DNA of 64,000 bases from an uncultured Acholeplasmatales bacterium (GTDB taxonomy: Bacteria > Bacillota_I > Bacilli_A > Acholeplasmatales > Anaeroplasmataceae), in NCBI GenBank assembly GCA_944324805.1, contig CALUXS010000004.1, positions 120,382-184,381 of the forward strand, in the 5' to 3' direction. Below, piece after piece: positions 1-64,000 of this stretch. The position numbers were made by a program, and so were the translations under genes. Below the pieces are notes generated by a model. That model was not told where the DNA came from. It ran no database searches and saw only the letters and a list, made by a program, of their open reading frames with translations. How positions within the stretch are numbered: the first letter of the stretch is position 1; each line of letters starts with the position of its first letter.

Positions 1-842
1 TTAATTTCTTCAATTTCAGCTTCCGTCAAATCTTCTTCAATAACAAATTGTGCATCTTCCTTTCCTTCCTTAGCATCCTTATATGCAGTATAGAATTCAG
101 GAGTTTGCATATGTTGGAATAAAACTGTAGGAACAACACTTCCATCTACATATGCTTCTTGAAGTTTATCAATTTCTTTTTTATACCAATCAACTTGTTC
201 ATCAGTTACTGATTGATATTTTGCAGCACTATAGTCATAAATACCTGAATCTAGGAAAACAAAAGCGCCTCTTATTGTATCGCTATCTTTTTCACGAACA
301 GCAATTGAGAAATTGCCATATCTAAAATCATCTTCATCAACAAATCCAGAACGATACATTAAATAATCACTATCTTTTGAATGCTCTTCTAATTTCTTTG
401 ATAATACACCCTTTGTCTTAGCATCCTCAGCATCATGGTTACCAAAAACAAATGTCCATGGTGTTTGAAAACTATCCATCAAACGAATAAATTTAGTTAA
501 ACCTGCATCACCTGTTGATAAGATATTATCTCCACCACAAACAATGAAATCAGGCTTGCCATTTTCCTTATAGTATTCTAAATACTTTTTAGTTAACTCT
601 TCTTTTCCATTATGATAAGGCTTTTGAGGATCACCATAATGTAAATCTGTCCACTGTGCAACCTTTAAATTTGCCCCTTTTTCTACCTCAATCTCTAATT
701 CAAATTTTTCAGGGTCAGTTGGATCTGGATCAGGGTTTGGATTTGGGTTAGGATCAGGGTTTGATTGATCCTTTTTACATCCTGATAGCAAGAACACAGC
801 TGCCATAAAAAATGTCATTAAACCTACAAAAAACTTTTTCAT
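1..842 (-). CDS. Calcineurin-like metallophosphoesterase lipoprotein (3' part outside window)
   Basis: The reading frame opens at an ATG at 842 behind a strong AAGGAGG site and runs off the left edge, so about 280 residues are visible. The N-terminus is a lipoprotein signal (LLSGC) followed by an Asn-Pro-Asp-rich linker, so the protein is exported and anchored. Metallophosphoesterase motifs appear in order: TDLHYG, GGDN, GNHD and FQH. The metal ligands are therefore present. It is the last visible gene of the sugar operon, 13 bp after the GHL10 gene. A role in removing phosphate or phosphodiester groups from an extracellular polymer is inference; the substrate cannot be read from the sequence. 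Confidence 0.85.
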   Translation of the reverse strand, partial: MKKFFVGLMTFFMAAVFLLSGCKKDQSNPDPNPNPNPDPDPTDPEKFELEIEVEKGANLKVAQWTDLHYGDPQKPYHNGKEELTKKYLEYYKENGKPDFIVCGGDNILSTGDAGLTKFIRLMDSFQTPWTFVFGNHDAEDAKTKGVLSKKLEEHSKDSDYLMYRSGFVDEDDFRYGNFSIAVREKDSDTIRGAFVFLDSGIYDYSAAKYQSVTDEQVDWYKKEIDKLQEAYVDGSVVPTVLFQHMQTPEFYTAYKDAKEGKEDAQFVIEEDLTEAEIEEI

Positions 843-855
843 TTTTACCCTCCTT

Positions 856-2733
856 TTAATGTAAGTTTTTTTTCAAATGAATATTTAATATTTGTGACCA
901 ATATTCAAAGTCATTTAACATCCCGTAGACCTTTAACTCTTCTAAAATTTTCTTTAATAAAAGAATTTTATTTCCTCCTTCCATCTTTTTTAAACCATCA
1001 AATTGAATCAAAATGGCATTTAAATTCAAACTATAAAGTTTTGATTTTAAATTTAAATCCAGTTTTATAGCCTCGATTATTCTTTCAATTTTATCATGTG
1101 GGCTGGCTAAGATATTTCTATTGCTATAGTTATGTAAATAATCAAGATTTTCTTTACCTTCTAAGACGTTATTTATTTGGAAAATTCCGTATCCTAATGC
1201 TCCACTCTCATATAAGGCATCAATTTGCTTACGAATTGTTGCTGTATTAGTTCCTGTTTGAATAGGCATTATTCCCGTATAACTGAAGGCATTATCACTT
1301 GCTACTCTTACTAAGTTTTTAGTAGACTTTTTAACTTCACTTTCGCCAATGTAATAAGCCATTGGGAAAATAAAATCTATTAGTCCTTCATTTACCCATG
1401 GTACCCAATCTTGCATTTTATTTTTCTTCGCATACAAAATATCATCAACAACCGCCATCGAAATAAAAACGTTTTTATTTATTTTTTTAACTAAATCTCT
1501 TATTTCTTTTACTAGCTGATTAATTTTACTAATTCGGTAATCTTGCCATTTTAAATATATTTCATCATTCTTTACTAGTTCTCTAATATCACCAGTTAAT
1601 TTTTCTTTATTCATGAACTCATTAATGGCATACTTAGTATAGCCATTACTAGTTTCTAATTTATAATTGCCATGAGGATATCTAATATAATCAATATGTA
1701 TGCCATCAAAGTTATATCTTGACAACATTTCTTCATATATACTTAAAATATAGGCATGACATTCTGGATTTGCAGGATCTAAAAATATAAAGCCATTTTC
1801 AACTAATTCGGCATTACCATCCCCAGGTCCTTGAAAGGTAGAACCATCATAATTAACCATATGCCACGAATCATCGTACCATGATTTCCAATCTTTTTTG
1901 TTTTCACCAACAAAAAAATTTTCTACCCAAGCGTGTACCTCAATATTTCTTTTATGTGCCTCTGAGATTACAGCTTTTAAATAATCATTCCCATAAATTC
2001 CATATTCACCACCTTTTACTTCACTTGAATAATCTGTGATTTTAGATGGATACGGAACAGAACCATTGTAGAAGCATTCTAAATATATTCCTGTTATTTT
2101 TGCATAAGCTAGACTATCAAGCCTTGCCTCAATTTCAGCAAGGCTTTTTGATTGGGGACGTGCCCAAACATTAGTACTAGCTATTGTAGGGGAAGAAGAA
2201 AGGTTATTTAAAAATACTTCAATTTTTTCTTTTATTTTTTGATATTCTACTTCATCTTGTGTCATTAAAAATTCTATTTCTTTAATTCCATTTTTAACAA
2301 CTTCAAGATCAAATATTTCATAATTTTTTACTGCTTTTTCATATTTATCTTTCAAAAGCTTATAATTATAATTTAATTCACATTTTTTTATATGATTAAA
2401 GTCATTTGTAAGAACAAGGTTCTTTTCAACAAGTTCTATTTTTGTTCCTACATAAACATTTTCTTTTATAAATTCCATAGCTTTACCATTACCTGAAACC
2501 ACAAAACCATCATTTGGAATTTTTACTCTATCAGCTATTTCTATTACATACCCTAAAGAATTAACTGCAGCCTCCATTCCCCATGGATTAGTTCCTGTAT
2601 AATTGTCTATAGTTTTATTTTTATAAGAAAATGTATAAACACAAAGCTGATCTTGTCCTCTAAAGCCAGGTATATCCTGCCATTTAGGGTTATCATCCTT
2701 ACTTGGATTTATAAAATCTATCTTGTATATCAT
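856..2733 (-). CDS. GHL10 (DUF187) glycoside-hydrolase-like protein
   Basis: This is a 625-aa protein without a signal peptide, so probably cytoplasmic. Residues about 185-540 form a GHL10/DUF187 TIM barrel, with NVWARPQ at its start, FDGIHIDYIRYP near residues 342-353, DFIFPMAYY near 455 and GYGIFQINN near 520. Residues 45-105 (GTNPWG, IPNDGFVVSGNG) resemble the N-terminal module that often precedes GHL10 domains. The last 80 residues are helical with no recognised domain. Its ATG sits 1 base after the upstream TAG, which implies translational coupling. Family members are linked to glycan breakdown but few have known substrates. Confidence 0.8.
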   Translation of the reverse strand: MIYKIDFINPSKDDNPKWQDIPGFRGQDQLCVYTFSYKNKTIDNYTGTNPWGMEAAVNSLGYVIEIADRVKIPNDGFVVSGNGKAMEFIKENVYVGTKIELVEKNLVLTNDFNHIKKCELNYNYKLLKDKYEKAVKNYEIFDLEVVKNGIKEIEFLMTQDEVEYQKIKEKIEVFLNNLSSSPTIASTNVWARPQSKSLAEIEARLDSLAYAKITGIYLECFYNGSVPYPSKITDYSSEVKGGEYGIYGNDYLKAVISEAHKRNIEVHAWVENFFVGENKKDWKSWYDDSWHMVNYDGSTFQGPGDGNAELVENGFIFLDPANPECHAYILSIYEEMLSRYNFDGIHIDYIRYPHGNYKLETSNGYTKYAINEFMNKEKLTGDIRELVKNDEIYLKWQDYRISKINQLVKEIRDLVKKINKNVFISMAVVDDILYAKKNKMQDWVPWVNEGLIDFIFPMAYYIGESEVKKSTKNLVRVASDNAFSYTGIMPIQTGTNTATIRKQIDALYESGALGYGIFQINNVLEGKENLDYLHNYSNRNILASPHDKIERIIEAIKLDLNLKSKLYSLNLNAILIQFDGLKKMEGGNKILLLKKILEELKVYGMLNDFEYWSQILNIHLKKNLH

Positions 2734-2734
2734 C

Positions 2735-4150
2735 CTATTTTTCTACTACTAATAAGGTATTAATTACCTGACGTGACTCATTTAATGTGTAGGTTCCAAA
2801 ATCTGAAGAACGTGTCCATACAGCTAATTCCTTATTAGGCTCCTTTACTAATAATTGTGATGAACCACCACCATCAAAGTTAGCACCCATTGCACAGCCA
2901 TAATAACGCATTAATTCTGCAAGCTCAGGTAAATTTACACCATAGCTATCACTTTCACTTGTACTCTTGTGACCATATCTTAAAGCTTCAATTGAAAATA
3001 CAACAACTGTACCATCAGGCTTAATTCCAACTGACGTACGAGGGATATCTGTAGTTTGTGCACCATTTGAGTTTTCTTTTGTGACTGTACTAGCAATATT
3101 CCCATCCAAAACCAATGCTTGACGAGCTCCTAAAACTGTTTCATAATGTTGCCACTTTTCTCCTTCAGAACTATTGTAATAAGCAACATATTGACCAACC
3201 TTAGCCTCAATTTCTACATTTTCAGGAATCATAACATATAAATAGTTGCTATCAGCATCTAATTCCTCTTCCTTATGAGCATCTCTAATTTCTAAGATTT
3301 TTCCGTGCTTTACTACACCACTTTTTAAATGTGAACGTTCAATCTTCAATAGCTTACCATCACGCAATGTAACTCGTTTATTATCAATAATATTAATAGT
3401 AGTTTTTCCTGTTGTAGATTCGTTTAAATCAACTCTATCATAAGTAATTTTACTAGTTGAATTTAAATCAGGTTCATCTAAAAATGCAATCTCATAAATG
3501 AATCTAGTTTGAACTGTTTCTTTTACTGTTTTACCATCAACGCTTGGCCCTATTTGAGCTTGTTTGCCACTTGAAGAAATTCCAAATAACATTGGCATAG
3601 ATGCTGGTAAATCAGCTGCAGGATCTTTATAGTCATAGACTCCGTTATCATTATGACTTTCTTTTATTATTGTTCCATTTTTTACAAAAGCATTAACAGG
3701 AAATGAACCGAAGAAATCTGCATTGACTGCTGCATATACCGTCTTTCCTTCATGCTTTTTTTCATACGCTGTTAGCATATCATATGGCGTTGCTTTACTT
3801 ATTGAACCGACAGAATCATTCTTTGTTCCTGCTTCAATAGAAACCTTATTAAGATCAACATTAATAGCTTGTGCGATTACATGATTTCCATTGTTTAAAT
3901 TGAAATTTAAGGTTTCAATAAAAGCACCATCTGCTAAAGTTGTCTTCTTAGCTACTTTATAGCTATTTTCATCAAAGAGTGTTGGAGTAAAACTGCCTAA
4001 TTCACCATAACTAATCTTCGTAGCTGCCTCAGTTAATTCACATAAATTACATTTATCACTGTCTGGATCGGGACTTGGAATGTCTTTTTTGCAACTCACA
4101 AAGGCTAAAGAGGCTAATCCAATTAATGCCAACTGTACGACCTTTTTCAT
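2735..4150 (-). CDS. Phosphodiester glycosidase (NAGPA/DUF2233) lipoprotein
   Basis: This 471-aa lipoprotein (lipobox ending at Cys20, then KKD) has the NAGPA fold: NADFFG at about 143-148, FVKNGTI just after, RTSVGI at about 372, and the C-terminal FDGGGS near 425-430. This family contains the mammalian uncovering enzyme that removes GlcNAc from GlcNAc-1-phosphodiesters, and bacterial homologues that cut sugar-1-phosphodiester bonds. The start follows TAGGAGGAAATT. A secreted phosphodiester glycosidase next to a secreted metallophosphoesterase suggests that the target glycan contains phosphodiester links; this is inference. Confidence 0.85.
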   Translation of the reverse strand: MKKVVQLALIGLASLAFVSCKKDIPSPDPDSDKCNLCELTEAATKISYGELGSFTPTLFDENSYKVAKKTTLADGAFIETLNFNLNNGNHVIAQAINVDLNKVSIEAGTKNDSVGSISKATPYDMLTAYEKKHEGKTVYAAVNADFFGSFPVNAFVKNGTIIKESHNDNGVYDYKDPAADLPASMPMLFGISSSGKQAQIGPSVDGKTVKETVQTRFIYEIAFLDEPDLNSTSKITYDRVDLNESTTGKTTINIIDNKRVTLRDGKLLKIERSHLKSGVVKHGKILEIRDAHKEEELDADSNYLYVMIPENVEIEAKVGQYVAYYNSSEGEKWQHYETVLGARQALVLDGNIASTVTKENSNGAQTTDIPRTSVGIKPDGTVVVFSIEALRYGHKSTSESDSYGVNLPELAELMRYYGCAMGANFDGGGSSQLLVKEPNKELAVWTRSSDFGTYTLNESRQVINTLLVVEK

Positions 4151-4159
4151 AATTTCCTC

Positions 4160-5200
4160 CTATCTAAGCTTGTTAATAAATTCAACCAATTGCTTTGAAG
4201 CTAATTCATGCATTTTATAACCAGGATGATGATTAGCTCCCATTTCATTACATGAACTCATATCAAACTTTAGTAAATAAATATTTTTATTTTTATATTC
4301 CTCTATTACTTCTAAAATAGCTTTTCTAACTGCAAAATGAAGTGGTACAAATTCAGTAGCAAAGATAATTTTTGTATTAGGATATTTAGAAAATAAATCA
4401 TTTAAAAATGCCTTAATTCTCTTTTTCAAATTATTATGTTCAACTGCCATTAATGCCAAAATCTCATTAAAGCTCATTTCACTTTTTATCCAAGGGGCAT
4501 CATAGTTAAACCAGCCATCGTCGTTAGCTCCTAAATTAACAATAACATAATCAGGAATATATTTTGAATTATCCCAATTAGGTAGATTTTCTAATGGCAT
4601 CTTAGGAATATAATCAGCCTTTGAAACTAAATCACATACACTTTCTACAGGCTCGCTCATATTCCATATACCATGATAGAATGGATAACCACTAACAGCT
4701 ACAACACTTACTAGCGCATTTAAGCTCTTAGCTGTAAGTCCTACATATCCATCTATTACACTTTCTTGAATTGTTTTAAATGTCAAGTCCTTACTAGTAC
4801 CTAAATTACCATATCCACATGTTAATGAATCACCATAGAACTCTAATTTTAAACAATGACTTTCTACTAAAGGCTTATAGTTTTGTTCAGATATCATTTT
4901 TAAAGCAATACTAGAGACACTAGATTCAGTGCGCTTATAAACTCTTACTTCATGATAATCTAAAGTAGAAAAGGTAACTTCTACTTCCTTAGTTAACTCA
5001 TCTATTACTACATCTGTCCTAATGCTATCTTTATAAATAGTTATAACTGGATATGAATCGCCTTCAAATTTTGAAATTAAAGTAAGTGTTAATTTACTTC
5101 CAATAAAAGAAAAGCCAAATCCAGAATGTGAAAAATTAAAATGTAATAAGTCATTAGATACATATGTTCTTCCATAAGTTGTTAATTTTGAAAAATCCAT
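4160..5200 (-). CDS. SGNH/GDSL esterase, CE2-like
   Basis: This 346-aa protein has a beta-rich N-terminal domain of about 110 residues followed by an SGNH hydrolase domain. The nucleophile motif is FYGDSLTCGYG (Ser near 125), the block III motif is VNLGANDDGW, and the catalytic His motif is NHHPGYKMH near the end. The two-domain layout is that of carbohydrate esterase family 2, which deacetylates sugars. No signal peptide is seen, so it may act on imported oligosaccharides. It lies between the oxidoreductase and NAGPA genes with spacings of 9 bp. A second, different SGNH protein is encoded in the same operon. Confidence 0.8.
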   Translation of the reverse strand: MDFSKLTTYGRTYVSNDLLHFNFSHSGFGFSFIGSKLTLTLISKFEGDSYPVITIYKDSIRTDVVIDELTKEVEVTFSTLDYHEVRVYKRTESSVSSIALKMISEQNYKPLVESHCLKLEFYGDSLTCGYGNLGTSKDLTFKTIQESVIDGYVGLTAKSLNALVSVVAVSGYPFYHGIWNMSEPVESVCDLVSKADYIPKMPLENLPNWDNSKYIPDYVIVNLGANDDGWFNYDAPWIKSEMSFNEILALMAVEHNNLKKRIKAFLNDLFSKYPNTKIIFATEFVPLHFAVRKAILEVIEEYKNKNIYLLKFDMSSCNEMGANHHPGYKMHELASKQLVEFINKLR

Positions 5201-5209
5201 TGTCTCACC

Positions 5210-6448
5210 CTATTCATTAAAATCTATAACTGTACCATCTTTTAAACGACTCTCTTCAGCTTTTAGGCTCATTAAATGCGAAATAACTGAATCATGTAAA
5301 AGAGTAAGACTATCAGTTTTCTTATTATTTAATAGATAATCTAACAACTCATTGACCATAATTCTATCTCCACCACCATGACCTTCAAAATCAGTAGTTA
5401 GTTTATTTATATCAATTTCTTCTTTAGTGCCATCAAAATAGTTAACATATATCTTTCTTTCTTCAAAGTTTCCGATGATGTCAGCCTTTGTTCCAAAGAC
5501 CTTAATATCACGATAGCACCATCTAGAAAATGCATTCATTGTTAATGATGCAGTCGTATTATCTTCAAAGCAAATATTGACAATTTGATGGTCTACTACA
5601 TCATTATCCATATCGTATACACAACGACCATAATCACTTGTCTTTAAAAAGTTATCAATTTTTTCATCTGACAAATCGCGTCCAATAAATGGAACTAACC
5701 ACTCTCTATTATTCATATAAAATTTATAGCAGTTAAAATCACATTTATCTTTTAATGGACATAAAAAACATCTCTTAGCAGCATTCTTAGGTTGGTTTTC
5801 TTTTTTAAACCAATACAAATCACCAAATGAACTAATTTTCTTAATTGGTTTATCCATAAGCCAAGCTAATATGTCCATATCGTGTGAGCATTTAGTCAAA
5901 ATTTGAGGTCCTGATTCTTTACTATTATGCCAATTACCTCTAACATAACTGTGAGCTTCATGCCAAAAAGCGACATTTTCAGTAGCATTTATATTAACAA
6001 TTTCACCAATTTTACCACTTTTTATTAATTCCTTAATTTGTTTGTAGAAAATTGTATATCTTAAAACGTGACAAACAATAACTTTTACGCCCTTTTTGTC
6101 AGCTAAAGCCTCTAATTCTTTAATTTCATTCACATGCGTAGAAATAGGTTTTTCTAATAAAATGTTATATCCTAATTCAATAGCCTCTTTAGCCTCTTGA
6201 TAGTGATATTTATCCATTGATGAAATAATTAATAAGTCTAAATCCAATTTTGCATTCAATAAATCTGCACCACTTACAAACTTATTTGAAACATCATATT
6301 CAGCTAAACGTTCTTTAACGTCTGCATCATTAATTTTAAAATCTGCAACTGCTACTAGAGTAGCTCTTTCACTATTTTCCTTTATAAATTTAGCATATAA
6401 ACTACCACGATTTCCGAAGCCTATTAATCCCACTTTGATATTTTTCAT
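5210..6448 (-). CDS. Gfo/Idh/MocA family oxidoreductase
   Basis: This is a 412-aa NAD(P)-dependent sugar dehydrogenase-type protein. The Rossmann motif is GLIGFGNRGSLY at residues 7-18 and the EKPIS motif, holding the catalytic Lys region, is at 99-103. A cysteine cluster around residue 185 (CFLC, then KDKCDFNC) is an unusual insert seen in a subset of the family and could bind a metal. The start follows GAGGTGTAAAA. Substrate unknown; family members oxidise or epimerise sugars and inositols, or use a redox step to cleave glycosides. Confidence 0.85.
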   Translation of the reverse strand: MKNIKVGLIGFGNRGSLYAKFIKENSERATLVAVADFKINDADVKERLAEYDVSNKFVSGADLLNAKLDLDLLIISSMDKYHYQEAKEAIELGYNILLEKPISTHVNEIKELEALADKKGVKVIVCHVLRYTIFYKQIKELIKSGKIGEIVNINATENVAFWHEAHSYVRGNWHNSKESGPQILTKCSHDMDILAWLMDKPIKKISSFGDLYWFKKENQPKNAAKRCFLCPLKDKCDFNCYKFYMNNREWLVPFIGRDLSDEKIDNFLKTSDYGRCVYDMDNDVVDHQIVNICFEDNTTASLTMNAFSRWCYRDIKVFGTKADIIGNFEERKIYVNYFDGTKEEIDINKLTTDFEGHGGGDRIMVNELLDYLLNNKKTDSLTLLHDSVISHLMSLKAEESRLKDGTVIDFNE

Positions 6449-6450
6449 TT

Positions 6451-8064
6451 TTACACCTCGCTTGATAAAACAATTACCTCATATGGACTTAATGTGTATT
6501 CTTTGTTTATTTTTTTATTATGACTACCTAAAATAATATTTAAGTTTTTTAATTCAATCTTTGTTTCTTCGTCTGAAAAATTAACAATAACATCTAGTTT
6601 TTTATCATTTAATAATCTTTGATATGCAATTATATTTGTGCTAGAAAAATCTAACAATTTGAAACTACCATTGATTAATATTTCTTTAAATTTTCCTTTT
6701 CGAAGCGATATTAATTTTTTATAGAAGCTATAAACGGAATTATCATCTAAAATTTGAGAACTTGCCACCATTTTTTCATATTCATTTGGTACCTTAATCC
6801 ATGTCTTAAATCCCTCATTAAAACCCAAGTTTAAAGAAGAATTCCAAGGCATTGGCAGTCTTCCTTGATCACGACATCCTACGTTAAGCATTTTCAAAAA
6901 TTCTAAATCAGTATATAGCTTTTTTTCTTCAACATATTCTTTATAAAGCATCTTAGCTTCAATATCTTTGATCTCATCTAAATTTTCAAATACCGTATTT
7001 ACTAATCCTAGTTCTTCACCCTGATAAATAAATGGTGTACCCTCTTCTAAAAATAAGATTGCTGCTAAAGCCTTTGCACTGCTTTCAGGATATATTAAAG
7101 ATCCAAAACGATTGACACTTCTAGTCAAATCATGATTTTCCCAAAATAATGGTAAATAACTTTTATTATGTATCCCCTGTTGCCATTTATTTAAGGCTTC
7201 TTTTAATTCTAAATTACTTCGTCTTACACAAGAGAATTTTCCTAATGGTCCTTCTTTCCAAGTGTATGTTGGGACTTCAAATTGAAATAACTCATTTATT
7301 TCCTTACGCTCATTAGCAGTATATTTAAGCATAATTTCAACATTAGGCCAACCTTCTCCAACTGTGAAGAAATCGGGATAACTTTTTCTTACTTCTTCCA
7401 TAACTTCTCTTAGGTAACTATGTAAAATTTCTCCATTAGCAATTACATTATTTTTTAGATCCTTGCCAATAAGTTCTATAGCATCTAATCTAAAGCCAGA
7501 AACGCCTTTATTAAGCCAAAATAGCATTATATTTACTATTTCTTTACGAACATTTTCATTTTGCCAATTTAAATCTGCTTGACCTACACCAAAATAATGA
7601 TAATAATACTCATCTAGGCTAGGAACATATTCCCACGCTTCACCACCAAAGGATGATTTTTTTTCATCCTTTGTCTTACTAAAAAAGTAATAATCATGAT
7701 ATTTACTATTCTTATCTTTAATTGCTTCTAAAAACCATTTATGTTTAGTAGATGTATGATTAGCTACTAAATCTAATAAGATTTTTATATTTCTTTTTTT
7801 AGCCTCTTTGATTAACCTATCAAAAACATTCATATCTCCATAAAGACTAGATATTTCATAATAGTTTGAAATATCATACCCATTATCTTCCATCGGAGAC
7901 TCATATATAGGAGAAAGCCAAATTGTATCAATGCCTAAATTTTTAATATAATCTAATTTAGAAATTATTCCTTCTAGATCTCCTATACCATCATTATTGC
8001 TGTCACAAAAACTTTTTGGATATATTTGATAGACAACAGCCTCTTTCCACCATTCATTATTCAT
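6451..8064 (-). CDS. GH13 alpha-glucosidase (oligo-1,6-glucosidase type)
   Basis: This is a GH13 protein of about 537 aa with no signal peptide. Motifs in order are VVYQIYPKSF, DLVANHTS, GFRLDAIEL (nucleophile Asp), GEGW (acid/base Glu) and ENHDLTR (transition-state Asp). All three catalytic acids are present. I chose the ATG at 8064 (MNNEWW) because an in-frame start 7 codons upstream would lie deeper inside nanE and homologues begin at WW. Even so, the gene overlaps the 3' end of nanE by 8 bp. It would release glucose from imported alpha-glucosides in the cytoplasm. Confidence 0.88.
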   Translation of the reverse strand: MNNEWWKEAVVYQIYPKSFCDSNNDGIGDLEGIISKLDYIKNLGIDTIWLSPIYESPMEDNGYDISNYYEISSLYGDMNVFDRLIKEAKKRNIKILLDLVANHTSTKHKWFLEAIKDKNSKYHDYYFFSKTKDEKKSSFGGEAWEYVPSLDEYYYHYFGVGQADLNWQNENVRKEIVNIMLFWLNKGVSGFRLDAIELIGKDLKNNVIANGEILHSYLREVMEEVRKSYPDFFTVGEGWPNVEIMLKYTANERKEINELFQFEVPTYTWKEGPLGKFSCVRRSNLELKEALNKWQQGIHNKSYLPLFWENHDLTRSVNRFGSLIYPESSAKALAAILFLEEGTPFIYQGEELGLVNTVFENLDEIKDIEAKMLYKEYVEEKKLYTDLEFLKMLNVGCRDQGRLPMPWNSSLNLGFNEGFKTWIKVPNEYEKMVASSQILDDNSVYSFYKKLISLRKGKFKEILINGSFKLLDFSSTNIIAYQRLLNDKKLDVIVNFSDEETKIELKNLNIILGSHNKKINKEYTLSPYEVIVLSSEV

Positions 8065-8740
8065 GAGAACTAAAGGCTCCTGCATAGAATTCTGTGATTT
8101 TCTTAGGTCTTGTTATAGCGCCGCCTATAACTACATATTCAATACCAATATTAATTATTTTTTCTAAATCTTCTTTTTGTTTAATTCCACCTTCAGCTAC
8201 AATAATTGAATTTTTTATTTCTTTTTTCATTTCTTCAATTAAAGCTATATTAGGAAGTTCAATTCCTTTAGTATCATCGGTATAACCAGATAATGTTGAT
8301 GATATATAATCAAAACCTAATTCTTCTGCTCTTTTTGCTTCAGCAATAGTAGCAATATCTGCCATTATTTTTTTATTACTATTTTCTCTAATATATTTAA
8401 CTATTTCCTCAACTGTCTCATTAGGATGAACTTGAAAGGTTGCGTCTAAGGCGATAACATCGCATTTTGAATTAATTAAACGTTTAACTTCCTTAATTGT
8501 TGGAGTTATATACACCTTAGAGTTTGGATAATCCTTTTTTATTATTCCAATAATTGGTAAGCTTCCATCAATATATTTATAAATCATATTAATGTCTCTT
8601 ACTGTATTAGCTCTTATTCCTACTGCTCCACCCTCTTTAGCAGCAACTGCCATCTTGGCTATAGTATCACCGCCATATAATGGCTCTTCTTTTAATGCCT
8701 GACAAGAAACAATTAAGCCTTTTTGTAAATCTCTAGACAC
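8057..8740 (-). CDS. nanE: N-acetylmannosamine-6-phosphate 2-epimerase
   Basis: This 227-aa TIM-barrel protein carries the NanE signatures GLIVSCQAL, PLYGGDT, GAVGIRAN, VIALDAT and the C-terminal EGGI and VVIGGAITRP. NanE converts ManNAc-6-P to GlcNAc-6-P, feeding NagA/NagB. The start is a GTG at 8740 behind GAGGGTG; this overlaps the stop region of the ROK kinase gene, so the two are coupled. No nanA (sialate lyase), nagA or nagB is visible in the window, so the source of ManNAc is open. Confidence 0.93.
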   Translation of the reverse strand: MSRDLQKGLIVSCQALKEEPLYGGDTIAKMAVAAKEGGAVGIRANTVRDINMIYKYIDGSLPIIGIIKKDYPNSKVYITPTIKEVKRLINSKCDVIALDATFQVHPNETVEEIVKYIRENSNKKIMADIATIAEAKRAEELGFDYISSTLSGYTDDTKGIELPNIALIEEMKKEIKNSIIVAEGGIKQKEDLEKIINIGIEYVVIGGAITRPKKITEFYAGAFSSHE

Positions 8741-8743
8741 TAT

Positions 8744-9601
8744 CTACACCCTCTTTTCTAAAGCTTTATTTATTAAATAGTTTGCTCCATATAAAGATGA
8801 TTTATCTTTAAATACTGCAAATCTAACATTTTCAATTTTATTTTTTTCTTTTATTATGTTAGCTAGGCTAACTCCCCCACCTAGAATAATTACTTCAGGT
8901 GAAATAAAAGAATTTATACTTGTTAAAACAGTTTCTAGATAACAAAGGAACTCATCGACTATTACTTTAGCTTTAGAGTCGCCATTACTAGCTAGTAAAA
9001 AAACCTCTTTTGCACTATTAACATTAATGTTATGCTTTTTAGCCTCTTTTATAAGTGCTGTTGCAGAAATATATTGTTCAATACAACCTCTTTGTCCGCA
9101 ATTACATAATCTACCATTTTTTTCAATAATCAAATGACCAAAGCGAGCTCCTGTAAATTTAGAACCATGAAGTATGTTTCCATCAACTAAAGCAGCACCA
9201 CCAACTCCCGTACCTAGTGTTAACATAGTAATATTTTTTATGGTTGGATAATTTATCATTTCACCATACAAAGCACAAATTGCATCATTTTCTACTGCGC
9301 ATTCTACTTTGTATTGTTCTTCTATAGTTTTCTTTATATTTAATCCCGTAAAACCCTTTAAATTATCAGTTGCATATGTACACAATCCTAAATCAGGATT
9401 GATATTTCCTGCTGAAGAAATACCTATACCTATAACATCTGATGAGAAAAGCTCATTTATAACTGCTTTTATGTTTGCTAAAATTGTTTCTCTATTAGTA
9501 TTACCCATTGTGGGTTTTGTTGCTTCCTTGATAATATTATTATTTAAAAATAGTGCTCCTTTAATTGTGGTTCCGCCAATATCAATTGCAATTGTTTTCA
9601 T
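8744..9601 (-). CDS. ROK family sugar kinase, probable N-acetylmannosamine kinase
   Basis: This is a 285-aa ROK protein. It has the phosphate-binding AIDIGGTTIKG at the N-terminus, VENDAICA, the GTGVGGA loop and the zinc motif CNCGQRGCIEQ. It lacks an N-terminal helix-turn-helix, so it is a kinase and not a NagC-type repressor. It is immediately upstream of nanE, which makes ManNAc the most likely substrate, giving ManNAc-6-P. Glucokinase activity cannot be excluded from sequence. The start follows GAGGTGAAAAATA and lies inside the end of the DUF4127 gene. Confidence 0.85.
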   Translation of the reverse strand: MKTIAIDIGGTTIKGALFLNNNIIKEATKPTMGNTNRETILANIKAVINELFSSDVIGIGISSAGNINPDLGLCTYATDNLKGFTGLNIKKTIEEQYKVECAVENDAICALYGEMINYPTIKNITMLTLGTGVGGAALVDGNILHGSKFTGARFGHLIIEKNGRLCNCGQRGCIEQYISATALIKEAKKHNINVNSAKEVFLLASNGDSKAKVIVDEFLCYLETVLTSINSFISPEVIILGGGVSLANIIKEKNKIENVRFAVFKDKSSLYGANYLINKALEKRV

Positions 9602-11102
9602 TATTTTTCACCTCAAGTGATAAGTCAATTTCAAACATTCTGCGCCATGGCATTTTGATACTTATTTTTAAAATTTCAGCATCTAATTTTTTGGCAAATT
9701 GTCCAATTTTCTCTTTTAATTCTTTTTCAACAATTCTTGCTACTAAGCCATTTTCCTCTTTTACATCAAAGAAATTCATTTTATACTTATAAAGATTTTT
9801 AGTAACATCTAATCTTACCATGCCACAATAAAACACATCTTCAACATAACGATGCGCTAAGCATTTTTTCTTTGCCAAATAATCTTTAGAAAAATGACTA
9901 CAAATAGCAATATATAATGCTGTTCCAATTGTGTTTGAGGAAGTATTCCAGCCAGCATATCCTGAAATTTTAAATAATAAATCTTTTTCCTCAAACAATC
10001 TATATAAATCCAAATCACCTTTATTTGCATAAGCAATATCGGCAATTGTCACTTCTTTATTTTCTTTAATTAAATTATTTATGTTTGTTATAAAATCATC
10101 TAAATTACGTTCTTTTTCATAATAAATAGGATTAGGAATTTCATTATAATCATTCATGCCAGATCCTATATTGATAGCTAATATTAAATCTGCCTCTAAA
10201 ATACTATTAGCTCTGATTCCATTTATTGCTAAAATTTGATATGTGATAGTATCATCTACGGGTCTATCCTCATATAATGGTTTTACATTCTTTCCATTTT
10301 TTGAAGCATATATTGGGTAAATTGATGGTTTATAATTGTGAATGCTATTGTGCACTCTTGCAAGCAAGGTCATCCCTATTTCATCAGCTCCTGGATACAT
10401 TAAAATCTTATTTTCGATTTTATATTCTTCAATTATTTTCTTTACTTCTCTTTTATTTAACGTAGTAAAGCCATAATAGGCTGAATCATCTTGTGGGATA
10501 ATGAAAAAATCGATTACGCCATCACATATCAATCTTAGACTGAAAGAAAGAACCTTTTGGTTTACGTTTCTTCTTTCAATATAGTCATTAAGTACCTCTA
10601 ATGGTACTCGGTTTTTGATATCTGACCATAAAGTTTCTTCATCAGGAGTTAATATTCCATCCTGCTTTTTATTTAAATAAACTCCATAGGTAAAGATATC
10701 TTTTCCATAATCTTCATAATAAAGTGGTTCCTCATCGCCTGATGAATATTGTGGGCAACGCATAATTAATTCAAATGCGTAAATTATTAATTGTGGGTTT
10801 ATTTTTTTTATTTCTTTAATTACTTCTAAGCGTTCAATGAGTGTATCATAGCTATCATGATGTAATCTTGAAGGGACAATTCCCCCATAGATTAACATAT
10901 CAAGTGACACTACTAAATATTTAGCGTCACTGGCCTCTTTCTTTAGCCAATTAGCTATTTTATTCACATCACCAGGTATTTTTTTGTTTCCTAATATTTC
11001 AATAGGAGGATTAACAATTTCTAAATCATTTGTTAAAAATAAACTAGGAAATTTATAATTACATGGTCTTTCATCAAGCGGTAAGTAAACTACTTTATTC
11101 AC
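9582..11102 (-). CDS. DUF4127 family protein
   Basis: This 506-aa protein begins with VYLPLDERPCN, the hallmark opening of DUF4127, followed by NPP and IPGD. Family members are found in sugar-use operons of Bacillota and Spirochaetes, but I know of no established activity. It has no signal peptide and no transmembrane segment. The start is GTG at 11102, overlapping the upstream SGNH gene by 8 bp, and its 3' end overlaps the ROK gene by 20 bp. This points to tight translational coupling and a cytoplasmic step in the same pathway. Confidence 0.8.
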   Translation of the reverse strand: MNKVVYLPLDERPCNYKFPSLFLTNDLEIVNPPIEILGNKKIPGDVNKIANWLKKEASDAKYLVVSLDMLIYGGIVPSRLHHDSYDTLIERLEVIKEIKKINPQLIIYAFELIMRCPQYSSGDEEPLYYEDYGKDIFTYGVYLNKKQDGILTPDEETLWSDIKNRVPLEVLNDYIERRNVNQKVLSFSLRLICDGVIDFFIIPQDDSAYYGFTTLNKREVKKIIEEYKIENKILMYPGADEIGMTLLARVHNSIHNYKPSIYPIYASKNGKNVKPLYEDRPVDDTITYQILAINGIRANSILEADLILAINIGSGMNDYNEIPNPIYYEKERNLDDFITNINNLIKENKEVTIADIAYANKGDLDLYRLFEEKDLLFKISGYAGWNTSSNTIGTALYIAICSHFSKDYLAKKKCLAHRYVEDVFYCGMVRLDVTKNLYKYKMNFFDVKEENGLVARIVEKELKEKIGQFAKKLDAEILKISIKMPWRRMFEIDLSLEVKNNENNCN

Positions 11103-12201
11103 AATCTTTCAACACCTTTTTTATTTTTTTATAATAGCCATTAGCAATTAAAATTGCTCCAGCATCGGTAGGATGAACTCCATCAACTGTATATTCTGTA
11201 AAGTGAATTAATTCGGTATTATTAAAGAATTTATCACCATCTAAATACCAAATATCTAATCCTTTTCTCTTATATTTTCGAACTACCTTATTAATAAACT
11301 CTTTATAATATAGCTTAAGTTCTGTTCTATCCTTGTCATATATATCCATTGCAAATGGAATTTGTGTCACTAATAATATAGGTACATTAGGACGTTCATT
11401 ATGGTAAATATCAATGAAATTTTCTAAGTTATCCTCTAGTTTACTAGTACACCCTGCATTTGCTTGAATATCAATAATAAATAAATCAATATCTTCTCTT
11501 TTAGCTAATATTTTTGCTATTATGGATTCTCCTAATGCAGATCCTGAAAAACTATAATTTAAAAATTCCTTTTCAAGCTTTCTACTTAATATACTTGTAT
11601 AAAGCATACCAGGACGAGATACACATCCACCTTGTCCTATAGACGTTCCATAAAGCATTATTTTACCTGTATTTTTATACTTATTAGGTTCAATTATGCT
11701 ATCGTAGTCAAAGCCAATTTTCACAACCTTAACTCCCATATAAAGAGGAAAATACAAAATATAGTCACGCATTTTTCCATCGTTATACCACAAAAGTTGC
11801 ATTTGATACTTATTTTTTTTAGGAGAAAAAACTGTGTTAGAATGGAAAATATAGCGTTTTTCTTTCTCATCATATGTATATAAATCAAATCCTGACTGAC
11901 CAACACCTGTCATATGTCCCATATTAGGTGAACTAGGTAATATGACATCTAGCATAATTCTTTTTGAATTAGTTTTAAATCTTAATTCTAGGCCTGCTGT
12001 ATTTTTAGCCAAAAATGCAACTGCCTCAGAAACTTTTTTTACACTTCTTATTTCTTTAGGTGAAAAACGTGTTAAATGTTTATTTGAAAACTGATCTGAT
12101 CCAAAATGTCCAAAAACATCATCCCACGGATCATACCACTTAACATCGTTAGCATAAGGAGCAAGTGATATAAAGTTAGCAAAATCAAATTCTTTTTTCA
12201 T
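11095..12201 (-). CDS. SGNH hydrolase with GxDLY-type N-terminal domain
   Basis: This is a 368-aa protein. The N-terminal beta domain contains GVGQSGFDLY, the GxDLY signature of a module that precedes SGNH hydrolases. The catalytic Ser lies in LYGTSIGQGG and the catalytic Asp/His in DGVHPTDAG near the C-terminus. No export signal is seen. It is the second, unrelated SGNH esterase of the operon, which suggests that the substrate carries ester groups (acetyl or similar) at more than one position. It starts 3 bp from the permease stop. Confidence 0.8.
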   Translation of the reverse strand: MKKEFDFANFISLAPYANDVKWYDPWDDVFGHFGSDQFSNKHLTRFSPKEIRSVKKVSEAVAFLAKNTAGLELRFKTNSKRIMLDVILPSSPNMGHMTGVGQSGFDLYTYDEKEKRYIFHSNTVFSPKKNKYQMQLLWYNDGKMRDYILYFPLYMGVKVVKIGFDYDSIIEPNKYKNTGKIMLYGTSIGQGGCVSRPGMLYTSILSRKLEKEFLNYSFSGSALGESIIAKILAKREDIDLFIIDIQANAGCTSKLEDNLENFIDIYHNERPNVPILLVTQIPFAMDIYDKDRTELKLYYKEFINKVVRKYKRKGLDIWYLDGDKFFNNTELIHFTEYTVDGVHPTDAGAILIANGYYKKIKKVLKDCE

Positions 12202-12204
12202 ATC

Positions 12205-13119
12205 CTATCCCTTTACTGAACCAATTGTTAATCCTGATTTAATGTATCTAAATACAAATGGATAAATCAATAAAATTGGTATTATACTTAGTACAATTGT
12301 TGCTGCTTGAATATTTTGTTGATTCATCATATAGAATGGATCTGTTATACCAGATGAACCAATATTCAAAAGTTCATATATGTATAATGCCATTGGTTTA
12401 GCCCCATCGTTTGTTCTAATTAGCAACAATGCACCACCATAGCTATTTATACATGCAACAATTGTGAAGAAACAACATGTAGCAAATGTAGGAATTGCCA
12501 TTGGAATTATTATATTAAAGAATAAACGTAAGCTACCTGCACCATCGATAATGGCTGCTTCTTCTAATTCTTTTGGTAATCCTTCAAAAGTTGTTTTAAA
12601 TAATAGCATATTGAAAACATTACTTATACTCATTACTATAACACCTAAAATCTTTTCTGTTAATCCTAGTGATGACATCAATAAATATGAAGGAACAACA
12701 CCAGCTGAAAACAACATAGTAATAATAAAGAATGTCAAAATGAACTTTCTAAAAGGGAAATCAGGCTTTGATAACGGATATGCCGCAAGTGCCATAAATA
12801 CGTTAGATAGAATCGTAACTGATATTGCTAAAATAACTGTGTTTTTTACTGATCTTAAAAATCCACCATCTTCAAAAACATATGCGAATGCTCTAAAGCT
12901 AAATCCAAATACAGCTCCATTTTCTGAAGAAACTTTAGGTAAGAATGTGACCTGAGAGTTCACCTCTCCTTCTGAAAATGAAAGAGCAAACAAATTTAGC
13001 ATTGGTAAAATAACTAAAATCATTCCTATTATGAAGGCAATATAAATGAAAACATCAATTATATAATCTGTCTTAGGTTGTCTTATTTTATTTTCATTAC
13101 GTTTAAATATATTTGTCAT
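12205..13119 (-). CDS. Carbohydrate ABC transporter permease (CUT1, LplC-like)
   Basis: This is a 304-aa permease with about six membrane helices. The EAA cytoplasmic loop reads EEAAIIDGAGSLRLFFNIIIP, which contacts the ATPase. Length and the C-terminal SGLTIGSVKG tail match LplC/YtcP-type partners of long LplA-like binding proteins. It is co-transcribed with the other permease (9 bp apart) and the binding protein. Confidence 0.92.
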   Translation of the reverse strand: MTNIFKRNENKIRQPKTDYIIDVFIYIAFIIGMILVILPMLNLFALSFSEGEVNSQVTFLPKVSSENGAVFGFSFRAFAYVFEDGGFLRSVKNTVILAISVTILSNVFMALAAYPLSKPDFPFRKFILTFFIITMLFSAGVVPSYLLMSSLGLTEKILGVIVMSISNVFNMLLFKTTFEGLPKELEEAAIIDGAGSLRLFFNIIIPMAIPTFATCCFFTIVACINSYGGALLLIRTNDGAKPMALYIYELLNIGSSGITDPFYMMNQQNIQAATIVLSIIPILLIYPFVFRYIKSGLTIGSVKG

Positions 13120-13128
13120 CTAAACCAC

Positions 13129-14094
13129 CTACCATAAACTTCTTTTTAATGTCTTCTTGACTAAAGTATTTCCACCAAGCATTAAGAATAAGGCAAATAA
13201 ACCATTGAACACAGATAAAGCAACAGTAAATGGTATATTAGAGTTTTGCATTGCTAAATCAAAAATGTATGTTCCTAAAATTTGCTTATCATATGTAGAA
13301 GACCTTACTAACTGTAACATTGAATATACCTGATCAAAACCAGCATCTAAAATATATGTGATGTTCATTACTAGCATTAATGCAATAATAGGAAGTATTG
13401 AAGGAATTGTTAAATATCTAATCTTTTGTATTTTATTTGCTCCATCAATAGTTGCAGCTTCATAATATGACTTATCTATTGAAACAATAGCGGCATAATA
13501 ATAAATACTTCCCCATCCTAGTCCTTTCCAGGCGGCTAGGAAAATTACTAAGAACATATACCAATCATTGAAAAAATATATTCTTTCTCCACCTAATTTA
13601 GCTATCACATTATTTATTACACCTGTATCTAGACCTAAAATATTTTGCCATATACCTATACAAACAGGCCATGACAAGAAATTAGGTAAACATAGTACGA
13701 TTAGAATTAGTTTTGAAATCCATGGTTTTTTTATTTCTGCTAGCATAATAGCTACCAAAATAGTCAAAGGGAAAATAATAACTAATTTTAATATACTAAT
13801 TAAAAGTGTGTTTGATAAAGCTACTAAAAAAGCATCATCTGCAAAAACATCAATAAAATTTTGAATTGTCCATCCACTTGTCAAGGTGTCGTATAACCAA
13901 TAGCTTGCTCTAACTTCCTCTTTAAAAGCAAATAAGACACCAAGCATAGGAATGTAACCTAAAACAAAGGAAATAATAAATGCTGGAAGAATAAATGCAG
14001 CAATAGCTTTATGCTTCTTTAGCTTAGCATATTCATTTTTAAAATAAGCCCTAATACGGCCCTTTTTGGGCTTTTTAATTTCTTTTTCTTCCAT
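13129..14094 (-). CDS. Carbohydrate ABC transporter permease (CUT1, LplB-like)
   Basis: This 321-aa permease starts with a basic cytoplasmic stretch, then about six helices. The EAA loop is EAATIDGANKIQKIRYLTIP. It is the heteromeric partner of the following permease. The start follows AAGGAGTTAAAGTAA. Together with the binding protein and a MsmK-type ATPase further up the operon it forms a complete importer. Confidence 0.92.
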   Translation of the reverse strand: MEEKEIKKPKKGRIRAYFKNEYAKLKKHKAIAAFILPAFIISFVLGYIPMLGVLFAFKEEVRASYWLYDTLTSGWTIQNFIDVFADDAFLVALSNTLLISILKLVIIFPLTILVAIMLAEIKKPWISKLILIVLCLPNFLSWPVCIGIWQNILGLDTGVINNVIAKLGGERIYFFNDWYMFLVIFLAAWKGLGWGSIYYYAAIVSIDKSYYEAATIDGANKIQKIRYLTIPSILPIIALMLVMNITYILDAGFDQVYSMLQLVRSSTYDKQILGTYIFDLAMQNSNIPFTVALSVFNGLFALFLMLGGNTLVKKTLKRSLW

Positions 14095-14107
14095 TTACTT
14101 TAACTCC

Positions 14108-15727
14108 TTATTTTTTATTTTTCCACCAATCTTGAATATATTGATTAGCATCATTCCAGAATTTTTTCTCATAGTTAGTTTTTTGAGTTTCAAAACCACG
14201 CTTAGCTGTTTCAACATCCTTTGCATTAACAATACCTTGTTCTAATGTTAGAATATATGATCTAGCACTCATTTCAACGTTTGACCAGTTTTTAATTATT
14301 GGTGCAAAAGAGAATGGATTTTTTATAGCATTTGGACTAGTTTCATCAACTAAAATATCCCAAGCATTATAAATACTCTCACGTAATGGCCAATTTGCTT
14401 TAGCAACATTAACATTAGTACCATTAGCATACATTGAATTTGTCAAAACCTCTTTTTCGAACTTCTCAGTTGGTTTTCTATAAACAACACGATCAGGAAG
14501 CTCAACCTTGAAATATCCCTCAGGAACTCCACCACTAACCTCTGCTTCTGTTAATTCTTCGTAGTGAACACCCTTTTTACCTGCAACATATAAATCATAT
14601 GCTTCATCTGTTATTTTCTTATTTAACCAATCCATAATATAAACAGCATCTTTAGCCATATATGAAGGAATCGCATTAAAATATGCTACTTGAACACTTG
14701 CTTTAAATTTAGGTTCACTTTGAACTTCACTACCAAAACTGCCATCACCTAAACAATATAATTGAATTCCAACCATCTTTTGTGCTTCTTCAACAGTTAT
14801 TCCTTTAACTGCAGCAAGTGATTCATAAAGTGTGTTAGCATTCCAATATGGTAAATATCCACATCCTATTTTGCTATTTACAAAATTGTTTAAGATATTA
14901 GTTTGTGTATATCCTTGCCATTCTTTTGAAATTATTGAATCGCGTTGTAATTGGTTCAAATATAACAAGTAATCTTGATAATTTTCATGGTAGATATAAC
15001 TTTTTATCTCATTATTTTCATCAACAAAGTAATCATCAGGTAAATCCCATGCTGAAGATAATACTTCTATATCAGCCTGTGATCCTTGCATTGCTAAGGC
15101 ATGATAAGAAGAATCACTACCATATTTTGCTTGAAGCTTATAAAGAGCATCATTAACTTCTGTTATTGTGTAAGGAACTTTATCGATTCCAACGGCCTTT
15201 AGTTGTGTCATATCCCAAGCTAAAGCATAACTAAGCATACCAGAAAAACCAACTTCAGGAATACCATAGATCTTACCATCCTCTGCAGTCGCTGAAGCCC
15301 ATGCTTCCTTAGGAATTATTTCTAAAATATTTTGGCCATAACGTTCTAATAATTCATTTAAAGGTAAAAATGCATCTTGTTCCTGTAAGGTGCCATATGT
15401 ACCTGTATCTAACTTTAGAACATGATAAGGATCTCTTGTGGCAATTATATTAGTGATAACCTTTGAATTATCTTGATCTAATATTTGTTCATAATTAACC
15501 TTATATCCTGTTATCTCTTCATAAAGTTTTGTCGTATAAGAATTCTTAAATTCTTCATTCGATAATCCAGAGTTTGGATATATTGCCTTCAATTCAATTT
15601 TATTATTGAGGTCAACATCCCAATTAATCTCATCTTGTCCCGGCTTAGGAATGTTACATGCAGCTAAAGATAAAATACTTGCTATTCCTAATGTGCCTCC
15701 TAAAAGTTTTTTAAAATATTTTTTCAT
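14108..15727 (-). CDS. Extracellular sugar-binding lipoprotein (LplA-like)
   Basis: This 539-aa lipoprotein (lipobox SLAACN) has the long extracellular solute-binding fold of LplA-type proteins. It is about 100 residues longer than typical maltose-type binders and is associated with uptake of larger oligosaccharides. The start follows GGAAGG. Upstream, the mRNA carries two stable hairpins (15,751-15,820) that may raise the level of this cistron relative to its neighbours. Confidence 0.88.
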   Translation of the reverse strand: MKKYFKKLLGGTLGIASILSLAACNIPKPGQDEINWDVDLNNKIELKAIYPNSGLSNEEFKNSYTTKLYEEITGYKVNYEQILDQDNSKVITNIIATRDPYHVLKLDTGTYGTLQEQDAFLPLNELLERYGQNILEIIPKEAWASATAEDGKIYGIPEVGFSGMLSYALAWDMTQLKAVGIDKVPYTITEVNDALYKLQAKYGSDSSYHALAMQGSQADIEVLSSAWDLPDDYFVDENNEIKSYIYHENYQDYLLYLNQLQRDSIISKEWQGYTQTNILNNFVNSKIGCGYLPYWNANTLYESLAAVKGITVEEAQKMVGIQLYCLGDGSFGSEVQSEPKFKASVQVAYFNAIPSYMAKDAVYIMDWLNKKITDEAYDLYVAGKKGVHYEELTEAEVSGGVPEGYFKVELPDRVVYRKPTEKFEKEVLTNSMYANGTNVNVAKANWPLRESIYNAWDILVDETSPNAIKNPFSFAPIIKNWSNVEMSARSYILTLEQGIVNAKDVETAKRGFETQKTNYEKKFWNDANQYIQDWWKNKK

Positions 15728-15750
15728 TATATCCTTCCTTTCTTTTTTTA

Positions 15751-15824
15751 CCCTTACTAAAGCACCAATTTATTAGAACTTTAGTAAGGGTAAGGAATCT
15801 AGTTTAAGACTAGACTCCTTTTTT
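15751..15824 (-). promoter_or_regulatory. Intercistronic hairpins before the binding-protein gene
   Basis: Positions 15751-15762 and 15779-15790 form a perfect 12-bp stem (CCCTTACTAAAG). Positions 15792-15803 and 15809-15820 form a second stem with one mismatch. On the minus strand neither is followed by a U-run, so they are not classic terminators for the operon. Such structures between cistrons commonly protect a downstream transcript segment. On the plus strand the second stem is followed by T6, but no plus-strand gene precedes it. Confidence 0.6.
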
Positions 15825-15827
15825 GAT

Positions 15828-17339
15828 TTACTTTAACCCTTCACATGCTTTAATAGCATCTTGTAATTTTTTGTATAATGAATCGTTTACTTTTGTGAAA
15901 ATTGCTTGTCCCCATTCAGTTAAAGCATCAAAATCTTTGGCTGCTGGATCTACTAATTTTTCTTTTATTTCTGTAGTAAATCCTTCTGTTGGTAATGCTT
16001 TAATTTGATCATAAACGCTTTGTACTGCAGGTGCATAAACTTCTTCTTTATTAGCTGCTATATCATATGAGAAATTATATACATCGCTACCATTAAATTC
16101 AGCACTTACAATTGAAGGTGTATATAATACAGTTTGATAACGGGCTGGATTATCTTCACTTGAATTTAACAAGTTATATTCACCAGCATTTAATACATTT
16201 AATGCACCATAATCTGCTAATACATCTTCAAATGCATAACCTGTTGCACTTTTTACAACAACATTTTTAAAATAAGAACCATTCATATAATCTTTAACAG
16301 ATGCATCAGATACGATATCTAGACCTGCTGAGAAACGAATTGTTCCACATTGAGTTAATGCTGAATCCTCAAAATCCTTAACTATCTCTTTTTCACCAGT
16401 ATTAATAGTTAATCTATTAACTAAATATTCATCACCATCTTCATTAGTAACCATTTTTGTTTCAAGTGTCATTTTAACATCATGATTTGGAATAAAGCAT
16501 TGCTTTTCTTCATTCCAAGTAGAACCCATAATGAAAGATTCCTTATCAACATCAATTGTTGTACTGCTTTGATTTTGTGAATTACCTGTATAGTAATACC
16601 AATTTCCTGTTTTTGTATCGCATCTAATACCCATATGATTCATATAATATGAGTCAACTGTTAAGAAACCAACAAAGGCCATTGTTTCTGTATTGCCATC
16701 ATATGCAGGAGAAATTTCTGCCTTTGATAATTCAATATCATAAACCTCTTTAGTAATTCCTGAATAAGGAATCATATCAACTGTAGCAGATGATTCAATA
16801 TCCCAGAAAGTATTCCATACCGGAACAACTGTTGAACCATTTTCACTACCAACACCTACTACCTTATGTCCATTCATATATGGAGCGCCATAATTTGCAT
16901 ATTCATTCATTACAGTAATATAGTCTGTGTTAATTAATTTTGATGAATAATCTTGCTTCCATGCTGAATATCCAGCTAATTGATTTCCATTTGAGTAATA
17001 CCAAAACATATCTTTTGAATCAGCTGCATAACCATCAAAGTTGACAAATACTTTTTGTTCATCATTTCCAACAACCGTAACATAAGCTCCTCTATCACCT
17101 TCCATTAGAGTAGCTTCAATTGCTTCATATAATGATTTGTATTTTCCTAGTTCTGTTTTATCATTTAAATGAGCAATATATGCATCTTCTCTATTATCAA
17201 CTCTTGTTTTTACTACCTCACTAGGTTTTTCTTCAGGAGTTTCTGGAGTTTTCCCTCCTTCATCCTTTTTACAACCTACAAAGCCAAATGCTGCAGTCGC
17301 AACTAGCCCAAGTGTTAAAATTTTTTTAAACTCTTTCAT
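15828..17339 (-). CDS. Lipoprotein of unknown function, lectin-like
   Basis: This is a 503-aa lipoprotein (GFVGCKKD) with a Pro/Glu linker. The segment around residues 55-100 (KYKSLYEAIEAT) resembles the corresponding part of the next lipoprotein. The middle is beta-rich and full of Tyr, Trp and Asn, as in carbohydrate-binding sandwich folds. The C-terminal 90 residues are helical. No catalytic motif is recognised. The start follows GGAGG. Its position between the ATPase and the binding-protein genes suggests glycan capture at the cell surface. Confidence 0.6.
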   Translation of the reverse strand: MKEFKKILTLGLVATAAFGFVGCKKDEGGKTPETPEEKPSEVVKTRVDNREDAYIAHLNDKTELGKYKSLYEAIEATLMEGDRGAYVTVVGNDEQKVFVNFDGYAADSKDMFWYYSNGNQLAGYSAWKQDYSSKLINTDYITVMNEYANYGAPYMNGHKVVGVGSENGSTVVPVWNTFWDIESSATVDMIPYSGITKEVYDIELSKAEISPAYDGNTETMAFVGFLTVDSYYMNHMGIRCDTKTGNWYYYTGNSQNQSSTTIDVDKESFIMGSTWNEEKQCFIPNHDVKMTLETKMVTNEDGDEYLVNRLTINTGEKEIVKDFEDSALTQCGTIRFSAGLDIVSDASVKDYMNGSYFKNVVVKSATGYAFEDVLADYGALNVLNAGEYNLLNSSEDNPARYQTVLYTPSIVSAEFNGSDVYNFSYDIAANKEEVYAPAVQSVYDQIKALPTEGFTTEIKEKLVDPAAKDFDALTEWGQAIFTKVNDSLYKKLQDAIKACEGLK

Positions 17340-17353
17340 AAAATCCTCCGTTA

Positions 17354-18673
17354 TTATTTTGAATTATGATGACTACCATCATAAAAACTACTAAAATTAA
17401 TCCATCTCATACCTTTTTTATAGGTTGCTCCATTTGCATAAGTGCCATCTTTATCATATATTCCGAATAAAGCACTTGCACAATCTGCACCTTGTGTAAA
17501 TCCATAGTGGAATGAATCAGCACCAGGATAAAATTCTTCAAATGTACTTTCAGGATAATTATTTTCATCGTTATATCTTGCAATATGAGAATCTTCAAAA
17601 ATTACATCTTTCAAATATGCACCACTTCTTGCATTCCATGCATTTCCTACAACAGGACAATATGAAGCTGCTAATAGGAATCTTAAGTATTGTGTACTAT
17701 CATTATTTGAACCAACATGTTCTTCATTAATAACAAATTCTTTATTTGTTGTTAAATTAGTTATTGTTATTTTATATGTATCTTTAGTAGCTAATACTTG
17801 GAATTTCAAATCATCAGCTCCTGTATAATCCTTTGTTTCCTCATTATATTTCATAGAAGTTACAGTTTCATTTGGGTTAATTACATTGAAGCCTGGTCCG
17901 CCAATTCCTTGTTGATGATCTGGATGTGAACAATTTCTACATAAACGCCATCTTACTTCATCACCAAACAAATTGCCAATTACACCTAAATCACAATTAT
18001 GCTTTCCTGCAACATTAATAAATACATATGCATTCCAACCTTCTCCATCTTGGCTTGGCATATAATGTGCTTCTGATAAACGAACTGTTGTTTCAAAATA
18101 ACCAAAGCCTTGCTTCACCCATTCATCAGCTACAAGCTCACCAGATTTTGAATACATATAGTTATATGCTCCTGAAAAAATTTCAAATGGTATATCAACA
18201 TTTGTAGCAGAGCCTTCAAACATAATACGTCCTAATTGTACATATCCTTGACCCCAACCATTATAAACATAACTACGAGATTTCTTTAATCCCCATTCTT
18301 TAGCATCTGATTCAGATGCAATACCTACATAATATTCACCATCAAACATAAAGCATTGATTTTTTGCTTGACGTTGGAATATCTTCAAATCATTACTATC
18401 TAATACATACATCTTATTAGAACTTAATGATTTTTGTCCTGCATATTGAATAGCCAAAAACATATTGTCAAATTCTTTTTCTCTTGAACCATCTTGGTTG
18501 TAAACAACATATGGACCTTTTGTTAAAGTTCCATCATATTGATATTCACCTGGTTCAGGAATTGGATCAGGATTTGGTCCTGGACCTGAATCATCTTTTT
18601 TGCAGGCAACAATACCTAAAGTCAAACTACAAAGCATTAGAATTGCCAAAAATAAACGTATTCCTTTCTTCAT
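17354..18673 (-). CDS. Lipoprotein of unknown function, lectin-like (paralogue-like neighbour)
   Basis: This 439-aa lipoprotein (GIVACKKD) has a Pro-rich PNPDP linker. After an N-terminal module (FDNMFLAIQYAG) it has a beta-rich, aromatic-rich domain (FGYFETTVRLSEAHY) that looks like a concanavalin-type carbohydrate-binding sandwich. A CRNCSHPDH cluster near residue 245 could hold a metal. No enzyme motif is recognised. It shares layout, but little direct identity, with the next gene. Confidence 0.6.
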   Translation of the reverse strand: MKKGIRLFLAILMLCSLTLGIVACKKDDSGPGPNPDPIPEPGEYQYDGTLTKGPYVVYNQDGSREKEFDNMFLAIQYAGQKSLSSNKMYVLDSNDLKIFQRQAKNQCFMFDGEYYVGIASESDAKEWGLKKSRSYVYNGWGQGYVQLGRIMFEGSATNVDIPFEIFSGAYNYMYSKSGELVADEWVKQGFGYFETTVRLSEAHYMPSQDGEGWNAYVFINVAGKHNCDLGVIGNLFGDEVRWRLCRNCSHPDHQQGIGGPGFNVINPNETVTSMKYNEETKDYTGADDLKFQVLATKDTYKITITNLTTNKEFVINEEHVGSNNDSTQYLRFLLAASYCPVVGNAWNARSGAYLKDVIFEDSHIARYNDENNYPESTFEEFYPGADSFHYGFTQGADCASALFGIYDKDGTYANGATYKKGMRWINFSSFYDGSHHNSK

Positions 18674-18691
18674 TTAAAATTTCCATCCTTT

Positions 18692-19807
18692 CTATTTTTT
18701 TGAAGTAATACATTCTTGATTATCTGGATTAAAAATATGACATTTTTCCATATCGAAAGCTAACTCTATTTGATCACCAAAATTAACCTTAATTTGTGGA
18801 CTAATAGTTGCACATAAATTAGTATTAGCTATATTTACATAAACATTCTTTGTAGCTCCTAATAATTCAACAACATCAACAACAGCATTAAACTTAGATT
18901 TATCAAATTTTTGTTTTACTATTTCACCAGCATAAATATCTTCTGGTCTAATTCCTAAAATAATAGGTTTTTCTATCAAATTCTCTTTTTTTACGAATTC
19001 CAATTTATCAACTGGGATTATAAATTTATTACCATCTGATGTTGTAAAACAACCTTTTTTATCTATTACACCATCAATAAAATTCATAGCAGGAGTTCCT
19101 ATAAATCCCGCAACAAACATATTAGTAGGTTTTTCGTATATTTCTTCAGGTGCTCCGACTTGTTGTATGTATCCATCTTTCATTACTACAATTCTAGTTG
19201 CCATTGTCATAGCTTCAGTTTGATCATGTGTTACATAAATTGTTGTTGTATCTCCTAAGCTATTATGTAATCTAATTAGTTCTGAACGCATAAGCACTCT
19301 TAACTTTGCATCTAAGTTTGATAAAGGTTCATCCATTAAAAATACTTTTGCATCACGAACAATTGCACGACCTAATGCAACACGCTGACGTTGACCGCCT
19401 GATAATGCTCTAGGCTTACGATCTAGATAAGCTGTTAATCCTAACTTTTCAGCTACAGCCTTTACTTTTCTGTCTATTTCTTCTTTAGGTTCTTTTCTCA
19501 ATTTAAGAGCAAAGGCTATATTTTTATATACTGACATGTGAGGATATAAAGCATAGTTTTGGAATACCATAGCGATGTTTCGATCCTTAGGCGCCACATT
19601 ATTAATTTTTCTACCATCAATAAATAGCTCTCCAGATGATATTTCTTCAAGCCCTGCAATCATACGTAATGTCGTTGATTTGCCACATCCTGATGGGCCT
19701 ACTAAAACAATAAATTCCTTATCTTTTATTTCTAAATTAAAATCAAAAACTGCTTGAACTCCATTTGAATAAATTTTATTAATATTTTTAAAAACTACAT
19801 TTGCCAT
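18692..19807 (-). CDS. Sugar ABC transporter ATPase (MsmK/UgpC type)
   Basis: This is a 371-aa ATPase with Walker A GPSGCGKS, Q-loop NYALYPHM, signature LSGGQRQRVALGRAIV, Walker B VFLMDEP and the H-loop VTHDQTEAMT. It has a C-terminal TOBE-type regulatory domain. Many Bacillota share one MsmK-type ATPase among several importers; here it sits within the operon of its permeases. The start follows TAGGAGGGTAAT. Confidence 0.95.
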   Translation of the reverse strand: MANVVFKNINKIYSNGVQAVFDFNLEIKDKEFIVLVGPSGCGKSTTLRMIAGLEEISSGELFIDGRKINNVAPKDRNIAMVFQNYALYPHMSVYKNIAFALKLRKEPKEEIDRKVKAVAEKLGLTAYLDRKPRALSGGQRQRVALGRAIVRDAKVFLMDEPLSNLDAKLRVLMRSELIRLHNSLGDTTTIYVTHDQTEAMTMATRIVVMKDGYIQQVGAPEEIYEKPTNMFVAGFIGTPAMNFIDGVIDKKGCFTTSDGNKFIIPVDKLEFVKKENLIEKPIILGIRPEDIYAGEIVKQKFDKSKFNAVVDVVELLGATKNVYVNIANTNLCATISPQIKVNFGDQIELAFDMEKCHIFNPDNQECITSKK

Positions 19808-19816
19808 ATTACCCTC

Positions 19817-20701
19817 CTAATGCTTTCTAAATATTAAATAGCCTATTAAAACGCTTACAACTGCACAAATTAAAATTGATGAAATAACTTTTGTAAGGAA
19901 TCCAGCATCTTTAACAATATTTCCTATTGTGGCTGAAAAATGATAATTTTGTTCCTTAGCCTTATCGATTATCTCATTTAAGTTTTTGTTATATATATTT
20001 TTTAGTTCTTTTAATTCTTCTGATAGCTGTTCTTTTTTAGAAGAATCAGTTTCTTTATTATATTCTTCAAGCTTACTAGAAATGTTAGAAGCAATTTCAT
20101 AGTTTGCTAAGACTTCATTACCTACATTATTTAAAAACAATGTATCAAATAATTTTTCTTTTAAATCAATTTGAAGAATATTTTTTTCATTTTTATCTAA
20201 AAAAATAATTTCATCCACGCTTGTATTTACATTACTACCTAAATCGTGATAATAAATCGTACGAGGAACGAAACCTAGGTTTAGATAATATTTCCAGTAA
20301 TCTTTAATCAGTTTATCATCTTCCATAACTCGATAAGAAAATGTTTCAATATCTCCATTTTCATAACAAACTTTAATTTCTTTTAATTCATCTTCAATTT
20401 TTATTGATGGAAATAAGACAATTTCTACCGCCAAATCAGCCTTAACAATTCCATCTTGTTCGTATTCTTCAACCGAATTATATATGTATGCGCTTCCAAA
20501 ATTGGGAATTTCAAATTTATAGACTGGTTCTGTAAAAAAACCTGCTACATACATTTCCATAACCTGATCATAATTACCATTTTTTATTGCCTTTTTAGGA
20601 ATGTTTCTACCAGCACTAATAAAAGCATAAACTGATACTGTAGAAATAACAATAAATGATAAAATAATCATTAATATTGCATATAAAATTTTTTTAAACA
20701 T
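19817..20701 (-). CDS. Membrane-anchored protein of unknown function
   Basis: This protein is about 294 aa, with one N-terminal and one C-terminal membrane helix flanking an extracytoplasmic region of about 240 residues. A coiled-coil stretch lies before the second helix (SKLEEYNKE to KNIYNKNLNEI). I prefer the ATG at 20701 (MFKKIL) over one 6 codons upstream because MFKK directly starts the helix. It is the first gene after the RpiR-type operator, so it is expressed with the whole sugar locus. Function not recognised; similar double-anchored proteins can scaffold surface enzymes. Confidence 0.7.
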   Translation of the reverse strand: MFKKILYAILMIILSFIVISTVSVYAFISAGRNIPKKAIKNGNYDQVMEMYVAGFFTEPVYKFEIPNFGSAYIYNSVEEYEQDGIVKADLAVEIVLFPSIKIEDELKEIKVCYENGDIETFSYRVMEDDKLIKDYWKYYLNLGFVPRTIYYHDLGSNVNTSVDEIIFLDKNEKNILQIDLKEKLFDTLFLNNVGNEVLANYEIASNISSKLEEYNKETDSSKKEQLSEELKELKNIYNKNLNEIIDKAKEQNYHFSATIGNIVKDAGFLTKVISSILICAVVSVLIGYLIFRKH

Positions 20702-20720
20702 AATTACACCCATACCCATC

Positions 20721-20801
20721 TGTAATCGTTTTTACCAAGTATAGTATATCACATTTTTTTCATTTTACAATATAAAAAAGAAAATATTTTTCATTTTGTA
20801 A
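20721..20801 (-). promoter_or_regulatory. Sugar operon promoter with RpiR-like palindrome and cre-like box
   Basis: On the minus strand, TTGTAA (20765-20770) and TATACT (20743-20748) are 16 bp apart. Just upstream is a perfect 13-bp palindrome, GAAAA-TAT-TTTTC (20780-20792), within a wider TTACAA/TTGTAA inverted repeat (20765-20770 and 20796-20801). This is of the TGAAA...TTTCA kind bound by RpiR/MurR/NanR regulators. A cre-like sequence (TGTAATCGTTTTTACC, 20721-20736) lies between -10 and the start codon and would allow CcpA repression. Confidence 0.6.
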
Positions 20802-20830
20802 TAAAAAAAAGAAAGTTTTGACTTTCTTCT

Positions 20831-21646
20831 TTAGATTGCCTTATTAGATACTGTTTCTGAACTAATAAATTTGTTTGTCACATCTTCTCCTAAATAATTT
20901 AGCATAGCTTGATAAAGCATATCAAAAATGTAAATTTGAGAAATGATTGAAGCTGAACTTCCTCCTTCATATGCTGCTTCTTTTTTACTTGATACAAAAA
21001 GATAATTAGCATATTTTGCTAAAGGAGACTTCTCATAATTAGTAACAACAACTATTGGGACATTTTTTTGTTTACAAACCTCAGCCAAATCAATTACATC
21101 TAAGGTTCCTCCACTAACTGAAACTAATACAACTAAATCATTTTCATTTAAACTACTTGCAAAAATGTTTTGAAGATGACTATCTGATGAAGTAAACGCT
21201 GAGATTCCTAGTTTCAATAAAACTAATTCAAAAAAATGAACAGCAACTTCAGAATTTCCAACTCCAAAAACACATAACCTTTTTGCAGCTAATATTTTTT
21301 TGGCGGCCTCTTCATACATTTTTTTATTTAAATTTTTTGATGTAAAGTCTAATCCAGCTAATATCTTATTTAATAAAAAATTTTCCTCTTTGTCACTTAT
21401 TGTTGTTTCACTAGCCAAATCTTTACTTAATGCCAGTTTAAAATCCTGGAATCCTTTATAGCCTATTTTTTTACAAAAACGCAGGATTGTTGCCTCTGCA
21501 ACATCCAATTTCATTGCTAGTTCTGTTATTGACATATAGATTATTTCATTAAAATCTATTTTTTCTAGTTTATCAATAACAATTCGTTCAGTTTTTGTAG
21601 AAAAAGGCTTAATACTAGCAATGCGTTGAATTACACTTCCTTCCAT
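20831..21646 (-). CDS. RpiR/MurR family transcriptional regulator
   Basis: This is a 271-aa protein. The N-terminal HTH of the RpiR family spans about 1-80 (MKLDVAEATILRFCKKIGYKGFQDFK). The C-terminal SIS sugar-phosphate domain spans about 110-250, with VSVSGGTLDVI and VVVTNYEKSPLAKYAN. The ligand is likely an amino-sugar phosphate, as in NanR of Clostridium. It precedes the sugar operon in the same direction with a promoter in between. The palindrome at 20780-20792 is its probable operator. Confidence 0.9.
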   Translation of the reverse strand: MEGSVIQRIASIKPFSTKTERIVIDKLEKIDFNEIIYMSITELAMKLDVAEATILRFCKKIGYKGFQDFKLALSKDLASETTISDKEENFLLNKILAGLDFTSKNLNKKMYEEAAKKILAAKRLCVFGVGNSEVAVHFFELVLLKLGISAFTSSDSHLQNIFASSLNENDLVVLVSVSGGTLDVIDLAEVCKQKNVPIVVVTNYEKSPLAKYANYLFVSSKKEAAYEGGSSASIISQIYIFDMLYQAMLNYLGEDVTNKFISSETVSNKAI

Positions 21647-21789
21647 AATCCACCATTAAAGCAATTAATGCTCCCTTTCCTATGTAAAACGCTTCTTTTA
21701 TTTTTATTATACAACAAAAAATCGTCAATACAATTCTTTTTTCAAAAAAAATATTTTACATAATATTGGAAATGCTGACTAATTAGAAA

Positions 21790-21838
21790 CAAAAAATCCT
21801 TGAATTAGGCCAATTTTATTGTCATAATTCAAGGATTT
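21790..21838 (-). terminator. Terminator of glnA
   Basis: A perfect 14-bp stem (21794-21807 with 21825-21838, AAATCCTTGAATTA) is followed on the minus strand by six T residues. It lies 20 bp after the glnA stop. Confidence 0.9.
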
Positions 21839-21857
21839 ATTATAATTATTTTATTTA

Positions 21858-23210
21858 TTAATAACGCATTAAATATTGCTTAATTTCCCATTCAGTTACT
21901 TGACGACGATATTCATCCCATTCAATCTTCTTTGCTTGAACTATTTTCTCACAAATATGATCGCCCATAGCTTTTTTAATTAAATCATCCTTTTGGAATG
22001 CTTTTATAGCTTCATGTAAATTTGCAGGCAAGCTATAAACACCAATATTTTCTCTTTGCTCATCTGACATTTTAAATAAATTATCATAAATTGGTGGCAT
22101 ATCCTTACAATTACCTGCTATTCCATCTAGACCAGCAGCTAATATTGCTGCCATAGCTAAATATGGATTTGCAGCAACGTCAACGCTTCTAACCTCTGTT
22201 CTTGTTTTCATACCACGAGCAGCAGGAATACGAATCATTGTTGAACGATTACTATCACTCCAAGAAATATAACAAGGAGCTTCAAATCCAGGAACTATAC
22301 GCTTATATGAGTTAACAATTGGATTAGTAATTAAGCAAAATCCACTTGCATGAGCTAGAATTCCTGAAATCCATTTGTTACATAATTCAGATAAACCATT
22401 TGTTGTATTAGGATCATAGAATGCATTTTTACCATCATCCTTAACTAATGAGCAGTTTGCATGCATACCTGAACCATTAATACCATATATTGGTTTTGGC
22501 ATAAATGTTGCATGTAAACCATGACGACGAGCAACGTTTTTAACTACAATTTTAAATGTTTGTACATGATCACATGCTTCTAGTGCACTATCAAAACGGA
22601 AATTAATTTCATGTTGTGATTTTGAAACTTCATGATGAGCAGCTTCTACAACAAAACCTATTCTTTGTAATTCAGCAACAATATCACGACGACAATCTTC
22701 AGCACAATCAATTGGAGAAAGGTCGAAGTATCCACCATTATCATTAAATTCTAATGTTGGCTTACCATTAGCATCTAATTTAAATAAGAAAAACTCTGGT
22801 TCTAAACCTACATTAAATGCTTTAAATCCCATTTCATTCATACGCTTTAAATTACGTTTTAGAACTCCACGTGGATCTCCTTCAAATGGTATATGATTAC
22901 CATCTTTTCCTGGGCGATAAACATCACAAATAAATCTAGCTACCTTGCCATATGAATTGTTTTCCCAGTTTAAAACTAAAAATGTATCCAAATCTGGATG
23001 TAAGAACATATCAGCTTCATAAATACGTACAAATCCTTCAATTGAAGAACCATCGAACATTACATTATTATCTAATGCATCCTCTAATCTAGTAATAGGA
23101 ATTTCTACATTCTTTACTGTTCCAAGAATATCAGTAAATTGCATACGAATATAATGAATATTCTCCTCTTTACAAATCTTTCTAATGTCTTCTTTAGTAT
23201 ACCCTTTCAT
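21858..23210 (-). CDS. glnA: Glutamine synthetase type I
   Basis: This is a 450-aa GSI-alpha enzyme (ATP + glutamate + ammonia to glutamine). Visible motifs are [10 protein letters not shown], the metal/glutamate motif [30 protein letters not shown], the Arg-loop [10 protein letters not shown] and [15 protein letters not shown] start at ATG 23210 (MKGYTKED), 10 bp after an AGAGGAAAG site; a longer frame from 23252 would read through the leader terminator. The adenylylation-site region is of the Bacillota, non-adenylylated kind. It has its own promoter and an attenuated leader. Confidence 0.95.
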
Positions 23211-23226
23211 TCTTTCCTCTTTCCCT

Positions 23227-23261
23227 AAAAAAATAAGGTCGCAAAAAAACATTGCGACCTT
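23227..23261 (-). terminator. Intrinsic terminator in the glnA leader
   Basis: On the minus strand an 8-bp perfect stem, AAGGTCGC (23254-23261) with GCGACCTT (23235-23242), is followed by A then seven T residues. It lies between the glnA promoter and the glnA start codon, so it must be bypassed for expression. It can also end transcripts of the rnf-apbE operon arriving from upstream. Confidence 0.85.
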
Positions 23262-23297
23262 GCATTTTTTAGTATTATATTAAGCACCATTGCTTAA
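23253..23297 (-). promoter_or_regulatory. ANTAR-type dual hairpin antiterminator upstream of glnA
   Basis: Hairpin P1 (23280-23297, minus strand) is a perfect 6-bp stem TTAAGC/GCTTAA closing the six-base loop AATGGT. Hairpin P2 (23253-23264) is TGC/GCA closing the six-base loop AAGGTC, with further A-T pairing outside. Both loops have A at position 1 and G at position 4, the signature of RNA sites bound by ANTAR proteins. P2 uses the same bases as the 5' arm of the leader terminator, so P2 and terminator exclude each other. An ANTAR protein is encoded at 35,255-35,818. Confidence 0.7.
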
Positions 23298-23301
23298 CTA
23301 G

Positions 23302-23330
23302 ATATTAGCAAAAACAAATATCAATGTCAA
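23302..23330 (-). promoter_or_regulatory. glnA promoter
   Basis: TTGACA (23325-23330) and TAATAT (23302-23307) are separated by exactly 17 bp on the minus strand. Transcription would begin at or within the first bases of hairpin P1. A second -10-like TATAAT (23274-23279) has no -35 partner. Confidence 0.85.
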
Positions 23331-23341
23331 AATGAAAACGC

Positions 23342-23839
23342 TTAACAACGCATAAAATCTTTATAGCGTTTTCGTAAAACGATGGTCATAAAACCACTAA
23401 AAATCCCTGTTAGCATTGATAAAAGTGCAATCCATGGTAAATAATAAATAACACCAACTGTTGTAAGTAAAATCATTGCAATGATAATTTGACCAACACA
23501 ATGAAAAACTGACCCAATAACTGATGTACCAATAGAAGAAAAGATGTTTATTCTAGAAAAAATCATCATCATTATAAAAGCACTCATACCACCACCAAGT
23601 GACATATACCAAGTAGGTGTAAGGAATGTACCTCGTATAAACCCAACTATAAATATACGAGCAATTAAAATAAAGAAGGCATCTCTAATTGAATCTTCAT
23701 ATAAAAGAACTAAAATTATAACATTTGCTAAACCAAGTTTTACACCAGGTATACCAATTGGAATAAATGATTCTACATAAGAAACAACAACTGAAATAGC
23801 TAAAAATAGAGATAAGGTTACAACCTTTCTTGTATTCAT
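23342..23839 (-). CDS. Gx transporter family membrane protein (Hpre_diP_synt_I type)
   Basis: This is a 165-aa protein with about five membrane helices. GIPGVKLGLANVI and FIRGTF are typical of the family once called heptaprenyl diphosphate synthase component I, related to ECF-type membrane proteins. Its ATG overlaps the TGA of the NusG-II gene. The same pairing (NusG-II plus Gx) occurs with flavin transferases in Gram-positive extracellular electron transfer loci, where the pair resembles EetA/EetB; this parallel is from memory of the families. A role in supplying or anchoring an extracytoplasmic redox module is inference. Confidence 0.8.
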   Translation of the reverse strand: MNTRKVVTLSLFLAISVVVSYVESFIPIGIPGVKLGLANVIILVLLYEDSIRDAFFILIARIFIVGFIRGTFLTPTWYMSLGGGMSAFIMMMIFSRINIFSSIGTSVIGSVFHCVGQIIIAMILLTTVGVIYYLPWIALLSMLTGIFSGFMTIVLRKRYKDFMRC

Positions 23840-24207
23840 GATAAAATTTCTCCTTCTCCTACTATTTTAATAATTACGTCATTAGGAAGACAAGAAATTA
23901 TTTTATCAGGAGAATTAGTTATTCCCATATGTATACAATCATGTCCATAGCACTCTGATTTGGCTACCCAAACTCCACTCTTATTAGCCATAATTGTCAT
24001 TTCTGATACATCACCTTGTATTATATATTCAGTTGTCTCATCTAAGGATTCAAAATCAATTCTTAATATTTCCTCATTGTTATGAAGAACAATAGCATAT
24101 GTACTAGAATAGTTATTATTCTTAGGAAAATACAACCAAATCATACCACCTATTATTCCTAATGTGAGGATAATTATTAGAATGATATCTGCCACTTTTA
24201 TTTTCAT
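23836..24207 (-). CDS. NusG domain II-like exported protein
   Basis: This is a 123-aa protein with an N-terminal membrane anchor (about residues 7-28) and one extracytoplasmic NusG-II domain. The family motif is seen as CYGHDCIHMG, with SCLPNDVIIKI after it. It is a stand-alone NusG-II protein and not the transcription factor NusG. It is placed directly after apbE, so it is probably part of the flavin-based redox system. It ends in TGA, which shows that TGA is a stop codon here. Confidence 0.85.
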   Translation of the reverse strand: MKIKVADIILIIILTLGIIGGMIWLYFPKNNNYSSTYAIVLHNNEEILRIDFESLDETTEYIIQGDVSEMTIMANKSGVWVAKSECYGHDCIHMGITNSPDKIISCLPNDVIIKIVGEGEILS

Positions 24208-24208
24208 T

Positions 24209-26590
24209 CTATTTTATTCCTTCTGACTTATATACAATTTTACCTTCTTTAGAAAATATACCTTTTATTTGTTTTTCCTTTAAAAAACTAATTGCTTCTT
24301 CATCACTCATTGAAAAAATAGCTGTTGAATAAGCATCTAATCTACCACTATCAGAGCCTAAAATAGTTACACTATCTCTAATATCAGCAGGATAACCAGT
24401 TTTAGGGTTTATCAAATGGTGTACCATCATATCTCCATCATAATAATGTTGTTCACTTGGTGATGATGTACACACACCTATATTTGACTCACTAATTGTT
24501 GTTAAAACGGCTTGATAAACAACTTTAAAATAATCTGATGTAAATTCATATAATGTTGCGTTTGCTATATTAAAATAATAGTCATTACCTGCTGGATCTA
24601 CATCTAAAATGTCATCTTTTCCAACTAATATTTTAGCATTATTTGATGCTTTAACATTAGTATTTATTTCATCAATATAAATAGTTCCATCCTTTACTTC
24701 TAATTTAGGATTTTCATTAGGATATCCATATACATATGATATACCAACATTATAATCTTTAACCTCAGGCTTTTCTCCTAATAAAATATTTGAACTACCA
24801 GCATTTAATAGGTAATATTTAACATTATTTTGCTTTAAATATTCGTACGCTTTATTAGTGGCATATCCTTTGGCTACACCACCTAAATCTATATTACCAT
24901 CACCATTGATAATTACTTTATTACCTTCAATAGTAAGACTAGTATTATTAGCTTCGTTTAGATAAAACTTAACTTCCGTGTCTGTTGGTTTTAAGGCAGC
25001 TCCCATAGGGCCTTTTTCAAGATATTCCTTCCACTCATGATTCAAGTTACCCATAAAAGGATTAAAGTAACCATTAGTTTCTTCTTGCATTAATACTGAA
25101 AATTCTAATAATTCTTTTAATTCATTAGAAACTTCTAATTCTCTATTTTTATTTAGTTGTGCTAGCTCTGATGAATCATCTTGTCCAAACCATACATCAA
25201 AACCATCGTCTGAAATCTTATCATAAGTATTATAAATATTTTTTATTCCATCAAATATCTTATTTGCCTCAGTTTGACTACTTGCATACATTTGAAAACT
25301 AATGGCTGTCCCCATTGAATTAAACGCACCTGAATATAGTTTCCCATAATTTATCATAGTGTCATCGTCTTCTGACTTATATACAATTTTACCTTCTTTA
25401 GAAAATATACCTTTTATTTGTTTTTCCTTTAAAAAACTAATTGCTTCTTCATCACTCATTGAAAAAATAGCTGTTGAATAAGCATCTAATCTACCACTAT
25501 CAGAGCCTAAAATAGTTACACTATCTCTAATATCAGCAGGATAACCAGTTTTAGGGTTTATCAAATGGTGTACCATCATATCTCCATCATAATAATGTTG
25601 TTCACTTGGTGATGATGTACACACACCTATATTTGACTCACTAATTGTTGTTAAAACGGCTTGATAAACAACTTTAAAATAATCTGATGTAAATTCATAT
25701 AATGTTGCGTTTGCTATATTAAAATAATAGTCATTACCTGCTGGATCTACATCTAAAATGTCATCTTTTCCAACTAATATTTTAGCATTATTTGATGCTT
25801 TAACATTAGTATTTATTTCATCAATATAAATAGTTCCATCCTTTACTTCTAATTTAGGATTTTCATTAGGATATCCATATACATATGATATACCAACATT
25901 ATAATCTTTAACCTCAGGCTTTTCTCCTAATAAAATATTTGAACTACCAGCATTTAATAGGTAATATTTAACATTATTTTGCTTTAAATATTCGTACGCT
26001 TTATTAGTGGCATATCCTTTGGCTACACCACCTAAATCTATATTACCATCACCATTGATAATTACTTTATTACCTTCAATAGTAAGACTAGTATTATTAG
26101 CTTCGTTTAGATAAAACTTAACTTCCGTGTCTGTTGGTTTTAAGGCAGCTCCCATAGGGCCTTTTTCAAGATATTCCTTCCACTCATGATTCAAGTTACC
26201 CATAAAAGGATTAAAGTAACCATTAGTTTCTTCTTGCATTAATACTGAAAATTCTAATAATTCTTTTAATTCATTAGAAACTTCTAATTCTCTATTTTTA
26301 TTTAGTTGTGCTAGCTCTGATGAATCATCTTGTCCAAACCATACATCAAAACCATCGTCTGAAATCTTATCATAAGTATTATAAATATTTTTTATTCCAT
26401 CAAATATCTTATTTGCCTCAGTTTGACTACTTGCATACATTTGAAAACTAATGGCTGTCCCCATTGAATTAAACGCACCTGAATATAGTTTCCCATAATC
26501 AGTAGGTTTATCGCTTGGATTATTAGTATCATACATACAACCTGTTAATAAGCAAACTAAACCAAGTAAAGTAATAAATAACTTACGCAT
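24209..26590 (-). CDS. apbE: FAD:protein FMN transferase, tandemly duplicated
   Basis: This is a lipoprotein (LLTGC) of about 793 aa made of two complete ApbE domains that are identical in sequence. ApbE attaches FMN through a phosphoester bond to Thr/Ser in exported FMN-binding domains. Each copy keeps the FAD/metal motifs: NIDLGGVAKGYA and SGRLDAYSTAIF. A normal ApbE is about 330-370 aa with one domain. I start at ATG 26590 because the lipoprotein signal begins there. It follows rnfB in the operon, next to a giant multi-module RnfG that needs many flavin attachments. Confidence 0.9.
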   Translation of the reverse strand: MRKLFITLLGLVCLLTGCMYDTNNPSDKPTDYGKLYSGAFNSMGTAISFQMYASSQTEANKIFDGIKNIYNTYDKISDDGFDVWFGQDDSSELAQLNKNRELEVSNELKELLEFSVLMQEETNGYFNPFMGNLNHEWKEYLEKGPMGAALKPTDTEVKFYLNEANNTSLTIEGNKVIINGDGNIDLGGVAKGYATNKAYEYLKQNNVKYYLLNAGSSNILLGEKPEVKDYNVGISYVYGYPNENPKLEVKDGTIYIDEINTNVKASNNAKILVGKDDILDVDPAGNDYYFNIANATLYEFTSDYFKVVYQAVLTTISESNIGVCTSSPSEQHYYDGDMMVHHLINPKTGYPADIRDSVTILGSDSGRLDAYSTAIFSMSDEEAISFLKEKQIKGIFSKEGKIVYKSEDDDTMINYGKLYSGAFNSMGTAISFQMYASSQTEANKIFDGIKNIYNTYDKISDDGFDVWFGQDDSSELAQLNKNRELEVSNELKELLEFSVLMQEETNGYFNPFMGNLNHEWKEYLEKGPMGAALKPTDTEVKFYLNEANNTSLTIEGNKVIINGDGNIDLGGVAKGYATNKAYEYLKQNNVKYYLLNAGSSNILLGEKPEVKDYNVGISYVYGYPNENPKLEVKDGTIYIDEINTNVKASNNAKILVGKDDILDVDPAGNDYYFNIANATLYEFTSDYFKVVYQAVLTTISESNIGVCTSSPSEQHYYDGDMMVHHLINPKTGYPADIRDSVTILGSDSGRLDAYSTAIFSMSDEEAISFLKEKQIKGIFSKEGKIVYKSEGIK
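24221..25350 (-). repeat. apbE direct repeat, copy 1 (3' domain)
   Basis: These 1,130 bp recur at 25370-26499 at an offset of 1,149 bp (383 codons). I found no difference between the copies on reading them side by side, including third codon positions. The duplication keeps the frame. Confidence 0.92.
25370..26499 (-). repeat. apbE direct repeat, copy 2 (5' domain)
   Basis: This is the partner of 24221-25350. The 19-bp joint between the copies (25351-25369) encodes a short acidic linker (DDDTM) that reads through without a stop. Confidence 0.92.
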
Positions 26591-26615
26591 TAAATCACCT
26601 ATAAATTGATAAATA

Positions 26616-26638
26616 AAGCCGTGATGATTCACGGCCTT
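26616..26638 (-). terminator. Weak hairpin between rnfB and apbE
   Basis: A perfect 7-bp stem GCCGTGA/TCACGGC (26618-26624, 26629-26635) is followed on the minus strand by TTTATTTAT. The T-run is interrupted, so partial termination or a processing site is more likely than a full stop. It would set apbE below rnf expression. Confidence 0.6.
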
Positions 26639-26642
26639 ATTC

Positions 26643-26978
26643 TTATTTTAACTTAACTTTATTAACTGAACCATCCTCATTTGGATGTTCATCTAAATAC
26701 TTTCTAATCTTCTCTGCAACACCAGATTTTAATCCAGGTTTGCATTGAGAACAGTTTTGAGCTTCTTCATTTACGATAGCATTAGCATAACCAGCACAAC
26801 CAGGGTAACCGCAGGCACCACAGTTCGCATTTGGAAGCATTGCAGTAATATCAGCTACTCTTGTATCCTCTTTTACATATAAATACTTATCAGCAATTGC
26901 TAAACCTAAGCCTAACAAACAACCTAGTATAGCTAATACTAACACAGCCCATAATATTTTCATTAATTGCTCTGTCAT
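26643..26978 (-). CDS. rnfB: RnfB-like subunit, short form lacking ferredoxin domains
   Basis: This is a 111-aa protein with an N-terminal membrane helix and then the FeS domain CGACGYPGCAGYANAI...CSQCKPG, which binds one [4Fe-4S]. Usual RnfB proteins continue with two or more [4Fe-4S] ferredoxin domains (180-330 aa); here the frame ends after NKVKLK and no ferredoxin motif follows in any frame before apbE. The start overlaps the TGA of the preceding small gene (ATGA) and follows AAGGAGG. Position and sequence support RnfB, but electron entry must differ or need a partner. Confidence 0.85.
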   Translation of the reverse strand: MTEQLMKILWAVLVLAILGCLLGLGLAIADKYLYVKEDTRVADITAMLPNANCGACGYPGCAGYANAIVNEEAQNCSQCKPGLKSGVAEKIRKYLDEHPNEDGSVNKVKLK

Positions 26979-27178
26979 TTCTTATTTTCCTCCTTAATAA
27001 CCTCATTAATTTTGTTAAAAGCACAGTCATACATATTACATGCCTCACATGCCTCTTCATTAGCTAAGTGGCGGCAATTTTCTGGAATTGGAGTCTTTTT
27101 ATTCATTACAAAGCTAACGAAAAAGAGTCCAATTAATAATACGATAATAACTATTGCTACTATTAATGTAATGTTCAT
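26975..27178 (-). CDS. Small Cys-rich membrane protein between rnfA and rnfB
   Basis: This is a protein of about 67 aa with one N-terminal membrane helix and a short tail containing four cysteines (C-x8-C-x2-C-x4-C: CRHLANEEACEACNMYDC). I prefer ATG 27178, 1 base after the rnfA stop, over a TTG at 27187. I do not recognise the family. The Cys spacing could hold an Fe-S cluster or metal. Placement inside rnf, directly before the shortened rnfB, makes an auxiliary electron-transfer role plausible. Confidence 0.7.
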   Translation of the reverse strand: MNITLIVAIVIIVLLIGLFFVSFVMNKKTPIPENCRHLANEEACEACNMYDCAFNKINEVIKEENKK

Positions 27179-27179
27179 T

Positions 27180-27758
27180 TTATCCAATCATTCCTTTAAT
27201 ACCCATAAAGGCAATTGCCATAATTGCAGCTGTAATTAAAGCAGCAGGAATTCCTTTAAAGGCTTTAGGAAGATTACTTGCATCTAAACGAACACGAATT
27301 GTTGAGAAAATAAAGATAATTAATGCAAAACCAAGTGAAGTACCAATTGCATTAGCCATTGATTCAGCAAATGTATAAGCATTATTAGTATTTTCTTGAG
27401 CAACACCCAATACAGCACAGTTAGTTGTGATAAGAGGTAAATAAACACCAAGTGCCTTATATAAAGAAGGACTATATTTCTTAATGAACATTTCAACTAA
27501 TTGAACTAATGATGCAATTACTAAAATATATACTAATGTATCCATAAAAGGAATTTTAGCAGGAACTAAAATATAATTATAGATTGGCCATGTAACTGCT
27601 GAAGCAATCATAATAACGAAAATTACTGCAGCACCCATACCTAAAGCTGATGTAGGTTTTTTAGATACACCTAAGAAAGGGCAAATACCATAGAAACGAC
27701 TCAAGGTAACATTATTAATTAACATAGCATTAATTATTGCTAATACAAAAACCAACAT
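27180..27758 (-). CDS. rnfA: Rnf electron transport complex subunit RnfA
   Basis: This is a 192-aa protein with six membrane helices. Family motifs include NNVTLSRFYGICPFLGVS and ITTNCAVLG, each holding one of the Cys residues thought to bind the in-membrane Fe-S centre. Rnf couples electron flow between ferredoxin and NAD to Na+ or H+ transport. The start follows AAAGGAGG. Size and order (C-D-G-E-A-B) are normal for Bacillota. Confidence 0.95.
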   Translation of the reverse strand: MLVFVLAIINAMLINNVTLSRFYGICPFLGVSKKPTSALGMGAAVIFVIMIASAVTWPIYNYILVPAKIPFMDTLVYILVIASLVQLVEMFIKKYSPSLYKALGVYLPLITTNCAVLGVAQENTNNAYTFAESMANAIGTSLGFALIIFIFSTIRVRLDASNLPKAFKGIPAALITAAIMAIAFMGIKGMIG

Positions 27759-27759
27759 A

Positions 27760-28503
27760 CTAAGCAGCCTCCTTTACAGTATTTGCTTCTGCAGCCTTTT
27801 GAGCAGCTAATTTAGCTGCTTTTTCTTTCTTTAAGGCTTCGATACGAGCCTTTTGCTCACGTACCTTCTTTTCTTCTTTATGGTTCTTCATATAAGCTAA
27901 GAATCCTAAAATTAGACCTAAAGTTAAGAAACCACCAGGAGCTTGTGTGAATAAATCAATTTTATATGTAGCAAGTGGTGTCCAAGACATCTCAGGAATA
28001 AATGTAAATACCTTACCGATTGTAAAACCACCAGTACCTAATAATTCACGGAAGAATGCCATAACTACTAATGCTAATGTAAATCCGATTGACATACCAA
28101 CAGCATCAATAAAACTAGCAAATGGACCATTCTTTGAAGCAAATGCTTCAGCACGTCCTAATATAATACAGTTAACAACGATTAGTGAAATAAATACACC
28201 AAGAGTTGTATATAACTCTGGTAAGAATGCTTGACAAAGCATTCTTACTATAGTTACAAATGTTGCAATTACAACAATATATGAAGGAATCTTTACTTGG
28301 CTTGGAATAATATTTCTAAGTAAAGAAATTAAAACGTTAGAACAAATCAAAACTAAAGTGAATAAAACACCCATACCAATCGCTGATTCAATACTTGTAG
28401 TTGTGGCTAGAGTAGGACACATAGCAAGTAGGCCAACGAATACTGGATTTTCGCTAATAATACCTTTTAAGAAATTCTTTTTTACAGACATTTTTTCTTC
28501 CAT
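27760..28503 (-). CDS. rnfE: Rnf electron transport complex subunit RnfE
   Basis: This is a 247-aa integral membrane protein paralogous to RnfA, with NPVFVGLLAMCPTLATT and VVNCIILGRAEAF. It pairs with RnfA to form the central membrane Fe-S site. The C-terminal 35 residues are a Lys/Ala-rich charged tail. Its ATG overlaps the rnfG stop (TAATG). Confidence 0.95.
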   Translation of the reverse strand: MEEKMSVKKNFLKGIISENPVFVGLLAMCPTLATTTSIESAIGMGVLFTLVLICSNVLISLLRNIIPSQVKIPSYIVVIATFVTIVRMLCQAFLPELYTTLGVFISLIVVNCIILGRAEAFASKNGPFASFIDAVGMSIGFTLALVVMAFFRELLGTGGFTIGKVFTFIPEMSWTPLATYKIDLFTQAPGGFLTLGLILGFLAYMKNHKEEKKVREQKARIEALKKEKAAKLAAQKAAEANTVKEAA

Positions 28504-31500
28504 TATTGGTTACCTCCCTCTGCTAAAGCAATCTTAATTAAATCTTTGATTAGATTAGAACCATATGTAGCGTTAGAAACTACATCTACACCATCTACTG
28601 CTGAACTATCCATACCAGCAGTAAAGTTATCTTCATAGCCATCTAACATTTGGTCTCTACCACCAGTTTGTTTTATTTCAATAACTGAAACCTTAACTAA
28701 TTTACCAGTAGCATCTACACCGACCATTAAAGTTATAGAACCAAATCTATTTGTACCTGTAACAACATAGGCTTTACCAATGTATTGATTATCTTGGAAA
28801 TTTAGAGTTCCATAAACATTATATCCAAAAATAATTTGTTCATTACTAAAATTATCAATTTTACTTGAATGTTTCATAACCATATAAGGGAAAACCTTTT
28901 TTGCAGCAGATTCGTATATTACTTCTTTTTGTAAATCTGCTACTGATTCACTCATAGCTATTTGAATACCTAAGCGAGCAACTTCAATAGTAAATGAACC
29001 ACCTGCAGTTGAATCAAGTGCATCAGAAGCAATTTGATTGAAATCACCACCAACTGTAAACTCTCCTGCTACATCGTTTAAATTAGCGTGATTATTCTCA
29101 ATATCTATTAGTTTGACAAATTTGTTGTCATTATCTAATGCAACTAACATAACATTATACCCATAAGCATTTTCTAACCTAATTACATAGGCTTTACCTA
29201 AAGAAGTTCCACCATTATTTTTAACTACAACGCCAGTTACAACATCTTTATTTACAAAACTTGTAATTAATGTTGATTTTTTAATATCATAGTCTTCAAA
29301 TGCCATTGAAATTTGATCATCATATGGAGTTAAATTCAAATGTAATTGTGCTTCTGTTAAAACCTTGATTAAAGCATTCTTAGCATCTGCATCACCAGTT
29401 AAATCATTAGCTGCTTCTAATGTAGTACCTACTTCTACTGCATTAAAGAAGCTTGTAATTGCTTCAGTTGATCCTTCAAGAACTTCATATCCGTAATAGT
29501 TTCCATCAGTATCAACACCAACCATTACCTTTAAACTATTTACACCAACAACATAAACATAGCCAAGGAATTGACCAGGAGCATATCCTGAAACACCATA
29601 TACCTTTAAGCCATATGTAATACTTGAATCAGTTATATTAGCAACATCTTGTGAACGTCCTGTTACCATGAATGGGAAGATTTCTTTTGCTGCTGCTTCA
29701 TAAATTACGCTAGAATTATCGCTTGCAGCCTTATCAATCATTGCAATCTTAATAGCTAATTTAGCTTGTTCAATTGTATAAGATGCATCAGTAATTGCAT
29801 CGTAAGAAATACTTTCAACTTTTGATAATGTTAAACCTGCAGGGAATAAACTTGATACACTTGATAGAGCACCATGATTATTTTCTAAATCTACTAGTTT
29901 AACTAATTTCTTGCCATCTTCTGATAAGACTACCATAACATAATTGTGTGAGTAAACACCTAGTAAATCAACAATATATATGTAGCCTAATTTAGTACCA
30001 TTACTATCATAAGCTTCTAATGCTGATTTGATATTTGGATTAGTTGTTTGAACTAATTTTGATTTTAATAAATTTACATTGTAGAAACCTAAACGATAAG
30101 CTTCCTCATCACTCCATACATCATATCCGCTCACTTTAGCATTATTAGCTTCATTTAATGCTAGAATAAAGCCAAGTTTTACAAGACGTGATGCATAATA
30201 TGCTGTATCAGCTTCAGCTAAACCATAAACTTGTCCTAATGTTAAACCATTAAATTGAGTTAAGTATGCTTCAACTTTACCTTGTAATGAATCTTTGAAT
30301 GCTGTTTGATCAACATAATTGATTGTTTCATAACTTAATAACTTGCTATTAACAATCTTACCTTCTGTATCAACACCAATCATAACTAAGATATTAATAT
30401 CACCATTAGTTAATTCAATTACATAAGCATAACCGATTTCACTAGCATCAACATAATTTTTAGTACCATTTACTTTTATACCATAAACAATATTTGCTTT
30501 AACATTATCACCATATGTATAACTACTATTAGTAAACTTATCTAAAACAGTAGAATGTTTCATAACCATATAAGGGAAGATTTCTTTTGCTAAAGCTTCA
30601 TAACGAACATCATCATTTATACCTGTACTTGCTTCAGATAAAGCAATCTTAATACCTAAAGCAGCAATTTCAACAGTATATGAACCACCGGCTTCAGTTC
30701 CCCAATTATTATCTACACATTCAGAAATTTTATCTAATGTTGTGCCTTCAGGGAAGAATCCAGCAACCTTATTTAAATCAGCATGATTATTTTCAACATC
30801 TATTAATTTTCCTAATGTTCCATCAGCCTTAACTGAAACTAGCATTACGTTATAACCATAAGCATTCTCTAAACGAATAATATATGCCTTGCCTAGTAAC
30901 TCACCTTTTTCATTATATAATTCATTACCTTCAATTATTTGTTTATTTGCGAAAGATGTAATTGCTTTTGATTTAGTTAAATCAACACCTTCAAATGCTT
31001 GTGCATAGAAATCATCATATGTTTTAACAGCACCTAAAGCTAACTTAATCAAGGCTTTAAATTGTTCTGAACCAAGAGTAGCACCAGTATTAGCAACACC
31101 ATCAACATCAGTAGCTGACATACCTGGAGTAAATTTATCCTCATAACCATCTAAATGACTACCAAAGCCACCAGTTTGATTATTTGCAAGCATTATTACC
31201 TTTTGTAATTTACCATTTGTTTGAACACCAACCATTAATGTTAATGTACCACCAAGGTCATTTGCTGTACTTGTTAATACAAAAGCATAACCAAGTAAAG
31301 TTCCATCTGAATTATATAACTCTTTACCTTCTGTAAATTGACTATCTAATCCTTCTAAATTGAAATCTTTACTCTTAGTTAAATCAACACCTTCAAACAT
31401 TGACTTATATTGTTCATCATAACCAAGTTGTGGTCTAGTACCAGTCACTTGTTCAAATGCATTAGCAATAATCTCCTTAGCAGTATTTGAAGCAAATGTT

Positions 31501-32774
31501 GCATCGGCAACTACATCAGCACCTAACATCTCTTCACCAGTCATTCCACTAGTAATTTTTCCACCAATGAAATCAGATAATGACTTATTTCTACCACCTG
31601 TTTGATTAGCTTCCATAATGAATACAGAACTTAATGTATCACTAGAACTAATACCTACAAACAATTTAATGTTTCCATAATTATTCTCGCCATTTGAAAC
31701 TACAACCGAACCGACTTCTGTCTCTCCATTACGTCCATTTGCATAAACTGTTAAATATTTATCAACATTCTTAACAGTTGCTTCTTTTTCTTCTGTACGT
31801 GTATATGTAGGGAACATAGTTCTAATTGCTAAAGCTTCATCAAATTTATTTTGTGCCTCTGCCATTGCAATCATAATTGCGTTTTTAACAGTATTGCATC
31901 CATATGTAGCTTTACTTACAACATCAAGATTATTAATTGCATCATAATTAGAACCTACTTCAATTGTATTGATGAATTCAGTAACACTTTCACCTCTACC
32001 ACCTGTTTGGTTAAGTTCAAATGTTTCTAAGTTCTTTAATGAATAATCAGGATTTAAAGCAATACCAAGTTTAATGTTACCATATTGATTAGTTCCATTA
32101 ACCTCATAGTAATAACCTAATAAACTATCGTTTGCATCTTTTACAGTATATCCTAGATTAATTTGTTGTGGATAAATGAAAGTATCATCTTCAACTGATT
32201 TACCCATATCAACAGTCTCACCAAAAATTCCAACTAAAGTCTTTTGGATATCAGACATAATACCAAGTTCTGCAAAAGCTGCAGCTAATAAACTTTTTAC
32301 AGTATTAGATGCATATGTAGCACCGGCATAAACAGGACGATTTGCAACATCTTCAGCAGTCATTCCTGAAGTATAGCCATCTACATATTCAGCAATCATT
32401 GTATTTCTACCACCAGTTTGGCCATTTTCTGTTATAACAACATCAATTAACTTTCCTTCAGCGTCCATACCAGCTGTTAAACTAATCTTTCCATATGTGT
32501 TTTGTCCTGTAAGTGCAAAGGCAGTTCCTAAATCTTCACCATTTGCATCCTTTACATTAACACGTTCTTTTACACTACTAGATTTAAAACCATCAACGAT
32601 GATTTCGCTATTTTCAAAACTCATATCAGGGAATATTGTTTGATATGACTCTAATTTAGCTTTAGTTTGATTTTCTTCAATAATTGGGGCAGTAATATAA
32701 TTAACTCCTGCAACACCTAAAGCACAAATTAAACAAATACAAGTTAATATCAAGGAAATCTTTAAATACTTCAT
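28503..32774 (-). CDS. rnfG: Giant RnfG with about ten FMN-binding modules
   Basis: This is a 1,423-aa protein: one N-terminal membrane anchor, then about ten FMN_bind modules of 110-145 residues. Normal RnfG is about 180-220 aa with one module and one FMN linked to Thr. Modules 1, 2, 3, 4 and 10 keep the QTGGR/F motif and an A-T acceptor: AGAT (T153), SKAT (T290), ADAT (T426), TGAT (T566), SNAT (T1403). Modules 5, 7 and 9 have ENNHA/G in place of QTGGR and no clear acceptor; 6 and 8 are also degenerate. Modules 5-6, 7-8 and 9-10 are three copies of a two-module unit. The start follows AGGAGG. Confidence 0.92.
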   Translation of the reverse strand: MKYLKISLILTCICLICALGVAGVNYITAPIIEENQTKAKLESYQTIFPDMSFENSEIIVDGFKSSSVKERVNVKDANGEDLGTAFALTGQNTYGKISLTAGMDAEGKLIDVVITENGQTGGRNTMIAEYVDGYTSGMTAEDVANRPVYAGATYASNTVKSLLAAAFAELGIMSDIQKTLVGIFGETVDMGKSVEDDTFIYPQQINLGYTVKDANDSLLGYYYEVNGTNQYGNIKLGIALNPDYSLKNLETFELNQTGGRGESVTEFINTIEVGSNYDAINNLDVVSKATYGCNTVKNAIMIAMAEAQNKFDEALAIRTMFPTYTRTEEKEATVKNVDKYLTVYANGRNGETEVGSVVVSNGENNYGNIKLFVGISSSDTLSSVFIMEANQTGGRNKSLSDFIGGKITSGMTGEEMLGADVVADATFASNTAKEIIANAFEQVTGTRPQLGYDEQYKSMFEGVDLTKSKDFNLEGLDSQFTEGKELYNSDGTLLGYAFVLTSTANDLGGTLTLMVGVQTNGKLQKVIMLANNQTGGFGSHLDGYEDKFTPGMSATDVDGVANTGATLGSEQFKALIKLALGAVKTYDDFYAQAFEGVDLTKSKAITSFANKQIIEGNELYNEKGELLGKAYIIRLENAYGYNVMLVSVKADGTLGKLIDVENNHADLNKVAGFFPEGTTLDKISECVDNNWGTEAGGSYTVEIAALGIKIALSEASTGINDDVRYEALAKEIFPYMVMKHSTVLDKFTNSSYTYGDNVKANIVYGIKVNGTKNYVDASEIGYAYVIELTNGDINILVMIGVDTEGKIVNSKLLSYETINYVDQTAFKDSLQGKVEAYLTQFNGLTLGQVYGLAEADTAYYASRLVKLGFILALNEANNAKVSGYDVWSDEEAYRLGFYNVNLLKSKLVQTTNPNIKSALEAYDSNGTKLGYIYIVDLLGVYSHNYVMVVLSEDGKKLVKLVDLENNHGALSSVSSLFPAGLTLSKVESISYDAITDASYTIEQAKLAIKIAMIDKAASDNSSVIYEAAAKEIFPFMVTGRSQDVANITDSSITYGLKVYGVSGYAPGQFLGYVYVVGVNSLKVMVGVDTDGNYYGYEVLEGSTEAITSFFNAVEVGTTLEAANDLTGDADAKNALIKVLTEAQLHLNLTPYDDQISMAFEDYDIKKSTLITSFVNKDVVTGVVVKNNGGTSLGKAYVIRLENAYGYNVMLVALDNDNKFVKLIDIENNHANLNDVAGEFTVGGDFNQIASDALDSTAGGSFTIEVARLGIQIAMSESVADLQKEVIYESAAKKVFPYMVMKHSSKIDNFSNEQIIFGYNVYGTLNFQDNQYIGKAYVVTGTNRFGSITLMVGVDATGKLVKVSVIEIKQTGGRDQMLDGYEDNFTAGMDSSAVDGVDVVSNATYGSNLIKDLIKIALAEGGNQ

Positions 32775-32777
32775 ATA

Positions 32778-33947
32778 TTAAAAGCCTCCTAAAACATAGT
32801 TTGTAACTGCACTTACATCTCCATTTACAGAGAAGCAAACAATTAAACAAACAATAACTAAAGCAACAACAACACCAACGATTTGTGGCCAAGTATATGT
32901 ATTCTTCTTACCTTGCATAAAGTAATCTAATGCTGAAGCAATCATATTAGCAAGTAAAATAGCAAAAGCAACTCCTTCAGGATATGCACCAATGAAGCGG
33001 ATCATTACAGCTAATAAACCAGCAAATGTACCATATGCAACACGACCAAATTTAGTTACAGGGCTTGTTACAGGGTCAGTAATCATAAATACCGCACCAA
33101 ATAATAAACCACCTGCCATTGTTTGGTATAATGTGAAGTCTAATACATTAGTTCCATTTTTAGAATTTAAAACAAAACCAACACAAACTACAACTATAAC
33201 AAAGCTTAAAATCATTGATAAGCTTGCTCTTAAATCAATTGCTCTTCTAGCTGCTAGATAAACAAAAGCAACTAAAATTAATAATGTACAAACCTCTCCC
33301 ATAGCTCCTGGAACTTGACCAAAGAATAAATCTTGGAGACTATAAGTTGTAATAGCATTAGCAAAGTTACCTAAATTTCCTGCCATTTGACCAAGTGGAG
33401 TTCCACCAGCTATTACATCATTTTGGATTAATCCTGGAAAAATTTGGCTAGTTTGATTAATGATTGCAGCATCTAGTTGACTAGAGAAGCAAAGCTTAAC
33501 AAAAATAAAACCAACAGCAGCAGGATTAAAAATATTATTTCCATAAGGACCAAATACTAACTTACCAAATAAAATACCAACAACGGCACCAACAATTACA
33601 ACATATACTGGTGTTGCTGCAGGAAGCAACAATGAATAAATAAGTGCTGATATAATAGGACAAGTTATATTATTAATTGTAAATCCTTCTAATACTCTTT
33701 TGAATCCTGTCTTAGAAAACAATTCTTTTCTAGGCATTCCATCAGGCCATTTGATTAAAGCAACAGCAACAAACTCAACAATAAGCATTGTAAGTACTGA
33801 AGTTAAAATCACATAAATTCCATTCCATCCATTTTGAATTGTAGCAAATAAAACAATAGGTACTAATGCAATAATTACATCAAGCATCATTCGTTTTACA
33901 GATACATTCTTACGGATATAAGGACTTGTATGTCTTACAAAATTCAT
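32778..33947 (-). CDS. rnfD: Rnf electron transport complex subunit RnfD
   Basis: This is a 389-aa membrane protein of the NqrB/RnfD family. It starts with the typical HTSPYIR and has NNIFNPAAVG. The likely covalent FMN site is the Thr of AGGTPLGQ (about T183), equivalent to the SGATPLG site of NqrB. The MITDPVTSP loop is present. The start follows AGGGAGG. ApbE would flavinylate both RnfD and RnfG. Confidence 0.95.
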   Translation of the reverse strand: MNFVRHTSPYIRKNVSVKRMMLDVIIALVPIVLFATIQNGWNGIYVILTSVLTMLIVEFVAVALIKWPDGMPRKELFSKTGFKRVLEGFTINNITCPIISALIYSLLLPAATPVYVVIVGAVVGILFGKLVFGPYGNNIFNPAAVGFIFVKLCFSSQLDAAIINQTSQIFPGLIQNDVIAGGTPLGQMAGNLGNFANAITTYSLQDLFFGQVPGAMGEVCTLLILVAFVYLAARRAIDLRASLSMILSFVIVVVCVGFVLNSKNGTNVLDFTLYQTMAGGLLFGAVFMITDPVTSPVTKFGRVAYGTFAGLLAVMIRFIGAYPEGVAFAILLANMIASALDYFMQGKKNTYTWPQIVGVVVALVIVCLIVCFSVNGDVSAVTNYVLGGF

Positions 33948-33962
33948 TTTACTAATCCTCCC

Positions 33963-35258
33963 TTATTTAGCTAACCTTTTGCCTTGACGCATATAGTCAG
34001 TTAAATTAATCTTAGAGGTACATGTATATCCACATAAACCACATTCTATACATTCATCAACTCTTAATTTCTTAAGAGCGTCAACATCCTTGTTTTTAGT
34101 AGCATTCATAACTAAAACAGGTTGTAAACCACAAGGACAAGAATAAACACACGAAGCACAACGGATACATGGTTCCTCTTTAATCTTCTTATCTTTTAAA
34201 ACAATAACAGATGTACATGTCTTTGTACATACAGCATCATCTCTAACAAGGTTTGCACCCATCATAGGACCACCCATAATTAGAACCTTGTCACAATCTC
34301 CATCATAACCACCACATAGTTCTACAAGCTCAACAAGTGGAGTACCAATTCTAATTCTAATGTTAGATGGATATTTTATTCCATCACCTGTCAAAGTAAA
34401 GTTTCTTTCTATTACAGGAGTGTTAAACTTTACGGCACGGTAAATTCCAACAACTGTAGAAACGTTAAAGTTAACAATTCCATACTTAGATGGTAATTCT
34501 CCATGTTTTACATGAATACCTAGGGCAGTTTTTATCATTTCAACTTCCCATCCTTGAGGGAAATAGTTACCAACTCTCTTAATTTCAACAGGTAACTCAG
34601 GATATTTCTTAATTACTGCACTTAAAACTTCATATAAATCATCATATTTTTTCTTAATACAAATATATGCTTTCTTAGCAGTAAAAGCTTGTAAGCAATA
34701 TTTTATACCTTGCATAATTAATTCAGGATATTCCATAATAATACGATGATCTGTTGTTAGGTAAGGTTCACATTCAATACCATTAATCATAATAGTATCA
34801 ATTGGATCTTTAGTTTGGAACTTAACATATGTAGGGAATGAACTACCACCAAGTCCGACAACAGAATTCTCACGAATTCTTTCAATAAAATCCTCTCTTG
34901 TATACTTGGCTATTTCTTCTTCACTACGCTCATAGATACTTTCTTCTCTTTCATCCTTAAAATCATTTTCAATTTCAATGAACTCAAGAAGCTTACCTGT
35001 ACGATGGAATTTCTTAACAATACCTGTTACAGTACCACTAACAGTTGAATGCATATTTTGTTCAAAATATCCACCATATCTTTTTCCTAGAACTGTACCT
35101 ATCTTAACTTTATCTCCTGTTTTTACATATACATCAGCTTTAGCACATCTAGCATTTGTAATTGATACATAAACATGCTTTGGTTTAGTATATCTAATTG
35201 TTGGAAGAGATTTAGTAAGATTAAGTACATCCGCTATTTCTCTTGTCTTGGCAATCAC
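33963..35258 (-). CDS. rnfC: Rnf electron transport complex subunit RnfC
   Basis: This is a 431-aa peripheral subunit with an NADH/FMN-binding core (GLGGSSFPTYVKF, NGIECEPYLTTD, GGPMMGAN). It has two [4Fe-4S] motifs near the C-terminus: CIRCASCVYSCP and CIECGLCGYTC. It starts at a GTG that overlaps the ANTAR gene stop (GTGA), behind AAGGGTG, so the two are translationally coupled. It would exchange electrons with NAD(H). Confidence 0.95.
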   Translation of the reverse strand: MIAKTREIADVLNLTKSLPTIRYTKPKHVYVSITNARCAKADVYVKTGDKVKIGTVLGKRYGGYFEQNMHSTVSGTVTGIVKKFHRTGKLLEFIEIENDFKDEREESIYERSEEEIAKYTREDFIERIRENSVVGLGGSSFPTYVKFQTKDPIDTIMINGIECEPYLTTDHRIIMEYPELIMQGIKYCLQAFTAKKAYICIKKKYDDLYEVLSAVIKKYPELPVEIKRVGNYFPQGWEVEMIKTALGIHVKHGELPSKYGIVNFNVSTVVGIYRAVKFNTPVIERNFTLTGDGIKYPSNIRIRIGTPLVELVELCGGYDGDCDKVLIMGGPMMGANLVRDDAVCTKTCTSVIVLKDKKIKEEPCIRCASCVYSCPCGLQPVLVMNATKNKDVDALKKLRVDECIECGLCGYTCTSKINLTDYMRQGKRLAK

Positions 35259-35818
35259 AATATCACCCTTTCCTTAATCATTCTTGCCACTTGACCCTTA
35301 GTTAATCTTAATTTCATAGCATTATCAATAATAAACTTGTGAGCATCGGCCTCAGACATTTGTTTTTCTTTCATTAAGAGTAATTTAGCCTGATTGACAT
35401 CTTTATCGTCTTGAATTTTTGTTTCTAATTGTTGGACTTTTCTTTCCATGCCATAAAGCTTATCCTTAATTTTAAACGCATAATTCAAGATATCCGTTAA
35501 ACCAACTAAATTATCTTCCCTCATTAATATAAAATTTGGTTCGTTTAACACATTGTAAAGAAGACCATACTCTAAGGTTTTACAAATAAAAACCACAAAA
35601 TATCTCTTTGAAGCCACAAGTCTATCTAGTATTTGGCTCCTACCTTGGATGAGACTTTGGGTTATAATTACCACATCAACTTGCTTACCATATAGTTTAA
35701 CTAAGGCCTCTTCTATCGGTAAGTATACTGCTTCAAGTTGATAGTCTTCACCATTAAAAAGCGCATTAATCTTATATTGTAAATTATTGTTATTACTAAG
35801 CAAGATTACCTGACGCAT
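35255..35818 (-). CDS. ANTAR-domain RNA-binding antiterminator with degenerate receiver
   Basis: This is a 187-aa protein. Residues 1-115 have a receiver-like fold but lack the acidic pocket (SNNNN where DD is expected) and the phospho-Asp (VDVVIITQS), so it is unlikely to be phosphorylated normally. A coiled coil follows, then the ANTAR domain (about 130-187) with NQAKLLLMKEKQMSEADAH and IIDNAMKLRLTKGQVA. ANTAR proteins (AmiR, NasR, EutV, NitR) bind paired hexaloop hairpins and prevent termination, often for nitrogen genes. It leads the rnf operon, and a fitting target lies before glnA in this window. Confidence 0.88.
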   Translation of the reverse strand: MRQVILLSNNNNLQYKINALFNGEDYQLEAVYLPIEEALVKLYGKQVDVVIITQSLIQGRSQILDRLVASKRYFVVFICKTLEYGLLYNVLNEPNFILMREDNLVGLTDILNYAFKIKDKLYGMERKVQQLETKIQDDKDVNQAKLLLMKEKQMSEADAHKFIIDNAMKLRLTKGQVARMIKERVIL

Positions 35819-35852
35819 TTTATCACCTCACAAGGCACTATGAATCATTGTA

Positions 35853-35861
35853 ATTATATCA
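35853..35861 (-). promoter_or_regulatory. Extended -10 promoter of the ANTAR-rnf operon
   Basis: On the minus strand TGATATAAT gives an extended -10 (TG-n-TATAAT), 35 bp upstream of the ANTAR start codon. No good -35 is seen at 16-18 bp, which is common with extended -10 promoters. Confidence 0.45.
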
Positions 35862-35923
35862 CTTTAAAAAAACAAAATAAACATTTTTCGTTCAAAAGAA
35901 CCATAATAAATAGTTTAATCAAC

Positions 35924-35970
35924 TTGACAATAAAAATTAAGATGCTATAATTGAAGTTGAACATCGTTCA
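35924..35970 (+). promoter_or_regulatory. Promoter and operator of the TetR gene
   Basis: TTGACA (35924-35929) and TATAAT (35946-35951) are 16 bp apart. A perfect palindrome TGAAC-ATC-GTTCA (35958-35970), extended by TTTTG, covers the transcription start. The same palindrome recurs before the next gene. Confidence 0.8.
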
Positions 35971-35983
35971 TTTTGGAGGTAAT

Positions 35984-36535
35984 ATGAATCATCGTGTGTC
36001 ATCGCGTGAGGATATATTAGCAATTTCTAAAGATATTGCTGCAAATGAAGGGCTAAAAAGCATTAATATGCGTTACATCAGCGAAAAAGCTAATGTTGCA
36101 TTAGGATCTATATATAACTACTTTTCTTCTAAGACTGACTTAGTTATTAGTACTATTCAAAAAATTGCTGAAGATGTATTTTCTATAGATGAAATAAACG
36201 CTAATAGTTTTCCAGAATTTGTCGGCAAATATTACGCTAGCGCTAAAGAAAAAGGAGAAAAATATCCTGGCCTATTGTCTTTGCACTCACTAGCTTTTAG
36301 TAAGGAAAACTTAAATGATGGTAAAATGGCAATGGAAAGTTACTTTTCTAAAATTAAGCTTATCCTTCTAAATAAATTATGTGCTGACAATAAGGTCAAC
36401 GAAGAAAAATTCAATCAAATTCTTCCTAAAGAAAAATTTATTGATTATTTGTTCGATTTATTTACTTCTTTATTACTAAAGCAAAATATTGAAAAAAATG
36501 TCTTTGAAAAGCTAGTTGCTAATATGGTCTATTAA
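35984..36535 (+). CDS. TetR family transcriptional regulator
   Basis: This is a 183-aa TetR protein. The HTH is near residues 10-50: ILAISKDIAANEGLKS, VALGSIYNYFSSKTDLV. I choose ATG 35984 (MNHRVS) because GGAGG sits 5 bp before it and because an earlier in-frame TTG at 35951 would fall inside the -10 box. It likely represses itself and the two membrane proteins downstream through TGAACnnnGTTCA sites. Confidence 0.9.
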   Translation: MNHRVSSREDILAISKDIAANEGLKSINMRYISEKANVALGSIYNYFSSKTDLVISTIQKIAEDVFSIDEINANSFPEFVGKYYASAKEKGEKYPGLLSLHSLAFSKENLNDGKMAMESYFSKIKLILLNKLCADNKVNEEKFNQILPKEKFIDYLFDLFTSLLLKQNIEKNVFEKLVANMVY

Positions 36536-36559
36536 TATCCCGTGTGGGATATTATTTTT
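36534..36559 (+). terminator. Terminator after TetR gene
   Basis: An 8-bp stem AATATCCC/GGGATATT (36534-36541, 36546-36553) with a GTGT loop is followed by ATTTTT. Confidence 0.8.
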
Positions 36560-36587
36560 GAACAAAAATGAACAAAGTTCATTTTGA
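36559..36587 (+). promoter_or_regulatory. Second TetR operator
   Basis: TGAAC-AAA-GTTCA (36569-36581) followed by TTTTG matches the site at 35958-35970. A further TGAAC half-site lies 10 bp upstream (36559). It sits directly before the ribosome site of the membrane protein gene. Confidence 0.75.
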
Positions 36588-36599
36588 AAGGAGATATTT

Positions 36600-37274
36600 A
36601 TGCAGGCATTTGTAGAAACAGCTTTTGATACTGTCTATTTATTAAGTGTAATAACATTAGGTATCATTATGCTAATAAAAGGAAAAAAATTAGAATTTAA
36701 ATTATTTGGTGTAATGGCAATCACATTAGGACTAGGAGATTCTTTTCATCTAGTACCACGTGCTTATGCCTTACTAACAACAGGTCTTGAAGACTATACC
36801 TTTGCACTAGGGTTAGGAAAATTCATTACTTCTATTACTATGACATTTTTCTATTTAATTTTATATCATGTTTGGAGAATTAGATACAAAATTAATGGAA
36901 AGCATTACCTAACTATAGCTTTTTACTTACTAGCATTAATAAGAATTGTTCTTTGTCTTTTACCAGGTAACAATTGGACTAGCAGTAATCAACCATTAAG
37001 CTATGGTATTTATCGCAATATACCTTTTGCTATGATTGGATTATTAATAATCATCTTATTTTTCAAGAGTGCTAAAGATAACAAGGATAAAAATTACAAA
37101 TTTATGTGGCTAACTATTGTATTAAGCTTCTTATTTTACATACCTGTAGTTCTTTTTGCTGATAAATACCCTCTAATTGGTATGCTAATGATCCCCAAAA
37201 CTTGTGCCTATGTATGGACGGTTGTAATAGGATTTAATTGTATGAGAAAGGAAAATCAAGATGAAAAAATATAA
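36600..37274 (+). CDS. Integral membrane protein, TetR-controlled, unknown function
   Basis: This is a 224-aa protein with seven predicted membrane helices. A DSFHLVPR motif lies near residue 42 with His and Arg inside the membrane region. The start follows GAAAGGAG. Its 3' end overlaps the DUF2871 gene by 14 bp, so the two form one unit. I do not recognise a characterised family. Confidence 0.75.
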   Translation: MQAFVETAFDTVYLLSVITLGIIMLIKGKKLEFKLFGVMAITLGLGDSFHLVPRAYALLTTGLEDYTFALGLGKFITSITMTFFYLILYHVWRIRYKINGKHYLTIAFYLLALIRIVLCLLPGNNWTSSNQPLSYGIYRNIPFAMIGLLIIILFFKSAKDNKDKNYKFMWLTIVLSFLFYIPVVLFADKYPLIGMLMIPKTCAYVWTVVIGFNCMRKENQDEKI

Positions 37275-37662
37275 AAAGATAGCTTTAATCTACCTCGTAT
37301 TAGGTATCATTTTTGGTGCTTTTTATCGTGAATTTACAAAGTTTAATAATTTCAGCGGTAAAACGGCACTTGCCTTTGTACACACTCACCTAATCGTTTT
37401 AGGTTTTGTTATTCCTTTTATTTTAGAGTTAGAATTAAAGGAACGCCAAAATAAATTTTTAAATTTATACCATTTGCTATATCAAATTTTTATGCCATTT
37501 GTATGTTTAATGCTTCTAATAAGAGGAATTTTAGATGTTACAATTGTTGATTTATCAAATACAATAAATCAAATTGTCTCAGGATTTGCAGGTATAGCAC
37601 ATTTGGGATTTACAGTTGCAATAGTTTTTTTACTAATCGGATATTTCAAAAAAGAAAACTAA
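37261..37662 (+). CDS. DUF2871 family membrane protein
   Basis: This is a 133-aa protein with four membrane helices. YREFTKFNNF and FVHTHLIVLGF are typical of DUF2871. The conserved His residues (HTH, and AHLGF near the end) could hold a metal or haem, but no function is established. It is translated with the preceding gene and controlled by the neighbouring TetR. Confidence 0.8.
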   Translation: MKKYKKIALIYLVLGIIFGAFYREFTKFNNFSGKTALAFVHTHLIVLGFVIPFILELELKERQNKFLNLYHLLYQIFMPFVCLMLLIRGILDVTIVDLSNTINQIVSGFAGIAHLGFTVAIVFLLIGYFKKEN

Positions 37663-37672
37663 TATTATACTT

Positions 37673-37709
37673 AAATAGGAATGCAAATATCATCATTGCA
37701 TTCCTATTT
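37673..37709. terminator. Bidirectional terminator
   Basis: A 14-bp stem (37673-37686 with 37696-37709, AAATAGGAATGCAA) has T-runs on both strands. It separates the convergent DUF2871 and MATE genes. Confidence 0.9.
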
Positions 37710-37711
37710 TT

Positions 37712-39727
37712 TTATTTTTTAATACTTTTATATAGATTAACTATTATATCAGAACATCCATCTATACCAATTTTTTCGCTATTTAATCCAAGATCATAAT
37801 TTTCTATTTGTCCCCATTTATTTCCTGTATATAATTCATAATAATTTTTTCTCTTTTTATCTTTTTCATTTATTCTATCAATAATATTAACACTTCTTTC
37901 ACCATAATTTTCAACTATCCTTTTAGCTCTTTTTTCTATTGGAGCATAAATAAAAACCGTTAAACAATTATTGATATCTTTAAGAATAAAATCTGCACAT
38001 CTACCTACAATAACACAAGATTCTTTATTTGCCAAATCTATTATGACCTTTTTTTGAGCACGCCACATCGTATCTGTAATTGAATAACCATCATAGTCTC
38101 TTGTTGCCATTATACTGCCTAAAACACTATCAGGTTTTGTATATTCATCATGATTTTCGATATATTCTTTTGCAAGACCACTTTCGTTTGCAATTCTTTC
38201 AATCAATTCACTATCATAACAATTGATACCTAATTTATTAGCAACTTCTTTACCTATAGTTCTTCCGCCACTTCCAAATTCTCGACTTATTGTAATAATA
38301 AAATTACTATTCGTTGATGCATTAATTACATTTTTAGCTTCTAATTTTGCTTGCCTCATAATGTTTCGTTTGAAAATTTCATATAAAATTGCTGCTAATA
38401 AACATGATAATGTATCAGTTATAGCTTGAACCCACATTAAACCATAAACTCCAAACAAAGCATCTAATACAAAACACAAAATAGTAAAAATAACTCCTAA
38501 TCTTACCACAGCAAGTAATAATGAAACCTTCCATTTTCCAACTGCTTGAAATATAGAATTATACATATTGAAAAGACTCATACCAACAACACACCAAGAC
38601 CAACAACGCATAAATGTTGTTCCAACTTCAATTGTTTTTTGAGCTTCTTCCATAGTATCTGAGACACTATCATTAATAAAGATGCTAACTATTTGCATTG
38701 GGAAAAACTGAACAACTAGTAAGAATATAATAGAAAAAATTAAAAGAATAATAAATGATAGCTTACATACTTCATGAACACGCTTATGATCCTTTGCTCC
38801 ATAACTATAACCAATTAGAGGCATTACACCTTGTGCTATACCAATACTTATATGTAGAGCAATAGTTCCACATTTTGAGGTTACTCCATAAGCAGCTGAT
38901 AATATATTACCTCCCTCATGCTTTAATAATAATCCATTTAATAGAGCTATTGATACTGACACTAAAAGTACTGATAAAGCAGCAGGAAAGCCAACCGATA
39001 ATGTTGTTAATGACACTTTTTTATCTAATGTAAACTTCTTAGGAGAAATATTTATAACTGTTTTATTATGAATTCTAAACAAGATAAATAAAAAATAAAA
39101 TAATGAAATTGTATTAGAAAGCATTGTAGCTACTGCTGCACCGGCAACATTCATTTTAAAAACAAAAATAAAAATAGGATCAAGTATTATATTAAGAATT
39201 CCACCTAATGTTAATCCAATTCCTGCTTCCTTTGTTTTTCCAATTGCTCTTACTAAGTGTCCTAATACAAGCCCTGCAACCGTAGGAATTCCGCCAATTA
39301 CAAAAACCCAAAAAAGATAGTCTGATGTATAACCTAATGTGTAACTATCAGCACCAAAGAAAACTAAAATTGGTTTCATAAAAATAGCCAAGGCTATAGA
39401 AAGAAAAAGTGTAATTATTATACTTCCCCAAAAGGAAAACGATGAGGCTTTTTTTGCTGTATTCTCATCATTTTTTCCCAAACACCTAGATATTACACTA
39501 TTTGCTCCAATACCAAATAAATTTGCTACCGCAGTTAAAAGTGTATAGATTGGAAATGTTATTGATAAGGCTGCTATTTGGTTTGGATCACCAATTTGCC
39601 CAATAAAAAAAGTGTCTGCCAAACTATATAAGATAACAATAATTTGACTGACAACTGTAGGTATAGCTAGCTTTGCTATAGCTTTACCTACAGGCATTGT
39701 TGTGAATAACTCACTATTTTTTTTCAT
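37712..39727 (-). CDS. MATE efflux transporter fused to a cytidylate kinase-like domain
   Basis: This is a 671-aa protein. Residues 1-455 form a 12-helix MATE transporter (PTVVSQIIVILYSLADTFFIG). Residues about 470-671 form a soluble cytidylate-kinase-like (Cytidylate_kin2) domain: ITISREFGSGGRTIGKEVA (P-loop), CVIVGRCADFIL, and a C-terminal DLGLNSEKIG. The kinase-like domain would be cytoplasmic. The start follows AAGGGG. It is 23 bp after a TetR gene and controlled from the same promoter. Confidence 0.92.
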   Translation of the reverse strand: MKKNSELFTTMPVGKAIAKLAIPTVVSQIIVILYSLADTFFIGQIGDPNQIAALSITFPIYTLLTAVANLFGIGANSVISRCLGKNDENTAKKASSFSFWGSIIITLFLSIALAIFMKPILVFFGADSYTLGYTSDYLFWVFVIGGIPTVAGLVLGHLVRAIGKTKEAGIGLTLGGILNIILDPIFIFVFKMNVAGAAVATMLSNTISLFYFLFILFRIHNKTVINISPKKFTLDKKVSLTTLSVGFPAALSVLLVSVSIALLNGLLLKHEGGNILSAAYGVTSKCGTIALHISIGIAQGVMPLIGYSYGAKDHKRVHEVCKLSFIILLIFSIIFLLVVQFFPMQIVSIFINDSVSDTMEEAQKTIEVGTTFMRCWSWCVVGMSLFNMYNSIFQAVGKWKVSLLLAVVRLGVIFTILCFVLDALFGVYGLMWVQAITDTLSCLLAAILYEIFKRNIMRQAKLEAKNVINASTNSNFIITISREFGSGGRTIGKEVANKLGINCYDSELIERIANESGLAKEYIENHDEYTKPDSVLGSIMATRDYDGYSITDTMWRAQKKVIIDLANKESCVIVGRCADFILKDINNCLTVFIYAPIEKRAKRIVENYGERSVNIIDRINEKDKKRKNYYELYTGNKWGQIENYDLGLNSEKIGIDGCSDIIVNLYKSIKK

Positions 39728-39750
39728 ATTTTAACCCCTTTAAATAAATT

Positions 39751-40323
39751 TCAATGCTTTCTAGCTTTTATACCATCTAGAAAGCATTGGATAGCCAGGT
39801 TTTGACTATCATATAAACTTATATCACCATAGAAATAAAAATAGCCTAGTTCTTCTTCTGAAATAAATCCATGTAAAATAGCTCTAAAAACTCTTTGCCA
39901 ATGTGCAATTTCAAAATCTGTTAATTCATATTCTTTCAATATTTCAACTACTATATTAAGTAATGGTAGTGCAATTTCTTTAGCATATTCATCATCCTTT
40001 GAAGGAATTGACATAATTAGTTTGTATAATCCTTTATTTTCTTTTGCAAAATTGTAATATGCATTAGAGAATGCTTTTATGGCATCATCTTTTTTTAATC
40101 CCTTTATAGCTTCTTTTTGGTTATCAACAAATAAATTTATTGCATACTTAAAAACATCATACTGTAGCTCTTTATTACTCTTAATATGGTTATATAAAGA
40201 TGGTGTTTTTATTCCTAATCTTCTTGCTATTTCATGCAATGAAATAATTTCTTGATTTGACTCTCTTATGTAATTTATAGCTTCTTTTACAATAACTTCT
40301 CGTGATAAACCTTTAGAATTCAT
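39751..40323 (-). CDS. TetR family transcriptional regulator (MATE operon)
   Basis: This is a 190-aa TetR with the HTH EIARRLGIKTPSLYNHIKSNKEL and a C-terminal WHG-type ligand domain. I start at ATG 40323 because GAGGTG lies 6 bp before it; a GTG 3 codons upstream would overlap that site. It very likely represses its own promoter (two operators, below) and thereby the MATE gene. Confidence 0.9.
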   Translation of the reverse strand: MNSKGLSREVIVKEAINYIRESNQEIISLHEIARRLGIKTPSLYNHIKSNKELQYDVFKYAINLFVDNQKEAIKGLKKDDAIKAFSNAYYNFAKENKGLYKLIMSIPSKDDEYAKEIALPLLNIVVEILKEYELTDFEIAHWQRVFRAILHGFISEEELGYFYFYGDISLYDSQNLAIQCFLDGIKARKH

Positions 40324-40337
40324 ATTACGCACCTCAA

Positions 40338-40383
40338 AACTAATACCATTAGTTATTATAAACTAATAGTGTTAGTTTGTCAA
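40338..40383 (-). promoter_or_regulatory. TetR/MATE promoter with two operators
   Basis: On the minus strand, TTGACA (40378-40383) and TATAAT (40355-40360) have a 17-bp spacer. The spacer itself is a palindrome, AACTAA-TAGTG-TTAGTT (40361-40377). A second palindrome of the same kind, AACTAA-TACCA-TTAGTT (40338-40354), covers the start site. This is a textbook repressor layout. Confidence 0.88.
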
Positions 40384-40395
40384 ATATCTAAACAA

Positions 40396-40419
40396 AAAGG
40401 CCATAATAAAATGGCCTTT
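40396..40419 (-). terminator. Terminator after surface protein gene
   Basis: A 9-bp stem AAAGGCCAT/ATGGCCTTT with a six-base loop is followed on the minus strand by T residues. It isolates the TetR/MATE promoter from the gene upstream. Confidence 0.75.
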
Positions 40420-40424
40420 ATCAT

Positions 40425-42653
40425 TTATTTTTTCTTTCTCTTAATAAAATAGTATGTATACCCACCAATTATGCCTATAAAAATAATACCTATTGTAGCA
40501 TAAGCAATTATTTTATAATTAATATTATTATCTATTGGCTTATTAATACCTATTACATTAACCTCTATTGTTTTTCTAGTTGTTTGCCCAAATTGATCAG
40601 ACACCTCGAATGTAACCTTATATTTTCCCTCTTTTGTTGTGTCAACATCATTTTCTACTACCTTTAAAAGATTGGTAATATCATTACCATTACCATCTTT
40701 CGCAGTTACATTATTTTTGGCTATTTCATTATCAAACTTTGAATTTAGCTCTAATGTAATATTATCAGCAAAAATTGTAGGCTTACTTGGTAAAGAAACC
40801 TCAAGAATTTCAACAGTAATGGTTAATGTAGCACTTGCTAGGTCATTATCTAATACTTTATATGTGACATGATATGTACCTACGACATCTTCTACAATAT
40901 CATTAGATATTATTTCTATTCTCTCGGTCAAATCACCATTTTCTTTATCTTTTGCTTCTATCCCTTCTAGAAGCATCTTTTCCGTTATTTTAGTTCCTTT
41001 ATTAAAGCTCTTATTGTTACCACTTAGAGTTGGTATAAAATTAATATTACTAAAATCATCATAAACTGTTACATTAATTGTTTTTTTCGATGAAGCATTT
41101 TTACTATCTTTAACAAAATAGGTAATTTGATATTTACCAATTATATTTGGATTAACATTATAATCAATAATAGTTATACTATCTGTTAAATCATTTTCTT
41201 CCTGATCAAAAGCGGTAGCGTATTTTTTGGCAATATCTTCATTAAATTCACTACCAACTTTTATTTCAATATCGTTTGCTGTTATTGTAGGGATAAAATT
41301 TATTTCCTCCCAAGGCAAATTAATTGAATCTTCTTTAACAGTAAAACTATTACTTGTATCGTTATATGTTGCTATATAGTCTTTCTTTTCTTCATTTGCT
41401 GTAACTGATATTTTATGATCATTTTTGCTTACATATAGATATAATGATGAGTCACCCTCATGAAGGCTATTAACATTAATACTATTACCATCTATAGCAA
41501 CATTATTAATAGAATTAATATTTTCAAGTTTTAAAAGTGTTAAATCGTCATTATTTTTATTTTTAATAGGAGATGAAAATGCCTTTGTCTTGATACTTCC
41601 GCCATTTATTTCTATATTTTCCACAGCATTACTTGAGCCATCAGTCATACCAATTGTATTTTTTATAGTACTTGATGTCGAATTAGTAGTAATCGTACCA
41701 CCATTAATTTCTATTTTTTCAATTGCTTTACTTCCATAACTTCCACCGATTCCTACTCCCTCATCAGTTAGTGTAGTTATATTTCCACCATTGATTGTAA
41801 TATTAGAGACAAGACCATAACCTCCACTTCCAATTGCTGCAGAATCAGAATTTTTTCCATAGTAATAATTAGCTTTAGCGATTATATTTCCACCATTTAT
41901 TACGATACTATTTACAGTACTTTCGCTACCACTTCCAATTGCTGCCCCAGCCATAGGAGATCCTCCTGCAACTGCCTCTATTGTTCCACCATTAATTTCT
42001 ATTTTATCTATTTTTCCATTAGGACTAGCCGAACCAATTGCTGCCCCACTTTTACCTAATGAATCTACGTACAAATTACCGCCATTAATTATAATGTTTC
42101 CTGAATCCCTACTAGAATTTTCATCTCTTGCAAATTTACTTGCACCACCTATTCCTGAGGCATCTCCGCCTCCGCCATAAGCTTTTAGTTTTCCGTCATT
42201 AGTAGCAGATATTGTTAAAGTTCCTGTAGTTTCATGACCATAAAAACCAATTGCTGGATAATATTGTGGAGCCCTAATAGAGTTTTCATCATCTAAAATT
42301 AGCTCTACATTTGATGTAGGATTAATATAAATTGGTGAACCTGCTGAAGTACTATTATAAAATAGTTTAACATTTTTAATAGTTATAGTGGCATCAATTC
42401 CCCCAACTACCTCTATTTTTTCACTAACCTCACCAGAACTAGTCCCCTCAATTATATAGTTCCCTGATTCTAAAATTGTTGTTTTTACTACTGAACTACC
42501 TATCTTTTCTACTTTGTATTTACTTGTAATATCTTCTTCATTACCACTAGATACATTTAAAGTTGAAATTTGTTCACTAGCTGCTTTACTAAGAGTTACA
42601 TTACTAAAAAGTATGCCTAATAAAACCATACATACTAAAAAAATTTTTTTCAT
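40425..42653 (-). CDS. Surface protein: beta-helix-like repeats plus Ig-like domains, membrane-anchored
   Basis: This is a 742-aa protein. A signal peptide covers residues 1-25. From about 95 to 370 there are repeated INGGxI units with AAIGSG/GIGG turns, suggesting a right-handed beta-helix. Three DUF5011-type Ig-like domains follow (about 445-530, 535-615, 620-700; each with ...VGTYHVTYKVxD). A membrane helix and a KRKKK tail end the protein; there is no LPXTG motif. Likely an adhesin or surface-layer protein. Confidence 0.8.
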   Translation of the reverse strand: MKKIFLVCMVLLGILFSNVTLSKAASEQISTLNVSSGNEEDITSKYKVEKIGSSVVKTTILESGNYIIEGTSSGEVSEKIEVVGGIDATITIKNVKLFYNSTSAGSPIYINPTSNVELILDDENSIRAPQYYPAIGFYGHETTGTLTISATNDGKLKAYGGGGDASGIGGASKFARDENSSRDSGNIIINGGNLYVDSLGKSGAAIGSASPNGKIDKIEINGGTIEAVAGGSPMAGAAIGSGSESTVNSIVINGGNIIAKANYYYGKNSDSAAIGSGGYGLVSNITINGGNITTLTDEGVGIGGSYGSKAIEKIEINGGTITTNSTSSTIKNTIGMTDGSSNAVENIEINGGSIKTKAFSSPIKNKNNDDLTLLKLENINSINNVAIDGNSINVNSLHEGDSSLYLYVSKNDHKISVTANEEKKDYIATYNDTSNSFTVKEDSINLPWEEINFIPTITANDIEIKVGSEFNEDIAKKYATAFDQEENDLTDSITIIDYNVNPNIIGKYQITYFVKDSKNASSKKTINVTVYDDFSNINFIPTLSGNNKSFNKGTKITEKMLLEGIEAKDKENGDLTERIEIISNDIVEDVVGTYHVTYKVLDNDLASATLTITVEILEVSLPSKPTIFADNITLELNSKFDNEIAKNNVTAKDGNGNDITNLLKVVENDVDTTKEGKYKVTFEVSDQFGQTTRKTIEVNVIGINKPIDNNINYKIIAYATIGIIFIGIIGGYTYYFIKRKKK

Positions 42654-42791
42654 TACTACTCTTTCCTTTGCCTTTCATTAAACATCTTATTAATTTTTTT
42701 AAAGCAACCATAACTACGTGTTATATTATCATACATTTAATCAAATTACTACAAAAACATTTTAAGATGCATTATGGAAATCATAGTATAA

Positions 42792-43445
42792 TTATTTTTT
42801 TATGCTTAAATCAATCCTTTTTGAATCTAATAAGCTTGCAACCTTATCATCATGAGTCACTAAAATTATAGCTATTTTTGTCGCTGATATGCTTTTTATA
42901 AGATCTATAACCTCTAGACTAGTTTCATAATCTAATGCACTAGTTGGTTCATCAAAGCAAATAATTTTAGGTTTTAAAATTAAAGCTCTAGCAATTGCTA
43001 CTCTTTGCTTTTCACCTCCACTTAGTTTTTCAGGATAAATATCCTTTCTGTCATATATTTGTAGTCTCTTAAGCAAATTAATAGCTTCATTAATAACATT
43101 TTCACGCGTATCAAGTTTATGATATAATGGCGCCATAATAATATTTTCTAGTACTGTTTTATTATTAAATAAATTTGCTTCTTGAAATACTAATGATATA
43201 TTTTTTCTAATACTTTTTTCATTATATTTTTTGTTTTCAACATCAAATACTAGTTCATCATTCAAAACCATTTTACCACTATCTGCTTTTTCAAGACCAC
43301 AAATTATATTTAATAAAGTACTCTTACCAATTCCGCTTTTTCCATATATTTGAACTATTTCACCTGCATTTACTCTAAATGATATTTCTTTAAATAATTG
43401 TTTATTCCCAAATGATTTAGATATTTTTTCAACTTCTAATAACAT
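42792..43445 (-). CDS. Amino-acid ABC transporter ATPase
   Basis: This is a 217-aa ATPase with Walker A GKSGIGKST, signature LSGGEKQRVAIARAL and Walker B IICFDEPTSALD. I start at ATG 43445, 5 bp after AGGTGA. The length fits polar amino-acid importers. It is the last gene of the T-box-controlled operon. Confidence 0.9.
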   Translation of the reverse strand: MLLEVEKISKSFGNKQLFKEISFRVNAGEIVQIYGKSGIGKSTLLNIICGLEKADSGKMVLNDELVFDVENKKYNEKSIRKNISLVFQEANLFNNKTVLENIIMAPLYHKLDTRENVINEAINLLKRLQIYDRKDIYPEKLSGGEKQRVAIARALILKPKIICFDEPTSALDYETSLEVIDLIKSISATKIAIILVTHDDKVASLLDSKRIDLSIKK

Positions 43446-43454
43446 TGTTATCAC

Positions 43455-44081
43455 CTAGTATTTATATGATTTTTCTAATTTTCTTAATATCTTTGTTATT
43501 ATAAAAATTATTACAAGATAAATTATACCTACAATTAGAAAAGGAAATAATGATCCCTTTTCATTTGCGATAGCTTTAGCATTCTTTAAAATATCTGCTA
43601 TGCCTAACACATAGACTAAAGAAGTATCTTTAACTAAGTTTATTATTTCATTACCAACCATAGGTAAAGTATTTTTTATTGTCTGTGGCAATATAATATT
43701 TCGATAGCTATATGCTTTACTAAAACCCAATACATTACAAGCAGCCATTTGCCCTTTAGCCACTGAGTTTATTCCTCCTCTATATATTTCTGTAAAATAT
43801 GCTGCATAATTTAGAATAAAGGCAATAAAACATGCTGTATATCTATCAAAAACTATTCCCATATATGGTAGCCCAAAATAGCATACCATTAATTGCAATA
43901 ACAATGGAGTTCCTCTCATTATTAAGACATAAGTATCAATTATTTTAATAACTACAATATTTTTAGTATTTCTAATAGTTGCAATCAATAATCCTAAAGG
44001 AATAGAAAATAAAAGTGTAACAAAAAAATATAAAAGAGTTGTTTTTAATCCCGTTAGTATATATACAAATATTTCTACCAT
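43455..44081 (-). CDS. Amino-acid ABC transporter permease
   Basis: This is a permease of about 208 aa of the HisM/GlnP type with about five helices. TLLYFFVTLLFSIPLGL is near the start and the EAA-like loop ACNVLGFSKAYSYRNIILPQ is near residue 125. It starts 2 bp from the binding-protein stop and ends at the ATPase ribosome site. Confidence 0.9.
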   Translation of the reverse strand: MVEIFVYILTGLKTTLLYFFVTLLFSIPLGLLIATIRNTKNIVVIKIIDTYVLIMRGTPLLLQLMVCYFGLPYMGIVFDRYTACFIAFILNYAAYFTEIYRGGINSVAKGQMAACNVLGFSKAYSYRNIILPQTIKNTLPMVGNEIINLVKDTSLVYVLGIADILKNAKAIANEKGSLFPFLIVGIIYLVIIFIITKILRKLEKSYKY

Positions 44082-44083
44082 AA

Positions 44084-44857
44084 TTAAAACCACTTATCGT
44101 AAATTTCATCGTATTTTCCGTTACTTTTTAAAGTACTCAAAGCATTGTCAATAGCTTCCTTTAATTCATATGCATCCTTTCTAAGGCCTATTGCATACTC
44201 CTCTGAACCAAAATCATCGTTCAATACTCTAAATTTATCTTCTCCTTTAAGATTTATATAGTACCTAGCTAAAACCTCATCTGCCACTACAGCATCAACT
44301 CTACCTATTTCTAAATCCTGTAATGCTTCATTGTTAGTATCAAATTCTATTGCATTACCTCCAGATAATTTAGCATAAAGTTCTTCATCACTTTTTAATG
44401 CTTCTAAAGCTGAAGATTGTTTTTGTACCGCTACACTTTTTCCTGCTAAATCTTTTTTAGTTTCAATCGTACTATCAGAAAGTACAACTATTATTTGTTT
44501 ATTAGTTAAATAACTATCTGAAAATAATACCTTTTCCTTTCTACTTTCTGTAATAGAATAGCCATTCCAAATCATATCAATATTTCCTTGACGTAACTCT
44601 TCTTCTTTCATTTCCCAATCAATAGCTTGAAATCTAATTTCTACGTCTATAATATTTGCCACTTCTTTTGCCAAATCAATGTCAAAACCTTGTAATTCAC
44701 CTGTTTCATCCTTAAATCCCATTGGGGCAAAAGTATCATCTAACCCCATTACAATATAGCCTCTTTCCTTTAATTCTGTATAGTCAAGTGTGCTTTTTTT
44801 ACCACACCCAACTAATGTTAATAAAGAAACTACCACTAATGCAAAAATTTTTTTCAT
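44084..44857 (-). CDS. Amino-acid ABC transporter substrate-binding lipoprotein
   Basis: This is a 257-aa binding lipoprotein (lipobox TLVGC). Family 3 motifs are GFDIDLAKEVA, DWEMKEEELRQGNIDMIWNGYSIT and a C-terminal GKYDEIYDKWF. I start at ATG 44857 after AAGGTGG; the longer frame would run into the leader terminator. The T-box in front suggests a proteinogenic amino acid ligand. Confidence 0.92.
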   Translation of the reverse strand: MKKIFALVVVSLLTLVGCGKKSTLDYTELKERGYIVMGLDDTFAPMGFKDETGELQGFDIDLAKEVANIIDVEIRFQAIDWEMKEEELRQGNIDMIWNGYSITESRKEKVLFSDSYLTNKQIIVVLSDSTIETKKDLAGKSVAVQKQSSALEALKSDEELYAKLSGGNAIEFDTNNEALQDLEIGRVDAVVADEVLARYYINLKGEDKFRVLNDDFGSEEYAIGLRKDAYELKEAIDNALSTLKSNGKYDEIYDKWF

Positions 44858-44900
44858 ATTTATTCCACCTTTCTTTTTAAGAAAACTAAGAAATAAAAAA

Positions 44901-45172
44901 ACTCTCATCCCTAGTATATAACTAAAGGACGAGAGTAAATCTCACGTGGTTCCACCTTTTTTCATCACTACCTCACGATAGCAACCTCATCGAGTACAAT
45001 CATACTCTAGCGCTTTAACGGGCGCCCCCGATGATAACTACTATTTTCATCATCATAGCTTAAAGGTGTGTTTCACTATGTTTTCTTTATCTTTTTTTCA
45101 CCAACCAAAGACTCTCTAAAAAGAAAATTAATAGCTACTTTTCCTTCTCTTAGCATTTCTTGTCTTAATGTT
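44901..45172 (-). promoter_or_regulatory. T-box leader controlling the amino-acid transporter
   Basis: The conserved T-box AAGGTGGAACCACG lies at 44945-44958 (minus strand). It is followed by a terminator stem, ACTCTCGTCC pairing with GGGATGAGAGT, and then seven T residues (44901-44936). Stem I elements AGAGAG and GTTGGTGAA lie at about 45085-45117. The specifier region reads GTGAAA-CAC-ACC (codon at 45068-45070). By analogy with GAAA-codon-A in known leaders the codon is CAC (His). The variable T-box base A would pair with a U discriminator, which fits tRNA-His poorly, so ACA (Thr), one base upstream, is the alternative. Confidence 0.88.
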
Positions 45173-45196
45173 AATACTTAAAAAAATAAATGTCAA
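45168..45196 (-). promoter_or_regulatory. Promoter of the T-box leader
   Basis: TTGACA (45191-45196) and TAACAT (45168-45173) are separated by 17 bp on the minus strand, just before stem I. Confidence 0.7.
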
Positions 45197-45290
45197 TGTC
45201 ATTTTTTTAAAAAAATGTCATATTAATAAAACTAAGACTTATTATATATTATTTAATAATATATAAAATATTTTTCTAAAAATAACAAAA

Positions 45291-45310
45291 AGACCTTCTT
45301 GCGAAGATCT
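45291..45310. repeat. Terminator-like hairpin shared with 57,578
   Basis: The stem AGACCTTC/GAAGATCT with flanking ACTTTCAT is nearly the same as the hairpin at 57578-57597. On the minus strand it is followed by T residues. Between it and 45,460 a short frame for a hydrophobic peptide ending IVYYHES is seen, without a convincing start. Confidence 0.5.
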
Positions 45311-45460
45311 TAACTTTCATGATAATAAACTATTAGAAATATAATTACACTTACTATAGTTGCCACATATATTAATAAGCCAATACAGCTGCAAACAAAC
45401 TCTATCCTCTCTTATTTGTGTCGAGATTAAGGAAGATTTTTCTTTTATTATTAGCCATTC

Positions 45461-45859
45461 TTAATTATTATAAATGCTTTCAATTTTTTTATAACTAAAA
45501 AGAGTATTAGCTACTACAATGACTAAAAATGGTAGACTATAAGTAAAACTCAATATAGGATATATCAACATAGATATTCCACCTAAAATACTTTTTGTTA
45601 AATAAAATGAAGAAATATAATCAGATACAAGAACAACAAACCATAAAGTCAAACAAATACATATAATACTAGAAATATACATTTTGTTTTTGAAATATTT
45701 AATATTTAATATAATACTTAAAACCAAACCAACTAATATATCAATTACAATTAAAGTATGTAATAAAATACTAGTCCCTCTATTACCAACAATAAAAATA
45801 ATCATTGATAATAGTACTAACAATATCGCTAAAAAAATAAATAAGTACTTATGTTTCAT
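45461..45859 (-). CDS. Small four-helix membrane protein, unknown
   Basis: This is a protein of about 132 aa with four predicted membrane helices and almost no soluble parts. I start at ATG 45859 (MKHKYLF), preceded by GGGAGGAG. No family is recognised. Confidence 0.6.
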   Translation of the reverse strand: MKHKYLFIFLAILLVLLSMIIFIVGNRGTSILLHTLIVIDILVGLVLSIILNIKYFKNKMYISSIICICLTLWFVVLVSDYISSFYLTKSILGGISMLIYPILSFTYSLPFLVIVVANTLFSYKKIESIYNN

Positions 45860-45919
45860 AACAAAAACTCCTCCCATAAATGATTCTATATTTAGGGCTT
45901 TGATTAGCCTAACTAAACA

Positions 45920-46015
45920 TTAATATTAATTATTTGCTAATAATTTTATGACTTTTAAATAATGCTGATACTTATTTTTCATCATCTATTCTTATAGTTA
46001 AATTTGTTTTATTTA
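45920..46015 (-). pseudogene. Remnant of a RelB/YafQ toxin-antitoxin module
   Basis: The minus strand encodes NLTIRIDDE, the start of a RelB/DinJ-type antitoxin, and closely matches the start of the antitoxin at 53,929. It is directly followed by sequence matching the end of the toxin at about 53,550 (shared TTTGCTAATAATT and GATACTT words). The middle has been lost. The rest of the 45,878-46,214 gap is AT-rich and shows no gene. Confidence 0.5.
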
Positions 46016-46214
46016 GAATTACAATAACTTATTATAATTAAATTATAAGCTTAATTTATGTGTAATGCAATATATGTTAATATCATAACCATCTTTTGTA
46101 ATCATATTATAAATTATGCATTTATAAAAATCTAAATACATTATCTATTATATTTTGATACTATCAATAAACTTTATTTATATTGGTGAATATCTAATAA
46201 ATTATCATTTGTAT

Positions 46215-46952
46215 TTAATAACACTCATATAAAAACATCTTATTTTTATTTCCTGTAACAACTTCTTTTTGAAAAGAAGAATATGTAATGACTTTTTTAA
46301 AACCAATCTCTTTCAAATATGCTTCCATTTCTCCAAATTTATAAAGATGAAGTTGAAAATCCATAAACTCAGTTTGTAATAACTTAGTTCCATCATATAA
46401 TTCATAAATAGATGTAGAAAACTGTGTTTGAGTTTCTTCTTCATAATAGTTCCTGCTTTTTAATACTAAATCAAACCCATCTTTTGTTTTTACAGAAACT
46501 GATGTTTTGTAGTCATCATTATCAGGACATCTATCAGCAATAGTATCAACTGCAAAAACAAGTTTTCCATTTGGAGTTAACATTTTTTTTAACTTGCCTA
46601 AAATCTTTTTACATAAATCTATATCCGTAAATAAAGATACTGAACCAGAAGAAATAAAAATATAATCGTATAGTTGCTTTGAAGTATAGGCTAAAATATC
46701 CGCATGAACAACATTTGCATTAGGTTTTTTTTGCTTCAATTTTCCTAACATCTCACTAGATAAATCCATCCCGTGGATATCAAAGCCGCGTTCTATAAAT
46801 GGAATTAAAAAACGTCCACTACCACATAAAGGTTCTAAAATTTTATTTCCTTTTTTGGCATAAGAAAGATAGAAATCTAACTCATCTTGAGGAGCCTTTT
46901 CATGTAATATTTCATACATCTCAGTACATAAATTCCCATAATAATTTTTCAT
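46215..46952 (-). CDS. Class I SAM-dependent methyltransferase
   Basis: This is a 245-aa protein. Motif I is ILEPLCGSGRFLIPF, motif II is GMDLSSEML, and ADIL and YDYIFISSGSVSLF follow. The N-terminal YYGNLCTEMYE is typical of small-molecule methyltransferases in Bacillota. It starts 9 bp after the AraC-type regulator gene, in the same transcript. Substrate unknown. Confidence 0.85.
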   Translation of the reverse strand: MKNYYGNLCTEMYEILHEKAPQDELDFYLSYAKKGNKILEPLCGSGRFLIPFIERGFDIHGMDLSSEMLGKLKQKKPNANVVHADILAYTSKQLYDYIFISSGSVSLFTDIDLCKKILGKLKKMLTPNGKLVFAVDTIADRCPDNDDYKTSVSVKTKDGFDLVLKSRNYYEEETQTQFSTSIYELYDGTKLLQTEFMDFQLHLYKFGEMEAYLKEIGFKKVITYSSFQKEVVTGNKNKMFLYECY

Positions 46953-46961
46953 AATAATTCA

Positions 46962-47858
46962 TCACTTTTTTTCCCTTTCTTTTATAGGTACATAAATTGA
47001 CATAACTGCTTTTTTAGATGCATGGCATCGTTCATCATATAACTCAAATGCATATTTTGTCTCATCAATACTATATTGACACTTACCAAACCATTCAGTA
47101 AAAATATATTTCCATGTTTCTTTAACTGAAATTGATAGAGGATCTTTATCATACATAGTTGCTGTATCTAAATTATTTACAGGAGGAGTTGTAAAGACAG
47201 CATATGTAGCAGCAGGAATTTCTACAACCAACATATCAGAAGTTACCTTATCAAAATTTTCAACTATAACAGCAAATAGATAAACCCCTTTTTCACTCTT
47301 TTTATATGGAATCCATACTCCTATTTCTCCATGTTTGGGTGGTTTTAATTGTTCATATAATCTATTTTCAAGATTAATTCCTTGATAAGAGTCCCAATAT
47401 GCTGAAACATCTTCTATTTTTTGTTCTGCGATATTAGTATAAATTCCATATCCTGCCAATTTAAAAGATTTTTTTTTGATAATTTTTGGTGGCAATAATA
47501 CTTCACTAATATTTTTAACAAATGTGTTATCTGTATTATTCATTCTAACAATATATGAAGTGGGTGTATAACCAAATTCTTTACGAAATGATTTAGAAAA
47601 GCCACTAGCAGTTTCAAAACCATACTGTAAAGCAACATCTATAATTTTTTTATCACTTGAAAGTTCACTTCTTGCAAGTGATAAACGATATTTTCTTATA
47701 TACTCCATTACTGTAAGATTTGTTATTAAAGAAAAAATTCTACAAAAATGAAAGACAGAATACCCAACATAATTTGCAATATCTTGTACAGTTAAATTTT
47801 CATTTATATGCTCTTTAATATAAAGAATACTATCATCTATTATTTGATCATATTTCAC
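46962..47858 (-). CDS. AraC family regulator with GyrI-like effector domain
   Basis: This is a 298-aa protein. Two HTH motifs occupy residues about 10-105 (LTVQDIANYVGYSVFHFCRIF and KIIDVALQYGFETASGFSKSFRKEFG). A GyrI/Rob-type effector-binding domain follows (about 125-298), with the C-terminal DERCHASKKAVMSIYVPI. I start at GTG 47858 because AGGAGG is 7 bp upstream. Confidence 0.88.
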   Translation of the reverse strand: MKYDQIIDDSILYIKEHINENLTVQDIANYVGYSVFHFCRIFSLITNLTVMEYIRKYRLSLARSELSSDKKIIDVALQYGFETASGFSKSFRKEFGYTPTSYIVRMNNTDNTFVKNISEVLLPPKIIKKKSFKLAGYGIYTNIAEQKIEDVSAYWDSYQGINLENRLYEQLKPPKHGEIGVWIPYKKSEKGVYLFAVIVENFDKVTSDMLVVEIPAATYAVFTTPPVNNLDTATMYDKDPLSISVKETWKYIFTEWFGKCQYSIDETKYAFELYDERCHASKKAVMSIYVPIKEREKK

Positions 47859-48007
47859 ATCATATCCTCCTATTTTAAGATTATTATAAATCATTTTTTT
47901 AATTTTGCTGTTCTTGATTTGCTAACTTTATTATTTTATTTTTTTGTGTCTATAATATGGTTAATTATTTATTTCATAATATTTCATTTTGTTATTATTT
48001 TTATATA

Positions 48008-48048
48008 AAAAAAGAAGAACAAACTCCACCAAGTTGTCCTTCTTCTCA
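48008..48048 (-). terminator. Strong minus-strand terminator in a gene-free stretch
   Basis: A 14-bp stem, AAGAAGGACAACT with AGTTTGTTCTTCTT, has loop TGGTGG and is followed by T7 on the minus strand. Between it and 47,900 I see only AT-rich sequence that should hold the AraC promoter. Confidence 0.75.
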
Positions 48049-48049
48049 A

Positions 48050-48157
48050 TAACACTAGTTTTTCTTGGTTTTATAATACATATAAAATTCAAGAGAAACT
48101 AGCACTATTATAATATAAGAACTTCTACTTTTCAATTAGTAGAGTTCTTCTTTTTTT
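48050..48157 (+). other. Two plus-strand hairpins, possible small RNA remnant
   Basis: CTAGTTTTTCTTG pairs with CAAGAGAAACTAG (about 48055-48110). It is followed by AAGAACTTCTACT/AGTAGAGTTCTTC and then T7 (48117-48157), a strong plus-strand terminator. No open frame accompanies them. A perfect inverted repeat GTCTATAAT/ATTATAGAC follows near 48191. Confidence 0.4.
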
Positions 48158-48228
48158 ATTTAATGGCCTGCTTGCTTTTTTAATCGCAATAGTCTATAAT
48201 AATTATAGACAATATTATTACCGAAAAG

Positions 48229-48262
48229 ACAGTTCATTCTAAAAAGATGAGCTGTTTTTTTA
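48229..48262 (+). terminator. Plus-strand terminator
   Basis: The stem ACAGTTCAT/ATGAGCTGT with a nine-base loop is followed by T7. Confidence 0.65.
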
Positions 48263-48263
48263 T

Positions 48264-48395
48264 GGGGGGTTATAAATACATAAAACCATAAAATGCCATT
48301 TTCCACTTTTAGCCTTATTAAGCCATTATTATTACTTTCTATGTATTTATAGGGGGGTAATTACTGTACCCCCCAACGCTAAAGCTTATGGGGGG
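48264..48395. repeat. G6/C6 inverted-repeat element
   Basis: There are three G6 tracts (48264-48269, 48352-48357, 48390-48395) and one C6 tract (48369-48374). The C6 can pair with the G6 on either side: GGGGGGTA...TACCCCCC, or CCCCCC...GGGGGG. A perfect 12-bp inverted repeat TATAAATACATA/TATGTATTTATA (about 48271-48282 and 48340-48351) sits inside. Such bistable structures in an AT-rich genome are reminiscent of single-strand replication origins. Confidence 0.6.
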
Positions 48396-48416
48396 ATTAA
48401 TATATATAATCACCAC

Positions 48417-48445
48417 TTTACAAATACAATAGAAAATGATAAAAT
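48417..48445 (+). promoter_or_regulatory. Promoter of the orphan RNA
   Basis: TTTACA (48417-48422) and TAAAAT (48440-48445) are 17 bp apart. Confidence 0.7.
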
Positions 48446-48450
48446 ACATA

Positions 48451-48644
48451 TGTCTAGGAACAAGAGTGTTTAAGCTTATTAGCTTGTCGAATGTAAAATA
48501 ACATTTGACCAACAGACATAGTGTTTTGGTAAGTCACTTAATGTACTTGCCCTGCTCCATTTGGTGAAATACTTATGGACTTTAGGAATATACCTAAGGC
48601 AGTGAATGATTAAAAGAAAAAGGTGTCGATTGACACCTTTTTTT
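48451..48644 (+). ncRNA. Orphan structured small RNA, about 194 nt
   Basis: A promoter is followed by about 165 nt without a credible frame and then a perfect terminator AAAGGTGTC-GATT-GACACCTTT with T7 (48619-48644). Inside, TATGTCT (near 48450) pairs with AGACATA (near 48515), enclosing AAGC/GCTT and AATGT/ACATT hairpins. TTAGG-AATATA-CCTAA forms another hairpin near 48585. The next gene lies on the other strand, so it is not a leader. I could not assign it to 6S, SRP, tmRNA, RNase P or a known riboswitch. Confidence 0.6.
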
Positions 48645-48654
48645 GTTTATATTA

Positions 48655-49143
48655 TTATTTACCTAAATTGAATTTATGATTTTGAACATATTTTAACTCA
48701 ACATCACTTAACTTATAACGTTCAGGATTATCAAAATCTATACGTTCATACATATCATCTACACTAATAGTATCACCTGTTTTTTTACCATTAAAATCTT
48801 CTTGGTGTTTTCTATACACTTCCAATTCCAACTCATGAGGAAATTTAGAATTCAAATCACTATAAATTGTCATTCTATTTTTATTTGGCATTATCTTACA
48901 TACACCAACATTATTATTAGGATCTTGTTCAACACATAAAACTCTTCTTGCTTTATTAGGTTCTTTATTATTACCAAGTAATTTATCAGATAGAATAAAA
49001 ATTTTATTAACATCTCCATCTTTTTCAAGTGAATTTAACTCATTAAGACTTTCAATCGAATGTAATTTACTCTTGTAATCAATAGCAGGATCTTTTAAAA
49101 CACTATTAAAATACATTTTGTACACGCAACGAAATAAACACAT
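48655..49143 (-). CDS. Hypothetical soluble protein
   Basis: This is a charged protein of 162 aa or less without membrane segments or recognised domains. The true start may be a Met 9 codons in (49116). It ends shortly after the terminator of the orphan RNA, so the two genes converge. Surroundings (broken integrase, remnants) suggest an accessory or mobile-element gene, possibly truncated at its 5' end. Confidence 0.45.
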   Translation of the reverse strand: MCLFRCVYKMYFNSVLKDPAIDYKSKLHSIESLNELNSLEKDGDVNKIFILSDKLLGNNKEPNKARRVLCVEQDPNNNVGVCKIMPNKNRMTIYSDLNSKFPHELELEVYRKHQEDFNGKKTGDTISVDDMYERIDFDNPERYKLSDVELKYVQNHKFNLGK

Positions 49144-49360
49144 TTGTCTTCTAATATAAATTGTTTTATTATTAAAATTAATATTTCATTTTTTGATTTA
49201 TCAAAATAATAAACATTTCTTCCTAACAACGACTGTGCTTTTGCTACTGTTTAAATTTCCATTCCTTTCAAACTATTTAATAAATTATCACTCATACTCA
49301 CTCCTTCTAAAAAGGTAATTTAAATCTATCTGAATCAAAGTAAGCAAAACAAATTAAACT

Positions 49361-49836
49361 ATCTAGCTTTTATGATTATGATATCTATAGGACTTAGGAG
49401 AAATGAATTAGTTAATATAAAATGTGAAAACATTGATTTAACTAAAAAAACGTGTATACCTTGAAAAAACAAAAACAGCTAATCCAAGATACATTTATTT
49501 ACTAGATCAGAAATCAATAGATATAATCAAAGATAAACTTAACGATAATGAAGATATCTATTTTCAGCTAATCATAAAAAATTCAGTACTTCTTTTGTTG
49601 ATTCGTTTTTTTCAAGAATAAAAAAAGAACTAAGAATTGATATTCTTAGTCCTCATAAACTTCGCCACACCTATGGCACTATGTTATTAGAAAATGGATC
49701 AAGCTTAGAATCAGTTCGACTACTTTTAGGACACAAAACTTTTGAAATGACTAAAAGATATGTTCATCTAACTAATAAAAAGCTTGAAAATGATAATTCT
49801 ATTTATAACCCTCTTAATTGCATAAAAAAAGCGTGA
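49361..49836 (+). pseudogene. Tyrosine recombinase (integrase), frameshifted
   Basis: The plus strand encodes the catalytic half of a phage-type integrase in broken frames. IGLRRNELVNIK (first catalytic Arg) is followed by a stop near 49459. Then, in another frame, come HKLRHTYGTMLLENG and LLLGHKTFEMTKRYVHL (His-x2-Arg, His and Tyr nucleophile). It ends in TGA at 49834. The N-terminal arm domain is absent. It lies 80 bp from a tRNA-3'-end-like repeat, the usual place of an integrase next to its attachment site. Confidence 0.8.
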
Positions 49837-49916
49837 AGGAGCAGCAACTCTCTCACGCAAAATTAAGCTTTAAAATCCACACCAACGATTTTTTTGGCTT
49901 AATTACAATTAAATTT

Positions 49917-49932
49917 TGGCAGGACTAGCTGG
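49917..49932 (-). repeat. tRNA-3'-end-like direct repeat, left copy
   Basis: The plus strand reads TGGCAGGACTAGCTGG. Its complement, CCAGCTAGTCCTGCCA, looks like a T-stem half, a seven-base acceptor strand, a G discriminator and CCA. It recurs exactly at 57610-57625. No D-arm or anticodon arm is attached, so it is not a tRNA gene. It is a candidate attachment core next to the dead integrase. Confidence 0.6.
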
Positions 49933-50999
49933 GATAGAATAAACCTTAAAAATGGCTTTATTTAAGTCTTTTTTTTATTTTTAGGGAATTATTTAGGGAC
50001 TCCAATATATTAATCATATTAGATGATCAATATATTATTAATAGATAACTAACATTTTAAAAATCATAATATTATTTTTTCCCTAACTTTTCCCTAAAGA
50101 TTTTATTCTTTCTCAATAAGCAAAAAACGTCATACAAGTATTTATTACTTATATAACGCTTTTGCAAATTTTCAAAATTAAGAGAACTGATTTTGTAAAT
50201 AAATATATCAGATATTATTTACATTTTTGTTATAGTTTTGTTTTAATAAAAGTCAAGTTTTTTAGGAAGAAAAATAAAGTAAAACAAAACAGTAAAAAAT
50301 TACAGGAATTTAAAAGTTTTATTTGACTTTTAATATTACTAAACTAAATGTAAGATTTTTTCTCCTCTTATATTTTATTTACACTCTTTTTATAGTTTTA
50401 TTATACATAAAGTCAAGTAAAAAAATTTAAAAAGGAAGAAACACTTTCATCTTCAAAAATAAGATTACTAATTTGTTCTTCCTTTTAATGTCTAATTTCT
50501 CTGTCGGTTCAGAAGCTACACCCGTCACACCTAGGTAGAAAATTATATTTTCGTTATTCCAAGTATTGCTCGGCTACTTGTGCCATATCAGGTTCATGTG
50601 TGTTTCTTCGCCCGTCCTGAAAGCGCCCGATTTTAAAGATGTTAGACCATCTATATCTACTTCATTTATACCATGAACTAATCTCTTTTTCAATAATTCA
50701 AAAATAATAATAAACAAGAAAAAACTCTCACATTTTGTGAGAGTTTTAAAATTGTTATATTATTAATTGTAGTTTTAAATCTTAGAAAGTAATTTTGTAT
50801 ATAAATTATATTCATCACGATTACAACTTAAATTAAATTGTTTTTCTTCTTCTGATGTGTAATATATAATCATGACCTCCTGTTAAGAAATTAATTTATA
50901 AGTCAAAATCCAATTAAAATAGTTACTTATCTCAAAAAGTTATAAAAAGGTGCCACATCTATTCAATGAAGCACCTTAAATAACTAACTATAAATTATA
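49933..50999. other. Gene-free stretch with hairpins and one coding remnant
   Basis: About 1 kb of AT-rich sequence. It holds a long inverted repeat AAAAGGAAGAA/TTCTTCCTTTT (50430-50486), two copies of AAAGTCAAGT, and a short stem AAAACTCTCACA/TGTGAGAGTTTT (about 50724-50753). On the minus strand, 50,525-50,700 is less AT-rich than its surroundings and encodes protein-like fragments in two frames (KRLVHGINEVDIDGLTSLKS, then THEPDMAQVAEQYLE and a stop). It is probably the broken 3' end of a gene I cannot name. Confidence 0.4.
50947..50977 (-). terminator. Terminator after the metalloprotease-like gene
   Basis: The stem AAGGTGC/GCACCTT is followed on the minus strand by T5. Confidence 0.7.
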
Positions 51000-52319
51000 T
51001 TATTGAAGCACTGGTACTTTATCTTTATCATAAAATACTAAAGTCCCATTTAAATAAGCATCTAAATCTTCATCTTCTAATACTATAACACCATTTGGTA
51101 AGATAAAGCTTCCATTGATTGTTACCTTTGTAACTGCTGAAGAATTAATAGTTAATTGAACAAATCCCATTTCAGCACTTCCTCCGCATAGTAAACAAGT
51201 TGCAAATCTTTGCCCAGTATTATATGACCCACTTGCAACTGCATGACCTTGTAGCTGAAATTCATCACAATGACAATAGCCGTAATGGTTTGTGTAACTC
51301 ACCCATGAATATGAATAATCATATGAATGACCTTTAAAATAGTTACATTTTGTACATCTGCAAAATTCAAAATCGTGATAATTAACTGTGAAATTCCCAC
51401 ATACACAGTATTCATTATGCTTTGATGCATTAACTTGTTCGTATGAATGTGTATATGCGTGAGTGCTGGTTTCTACTTTATAACATTTTGTACATTTATA
51501 CCAATGTTTATCTTGGGATTTTGCTAAAAATTCATATTCATGCGCACAACTTGCAGATTCTACTAAATGTGAGCCACCACTCCAAGATGTCAATACAAAA
51601 TCGCTAGCATCACAATAGAAACACACATATGTATAAATTCCATTCTTATACCAATATCTACGATAATCATGAAATATATGCTTGTTGTTAGCAACCGCTA
51701 GCCCCTGTATATCCTGATAATGTAAATCATCATCTCCAGCATATCCCATAAGAGATATGTGTGTCCAAGGGCCATTGTTCATATCTAAATCTTGTAATCC
51801 TATCATATGACCTAACTCATACATAATTGTATCATAATCATTGTAATATTTAATTTTAATTTCGTGTAAAAGTGGGACTGGATTAAATTGTCCTATTGTA
51901 CCACTTAGTGAAGGGGAATATCTAATAGGGACAACATCAATTCCATTGGTTGAGCATTTTTGTAAATTAACTATTGGTCCATCATAATCTGCAAGTCTAA
52001 CACTATTCCATTCTTTAACTGCGTTATCCACATTCGTAATAAATGTATTTTTTTGAGAATCTGTTAAACCTGCCAACGATGATTCATCTATCCAATATTT
52101 ATATAAGGGACTAATAATCGGCATTATTTGCCAATTTCTACAACCAGACTCGTATGCAGATGAATAACCGTTTTCTCTACTCGCCCCACAACTAGAACTG
52201 CATCCAAACCCAGTCAATGATTCTGGTATTGTATTAATTTCATTTCCATTTATGTTTTCTTTTAAATCTTCTCCATTAACGCATCCATATCCTATGTAAT
52301 TTTGTGGATTAATTTCCAC
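51000..52319 (-). CDS. Decayed secreted metalloprotease-like protein, probably split by a nonsense codon
   Basis: This frame is 439 aa from a GTG, but it stays open another 40 codons upstream to a TAA at 52440-52442, which is the stop of the next lipoprotein in the same frame. The zinc-protease region reads MYELGHMIGLQDLD, with SLMGY as a Met-turn further on. In a working site the first residue would be His (HELGH); here it is Tyr (TAT), one base from CAT. The C-terminal half has several repeated His/Cys pairs (HWYKCTKC, HNEYCVCG, HYGYCHC). It has no signal of its own. Confidence 0.6.
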   Translation of the reverse strand: MEINPQNYIGYGCVNGEDLKENINGNEINTIPESLTGFGCSSSCGASRENGYSSAYESGCRNWQIMPIISPLYKYWIDESSLAGLTDSQKNTFITNVDNAVKEWNSVRLADYDGPIVNLQKCSTNGIDVVPIRYSPSLSGTIGQFNPVPLLHEIKIKYYNDYDTIMYELGHMIGLQDLDMNNGPWTHISLMGYAGDDDLHYQDIQGLAVANNKHIFHDYRRYWYKNGIYTYVCFYCDASDFVLTSWSGGSHLVESASCAHEYEFLAKSQDKHWYKCTKCYKVETSTHAYTHSYEQVNASKHNEYCVCGNFTVNYHDFEFCRCTKCNYFKGHSYDYSYSWVSYTNHYGYCHCDEFQLQGHAVASGSYNTGQRFATCLLCGGSAEMGFVQLTINSSAVTKVTINGSFILPNGVIVLEDEDLDAYLNGTLVFYDKDKVPVLQ

Positions 52320-52439
52320 TGAAGGAACCTCTTGCGCATTAACGACAATATATGGCTCATCTAGAGTTATTGGTAATATTATGTTGTAACTGTGATTAGT
52401 GACATAAAAAGTTTTTTTGCTGCGTTCATTAAGATATAA

Positions 52440-52871
52440 TTATTTTTCTAATTCAAATCTAACGATGACTACTCCATTATATCCTTGTTCACTTGTCACC
52501 TCAGCCACAAATGAATTTGTTTTATTTCCGTCAACTATTTTTCCGTTAAATATCCATTCCTTAACTACATACCCATCATCTGGGATGGCAATAAAAGTCA
52601 TTGTTCGACTCCCATTTTTTCCTCCTAATAATTTAGCAACTCTTGAACTATTGTTACAATTCAATTCGCAAATGGGGCTGTCTTCATCACGACATCTCCA
52701 AATGCTGTTTTCAGAGATCGAATCATAGATTTGGATTTCTCCGTTACCTCCTTCAACATCGTAATGAAAAAAATATCCATAGCCATTATTTGTGCAGCTA
52801 ACCATTCCTACGAGGCTAAAGAGAATCACACCCAATATTAAAAATAATTTGATTGTTTTGTTTTTAAACAT
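52440..52871 (-). CDS. Lipoprotein with one InlB B-repeat-like domain; likely N-terminal part of the split protease
   Basis: This is a 143-aa lipoprotein (GMVSCTN). The last 60 residues resemble an InlB B-repeat / bacterial repeat (MTFIAIPDDGYVVKEWIFNGK). It stops at a single TAA in the same frame as the protease-like sequence that follows. One lipoprotein of about 620 aa broken by a point mutation is the simplest reading. Two separate genes would leave the second without a signal peptide or ribosome site. Confidence 0.65.
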   Translation of the reverse strand: MFKNKTIKLFLILGVILFSLVGMVSCTNNGYGYFFHYDVEGGNGEIQIYDSISENSIWRCRDEDSPICELNCNNSSRVAKLLGGKNGSRTMTFIAIPDDGYVVKEWIFNGKIVDGNKTNSFVAEVTSEQGYNGVVIVRFELEK

Positions 52872-52960
52872 ATGATTAATACCTCCTTATTACATTGTAT
52901 GAAATATAAACAAAAAACTCCCTATAGTTTTACCTAAAGAGAGTAGTATCATTATTTATA

Positions 52961-53001
52961 TTAAATCCCTAGGTAATTTATTTAAATCCTTAGGTAATTT
53001 A
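52961..53001. repeat. Two 20-bp direct repeats
   Basis: TTAAATCCCTAGGTAATTTA and its copy with one C-to-T change are spaced 21 bp apart. No gene is seen in 52,872-53,136; the repeats could be regulator sites upstream of the lipoprotein. Confidence 0.45.
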
Positions 53002-53136
53002 TAAACACTATCAAGGTTGTTTAATTTCACTTATATTTTATCAAATATAAGCTATTATTTCAATAAAATTACAAAATTTAATTCATATAGCAAGCAAATT
53101 AGGCAAATTTTGCATTTTAAATTAGGGTCTTTAATT

Positions 53137-53340
53137 TTACATTACTGGTTTATTATCTGAATAATCTAATTCTCTTAAATTTTTGATTATGTAACCAAGA
53201 TTTTTATTTTCTAGAGCATCATAATTTTTTTCTATATTTCCAACATGCATTAAAGAATATATCCATTTTAAATCATTTTCTATAATTTGAAAAAATGCAA
53301 TAATCTCACTATGCATAATTTTAAAATCATTGTAATTCAA
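53137..53340 (-). CDS. Short hypothetical protein, possibly truncated HEPN-like
   Basis: This is a helical peptide of about 67 aa. A TTG at 53340 follows AGAGGTGA, a better ribosome site than that of the longer frame from 53373. The sequence (HSEIIAFFQIIENDLKWIYS, YIIKNLRELDYSD) recalls the start of HEPN-type helical proteins but ends before the expected active-site region. Function unknown. Confidence 0.4.
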   Translation of the reverse strand: MNYNDFKIMHSEIIAFFQIIENDLKWIYSLMHVGNIEKNYDALENKNLGYIIKNLRELDYSDNKPVM

Positions 53341-53537
53341 GTAATCACCTCTTATTCTATATTGCTTCAACAATTGAAAAACACTTATTTTGGCAAAAAG
53401 ATTTCGTACTTATTTAATGTCGCGGTATAAGAATAGTTTTATCGCAAAAATAAAAAATCTATAGTTATACAAATACACAATCAGTAATACTATAGATTTA
53501 ATATTAGTTCATCATCAATTATTTCATAAATCAATAA

Positions 53538-53666
53538 CTAATCAGGTTCAATAATTCTATTTGCTAATAATTCGATGACTTTTCTTAATTTGTCTTCTTT
53601 TTTCCCTCTCTTTAATACTTGCTTATAATCGGCTTTAAACTTATTAGTATATCTAATGTTAAGCAT
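53538..53666 (-). pseudogene. YafQ/RelE-type toxin, truncated
   Basis: The 42-aa frame MLNIRYTNKFKADYKQVLKR matches the start of YafQ-type mRNA interferases, but a TAG cuts it after IEPD. A normal toxin is about 90 aa, and the catalytic His/Arg-bearing C-terminal half is missing. The start overlaps the end of the antitoxin, as in intact modules. Confidence 0.75.
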
Positions 53667-53929
53667 TTAAAGACTCCATTAAATCATCTACGCTTGTGAA
53701 TTCTTTACTTAAATTCTTTTTGTTTCTAGCATCATCAATTGTTTTTAAAGTTTCTTGATTTAAACCATCTAATTTAACCTCAAATGGTAAACCATTATAT
53801 CTAAGAGCTTGCTTATAAAAAATAGTAGTAGCTGTAGTCATATCTAATCCTAGACTTTTAAATAAAGCTGATACTTGTTTTTTTTAGTTCATCATCTATT
53901 CTCATAGTTAAATTTGCTTTATGTGGCAT
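53659..53929 (-). pseudogene. RelB/DinJ-type antitoxin with a +1 frameshift
   Basis: A frame opens at ATG 53929 (NLTMRIDDELKK) behind AGAGGTGA. At a run of eight A (53878-53885) the frame shifts; the rest (VSALFKSLGLDMTTATTIFYK, then PFEVKL, to SVDDLMESLNA) is in another frame. With seven A the product would be a normal antitoxin of about 90 aa. Slippage at this A8 could restore it. Confidence 0.75.
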
Positions 53930-54050
53930 TACCATCACCTCTTGTACTTACATTATATACTTTTTGTATGTGCATTGAAATAAAAATGTCTTTATTTGTT
54001 ATTTAAAACAATAAACATTTCCTATTATACTTATATACTTTCTTGTTAAA

Positions 54051-54215
54051 GTTGAACACTTTTACTAAAAGATGAACACTAATTATTCAAACTTGAACAC
54101 TTTTTATACTAACTTGAACACTTATTTGTTAAAGTTGAACACTTTTTATACAAACTTGAACACTGATTTATTAAAGTTAAACACTTCAAGTTAAAAGTTA
54201 AATACTTTTATTTAG
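54051..54215. repeat. Eight 21-bp iterons
   Basis: The word TTGAACACT or a close variant recurs at 54053, 54073, 54094, 54115, 54136, 54157, 54178 and 54199. The spacing is 20 bp once, then exactly 21 bp. The last two copies drift (TTAAACACT, TTAAATACT). The 21-bp period puts all sites on one face of the helix, as in plasmid replication iterons or multi-site operators. Confidence 0.85.
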
Positions 54216-54356
54216 TCATCATCCGTCCTGTCTAATGTCGGTCATAGTCTAGACTAGTCTTGTCCACGTCAAAGTCTTTCCTTGTCATGACTTGTCCTAT
54301 GTCTTTGTCTAGTCTAGTCAGTGACGTGTCTATGTCTTGACTCACTCTTGTCTTTT
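54215..54356. repeat. GTC-rich array
   Basis: About 20 copies of GTC occur on the plus strand in 140 bp, often as GTCTAGTCTAGTC or GTCnnnnGTC, in sequence far less AT-rich than its neighbours. No frame is kept. It follows the iterons and contains the -35 of the next gene (TTGTCT), so it may be a second array of protein-binding sites. Confidence 0.75.
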
Positions 54357-54375
54357 GGAATAAAAGAACTATAAT
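54348..54375 (+). promoter_or_regulatory. Promoter of the 121-aa gene
   Basis: TTGTCT (54348-54353) and TATAAT (54370-54375) are 16 bp apart; the -35 lies within the GTC array. Confidence 0.6.
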
Positions 54376-54408
54376 TTAAATACAATAATACAAATCGAGA
54401 GGTAAATT

Positions 54409-54774
54409 ATGAAAGAGATAAGAGCAATTATTCGTTTTAAAAATACTAAAGAAATTCGTTATGCATCTTTAGAAGGTGCATACGTTAATATTGACTTTGA
54501 TCTTTTTATTAAAGGTAAAAAAGAGAAAAGTTATTCATTAGACGTAGATAGAAGATTTAAATATATTCCTTTGGGAAAATATAATCTTTTAAATTTTATG
54601 AAAGACTTTATCGTTTCTGATGATATCGATTGTCAAAAAGATATCGAAATAGTTGTGACAAAAGTTGAATTGGTTTTTCCTAATGAAACATACTCATTGG
54701 AAAATGAAATTTTATCTTATTACACAACAAAATTTTTAGAACGAAAAGGAGTCAATGCTAGAGATTATATATAA
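54409..54774 (+). CDS. Hypothetical protein downstream of iterons
   Basis: This is a 121-aa, mixed alpha/beta, charged soluble protein, started by ATG after GAGAGG. I recognise no family. It is the only plus-strand gene in the 50-64 kb part and directly follows the iteron and GTC arrays. It may be the protein that binds them or a plasmid/element replication accessory factor; this is inference. Confidence 0.6.
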   Translation: MKEIRAIIRFKNTKEIRYASLEGAYVNIDFDLFIKGKKEKSYSLDVDRRFKYIPLGKYNLLNFMKDFIVSDDIDCQKDIEIVVTKVELVFPNETYSLENEILSYYTTKFLERKGVNARDYI

Positions 54775-54790
54775 AACCAAATTAAAAGAG

Positions 54791-54812
54791 GGTGTGAAAT
54801 AATTCTCACACC
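54791..54812. terminator. Bidirectional terminator
   Basis: The stem GGTGTGA/TCACACC with an eight-base loop lies between the converging 121-aa and ATPase genes. T-rich sequence follows on the plus strand. Confidence 0.7.
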
Positions 54813-54831
54813 TTTGTTTATAATTATTTTT

Positions 54832-56202
54832 CTACTTGTATATATCATCTATATTTAGAAGAATATACTCATCACTTTTAAACGAAAAGCCGCTTTTCGC
54901 AACAAAACCATATTTATAGCACTCAAGTCCGGTTTGCTTAACCTGTTCTATTTCTTTTAAAATGTCAGACAATTTTAATTTATGATTAATAAACTTAACC
55001 TCATAAAAAATATAACCTAATTCATCTAACGTAACAATATCAAATTCACCATTCGTTTTATTTTTAGCGTCATCATAATAATACTTTCCTAATTCAAAAA
55101 ACGGAGGGTTGATATTTCCTTTTAAATTTTCTTTTACCAAATATTCTTTTACTATCTCTTCAAATTTATGAGGAACGTACTTTGTTTCAAAATCTTCTTT
55201 AATAAATTTATTGAAAAAAACAGTTGGATCTAAAAACTTCAATTTTGACTTATTAGGATAAATATATTTATAATAAAAATCTGACAAATTATCTGAAATA
55301 TAGTAGCTAATCTTTTTACGATTATTACTATCATTTATAGGTGATATCTTCATTACAACACCCATATCAATTAATTTATCAAGCACATCTACTAAAGTTG
55401 GACCACTTGAAACATGTGAATGATCTAATATATCTTTGAATTTTTTATATCCTTTAGCAAGTGTTTCAAAAACTTGATTTGCATTATTAATTTTAGTCAT
55501 TTGACCATATAAAAAATTTGATATTTCGTTTTCCAATCTAGCTCCATCTGAAGCTATCAAATTAATTATATTCTCTTCAACTGTTTTTTTAGTATTAATC
55601 AAACGATTATAATAAGGTATACCACCAAAGACACTATATATCTTAACCTTATCTTCATAACTATAATCATCATAAAACAATTGCGACTCATAATAGTTCA
55701 TCGGTTTAAGTTCTAAGATATAATCAAATCTTCCATATAAAGGATTATCATGCTCAACTAAAGATTTCATAATATCAATATAAGAACCACATAAGATCAA
55801 TTTTATTTTTGACTTATTTTTATTTTCATCAATTAATTTTTGAATAATACTATCCATTCCTTTAACAACTTCTCTTAAATATGGATATTCATCTAAAACT
55901 AAAACTAATTCTTCACTATATGCTATTTTGAATAAATAAGTTAGTACTTTTTCTATATCATCATTTTGATATGGTATACCAAATTGTTCCTCAATTAATT
56001 CACAAATACTTAATGCATTATTAGTAGAAGTTGTTTGCTTGCATTCGAAATATATATTTTTTTTATTTGTTTCTTGTAAGCAATGATTAATTAATTCGCT
56101 TTTACCAACTCTTCTGCGTCCATATACGAGGCATACTTGCATTGAATTTTCAACTAAAATACTTAGGATTTTTTTCTTTTCATTTTCTCTTCCAAAAAAC
56201 AT
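54832..56202 (-). CDS. AAA ATPase with C-terminal DUF234/nuclease-like domain
   Basis: This is a 456-aa protein. The archaeal-type AAA domain has FFGRENEK at the start, Walker A YGRRRVGKSELI, Walker B LVLVLDEYPYL, and sensor ILCGSYIDIMKS. A winged helix follows (HSHVSSGPTLVDVLDKL). The DUF234 C-terminus has NGEFDIV...YEVKF, which fits a PD-(D/E)xK nuclease core. I start at ATG 56202 after GGTGA. Such proteins are common in gut anaerobes and mobile regions; role unknown. Confidence 0.88.
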   Translation of the reverse strand: MFFGRENEKKKILSILVENSMQVCLVYGRRRVGKSELINHCLQETNKKNIYFECKQTTSTNNALSICELIEEQFGIPYQNDDIEKVLTYLFKIAYSEELVLVLDEYPYLREVVKGMDSIIQKLIDENKNKSKIKLILCGSYIDIMKSLVEHDNPLYGRFDYILELKPMNYYESQLFYDDYSYEDKVKIYSVFGGIPYYNRLINTKKTVEENIINLIASDGARLENEISNFLYGQMTKINNANQVFETLAKGYKKFKDILDHSHVSSGPTLVDVLDKLIDMGVVMKISPINDSNNRKKISYYISDNLSDFYYKYIYPNKSKLKFLDPTVFFNKFIKEDFETKYVPHKFEEIVKEYLVKENLKGNINPPFFELGKYYYDDAKNKTNGEFDIVTLDELGYIFYEVKFINHKLKLSDILKEIEQVKQTGLECYKYGFVAKSGFSFKSDEYILLNIDDIYK

Positions 56203-56222
56203 AATATCACCAGCCTGATTTA

Positions 56223-56288
56223 AGTATAGCATAATCTAAATTATGTTTCAAGTTTTGTTCGGATAAAACCGAATCATTTTAAACCGAA
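56223..56288 (-). promoter_or_regulatory. Promoter and palindrome before the ATPase gene
   Basis: On the minus strand TTGAAA (56246-56251) and TATACT (56223-56228) are 17 bp apart. Upstream lies TTCGG-ATAAAA-CCGAA (56258-56273), with another CCGAA at 56284-56288. This is a likely operator. Confidence 0.6.
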
Positions 56289-56595
56289 TAAAATTATTCT
56301 TTGATAAAACTATTACTATCACTTATTCGTTTTTACTTTTTGTTTTTTTCCCAATGATCATAATTCCATTTTTTTAGTTTCAATATAATCTTTTTTCTGC
56401 TCTCTATAAAAATATTTTATCTTATCATTTATGGAATAAATTTTAACGTACTCTTTATTAAAAAAGACAATATTTAAATATTAACTATAATAACAAAAAC
56501 GAACTACATACCAAGGACAAATAAGCATTATATGAATTCTCAGGACCTTATTGTTAGGTTCGTTTTTTATATTAAATTGTATTCTAACTTAATAA
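56289..56595. other. Gap with a coding remnant and a long hairpin
   Basis: On the minus strand near 56,370-56,470 a frame of about 35 codons (KIYSINDKIKYFYREQKKDY) ends in TGA and has no start; it is probably a gene fragment. AACGAAC near 56,495 pairs with GTTCGTT near 56,563 before T6, a plus-strand terminator-like hairpin. Confidence 0.4.
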
Positions 56596-57330
56596 TTATC
56601 CAAGTTCTTCACTATAAACTTTGATTTTTTTCTCTTCATCAATTGCTTTTATAGCTATATGATTAAACAAAATTGAATAATCATCTATTGTTAATCCATC
56701 ATTTCCGTTACTTTCTATATCATCAAAACCCCAATAATTCTTTATGGAAATTTCTATTTTATATGATTTACCTACATTTTTATTGAATACTTTTTCTTTA
56801 AATTCATAATCTAGTATTTCATTTAAACTAAACTCTACTGCATCACATCCATGAATACGACTGTCAAATAAAAGATGTTTTTTACCACATTTTGAACATT
56901 TTGCATAAATAATAATTGTATAATCTTTAGGATTCATTTCATTTATTTCTTTAATACTTAACGGAAATTCTCCATATTTCAATTTAAAATATTTAACTAC
57001 TCGATTTTTATCAAGTTCTTTATCAAATTCTCTATCTTCAATCCCTCTTTTATTATAAACAAATACTTCTCTATAGCCTAATTCAGGATATTCATAAAAT
57101 GCTCCACAAATTGGCCATTCAATGTAAGAATCATATTCATCATGCCACCATTTTTCTGATTTCTTAATCAATCTTTTTTTATCATTAGACAAAATAGCTT
57201 TTTTAGGGATATTCTTAAAAAGAATAAAATTATCATTTCCGCAATCACAACAAATAGACATTGTTAATCTTTCATTATTTTCTTTTATTTTAGTTGCTAT
57301 ACATCTTAAGTATTTAGGAATCAAAATCAT
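56596..57330 (-). CDS. Hypothetical protein with two zinc-ribbon-like motifs
   Basis: This is a 244-aa soluble protein with CCDCGNDN near residue 27 and CSKCGKKH near residue 150, suggesting a split zinc ribbon. It is rich in charged and aromatic residues. No family recognised. The ribosome site GAAAGGATG precedes the start. Context is accessory DNA. Confidence 0.6.
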   Translation of the reverse strand: MILIPKYLRCIATKIKENNERLTMSICCDCGNDNFILFKNIPKKAILSNDKKRLIKKSEKWWHDEYDSYIEWPICGAFYEYPELGYREVFVYNKRGIEDREFDKELDKNRVVKYFKLKYGEFPLSIKEINEMNPKDYTIIIYAKCSKCGKKHLLFDSRIHGCDAVEFSLNEILDYEFKEKVFNKNVGKSYKIEISIKNYWGFDDIESNGNDGLTIDDYSILFNHIAIKAIDEEKKIKVYSEELG

Positions 57331-57567
57331 TTATATAACATCCTTTCTCGTTTAACTATTGTATTTTCGCCACTTAATAATTTATTCAAATTTTAAAATT
57401 AAATACAATCCCTTCACTAGTATTATAGCAAACATATACTATTTCGTTAACTAATACAATAATAAATTCAATAATAGTTTGAATTGTATAACCATATTAA
57501 AAGTTTTTAGTAATATCCCTTATAATCTTAAATAAAATCTATATCTATATATTTCATAAATTTTAAA
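57331..57567. other. Gene-free AT-rich stretch
   Basis: I see only AT-rich sequence here, probably holding the promoter of the zinc-ribbon gene. No frame, repeat array or convincing terminator is visible. Confidence 0.4.
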
Positions 57568-57570
57568 ACA

Positions 57571-57597
57571 AAAAAAGAGACCTTCTTTCGAAGGTCT
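57571..57597 (-). terminator. Terminator next to tRNA-3'-end-like repeat
   Basis: On the minus strand the stem AGACCTTC/GAAGGTCT with a GAAA loop is followed by T7. It lies 13 bp after the CCA of the tRNA-like sequence, where a tRNA terminator would be. A near copy is at 45291-45310. Confidence 0.75.
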
Positions 57598-57609
57598 TAA
57601 CTTTCATAG

Positions 57610-57625
57610 TGGCAGGACTAGCTGG
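57610..57625 (-). repeat. tRNA-3'-end-like direct repeat, right copy
   Basis: This is identical to 49917-49932. Here the complement CCAGCTAGTCCTGCCA is followed by a terminator, so this copy looks like the original chromosomal 3' end of a tRNA gene whose 5' part has been displaced to the right. The G discriminator with an A-U first pair would suit tRNA-Trp, but this is a guess. Confidence 0.6.
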
Positions 57626-57657
57626 CGAAAACTAAACAACATTATTAAGGTTATTTA

Positions 57658-57804
57658 CTATTCATTTATATAACATACATATGCTTTTAAACTTCTTCTA
57701 TATATTACTTCTATGTTATAGATTCCAAACTCCAATATTCCTATTTTAAATAAAGAAACATAATCTTGGAGCTGTCTAGCATTTATTCCATAAAGTAAAT
57801 ACAT
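57658..57804 (-). pseudogene. 48-codon gene fragment beside the attachment-like repeat
   Basis: The minus-strand frame YLLYGINARQLQDYVSLFKI ... YVCYINE ends in TAG. Composition is protein-like, but the upstream frame is closed by TGA and the only ATG has no usable ribosome site. It is probably the 3' end of a lost gene. From 57,805 to 57,960 nothing further is seen. Confidence 0.45.
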
Positions 57805-57960
57805 TTCCTTAGGGATATATCATTCTATCAATTAACAATTTATAATATACAATAAATAATTTCAATCCATAATCCATAGGATTACCCCCTACTTACATAT
57901 TACAAACTGATTATAACAAACAACAATACGCTAATAAGGTGGTTTACTTTTTATTTTAAT

Positions 57961-58014
57961 TTTTTTCCAATTATTGGAAAAAATAAGGATGCTAGATTTT
58001 ACCTAACATCCTTT
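57961..58014 (-). terminator. Terminator closing the phage-like module
   Basis: On the minus strand the stem AAGGATG/CATCCTT (57985-58013, 11 bp with one mismatch) is followed by A then T6. Next to it lies a perfect palindrome TTTTTTCCAA-TTA-TTGGAAAAAA (57961-57983). Confidence 0.8.
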
Positions 58015-58042
58015 TTTAAGTTATAAACAAATTATCAAATCA

Positions 58043-58174
58043 CTAATGAGGAAAACTTTCCTCATAACCCCATATACCAGCCAATGCCATAAGAACGCCT
58101 ATTATTAATAAACCTAAAATAGCAAAAACAATAGAATATTTATCAAAAAAATCATATATTCTTCTTAAAAACAT
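58043..58174 (-). CDS. 43-aa single-helix membrane protein, candidate phage coat protein
   Basis: The start ATG 58174 follows a full GGAGG at 8-bp spacing. The peptide has a basic/amphipathic start (MFLRRIYDFFDKY), one membrane helix (VFAILGLLIIGVLMALAGIW) and a short acidic tail. This size and layout are those of filamentous-phage coat or minor coat proteins, but small holin-like proteins look alike. It is the last gene before the terminator and overlaps the 126-aa gene by 23 bp. Confidence 0.65.
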   Translation of the reverse strand: MFLRRIYDFFDKYSIVFAILGLLIIGVLMALAGIWGYEESFPH

Positions 58175-58532
58175 GTCTTCTACCTCCAAAATTAAAAATA
58201 ATACATTCTATCAAATAGTAAATAAAAAAATAACAACCTGGTAATAAAACCAATAACAACGGATTATACAAGAAAGAAGTCAATGAAGAATAAGAAAAAC
58301 CTAACTTTAATTTAGCAATTACAAAATATATAATACCTAAAAATATTGTTGTTAAAATTACTGAAATTAAAATTTTTAAAATACTTACTTTATTCCTTGT
58401 ATTCACATTTATTTCTTTTACATTTAATGATATATTTCCTAACAACTCATTAATACTTTTCTTATTAGCATTAACACTATTCATTTTATTATACAACTGT
58501 CTCTGCTTTCTCAAATTCACCTTACATCCCAC
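58152..58532 (-). CDS. Two-helix membrane protein of the phage-like module
   Basis: This is a protein of 126 aa or less with a helical N-terminal half and two membrane helices (ISVILTTIFLGIIYFVIA and LLLVLLPGCYFFIYYLIE). Starts are GTG 58532, or GTG 58520 with AAGGTGG 8 bp upstream. No family recognised; its place between rep and the coat-like gene suggests a virion or assembly role. Confidence 0.6.
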   Translation of the reverse strand: MGCKVNLRKQRQLYNKMNSVNANKKSINELLGNISLNVKEINVNTRNKVSILKILISVILTTIFLGIIYFVIAKLKLGFSYSSLTSFLYNPLLLVLLPGCYFFIYYLIECIIFNFGGRRHVFKKNI

Positions 58533-58550
58533 CTTTATTATAACAAATTT

Positions 58551-59927
58551 TTAAATGTCATTCAATTGATATAATTTTTTAACAACTACATTATCTGTAT
58601 AAATATTCTTATTCTCACTTGTATATACACTAATATAATTGTTTTCTACTTCTTCTCTAATTAGTTCATATTCATCCTCATTTAATTCCTTTGGTTTAAT
58701 TAGATTATTACTTTTATAATAACGTTGCTTATTTAAACGTTCTAAATAAACTGTATCTGATATTTCATTAAAAGATTTAATCATGTACTTACTAATATAA
58801 GTTGTAGTTCTTGACTTATCTTCTATAAGTTCAACATCACTTTTACCATAAGTCCATGACTTTAAACCTATTCCATCCTTACACTTATAACCATTTAAAT
58901 AATCACGATCTAACCATGCAGGAACTTTATACAACAAATCATTTGGTATATCGCTCATTAAAAAATGATAATGTATCGCTCCATTCTTTTGAAACTCAGG
59001 AACACCTAAATAATACAACTGATAACCACGGCGCTTTAACTTATTCTTAAATTTATCAAAAAAATTAGATAAAAAACCTGAACATTCTTCTATACAAGAT
59101 GCATTTTCTACATATTGAAACTTCAAATCATATTCATCCTTTTTGCGATTAGCATTATTTTCTAAATGCTTTTCTTTTTCACTTATTGGAGCAAATGTCA
59201 AAGTGACAAAGTATTTAAAAAGACTTAAATTACACCTGGCATAATCAATAAATGTTCGATAAGTATTATCTAAAGATTTCCTAATCTTTTCTTTTGTAGT
59301 TAGTGGCAATGGCTCATAATTAACTATATATTTTTGATAAGCCCAATCAGCTAAAACTATATTACCATCTAAATCTAATTCAAGCATATCTTCTTTATTT
59401 TCTGCAATAGCATAAGATATCGTTTCAACTATTTTTTTGTCATAATTATATATTGCACCTTTATTAAATACCATATTCAAATAGTCAGCATTCAAAGAAC
59501 CATCTTCATTAAAAGCTATATCTATAAAATGCGATAAACAATATTGCTTAATATCGTTTAGCCTATCATTTACATATCTATCATACTCAGGACTATCAAG
59601 CTTATTAGCTATAACATCATTATCTATATCAACAAAATATTTATCACGATAACACTTATTAAGATATCTAATACATTCACTCGACAACTTATCTTCATAA
59701 TCAATAGAACCTATTTCTAAAGCCTGTACCTCACCTAATAGTTTTCTTAGTGATGGATCCTTTGTATAAGACCTTTGCATATGACTATTAACTTTAACTT
59801 CAACATAATTAATTAAATCTCTAGTTTTAGCTTTTTGCGAACGATAGAAAAATGATAACATTTGATGCTTTACATCATTTGTTAATAAACTAGATAAATA
59901 GTATCTTGCATATCTATTAAACTTCAT
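58551..59927 (-). CDS. rep: HUH rolling-circle replication initiator (inovirus/plasmid type)
   Basis: This is a 458-aa protein. HUH endonuclease motifs are in order: motif 1 FVTLTFAP (about 240-247), motif 2 GAIHYHFLM with His319-Tyr-His321, and motif 3 TTYISKY with Tyr377 and Tyr381, the nicking tyrosine(s). A Cys pair lies near residue 278. The N-terminal 200 residues are helical and unknown. The start follows GGGG. Rep would nick a double-strand origin; a GC-rich palindromic element lies just upstream. Such Reps occur in inoviruses and in rolling-circle plasmids; the neighbours favour an inovirus. Confidence 0.88.
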   Translation of the reverse strand: MKFNRYARYYLSSLLTNDVKHQMLSFFYRSQKAKTRDLINYVEVKVNSHMQRSYTKDPSLRKLLGEVQALEIGSIDYEDKLSSECIRYLNKCYRDKYFVDIDNDVIANKLDSPEYDRYVNDRLNDIKQYCLSHFIDIAFNEDGSLNADYLNMVFNKGAIYNYDKKIVETISYAIAENKEDMLELDLDGNIVLADWAYQKYIVNYEPLPLTTKEKIRKSLDNTYRTFIDYARCNLSLFKYFVTLTFAPISEKEKHLENNANRKKDEYDLKFQYVENASCIEECSGFLSNFFDKFKNKLKRRGYQLYYLGVPEFQKNGAIHYHFLMSDIPNDLLYKVPAWLDRDYLNGYKCKDGIGLKSWTYGKSDVELIEDKSRTTTYISKYMIKSFNEISDTVYLERLNKQRYYKSNNLIKPKELNEDEYELIREEVENNYISVYTSENKNIYTDNVVVKKLYQLNDI

Positions 59928-59972
59928 AATTTAACCCCTACTTACTCCTAAAATACTAAAACGTCGGAAATA

Positions 59973-60050
59973 TATGGCTTATTGACAAGACGCGCACGCG
60001 TGCACATGCGTGCACGCATACGCGTACGCCATACAGCTAAAAATGTCAAT
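59973..60050. repeat. Alternating purine-pyrimidine GC-rich element with nested inverted repeats, candidate origin
   Basis: Positions 59990-60029 alternate purine and pyrimidine without a break for 40 nt and are about two-thirds G+C, in DNA otherwise about 70% A+T. The core GCGTGCAC-ATGC-GTGCACGC is a perfect hairpin. It is flanked by TATGGC/GCCATA (59973 and 60028) and by ATTGACA/TGTCAAT (59981 and 60044). It lies between rep and the next gene. Such DNA can form Z-DNA or cruciforms and is a plausible Rep nick site. Confidence 0.75.
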
Positions 60051-60264
60051 ACCTATTATTATATTTTTTAACGTTAGTTCTAGGAGCAAACCACAAAGTC
60101 AAATCATCTTTTAATTGATGAATAACCATAATAGCTAAAGCTATCACTAATGACCAAAGCATTACATTAGATTTATCCTTTAACAATAAATTAACTGATA
60201 TAACAATAGCTGCAACTATTGCCCCGTAAAAAACTAATTCTAATATTATTTTTAAACCTTTCAT
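60046..60264 (-). CDS. 72-aa two-helix membrane protein of the phage-like module
   Basis: The start follows GAGGTGATTTT. Two membrane helices (ELVFYGAIVAAIVISVNLLL and VMLWSLVIALAIMVIHQL) are followed by a basic tail. It could be a coat, holin-like or assembly protein; no family is recognised. Confidence 0.65.
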   Translation of the reverse strand: MKGLKIILELVFYGAIVAAIVISVNLLLKDKSNVMLWSLVIALAIMVIHQLKDDLTLWFAPRTNVKKYNNRY

Positions 60265-60341
60265 AAAATCACCTCATTTTAGACCTATATAACGTTTTAA
60301 ACACACATACGATAGTTTATTCATACTCTAACAAAAACGCC

Positions 60342-60578
60342 TTAAAAATCAAAATCTACATTAGTATTATCTTCATTTTCTATCGTTTCTTCTTCTACTG
60401 GAGTTTCTTCTAATTTCTCCATATATTTTTTAAATTGTTCATCAGTAAACAACCTTTCACGTTCATTATTTTCCATTATAAATTTTCTAAACTTCAAATA
60501 ATCAACTAATAGAAAAATAAAAATAATTAATAACAATACTAAAAAAATTATAGTTAATAAATCAAAATTCCACTCCAT
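60342..60578 (-). CDS. 78-aa membrane protein with acidic tail
   Basis: I start at ATG 60578 (MEWNFDLL), 1 base after the Zot-like stop, with AGGCGGA upstream. One membrane helix near residues 8-28 is followed by a charged segment and a strongly acidic end (EETIENEDNTNVDFDF). It is translationally coupled to the ATPase gene; function unknown. Confidence 0.65.
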   Translation of the reverse strand: MEWNFDLLTIIFLVLLLIIFIFLLVDYLKFRKFIMENNERERLFTDEQFKKYMEKLEETPVEEETIENEDNTNVDFDF

Positions 60579-60579
60579 T

Positions 60580-61893
60580 TTATTCCGCCTCTTGATGCTC
60601 AAACAAAAAACTTGCCATATTATTTTTAATTGCATCGGTCTTAAAATAACTATTTTCTTTGCTAGATAAAACATCACTCATTTTATCTAACATATCACGA
60701 ATAAAACGATAATCATGCGTATCATAATTACCTATTGTTTCTCTAAGTGGAAGATAAATTATCCTCTCTTCACCAGCTTCAGTTTTACCAACATCTTCAA
60801 TCCTTGTATATCCAATAATTTTAAGCTTAACAACAGCAAGACTTTTAAAGAACCTAATAGCATTATCAAATCTCTTAGCTTTGAATCTATATTTACATCT
60901 AACAGTAAATTTATAGGAATCAAACTTTCCATACTTCTTCTTGATACTTCTAACAATATTTGATTTGAAAAAATAACAAAATCGATATCTTAACTCCAAT
61001 AGTTTTTTTCTAAATTCAAAATATTTAATAAAGAGAGAATAATCAGTAATAATTTTCCTTCTTTCAATTGAAACATAATTAGTATACAACGCACGATCAG
61101 AAGATATCTCATCGTCATTACGCTGCTTTATCGAAAAGTAAAAAACCGTTTCTTCAAATATTTGTCCCCACAACGCTTTAAGTTCTTTTTTACCAGTATC
61201 TTTAGCCATTTTCGAATTAGAAAGAATTTTACCTCTAATAAGGGATAACTCATCTTCCATTACTACCGACCAATTACGAAGATAAAATTCATGTGTAATA
61301 CAAACATCTTTTATGTTCATAGTATTATCAGACAAATACCTAGAATGCATACCAGATGCAAAACTATAACGCCAGTTCTTAGAATAAACATATATACCTC
61401 TATACATTACGACATAATAACACTCAATGTACTTATAAATGATTTCAAAAACACTCTTACAATTAATAAAATCATTCACAATACCATCTTTAATATTACA
61501 TAGTTCAAAAGCTCTAACCGTCATATTATGCCATTCTTGATAAAACGAATCATCACTCACACATATTTCGTCTAAAGCCTGATTTAATTTAAAAAAATCA
61601 ACATGCGGAAGAAAATCAATAGTTTCAAGCATTTGATTCAAACAAGTCTCATAAAGTTCACGTTCCTTAACATGCACCAAACCATTAACAGTAGACGTTT
61701 TACCAGCTCTAACATTAGCAAAAACTGTGACCAAATACTTTAATTCATTCTTAACAAAATCACGTGTTTTATCCAAGTGGTAATCCTTTATTTTATGTTT
61801 TATTTTAAGAAATATGTAAAAAGTTAAAAAAATTATAATTAATGAAAATAATATTAAATTACTATAATTTAACAAATAATTTTTATTAATCAT
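60580..61893 (-). CDS. Zot-like / pI-like membrane ATPase of an inovirus
   Basis: This is a protein of about 437 aa. An N-terminal membrane helix (LILFSLIIIFLTFYIFLKI) is followed by a P-loop, VFANVRAGKTST, and a Walker B-like VVMEDE near residue 215. A membrane-bound ATPase next to rep and small membrane proteins is the hallmark of inovirus morphogenesis (Zot/pI). The helix is N-terminal here, whereas it follows the ATPase domain in classical pI. I start at ATG 61893, overlapping the preceding stop. Confidence 0.7.
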   Translation of the reverse strand: MINKNYLLNYSNLILFSLIIIFLTFYIFLKIKHKIKDYHLDKTRDFVKNELKYLVTVFANVRAGKTSTVNGLVHVKERELYETCLNQMLETIDFLPHVDFFKLNQALDEICVSDDSFYQEWHNMTVRAFELCNIKDGIVNDFINCKSVFEIIYKYIECYYVVMYRGIYVYSKNWRYSFASGMHSRYLSDNTMNIKDVCITHEFYLRNWSVVMEDELSLIRGKILSNSKMAKDTGKKELKALWGQIFEETVFYFSIKQRNDDEISSDRALYTNYVSIERRKIITDYSLFIKYFEFRKKLLELRYRFCYFFKSNIVRSIKKKYGKFDSYKFTVRCKYRFKAKRFDNAIRFFKSLAVVKLKIIGYTRIEDVGKTEAGEERIIYLPLRETIGNYDTHDYRFIRDMLDKMSDVLSSKENSYFKTDAIKNNMASFLFEHQEAE

Positions 61894-63385
61894 TAAAATC
61901 ACTCACTTTTTTACTTTTTCTCTTTTTAATTAAATAAGATATCAACAAAATTGGACTAAATACTATTTTAAAAACTAATGTTATTATTAATGCAATTATT
62001 TTAATAATATAAGGGAACAAAGTAATAAGTAAAGGCAAACCAATTACTAAACCAATAATAGAAAAAATAATCTCTAAAAAATGTTTACCAACCCAATTAA
62101 TAAATTCTTTTAATTGTTGCAAAAATCCATCATCATTTGGATTATGAATATCAGCATGTCCACTTGACGAAGTATAACTATCAGCAACTATCGCATGTCT
62201 TATTTCTCCTTGTTCCTCATACCAAATATCCATAACTGATAAATCTTTTATATCAACAAAATTATCTACAGATTGACTTCTTTTATCACCAATATCACTA
62301 TGATGTGCCTCTGCCATTCTTGTTAATTCATAACCATCTTTAGATCCAAACATAAACGCCCATTGATAATTATCAATTACATCTTTATTAGGATTTTCAA
62401 ACTCATATGAAGATAAATCCATTATAGAATCCCATTTATAAGTTTTCTTTCTAAACCATCCATTATAACTATTAAATTCATATGACTCACCAGCATCTAT
62501 TAATTGTTCTACATCTTTTTCAATAGTAGGTTCAACTAAAGAATTCGGACAAAATGAATCCATTCCTTTAAAATTAGTTAAAAAATGATTAATACCATCA
62601 AAAGAATTATCACCAAAATTAACCACCATTTGATCATTATGTTCTGGAGAATCCCAAATCGTCGGATATTCTGTCATAACATATTTATATGTATCATATA
62701 CTACTCTTATTCTAGTAATATTCTTCAATTCAACATTTAAATTAAAAGCACAATAATAAAAAATTTTAGGTTTCATCCACCCCTCTAAATTTAAAAGATT
62801 AAAATAAACAACCTTATCAGTTATTGTTATCATATTTTGACGAAGTACTTGTGTCTGATCACCATTACAAATATAAGTGCATCCAACACCTAGCACATCA
62901 TCTGCTGAATATATTTGACGAACTGCATAACTACGATTAGGATTATCTAATGGAGTTAATCCAATAACTTCATACTTACGTATTTTTTCATTTGGAGAAA
63001 ACGAAGATAATAAAATATCATAAGTTTCCCAAGAATATGTATTTTCATCTACATCAACACTACCACCATTAGAATACTTAGTAGCAATATCAATTTTATT
63101 AAAATTTCTTTTTTCATCCGTTACATAAACATAAAAATAAAGTTTATCTAATTTATATGATTCGCTTAACATAAATGCTTTATCTGACAAATAAAAACCA
63201 GTTTGATAAGCAACTAAATCAAAGCCATAGCTTGTCAATTCTTCACAAACACTGCCTGTTTTTTCATCAATAACATAATCACCATTATCTAACTTAATAT
63301 AATCTCTAGTATCAAAAGAGCAAAGGCCAACAATAGATAATAACATAATAAATAACAAACAAATCTTTTTCAAATTAATCACCAT
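61886..63385 (-). CDS. Secreted, C-terminally anchored structural protein (adsorption/minor coat candidate)
   Basis: This is a 499-aa protein with a signal peptide (residues 1-24), an extracellular part of about 400 residues with many Tyr/Asn/Asp, then an amphipathic helix and two to three membrane helices near the C-terminus (about 430-485) and a basic tail. Large exported proteins with a C-terminal anchor precede zot in inovirus gene orders. No family is recognised. A terminator lies just upstream (63390-63424). Confidence 0.65.
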   Translation of the reverse strand: MVINLKKICLLFIMLLSIVGLCSFDTRDYIKLDNGDYVIDEKTGSVCEELTSYGFDLVAYQTGFYLSDKAFMLSESYKLDKLYFYVYVTDEKRNFNKIDIATKYSNGGSVDVDENTYSWETYDILLSSFSPNEKIRKYEVIGLTPLDNPNRSYAVRQIYSADDVLGVGCTYICNGDQTQVLRQNMITITDKVVYFNLLNLEGWMKPKIFYYCAFNLNVELKNITRIRVVYDTYKYVMTEYPTIWDSPEHNDQMVVNFGDNSFDGINHFLTNFKGMDSFCPNSLVEPTIEKDVEQLIDAGESYEFNSYNGWFRKKTYKWDSIMDLSSYEFENPNKDVIDNYQWAFMFGSKDGYELTRMAEAHHSDIGDKRSQSVDNFVDIKDLSVMDIWYEEQGEIRHAIVADSYTSSSGHADIHNPNDDGFLQQLKEFINWVGKHFLEIIFSIIGLVIGLPLLITLFPYIIKIIALIITLVFKIVFSPILLISYLIKKRKSKKVSDFND

Positions 63386-63389
63386 CCAT

Positions 63390-63424
63390 AAAAAAAGGGG
63401 ATAGGGTTTTATAACCCTAACCCC
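63390..63424 (-). terminator. Terminator inside the phage-like module
   Basis: A 12-bp stem (63397-63408 with 63413-63424, GGGGTTAGGGTT) is followed by T7 on the minus strand. It lies between the two structural genes. A central terminator with read-through is a known way for filamentous phages to grade expression. Confidence 0.85.
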
Positions 63425-63430
63425 ATATAA

Positions 63431-64000
63431 CTAAAATTTAATCACATAATCTTCAATTAATATTTCATTAGAATAAATATAGTTTAAAATAGGAGTTTCA
63501 ACTGTAGATTGTCCTAATGAAGAATCAACAATTATTCCTGTTTTATAAACCTCAACCATACTATTCCATCTCGTCTTAAAATCCCAAAAAGAATCCGTTT
63601 TATAGTCATCATTTAAATTAAATAAAATTGTAAACCATTCATATAAATACTCATACCACTTCATCTCACGTTTTAACGATTCATTCATAGTCACATTAAT
63701 AGCAAACGAATAATCTTCTCCTGTTATCGTTTTTACATTTAATTTATAAACTCCTACATTAAACGTATCATACTCACCTAAAACATCAGTTATTGACTCT
63801 TTTGTTATTCCTAAAACTTTTGCTGCATATTCTTTAATTTGTTCAGTTGTCAAAGACACACCTTTTTCCAAAACAATAAAATAGTCATTTAAAATAACAT
63901 CAGGTGCCATTCTATCTTCTACCATAATATTAACTGATTTAGATATCTCATTATTTGACTTATCTTTAGCTTTAATTGTAACAGGATATGTACCTACTAC
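63431..64000 (-). CDS. Ig-like domain protein (5' part outside window)
   Basis: The frame stays open to the right edge: 25 more codons before the first internal Met read VVGTYPVTIKAKDKSNNEIS, a DUF5011-type Ig-like strand pattern. The visible part is about 189 residues. A second Ig-like segment (residues about 35-95 of the visible part) has YKLNVKTITGEDYSFAINV. No anchor is seen at the C-terminus. Within the phage-like module it is a candidate host-binding or tip protein. Confidence 0.65.
   Translation of the reverse strand, partial: VVGTYPVTIKAKDKSNNEISKSVNIMVEDRMAPDVILNDYFIVLEKGVSLTTEQIKEYAAKVLGITKESITDVLGEYDTFNVGVYKLNVKTITGEDYSFAINVTMNESLKREMKWYEYLYEWFTILFNLNDDYKTDSFWDFKTRWNSMVEVYKTGIIVDSSLGQSTVETPILNYIYSNEILIEDYVIKF

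What the first reader, a model, noticed from the sequence alone, without database searches (positions are those of the whole stretch)
28503..32774. Giant RnfG with about ten FMN-binding modules inside an otherwise normal rnf operon
RnfG normally has one FMN_bind domain. This one has a membrane anchor and about ten. Five modules keep an A-T flavin-acceptor motif (T153, T290, T426, T566, T1403); the others have lost it and three carry ENNH in place of QTGGR. Modules 5-10 are three copies of a two-module unit. This could be an extracytoplasmic flavin relay that carries Rnf electrons through the envelope to an outside acceptor, with the acceptor-less modules as spacers.
Basis: partly seen in the sequence, partly recalled or inferred. 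Interest (0 to 1): 0.93.

Follow-up and report, generated by a model that had tools for sequence, protein, structure and literature searches.

The report
Ten-module surface flavin arm on Rnf
In all eight genomes searched of one bacterial genus in which no cell-wall cross-linking enzyme was found, the small electron-carrying subunit RnfG has grown into a chain of about ten repeated modules, which likely bind flavins and would carry electrons from the Rnf membrane complex to something outside the cell.

Summary
The core observation holds. One intact 1423-aa frame in the rnfG position (rnfC-D-G-E-A-B) has a membrane anchor and ten copies of the RnfG ectodomain; modules 5-10 are three copies of a two-module unit. 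It is no artefact: 8 of 8 genus genomes carry it (open frames 1363-1565 aa), and 36 homologues span 853-1988 aa. Elsewhere in the family, 22 of 23 matching genomes have frames of 99-233 aa.

Modules 5, 7 and 9 are not plain spacers: they form a second class with Ser at the flavin-acceptor position (Ser/Thr in 83 of 83 unique modules), an aromatic at the flavin-stacking position and an invariant His. Only modules 6 and 8 lack a hydroxyl there. And the operon is not normal: RnfB lacks its ferredoxin domain, a 4-Cys membrane ORF lies between rnfA and rnfB, and ApbE is doubled. No transpeptidase was found in the genus, so there is probably no wall to cross.

Best explanation: a surface flavin arm drawing electrons from Rnf to an outside acceptor (inferred). 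Multi-flavinylated RnfGs were already reported (Meheust 2021), so this is a new variant; the genus-specific Ser/His class is its new feature.

The parts
28503..32774 (-). giant RnfG-position gene, 1423 aa, N-terminal anchor plus ten ectodomain copies
32262..32531 (-). module 1 (class A), aa 82-171, acceptor Thr153; with the anchor it equals a whole ordinary RnfG
   Evidence: slot 1 is Thr in 37 of 37 proteins P0001-P0037
31851..32120 (-). module 2 (class A), aa 219-308, Thr290
31440..31715 (-). module 3 (class A), aa 354-445, Thr426
31023..31295 (-). module 4 (class A), aa 494-584, Thr566 (slot often degenerate in orthologues)
30627..30896 (-). module 5 (class B), aa 627-716, ENNH with His664, Ser698 at acceptor column
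30144..30437 (-). module 6 (class C), aa 780-877, Tyr859 at acceptor column: no acceptor here, Ser in most orthologues
29727..29990 (-). module 7 (class B), aa 929-1016, His967, Ser998
29343..29567 (-). module 8 (class C, truncated), aa 1070-1144, Leu1125 at acceptor column
28941..29201 (-). module 9 (class B), aa 1192-1278, His1229, Ser1260; modelled alone
28512..28781 (-). module 10 (class A), aa 1332-1421, Thr1403
33963..35258 (-). rnfC
   Evidence: TIGR01945 356 bits, over cut-off
32778..33947 (-). rnfD; its Thr-FMN-type site reads AGGT, the same -1 Gly as modules 5 and 9
27760..28503 (-). rnfE
   Evidence: TIGR01948 225.6 bits
27180..27758 (-). rnfA
   Evidence: TIGR01943 245.9 bits
26975..27178 (-). 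67-aa single-TM protein with four conserved Cys, between rnfA and rnfB
   Evidence: no Pfam hit at E <= 0.01
26643..26978 (-). short rnfB (111 aa, TM + FeS domain, no Fer4)
24209..26632 (-). ApbE flavin transferase, two fused copies identical over 1129 nt

Best explanation
The gene encodes an RnfG made of a membrane anchor and ten tandem copies of the RnfG outer domain, which likely acts as a surface arm of covalently bound FMNs that would take electrons from the Rnf complex at module 1 and pass them outward to an acceptor beyond the cell membrane. Shown by sequence: anchor, ten modules, position in the rnf operon beside ApbE, conservation in the genus, and two main module classes. Class A (1-4, 10) has Thr in a GAT-like motif with a Q-T loop. 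Class B (5, 7, 9) has Ser with an invariant His in the loop. Inferred: ApbE loads FMN on the five Thr and probably on the three Ser, since it is reported to use Ser less efficiently. Inferred: module 1 does the ordinary RnfG job and the other nine form the extension. Inferred: the A and B sites have different flavin environments, so the outer half mixes site types. Untested: electron flow, direction and the final acceptor.
Confidence: 0.5

Rival explanations
1. Surface redox buffer or oxygen sink: the flavins store electrons from Rnf and discharge them to O2 or other oxidants to protect an anaerobe, with no long-distance wire.
For: Fully reduced SaFMN3 reacts readily with O2 (PMC10339131 passages). 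No partner FMN_bind protein, and no extracytosolic FAD_binding_2 reductase among the hits followed up, was found in the genome. Module number changes between near-identical sequences (one 143-aa unit lost in P0027 and P0028 against P0018 at 99.5-99.8% identity), which suits a dose effect.
Against: Does not explain two conserved site classes in largely fixed slots.
Confidence: 0.2
2. Class B modules carry no flavin. Their Ser caps the last helix and the His signature serves structure, ligand or surface binding, so the outer half is a spacer or adhesive stalk.
For: The acceptor sits at a helix start, where Ser/Thr is common. The positions before it are relaxed (-1: A 32, S 28, G 23 of 83; -2: mainly D 30, H 26, G 25). 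Pfam's five stretches do not include modules 5-9.
Against: Class C modules lack the hydroxyl in 12 of 36 (one of them a gap), against 0 of 83 in class B (Fisher p 1.3e-7, relatedness not corrected for). The flavin-stacking aromatic and the +2 hydroxyl are also invariant in class B.
Confidence: 0.22
3. Mostly neutral repeat growth: recombination between similar modules lengthens RnfG without new function; only module 1 matters.
For: Unit loss between near-identical sequences and grouping of slots 5 and 8 within genomes or close pairs. Class C looks degenerate.
Against: Slots 1, 2, 3 and 7 keep their identity across species, and acceptors and the class B signature are conserved while 35 of 36 homologues are only 34-47% identical.
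Confidence: 0.07
4. Assembly or sequencing artefact.
For: The neighbouring ApbE is an exact tandem copy over 1129 nt, and P0002 has a 570-aa internal deletion at 100% identity.
Against: Eight genomes and 36 homologues, 35 of them at 34-47% identity over 88-100% of the query.
Confidence: 0.01

Closest known systems
Multi-flavinylated RnfG of RNF clusters (Meheust et al. 2021, PMC8238504)
   Same: RnfG with several FMN-binding domains in an rnf cluster; outward side path proposed (section 18 read).
   Different: No such genus, module order or second acceptor class is described in the parts read (passages, section 18); supplementary tables could not be opened, so this genus may be listed there.
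SaFMN3 and CbFMN4 multi-FMN proteins (PMC10339131)
   Same: Tandem FMN-binding domains, ApbE-loaded Thr, same fold.
   Different: Their domains are over 80% alike with unstructured linkers, and SaFMN3 has one potential; here units are 15-53% identical, inter-module segments of modules 5-10 are mostly predicted folded, and a Ser/His class exists.
Ordinary RnfG of the family, e.g. Anaeroplasma bactoclasticum ATCC 27112 (L070, 193 aa)
   Same: Operon position, short RnfB, 4-Cys small protein.
   Different: One module.
Multi-FMN NqrC/RnfG-like subunits of another family in the same order (L075, 656 aa; L077, 847 aa)
   Same: Enlarged FMN_bind subunit at the same position between the B/D-type and D/E-type membrane subunits.
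   Different: Operon is Nqr-like with an NqrF-type protein in L075; no class B match in that family at E <= 0.001.

Membership tests
RnfG | Gene between rnfD and rnfE in an rnf operon | tested here: met
   same order in 7 of 7 other genus loci
RnfG | N-terminal membrane anchor and FMN_bind (PF04205) domain | tested here: met
   94.2 bits against cut-off 22; anchor read from sequence
RnfG | NCBIfam TIGR01947 curated score | tested here: not met
   65.5 bits against 102; best stretch 8-122. This is an annotation threshold on one-domain-length models; so I call it an RnfG-position subunit, not a TIGR01947 member
RnfG | covalent FMN on the acceptor Thr | not testable with these tools
   motif only
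Multi-flavinylated proteins (more than one FMN-binding domain, extracytosolic; PMC8238504) | more than one FMN_bind domain | tested here: met
   5 Pfam stretches
Multi-flavinylated proteins (more than one FMN-binding domain, extracytosolic; PMC8238504) | more than one FMN attached | not testable with these tools
   needs mass spectrometry
Canonical ferredoxin:NAD Rnf complex | RnfB with ferredoxin-type 4Fe-4S domains after the FeS domain (recalled from knowledge of RnfB) | tested here: not met
   RnfB 111 aa, Pfam finds only FeS above cut-off; 98-127 aa in 18 of 18 relatives' loci where rnfB was found
Canonical ferredoxin:NAD Rnf complex | RnfC, D, E, A present | tested here: met
   NCBIfam C, E, A over cut-off; D 200.0 against 207.05, just under; Pfam families over cut-off for all four

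The most novel reading that the evidence does not exclude
Class B is a second, undescribed kind of ApbE-loaded flavin site: Ser-linked FMN with an invariant His beside the flavin N5 edge, interleaved with Thr/Gln-Thr sites. The array would then be a genetically encoded flavin polymer with two alternating potentials, extending tens of nanometres from a wall-less cell and turning Rnf into an outward electron exporter. Its length would be tuned by recombination between modules.
Probability: 0.27. Interest if true: 0.85.

Novelty: new variant of a known kind. Interest (0 to 1): 0.6.

Why it matters
If the sites are loaded, this is a natural series of one- and four-module RnfGs in sister genera and arrays of six (one sequence, perhaps an assembly fault) to twelve detected modules in giants, with two site classes in largely fixed slots. 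That makes the open question of what multi-flavinylated proteins do testable by cutting modules. It would also put a long flavin array on cells without a detectable wall, where crossing a wall cannot be the reason for the length.

Tried and rejected
Plain-spacer idea for modules 5, 7 and 9: rejected on acceptor, stacking and His conservation, though kept as a rival at 0.22. Gene-joining or artefact idea: rejected. A peptidoglycan wall to span: Transpeptidase 0 of 1 own and 0 of 8 genus; Mur_ligase_M one hit of 411 aa, which I take from its size as folylpolyglutamate synthase, not tested. An extracellular fumarate-reductase-like partner: the one full-length FAD_binding_2 hit looks like NadB next to NadA (names recalled); 8 short hits were not followed up. 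PDB sequence search with class B: no FMN-binding chain up to E 10 (best E 0.88, a HemAT globin). Foldseek on module 9: nothing at E <= 0.001. Class B outside the genus: 16 of the other 152 order genomes have weak matches, all under 40 bits. Distances between flavins: not measured, since the structure tool gives no coordinates. The homologue search scored only the 7991 candidates sharing most words, so its 36 are a lower bound. Family-level frames: operons were looked at for 6 of the 22 genomes with frames of 99-233 aa; 5 lie in an rnf operon, and the 147-aa frame (G015, L036) shows no rnf neighbours. Partial modules of L070 and L041 had no readable acceptor and count as misses in the 140 class A modules.

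Full report

IT IS REAL AND GENUS-WIDE. All 8 genomes of the genus have open frames of 1363-1565 aa. In the family search (55 genomes, these 8 included) 31 match. Of the 23 matching outside the genus, 22 have frames of 99-233 aa (19 of them 183-233) and one, G054, has 611 aa; 24 of the 47 non-genus genomes had no match. Five of six such loci that I looked at lie in an rnf operon. A module tree (10 giants, G054 and 8 ordinary RnfGs) puts class B in one clade (support 1.00) and keeps slots 1, 2, 3 and 7 together across species. The four modules of G054 pair 2 with 4 (1.00) and 1 with 3 (0.86), apart from the giants' slots, so that expansion looks separate (short sequences, one method). Module number varies: P0002 equals P0001 at 853 of 853 aligned residues but lacks 570 aa, and P0027 and P0028 lack 143 aa against P0018 at 99.5-99.8% identity.

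TWO MODULE CLASSES, NOT ACTIVE MODULES AND SPACERS. In 140 unique class A modules (from 51 proteins searched, ordinary RnfGs included) the acceptor is T 121, S 8, gap 6, N 3, E 2. In 83 unique class B modules it is S 74 and T 9, with none lost; at 90% redundancy S 38 and T 9 of 47. Class B also keeps Y 80/W 3 at the position of SaFMN3 Tyr14, which stacks on the flavin, T 71/S 12 at acceptor +2 (SaFMN3 Thr74, which bonds flavin N3), and His in 83 of 83 where class A has Gln in 125 of 140. That Gln/His lies just before the residue aligned with CbFMN4 Thr37, which bonds N5 (placement rests on sequence alignment, not coordinates). So the three ENNH modules look like flavin sites with a changed N5 environment. 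The ApbE review states that Ser is also used, with a 10-55% drop on Thr to Ser (PMC12052999 passages). Against this, the two residues before the Ser are relaxed (AGGS, TDAS, AHGS, AHSS) and Ser could be a helix cap. RnfD's own site has Gly at -1 in 8 of 8 genus genomes, AGGT in 7, so at least the -1 Gly is natural here. Modules 6 and 8 (class C) have no hydroxyl at the acceptor column that fits the motif in this protein (Tyr859, Leu1125); class C overall has S 23, T 1 and other or gap 12 of 36. Strong class B hits (over 100 bits) occur only in the 8 genus genomes among 160 of the order.

SURROUNDINGS. The operon is not ordinary. RnfB is 111 aa, TM plus FeS domain only, and 98-127 aa in 18 of 18 relatives' loci where it was found, ordinary-RnfG loci included, so this is a trait of the wider group and not linked to the giant RnfG. 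By motif search a 67-aa-type membrane protein with four conserved Cys lies next to rnfB in 17 of 17 loci of this family and close relatives (window included; two of them, L067 and L069, named only to order) and in 0 of 2 loci of another family. ApbE is two fused copies identical over 1129 nt, while the 5 genus loci whose stretch covers it have one copy: recent duplication or assembly fault. No transpeptidase is found in 8 of 8 genus genomes, with the control ringing in 10 of 14. PMC10868615 (passages) calls the family peptidoglycan-deficient but notes that 40-60% of its genomes hold some wall genes.

MECHANISM. Shown: anatomy, conservation, two classes, and no FMN_bind match elsewhere in the 96%-complete genome. 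Inferred: module 1 serves the Rnf core, since no other RnfG was found; electrons leave the core through the outer modules to an outside acceptor. With an RnfB lacking ferredoxin domains the donor could be NADH through RnfC and RnfD; this is conjecture. Alternatives are a redox or oxygen buffer and a partly non-flavin stalk.

KNOWN AND NEW. Meheust et al. 2021 reported 2081 multi-flavinylated proteins with up to 13 predicted sites, including a number of multi-flavinylated RnfGs (some in Christensenellales with multi-heme domains), and proposed bifurcated outward transfer (section 18 read). So the kind is known. In the text I read, the Ser/His class, its slots, its limit to one genus and the unit changes are not described; the supplements were not seen. 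In the same order, a second family shows enlarged FMN_bind subunits at the NqrC/RnfG position of Nqr-like operons (656 aa in L075, 847 aa in L077).

Noticed in passing
26975-27178 (-): 67-aa single-TM ORF with four conserved Cys between rnfA and rnfB; by motif search present in 17 of 17 rnf loci of this family and close relatives; no Pfam family at E <= 0.01. A candidate extra Rnf subunit.
   Followed up: partly
26643-26978 (-): RnfB of 111 aa with TM and FeS domain but no ferredoxin domains; 98-127 aa in 18 of 18 relatives' loci where it was found, in two families.
   Followed up: partly
24209-26632 (-): ApbE as two fused copies identical over 1129 nt; five of five genus loci covering it have one. 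Recent duplication or assembly error.
   Followed up: partly
35255-35818 (-): ANTAR-domain regulator directly upstream of rnfC, with a homologue there in 7 of 7 other genus loci; suggests antitermination control of the operon.
   Followed up: no
L072 5192-8035 (+): 947-aa protein fusing an NqrB/RnfD-type membrane domain to four FMN_bind stretches, beside RnfE/RnfA-like genes and an Nqr-like operon.
   Followed up: no
L075 6495-8465 and L077 5552-8095: Enlarged FMN_bind subunits (656 and 847 aa) at the NqrC/RnfG position of Nqr-like operons in another family of the order.
   Followed up: partly
L035 2601-4433: RnfG of about 610 aa with four modules by my HMMs (Pfam alone 26.9 bits) that pair 1-3 and 2-4 in the tree, likely a separate expansion in another genus of the family.
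   Followed up: partly
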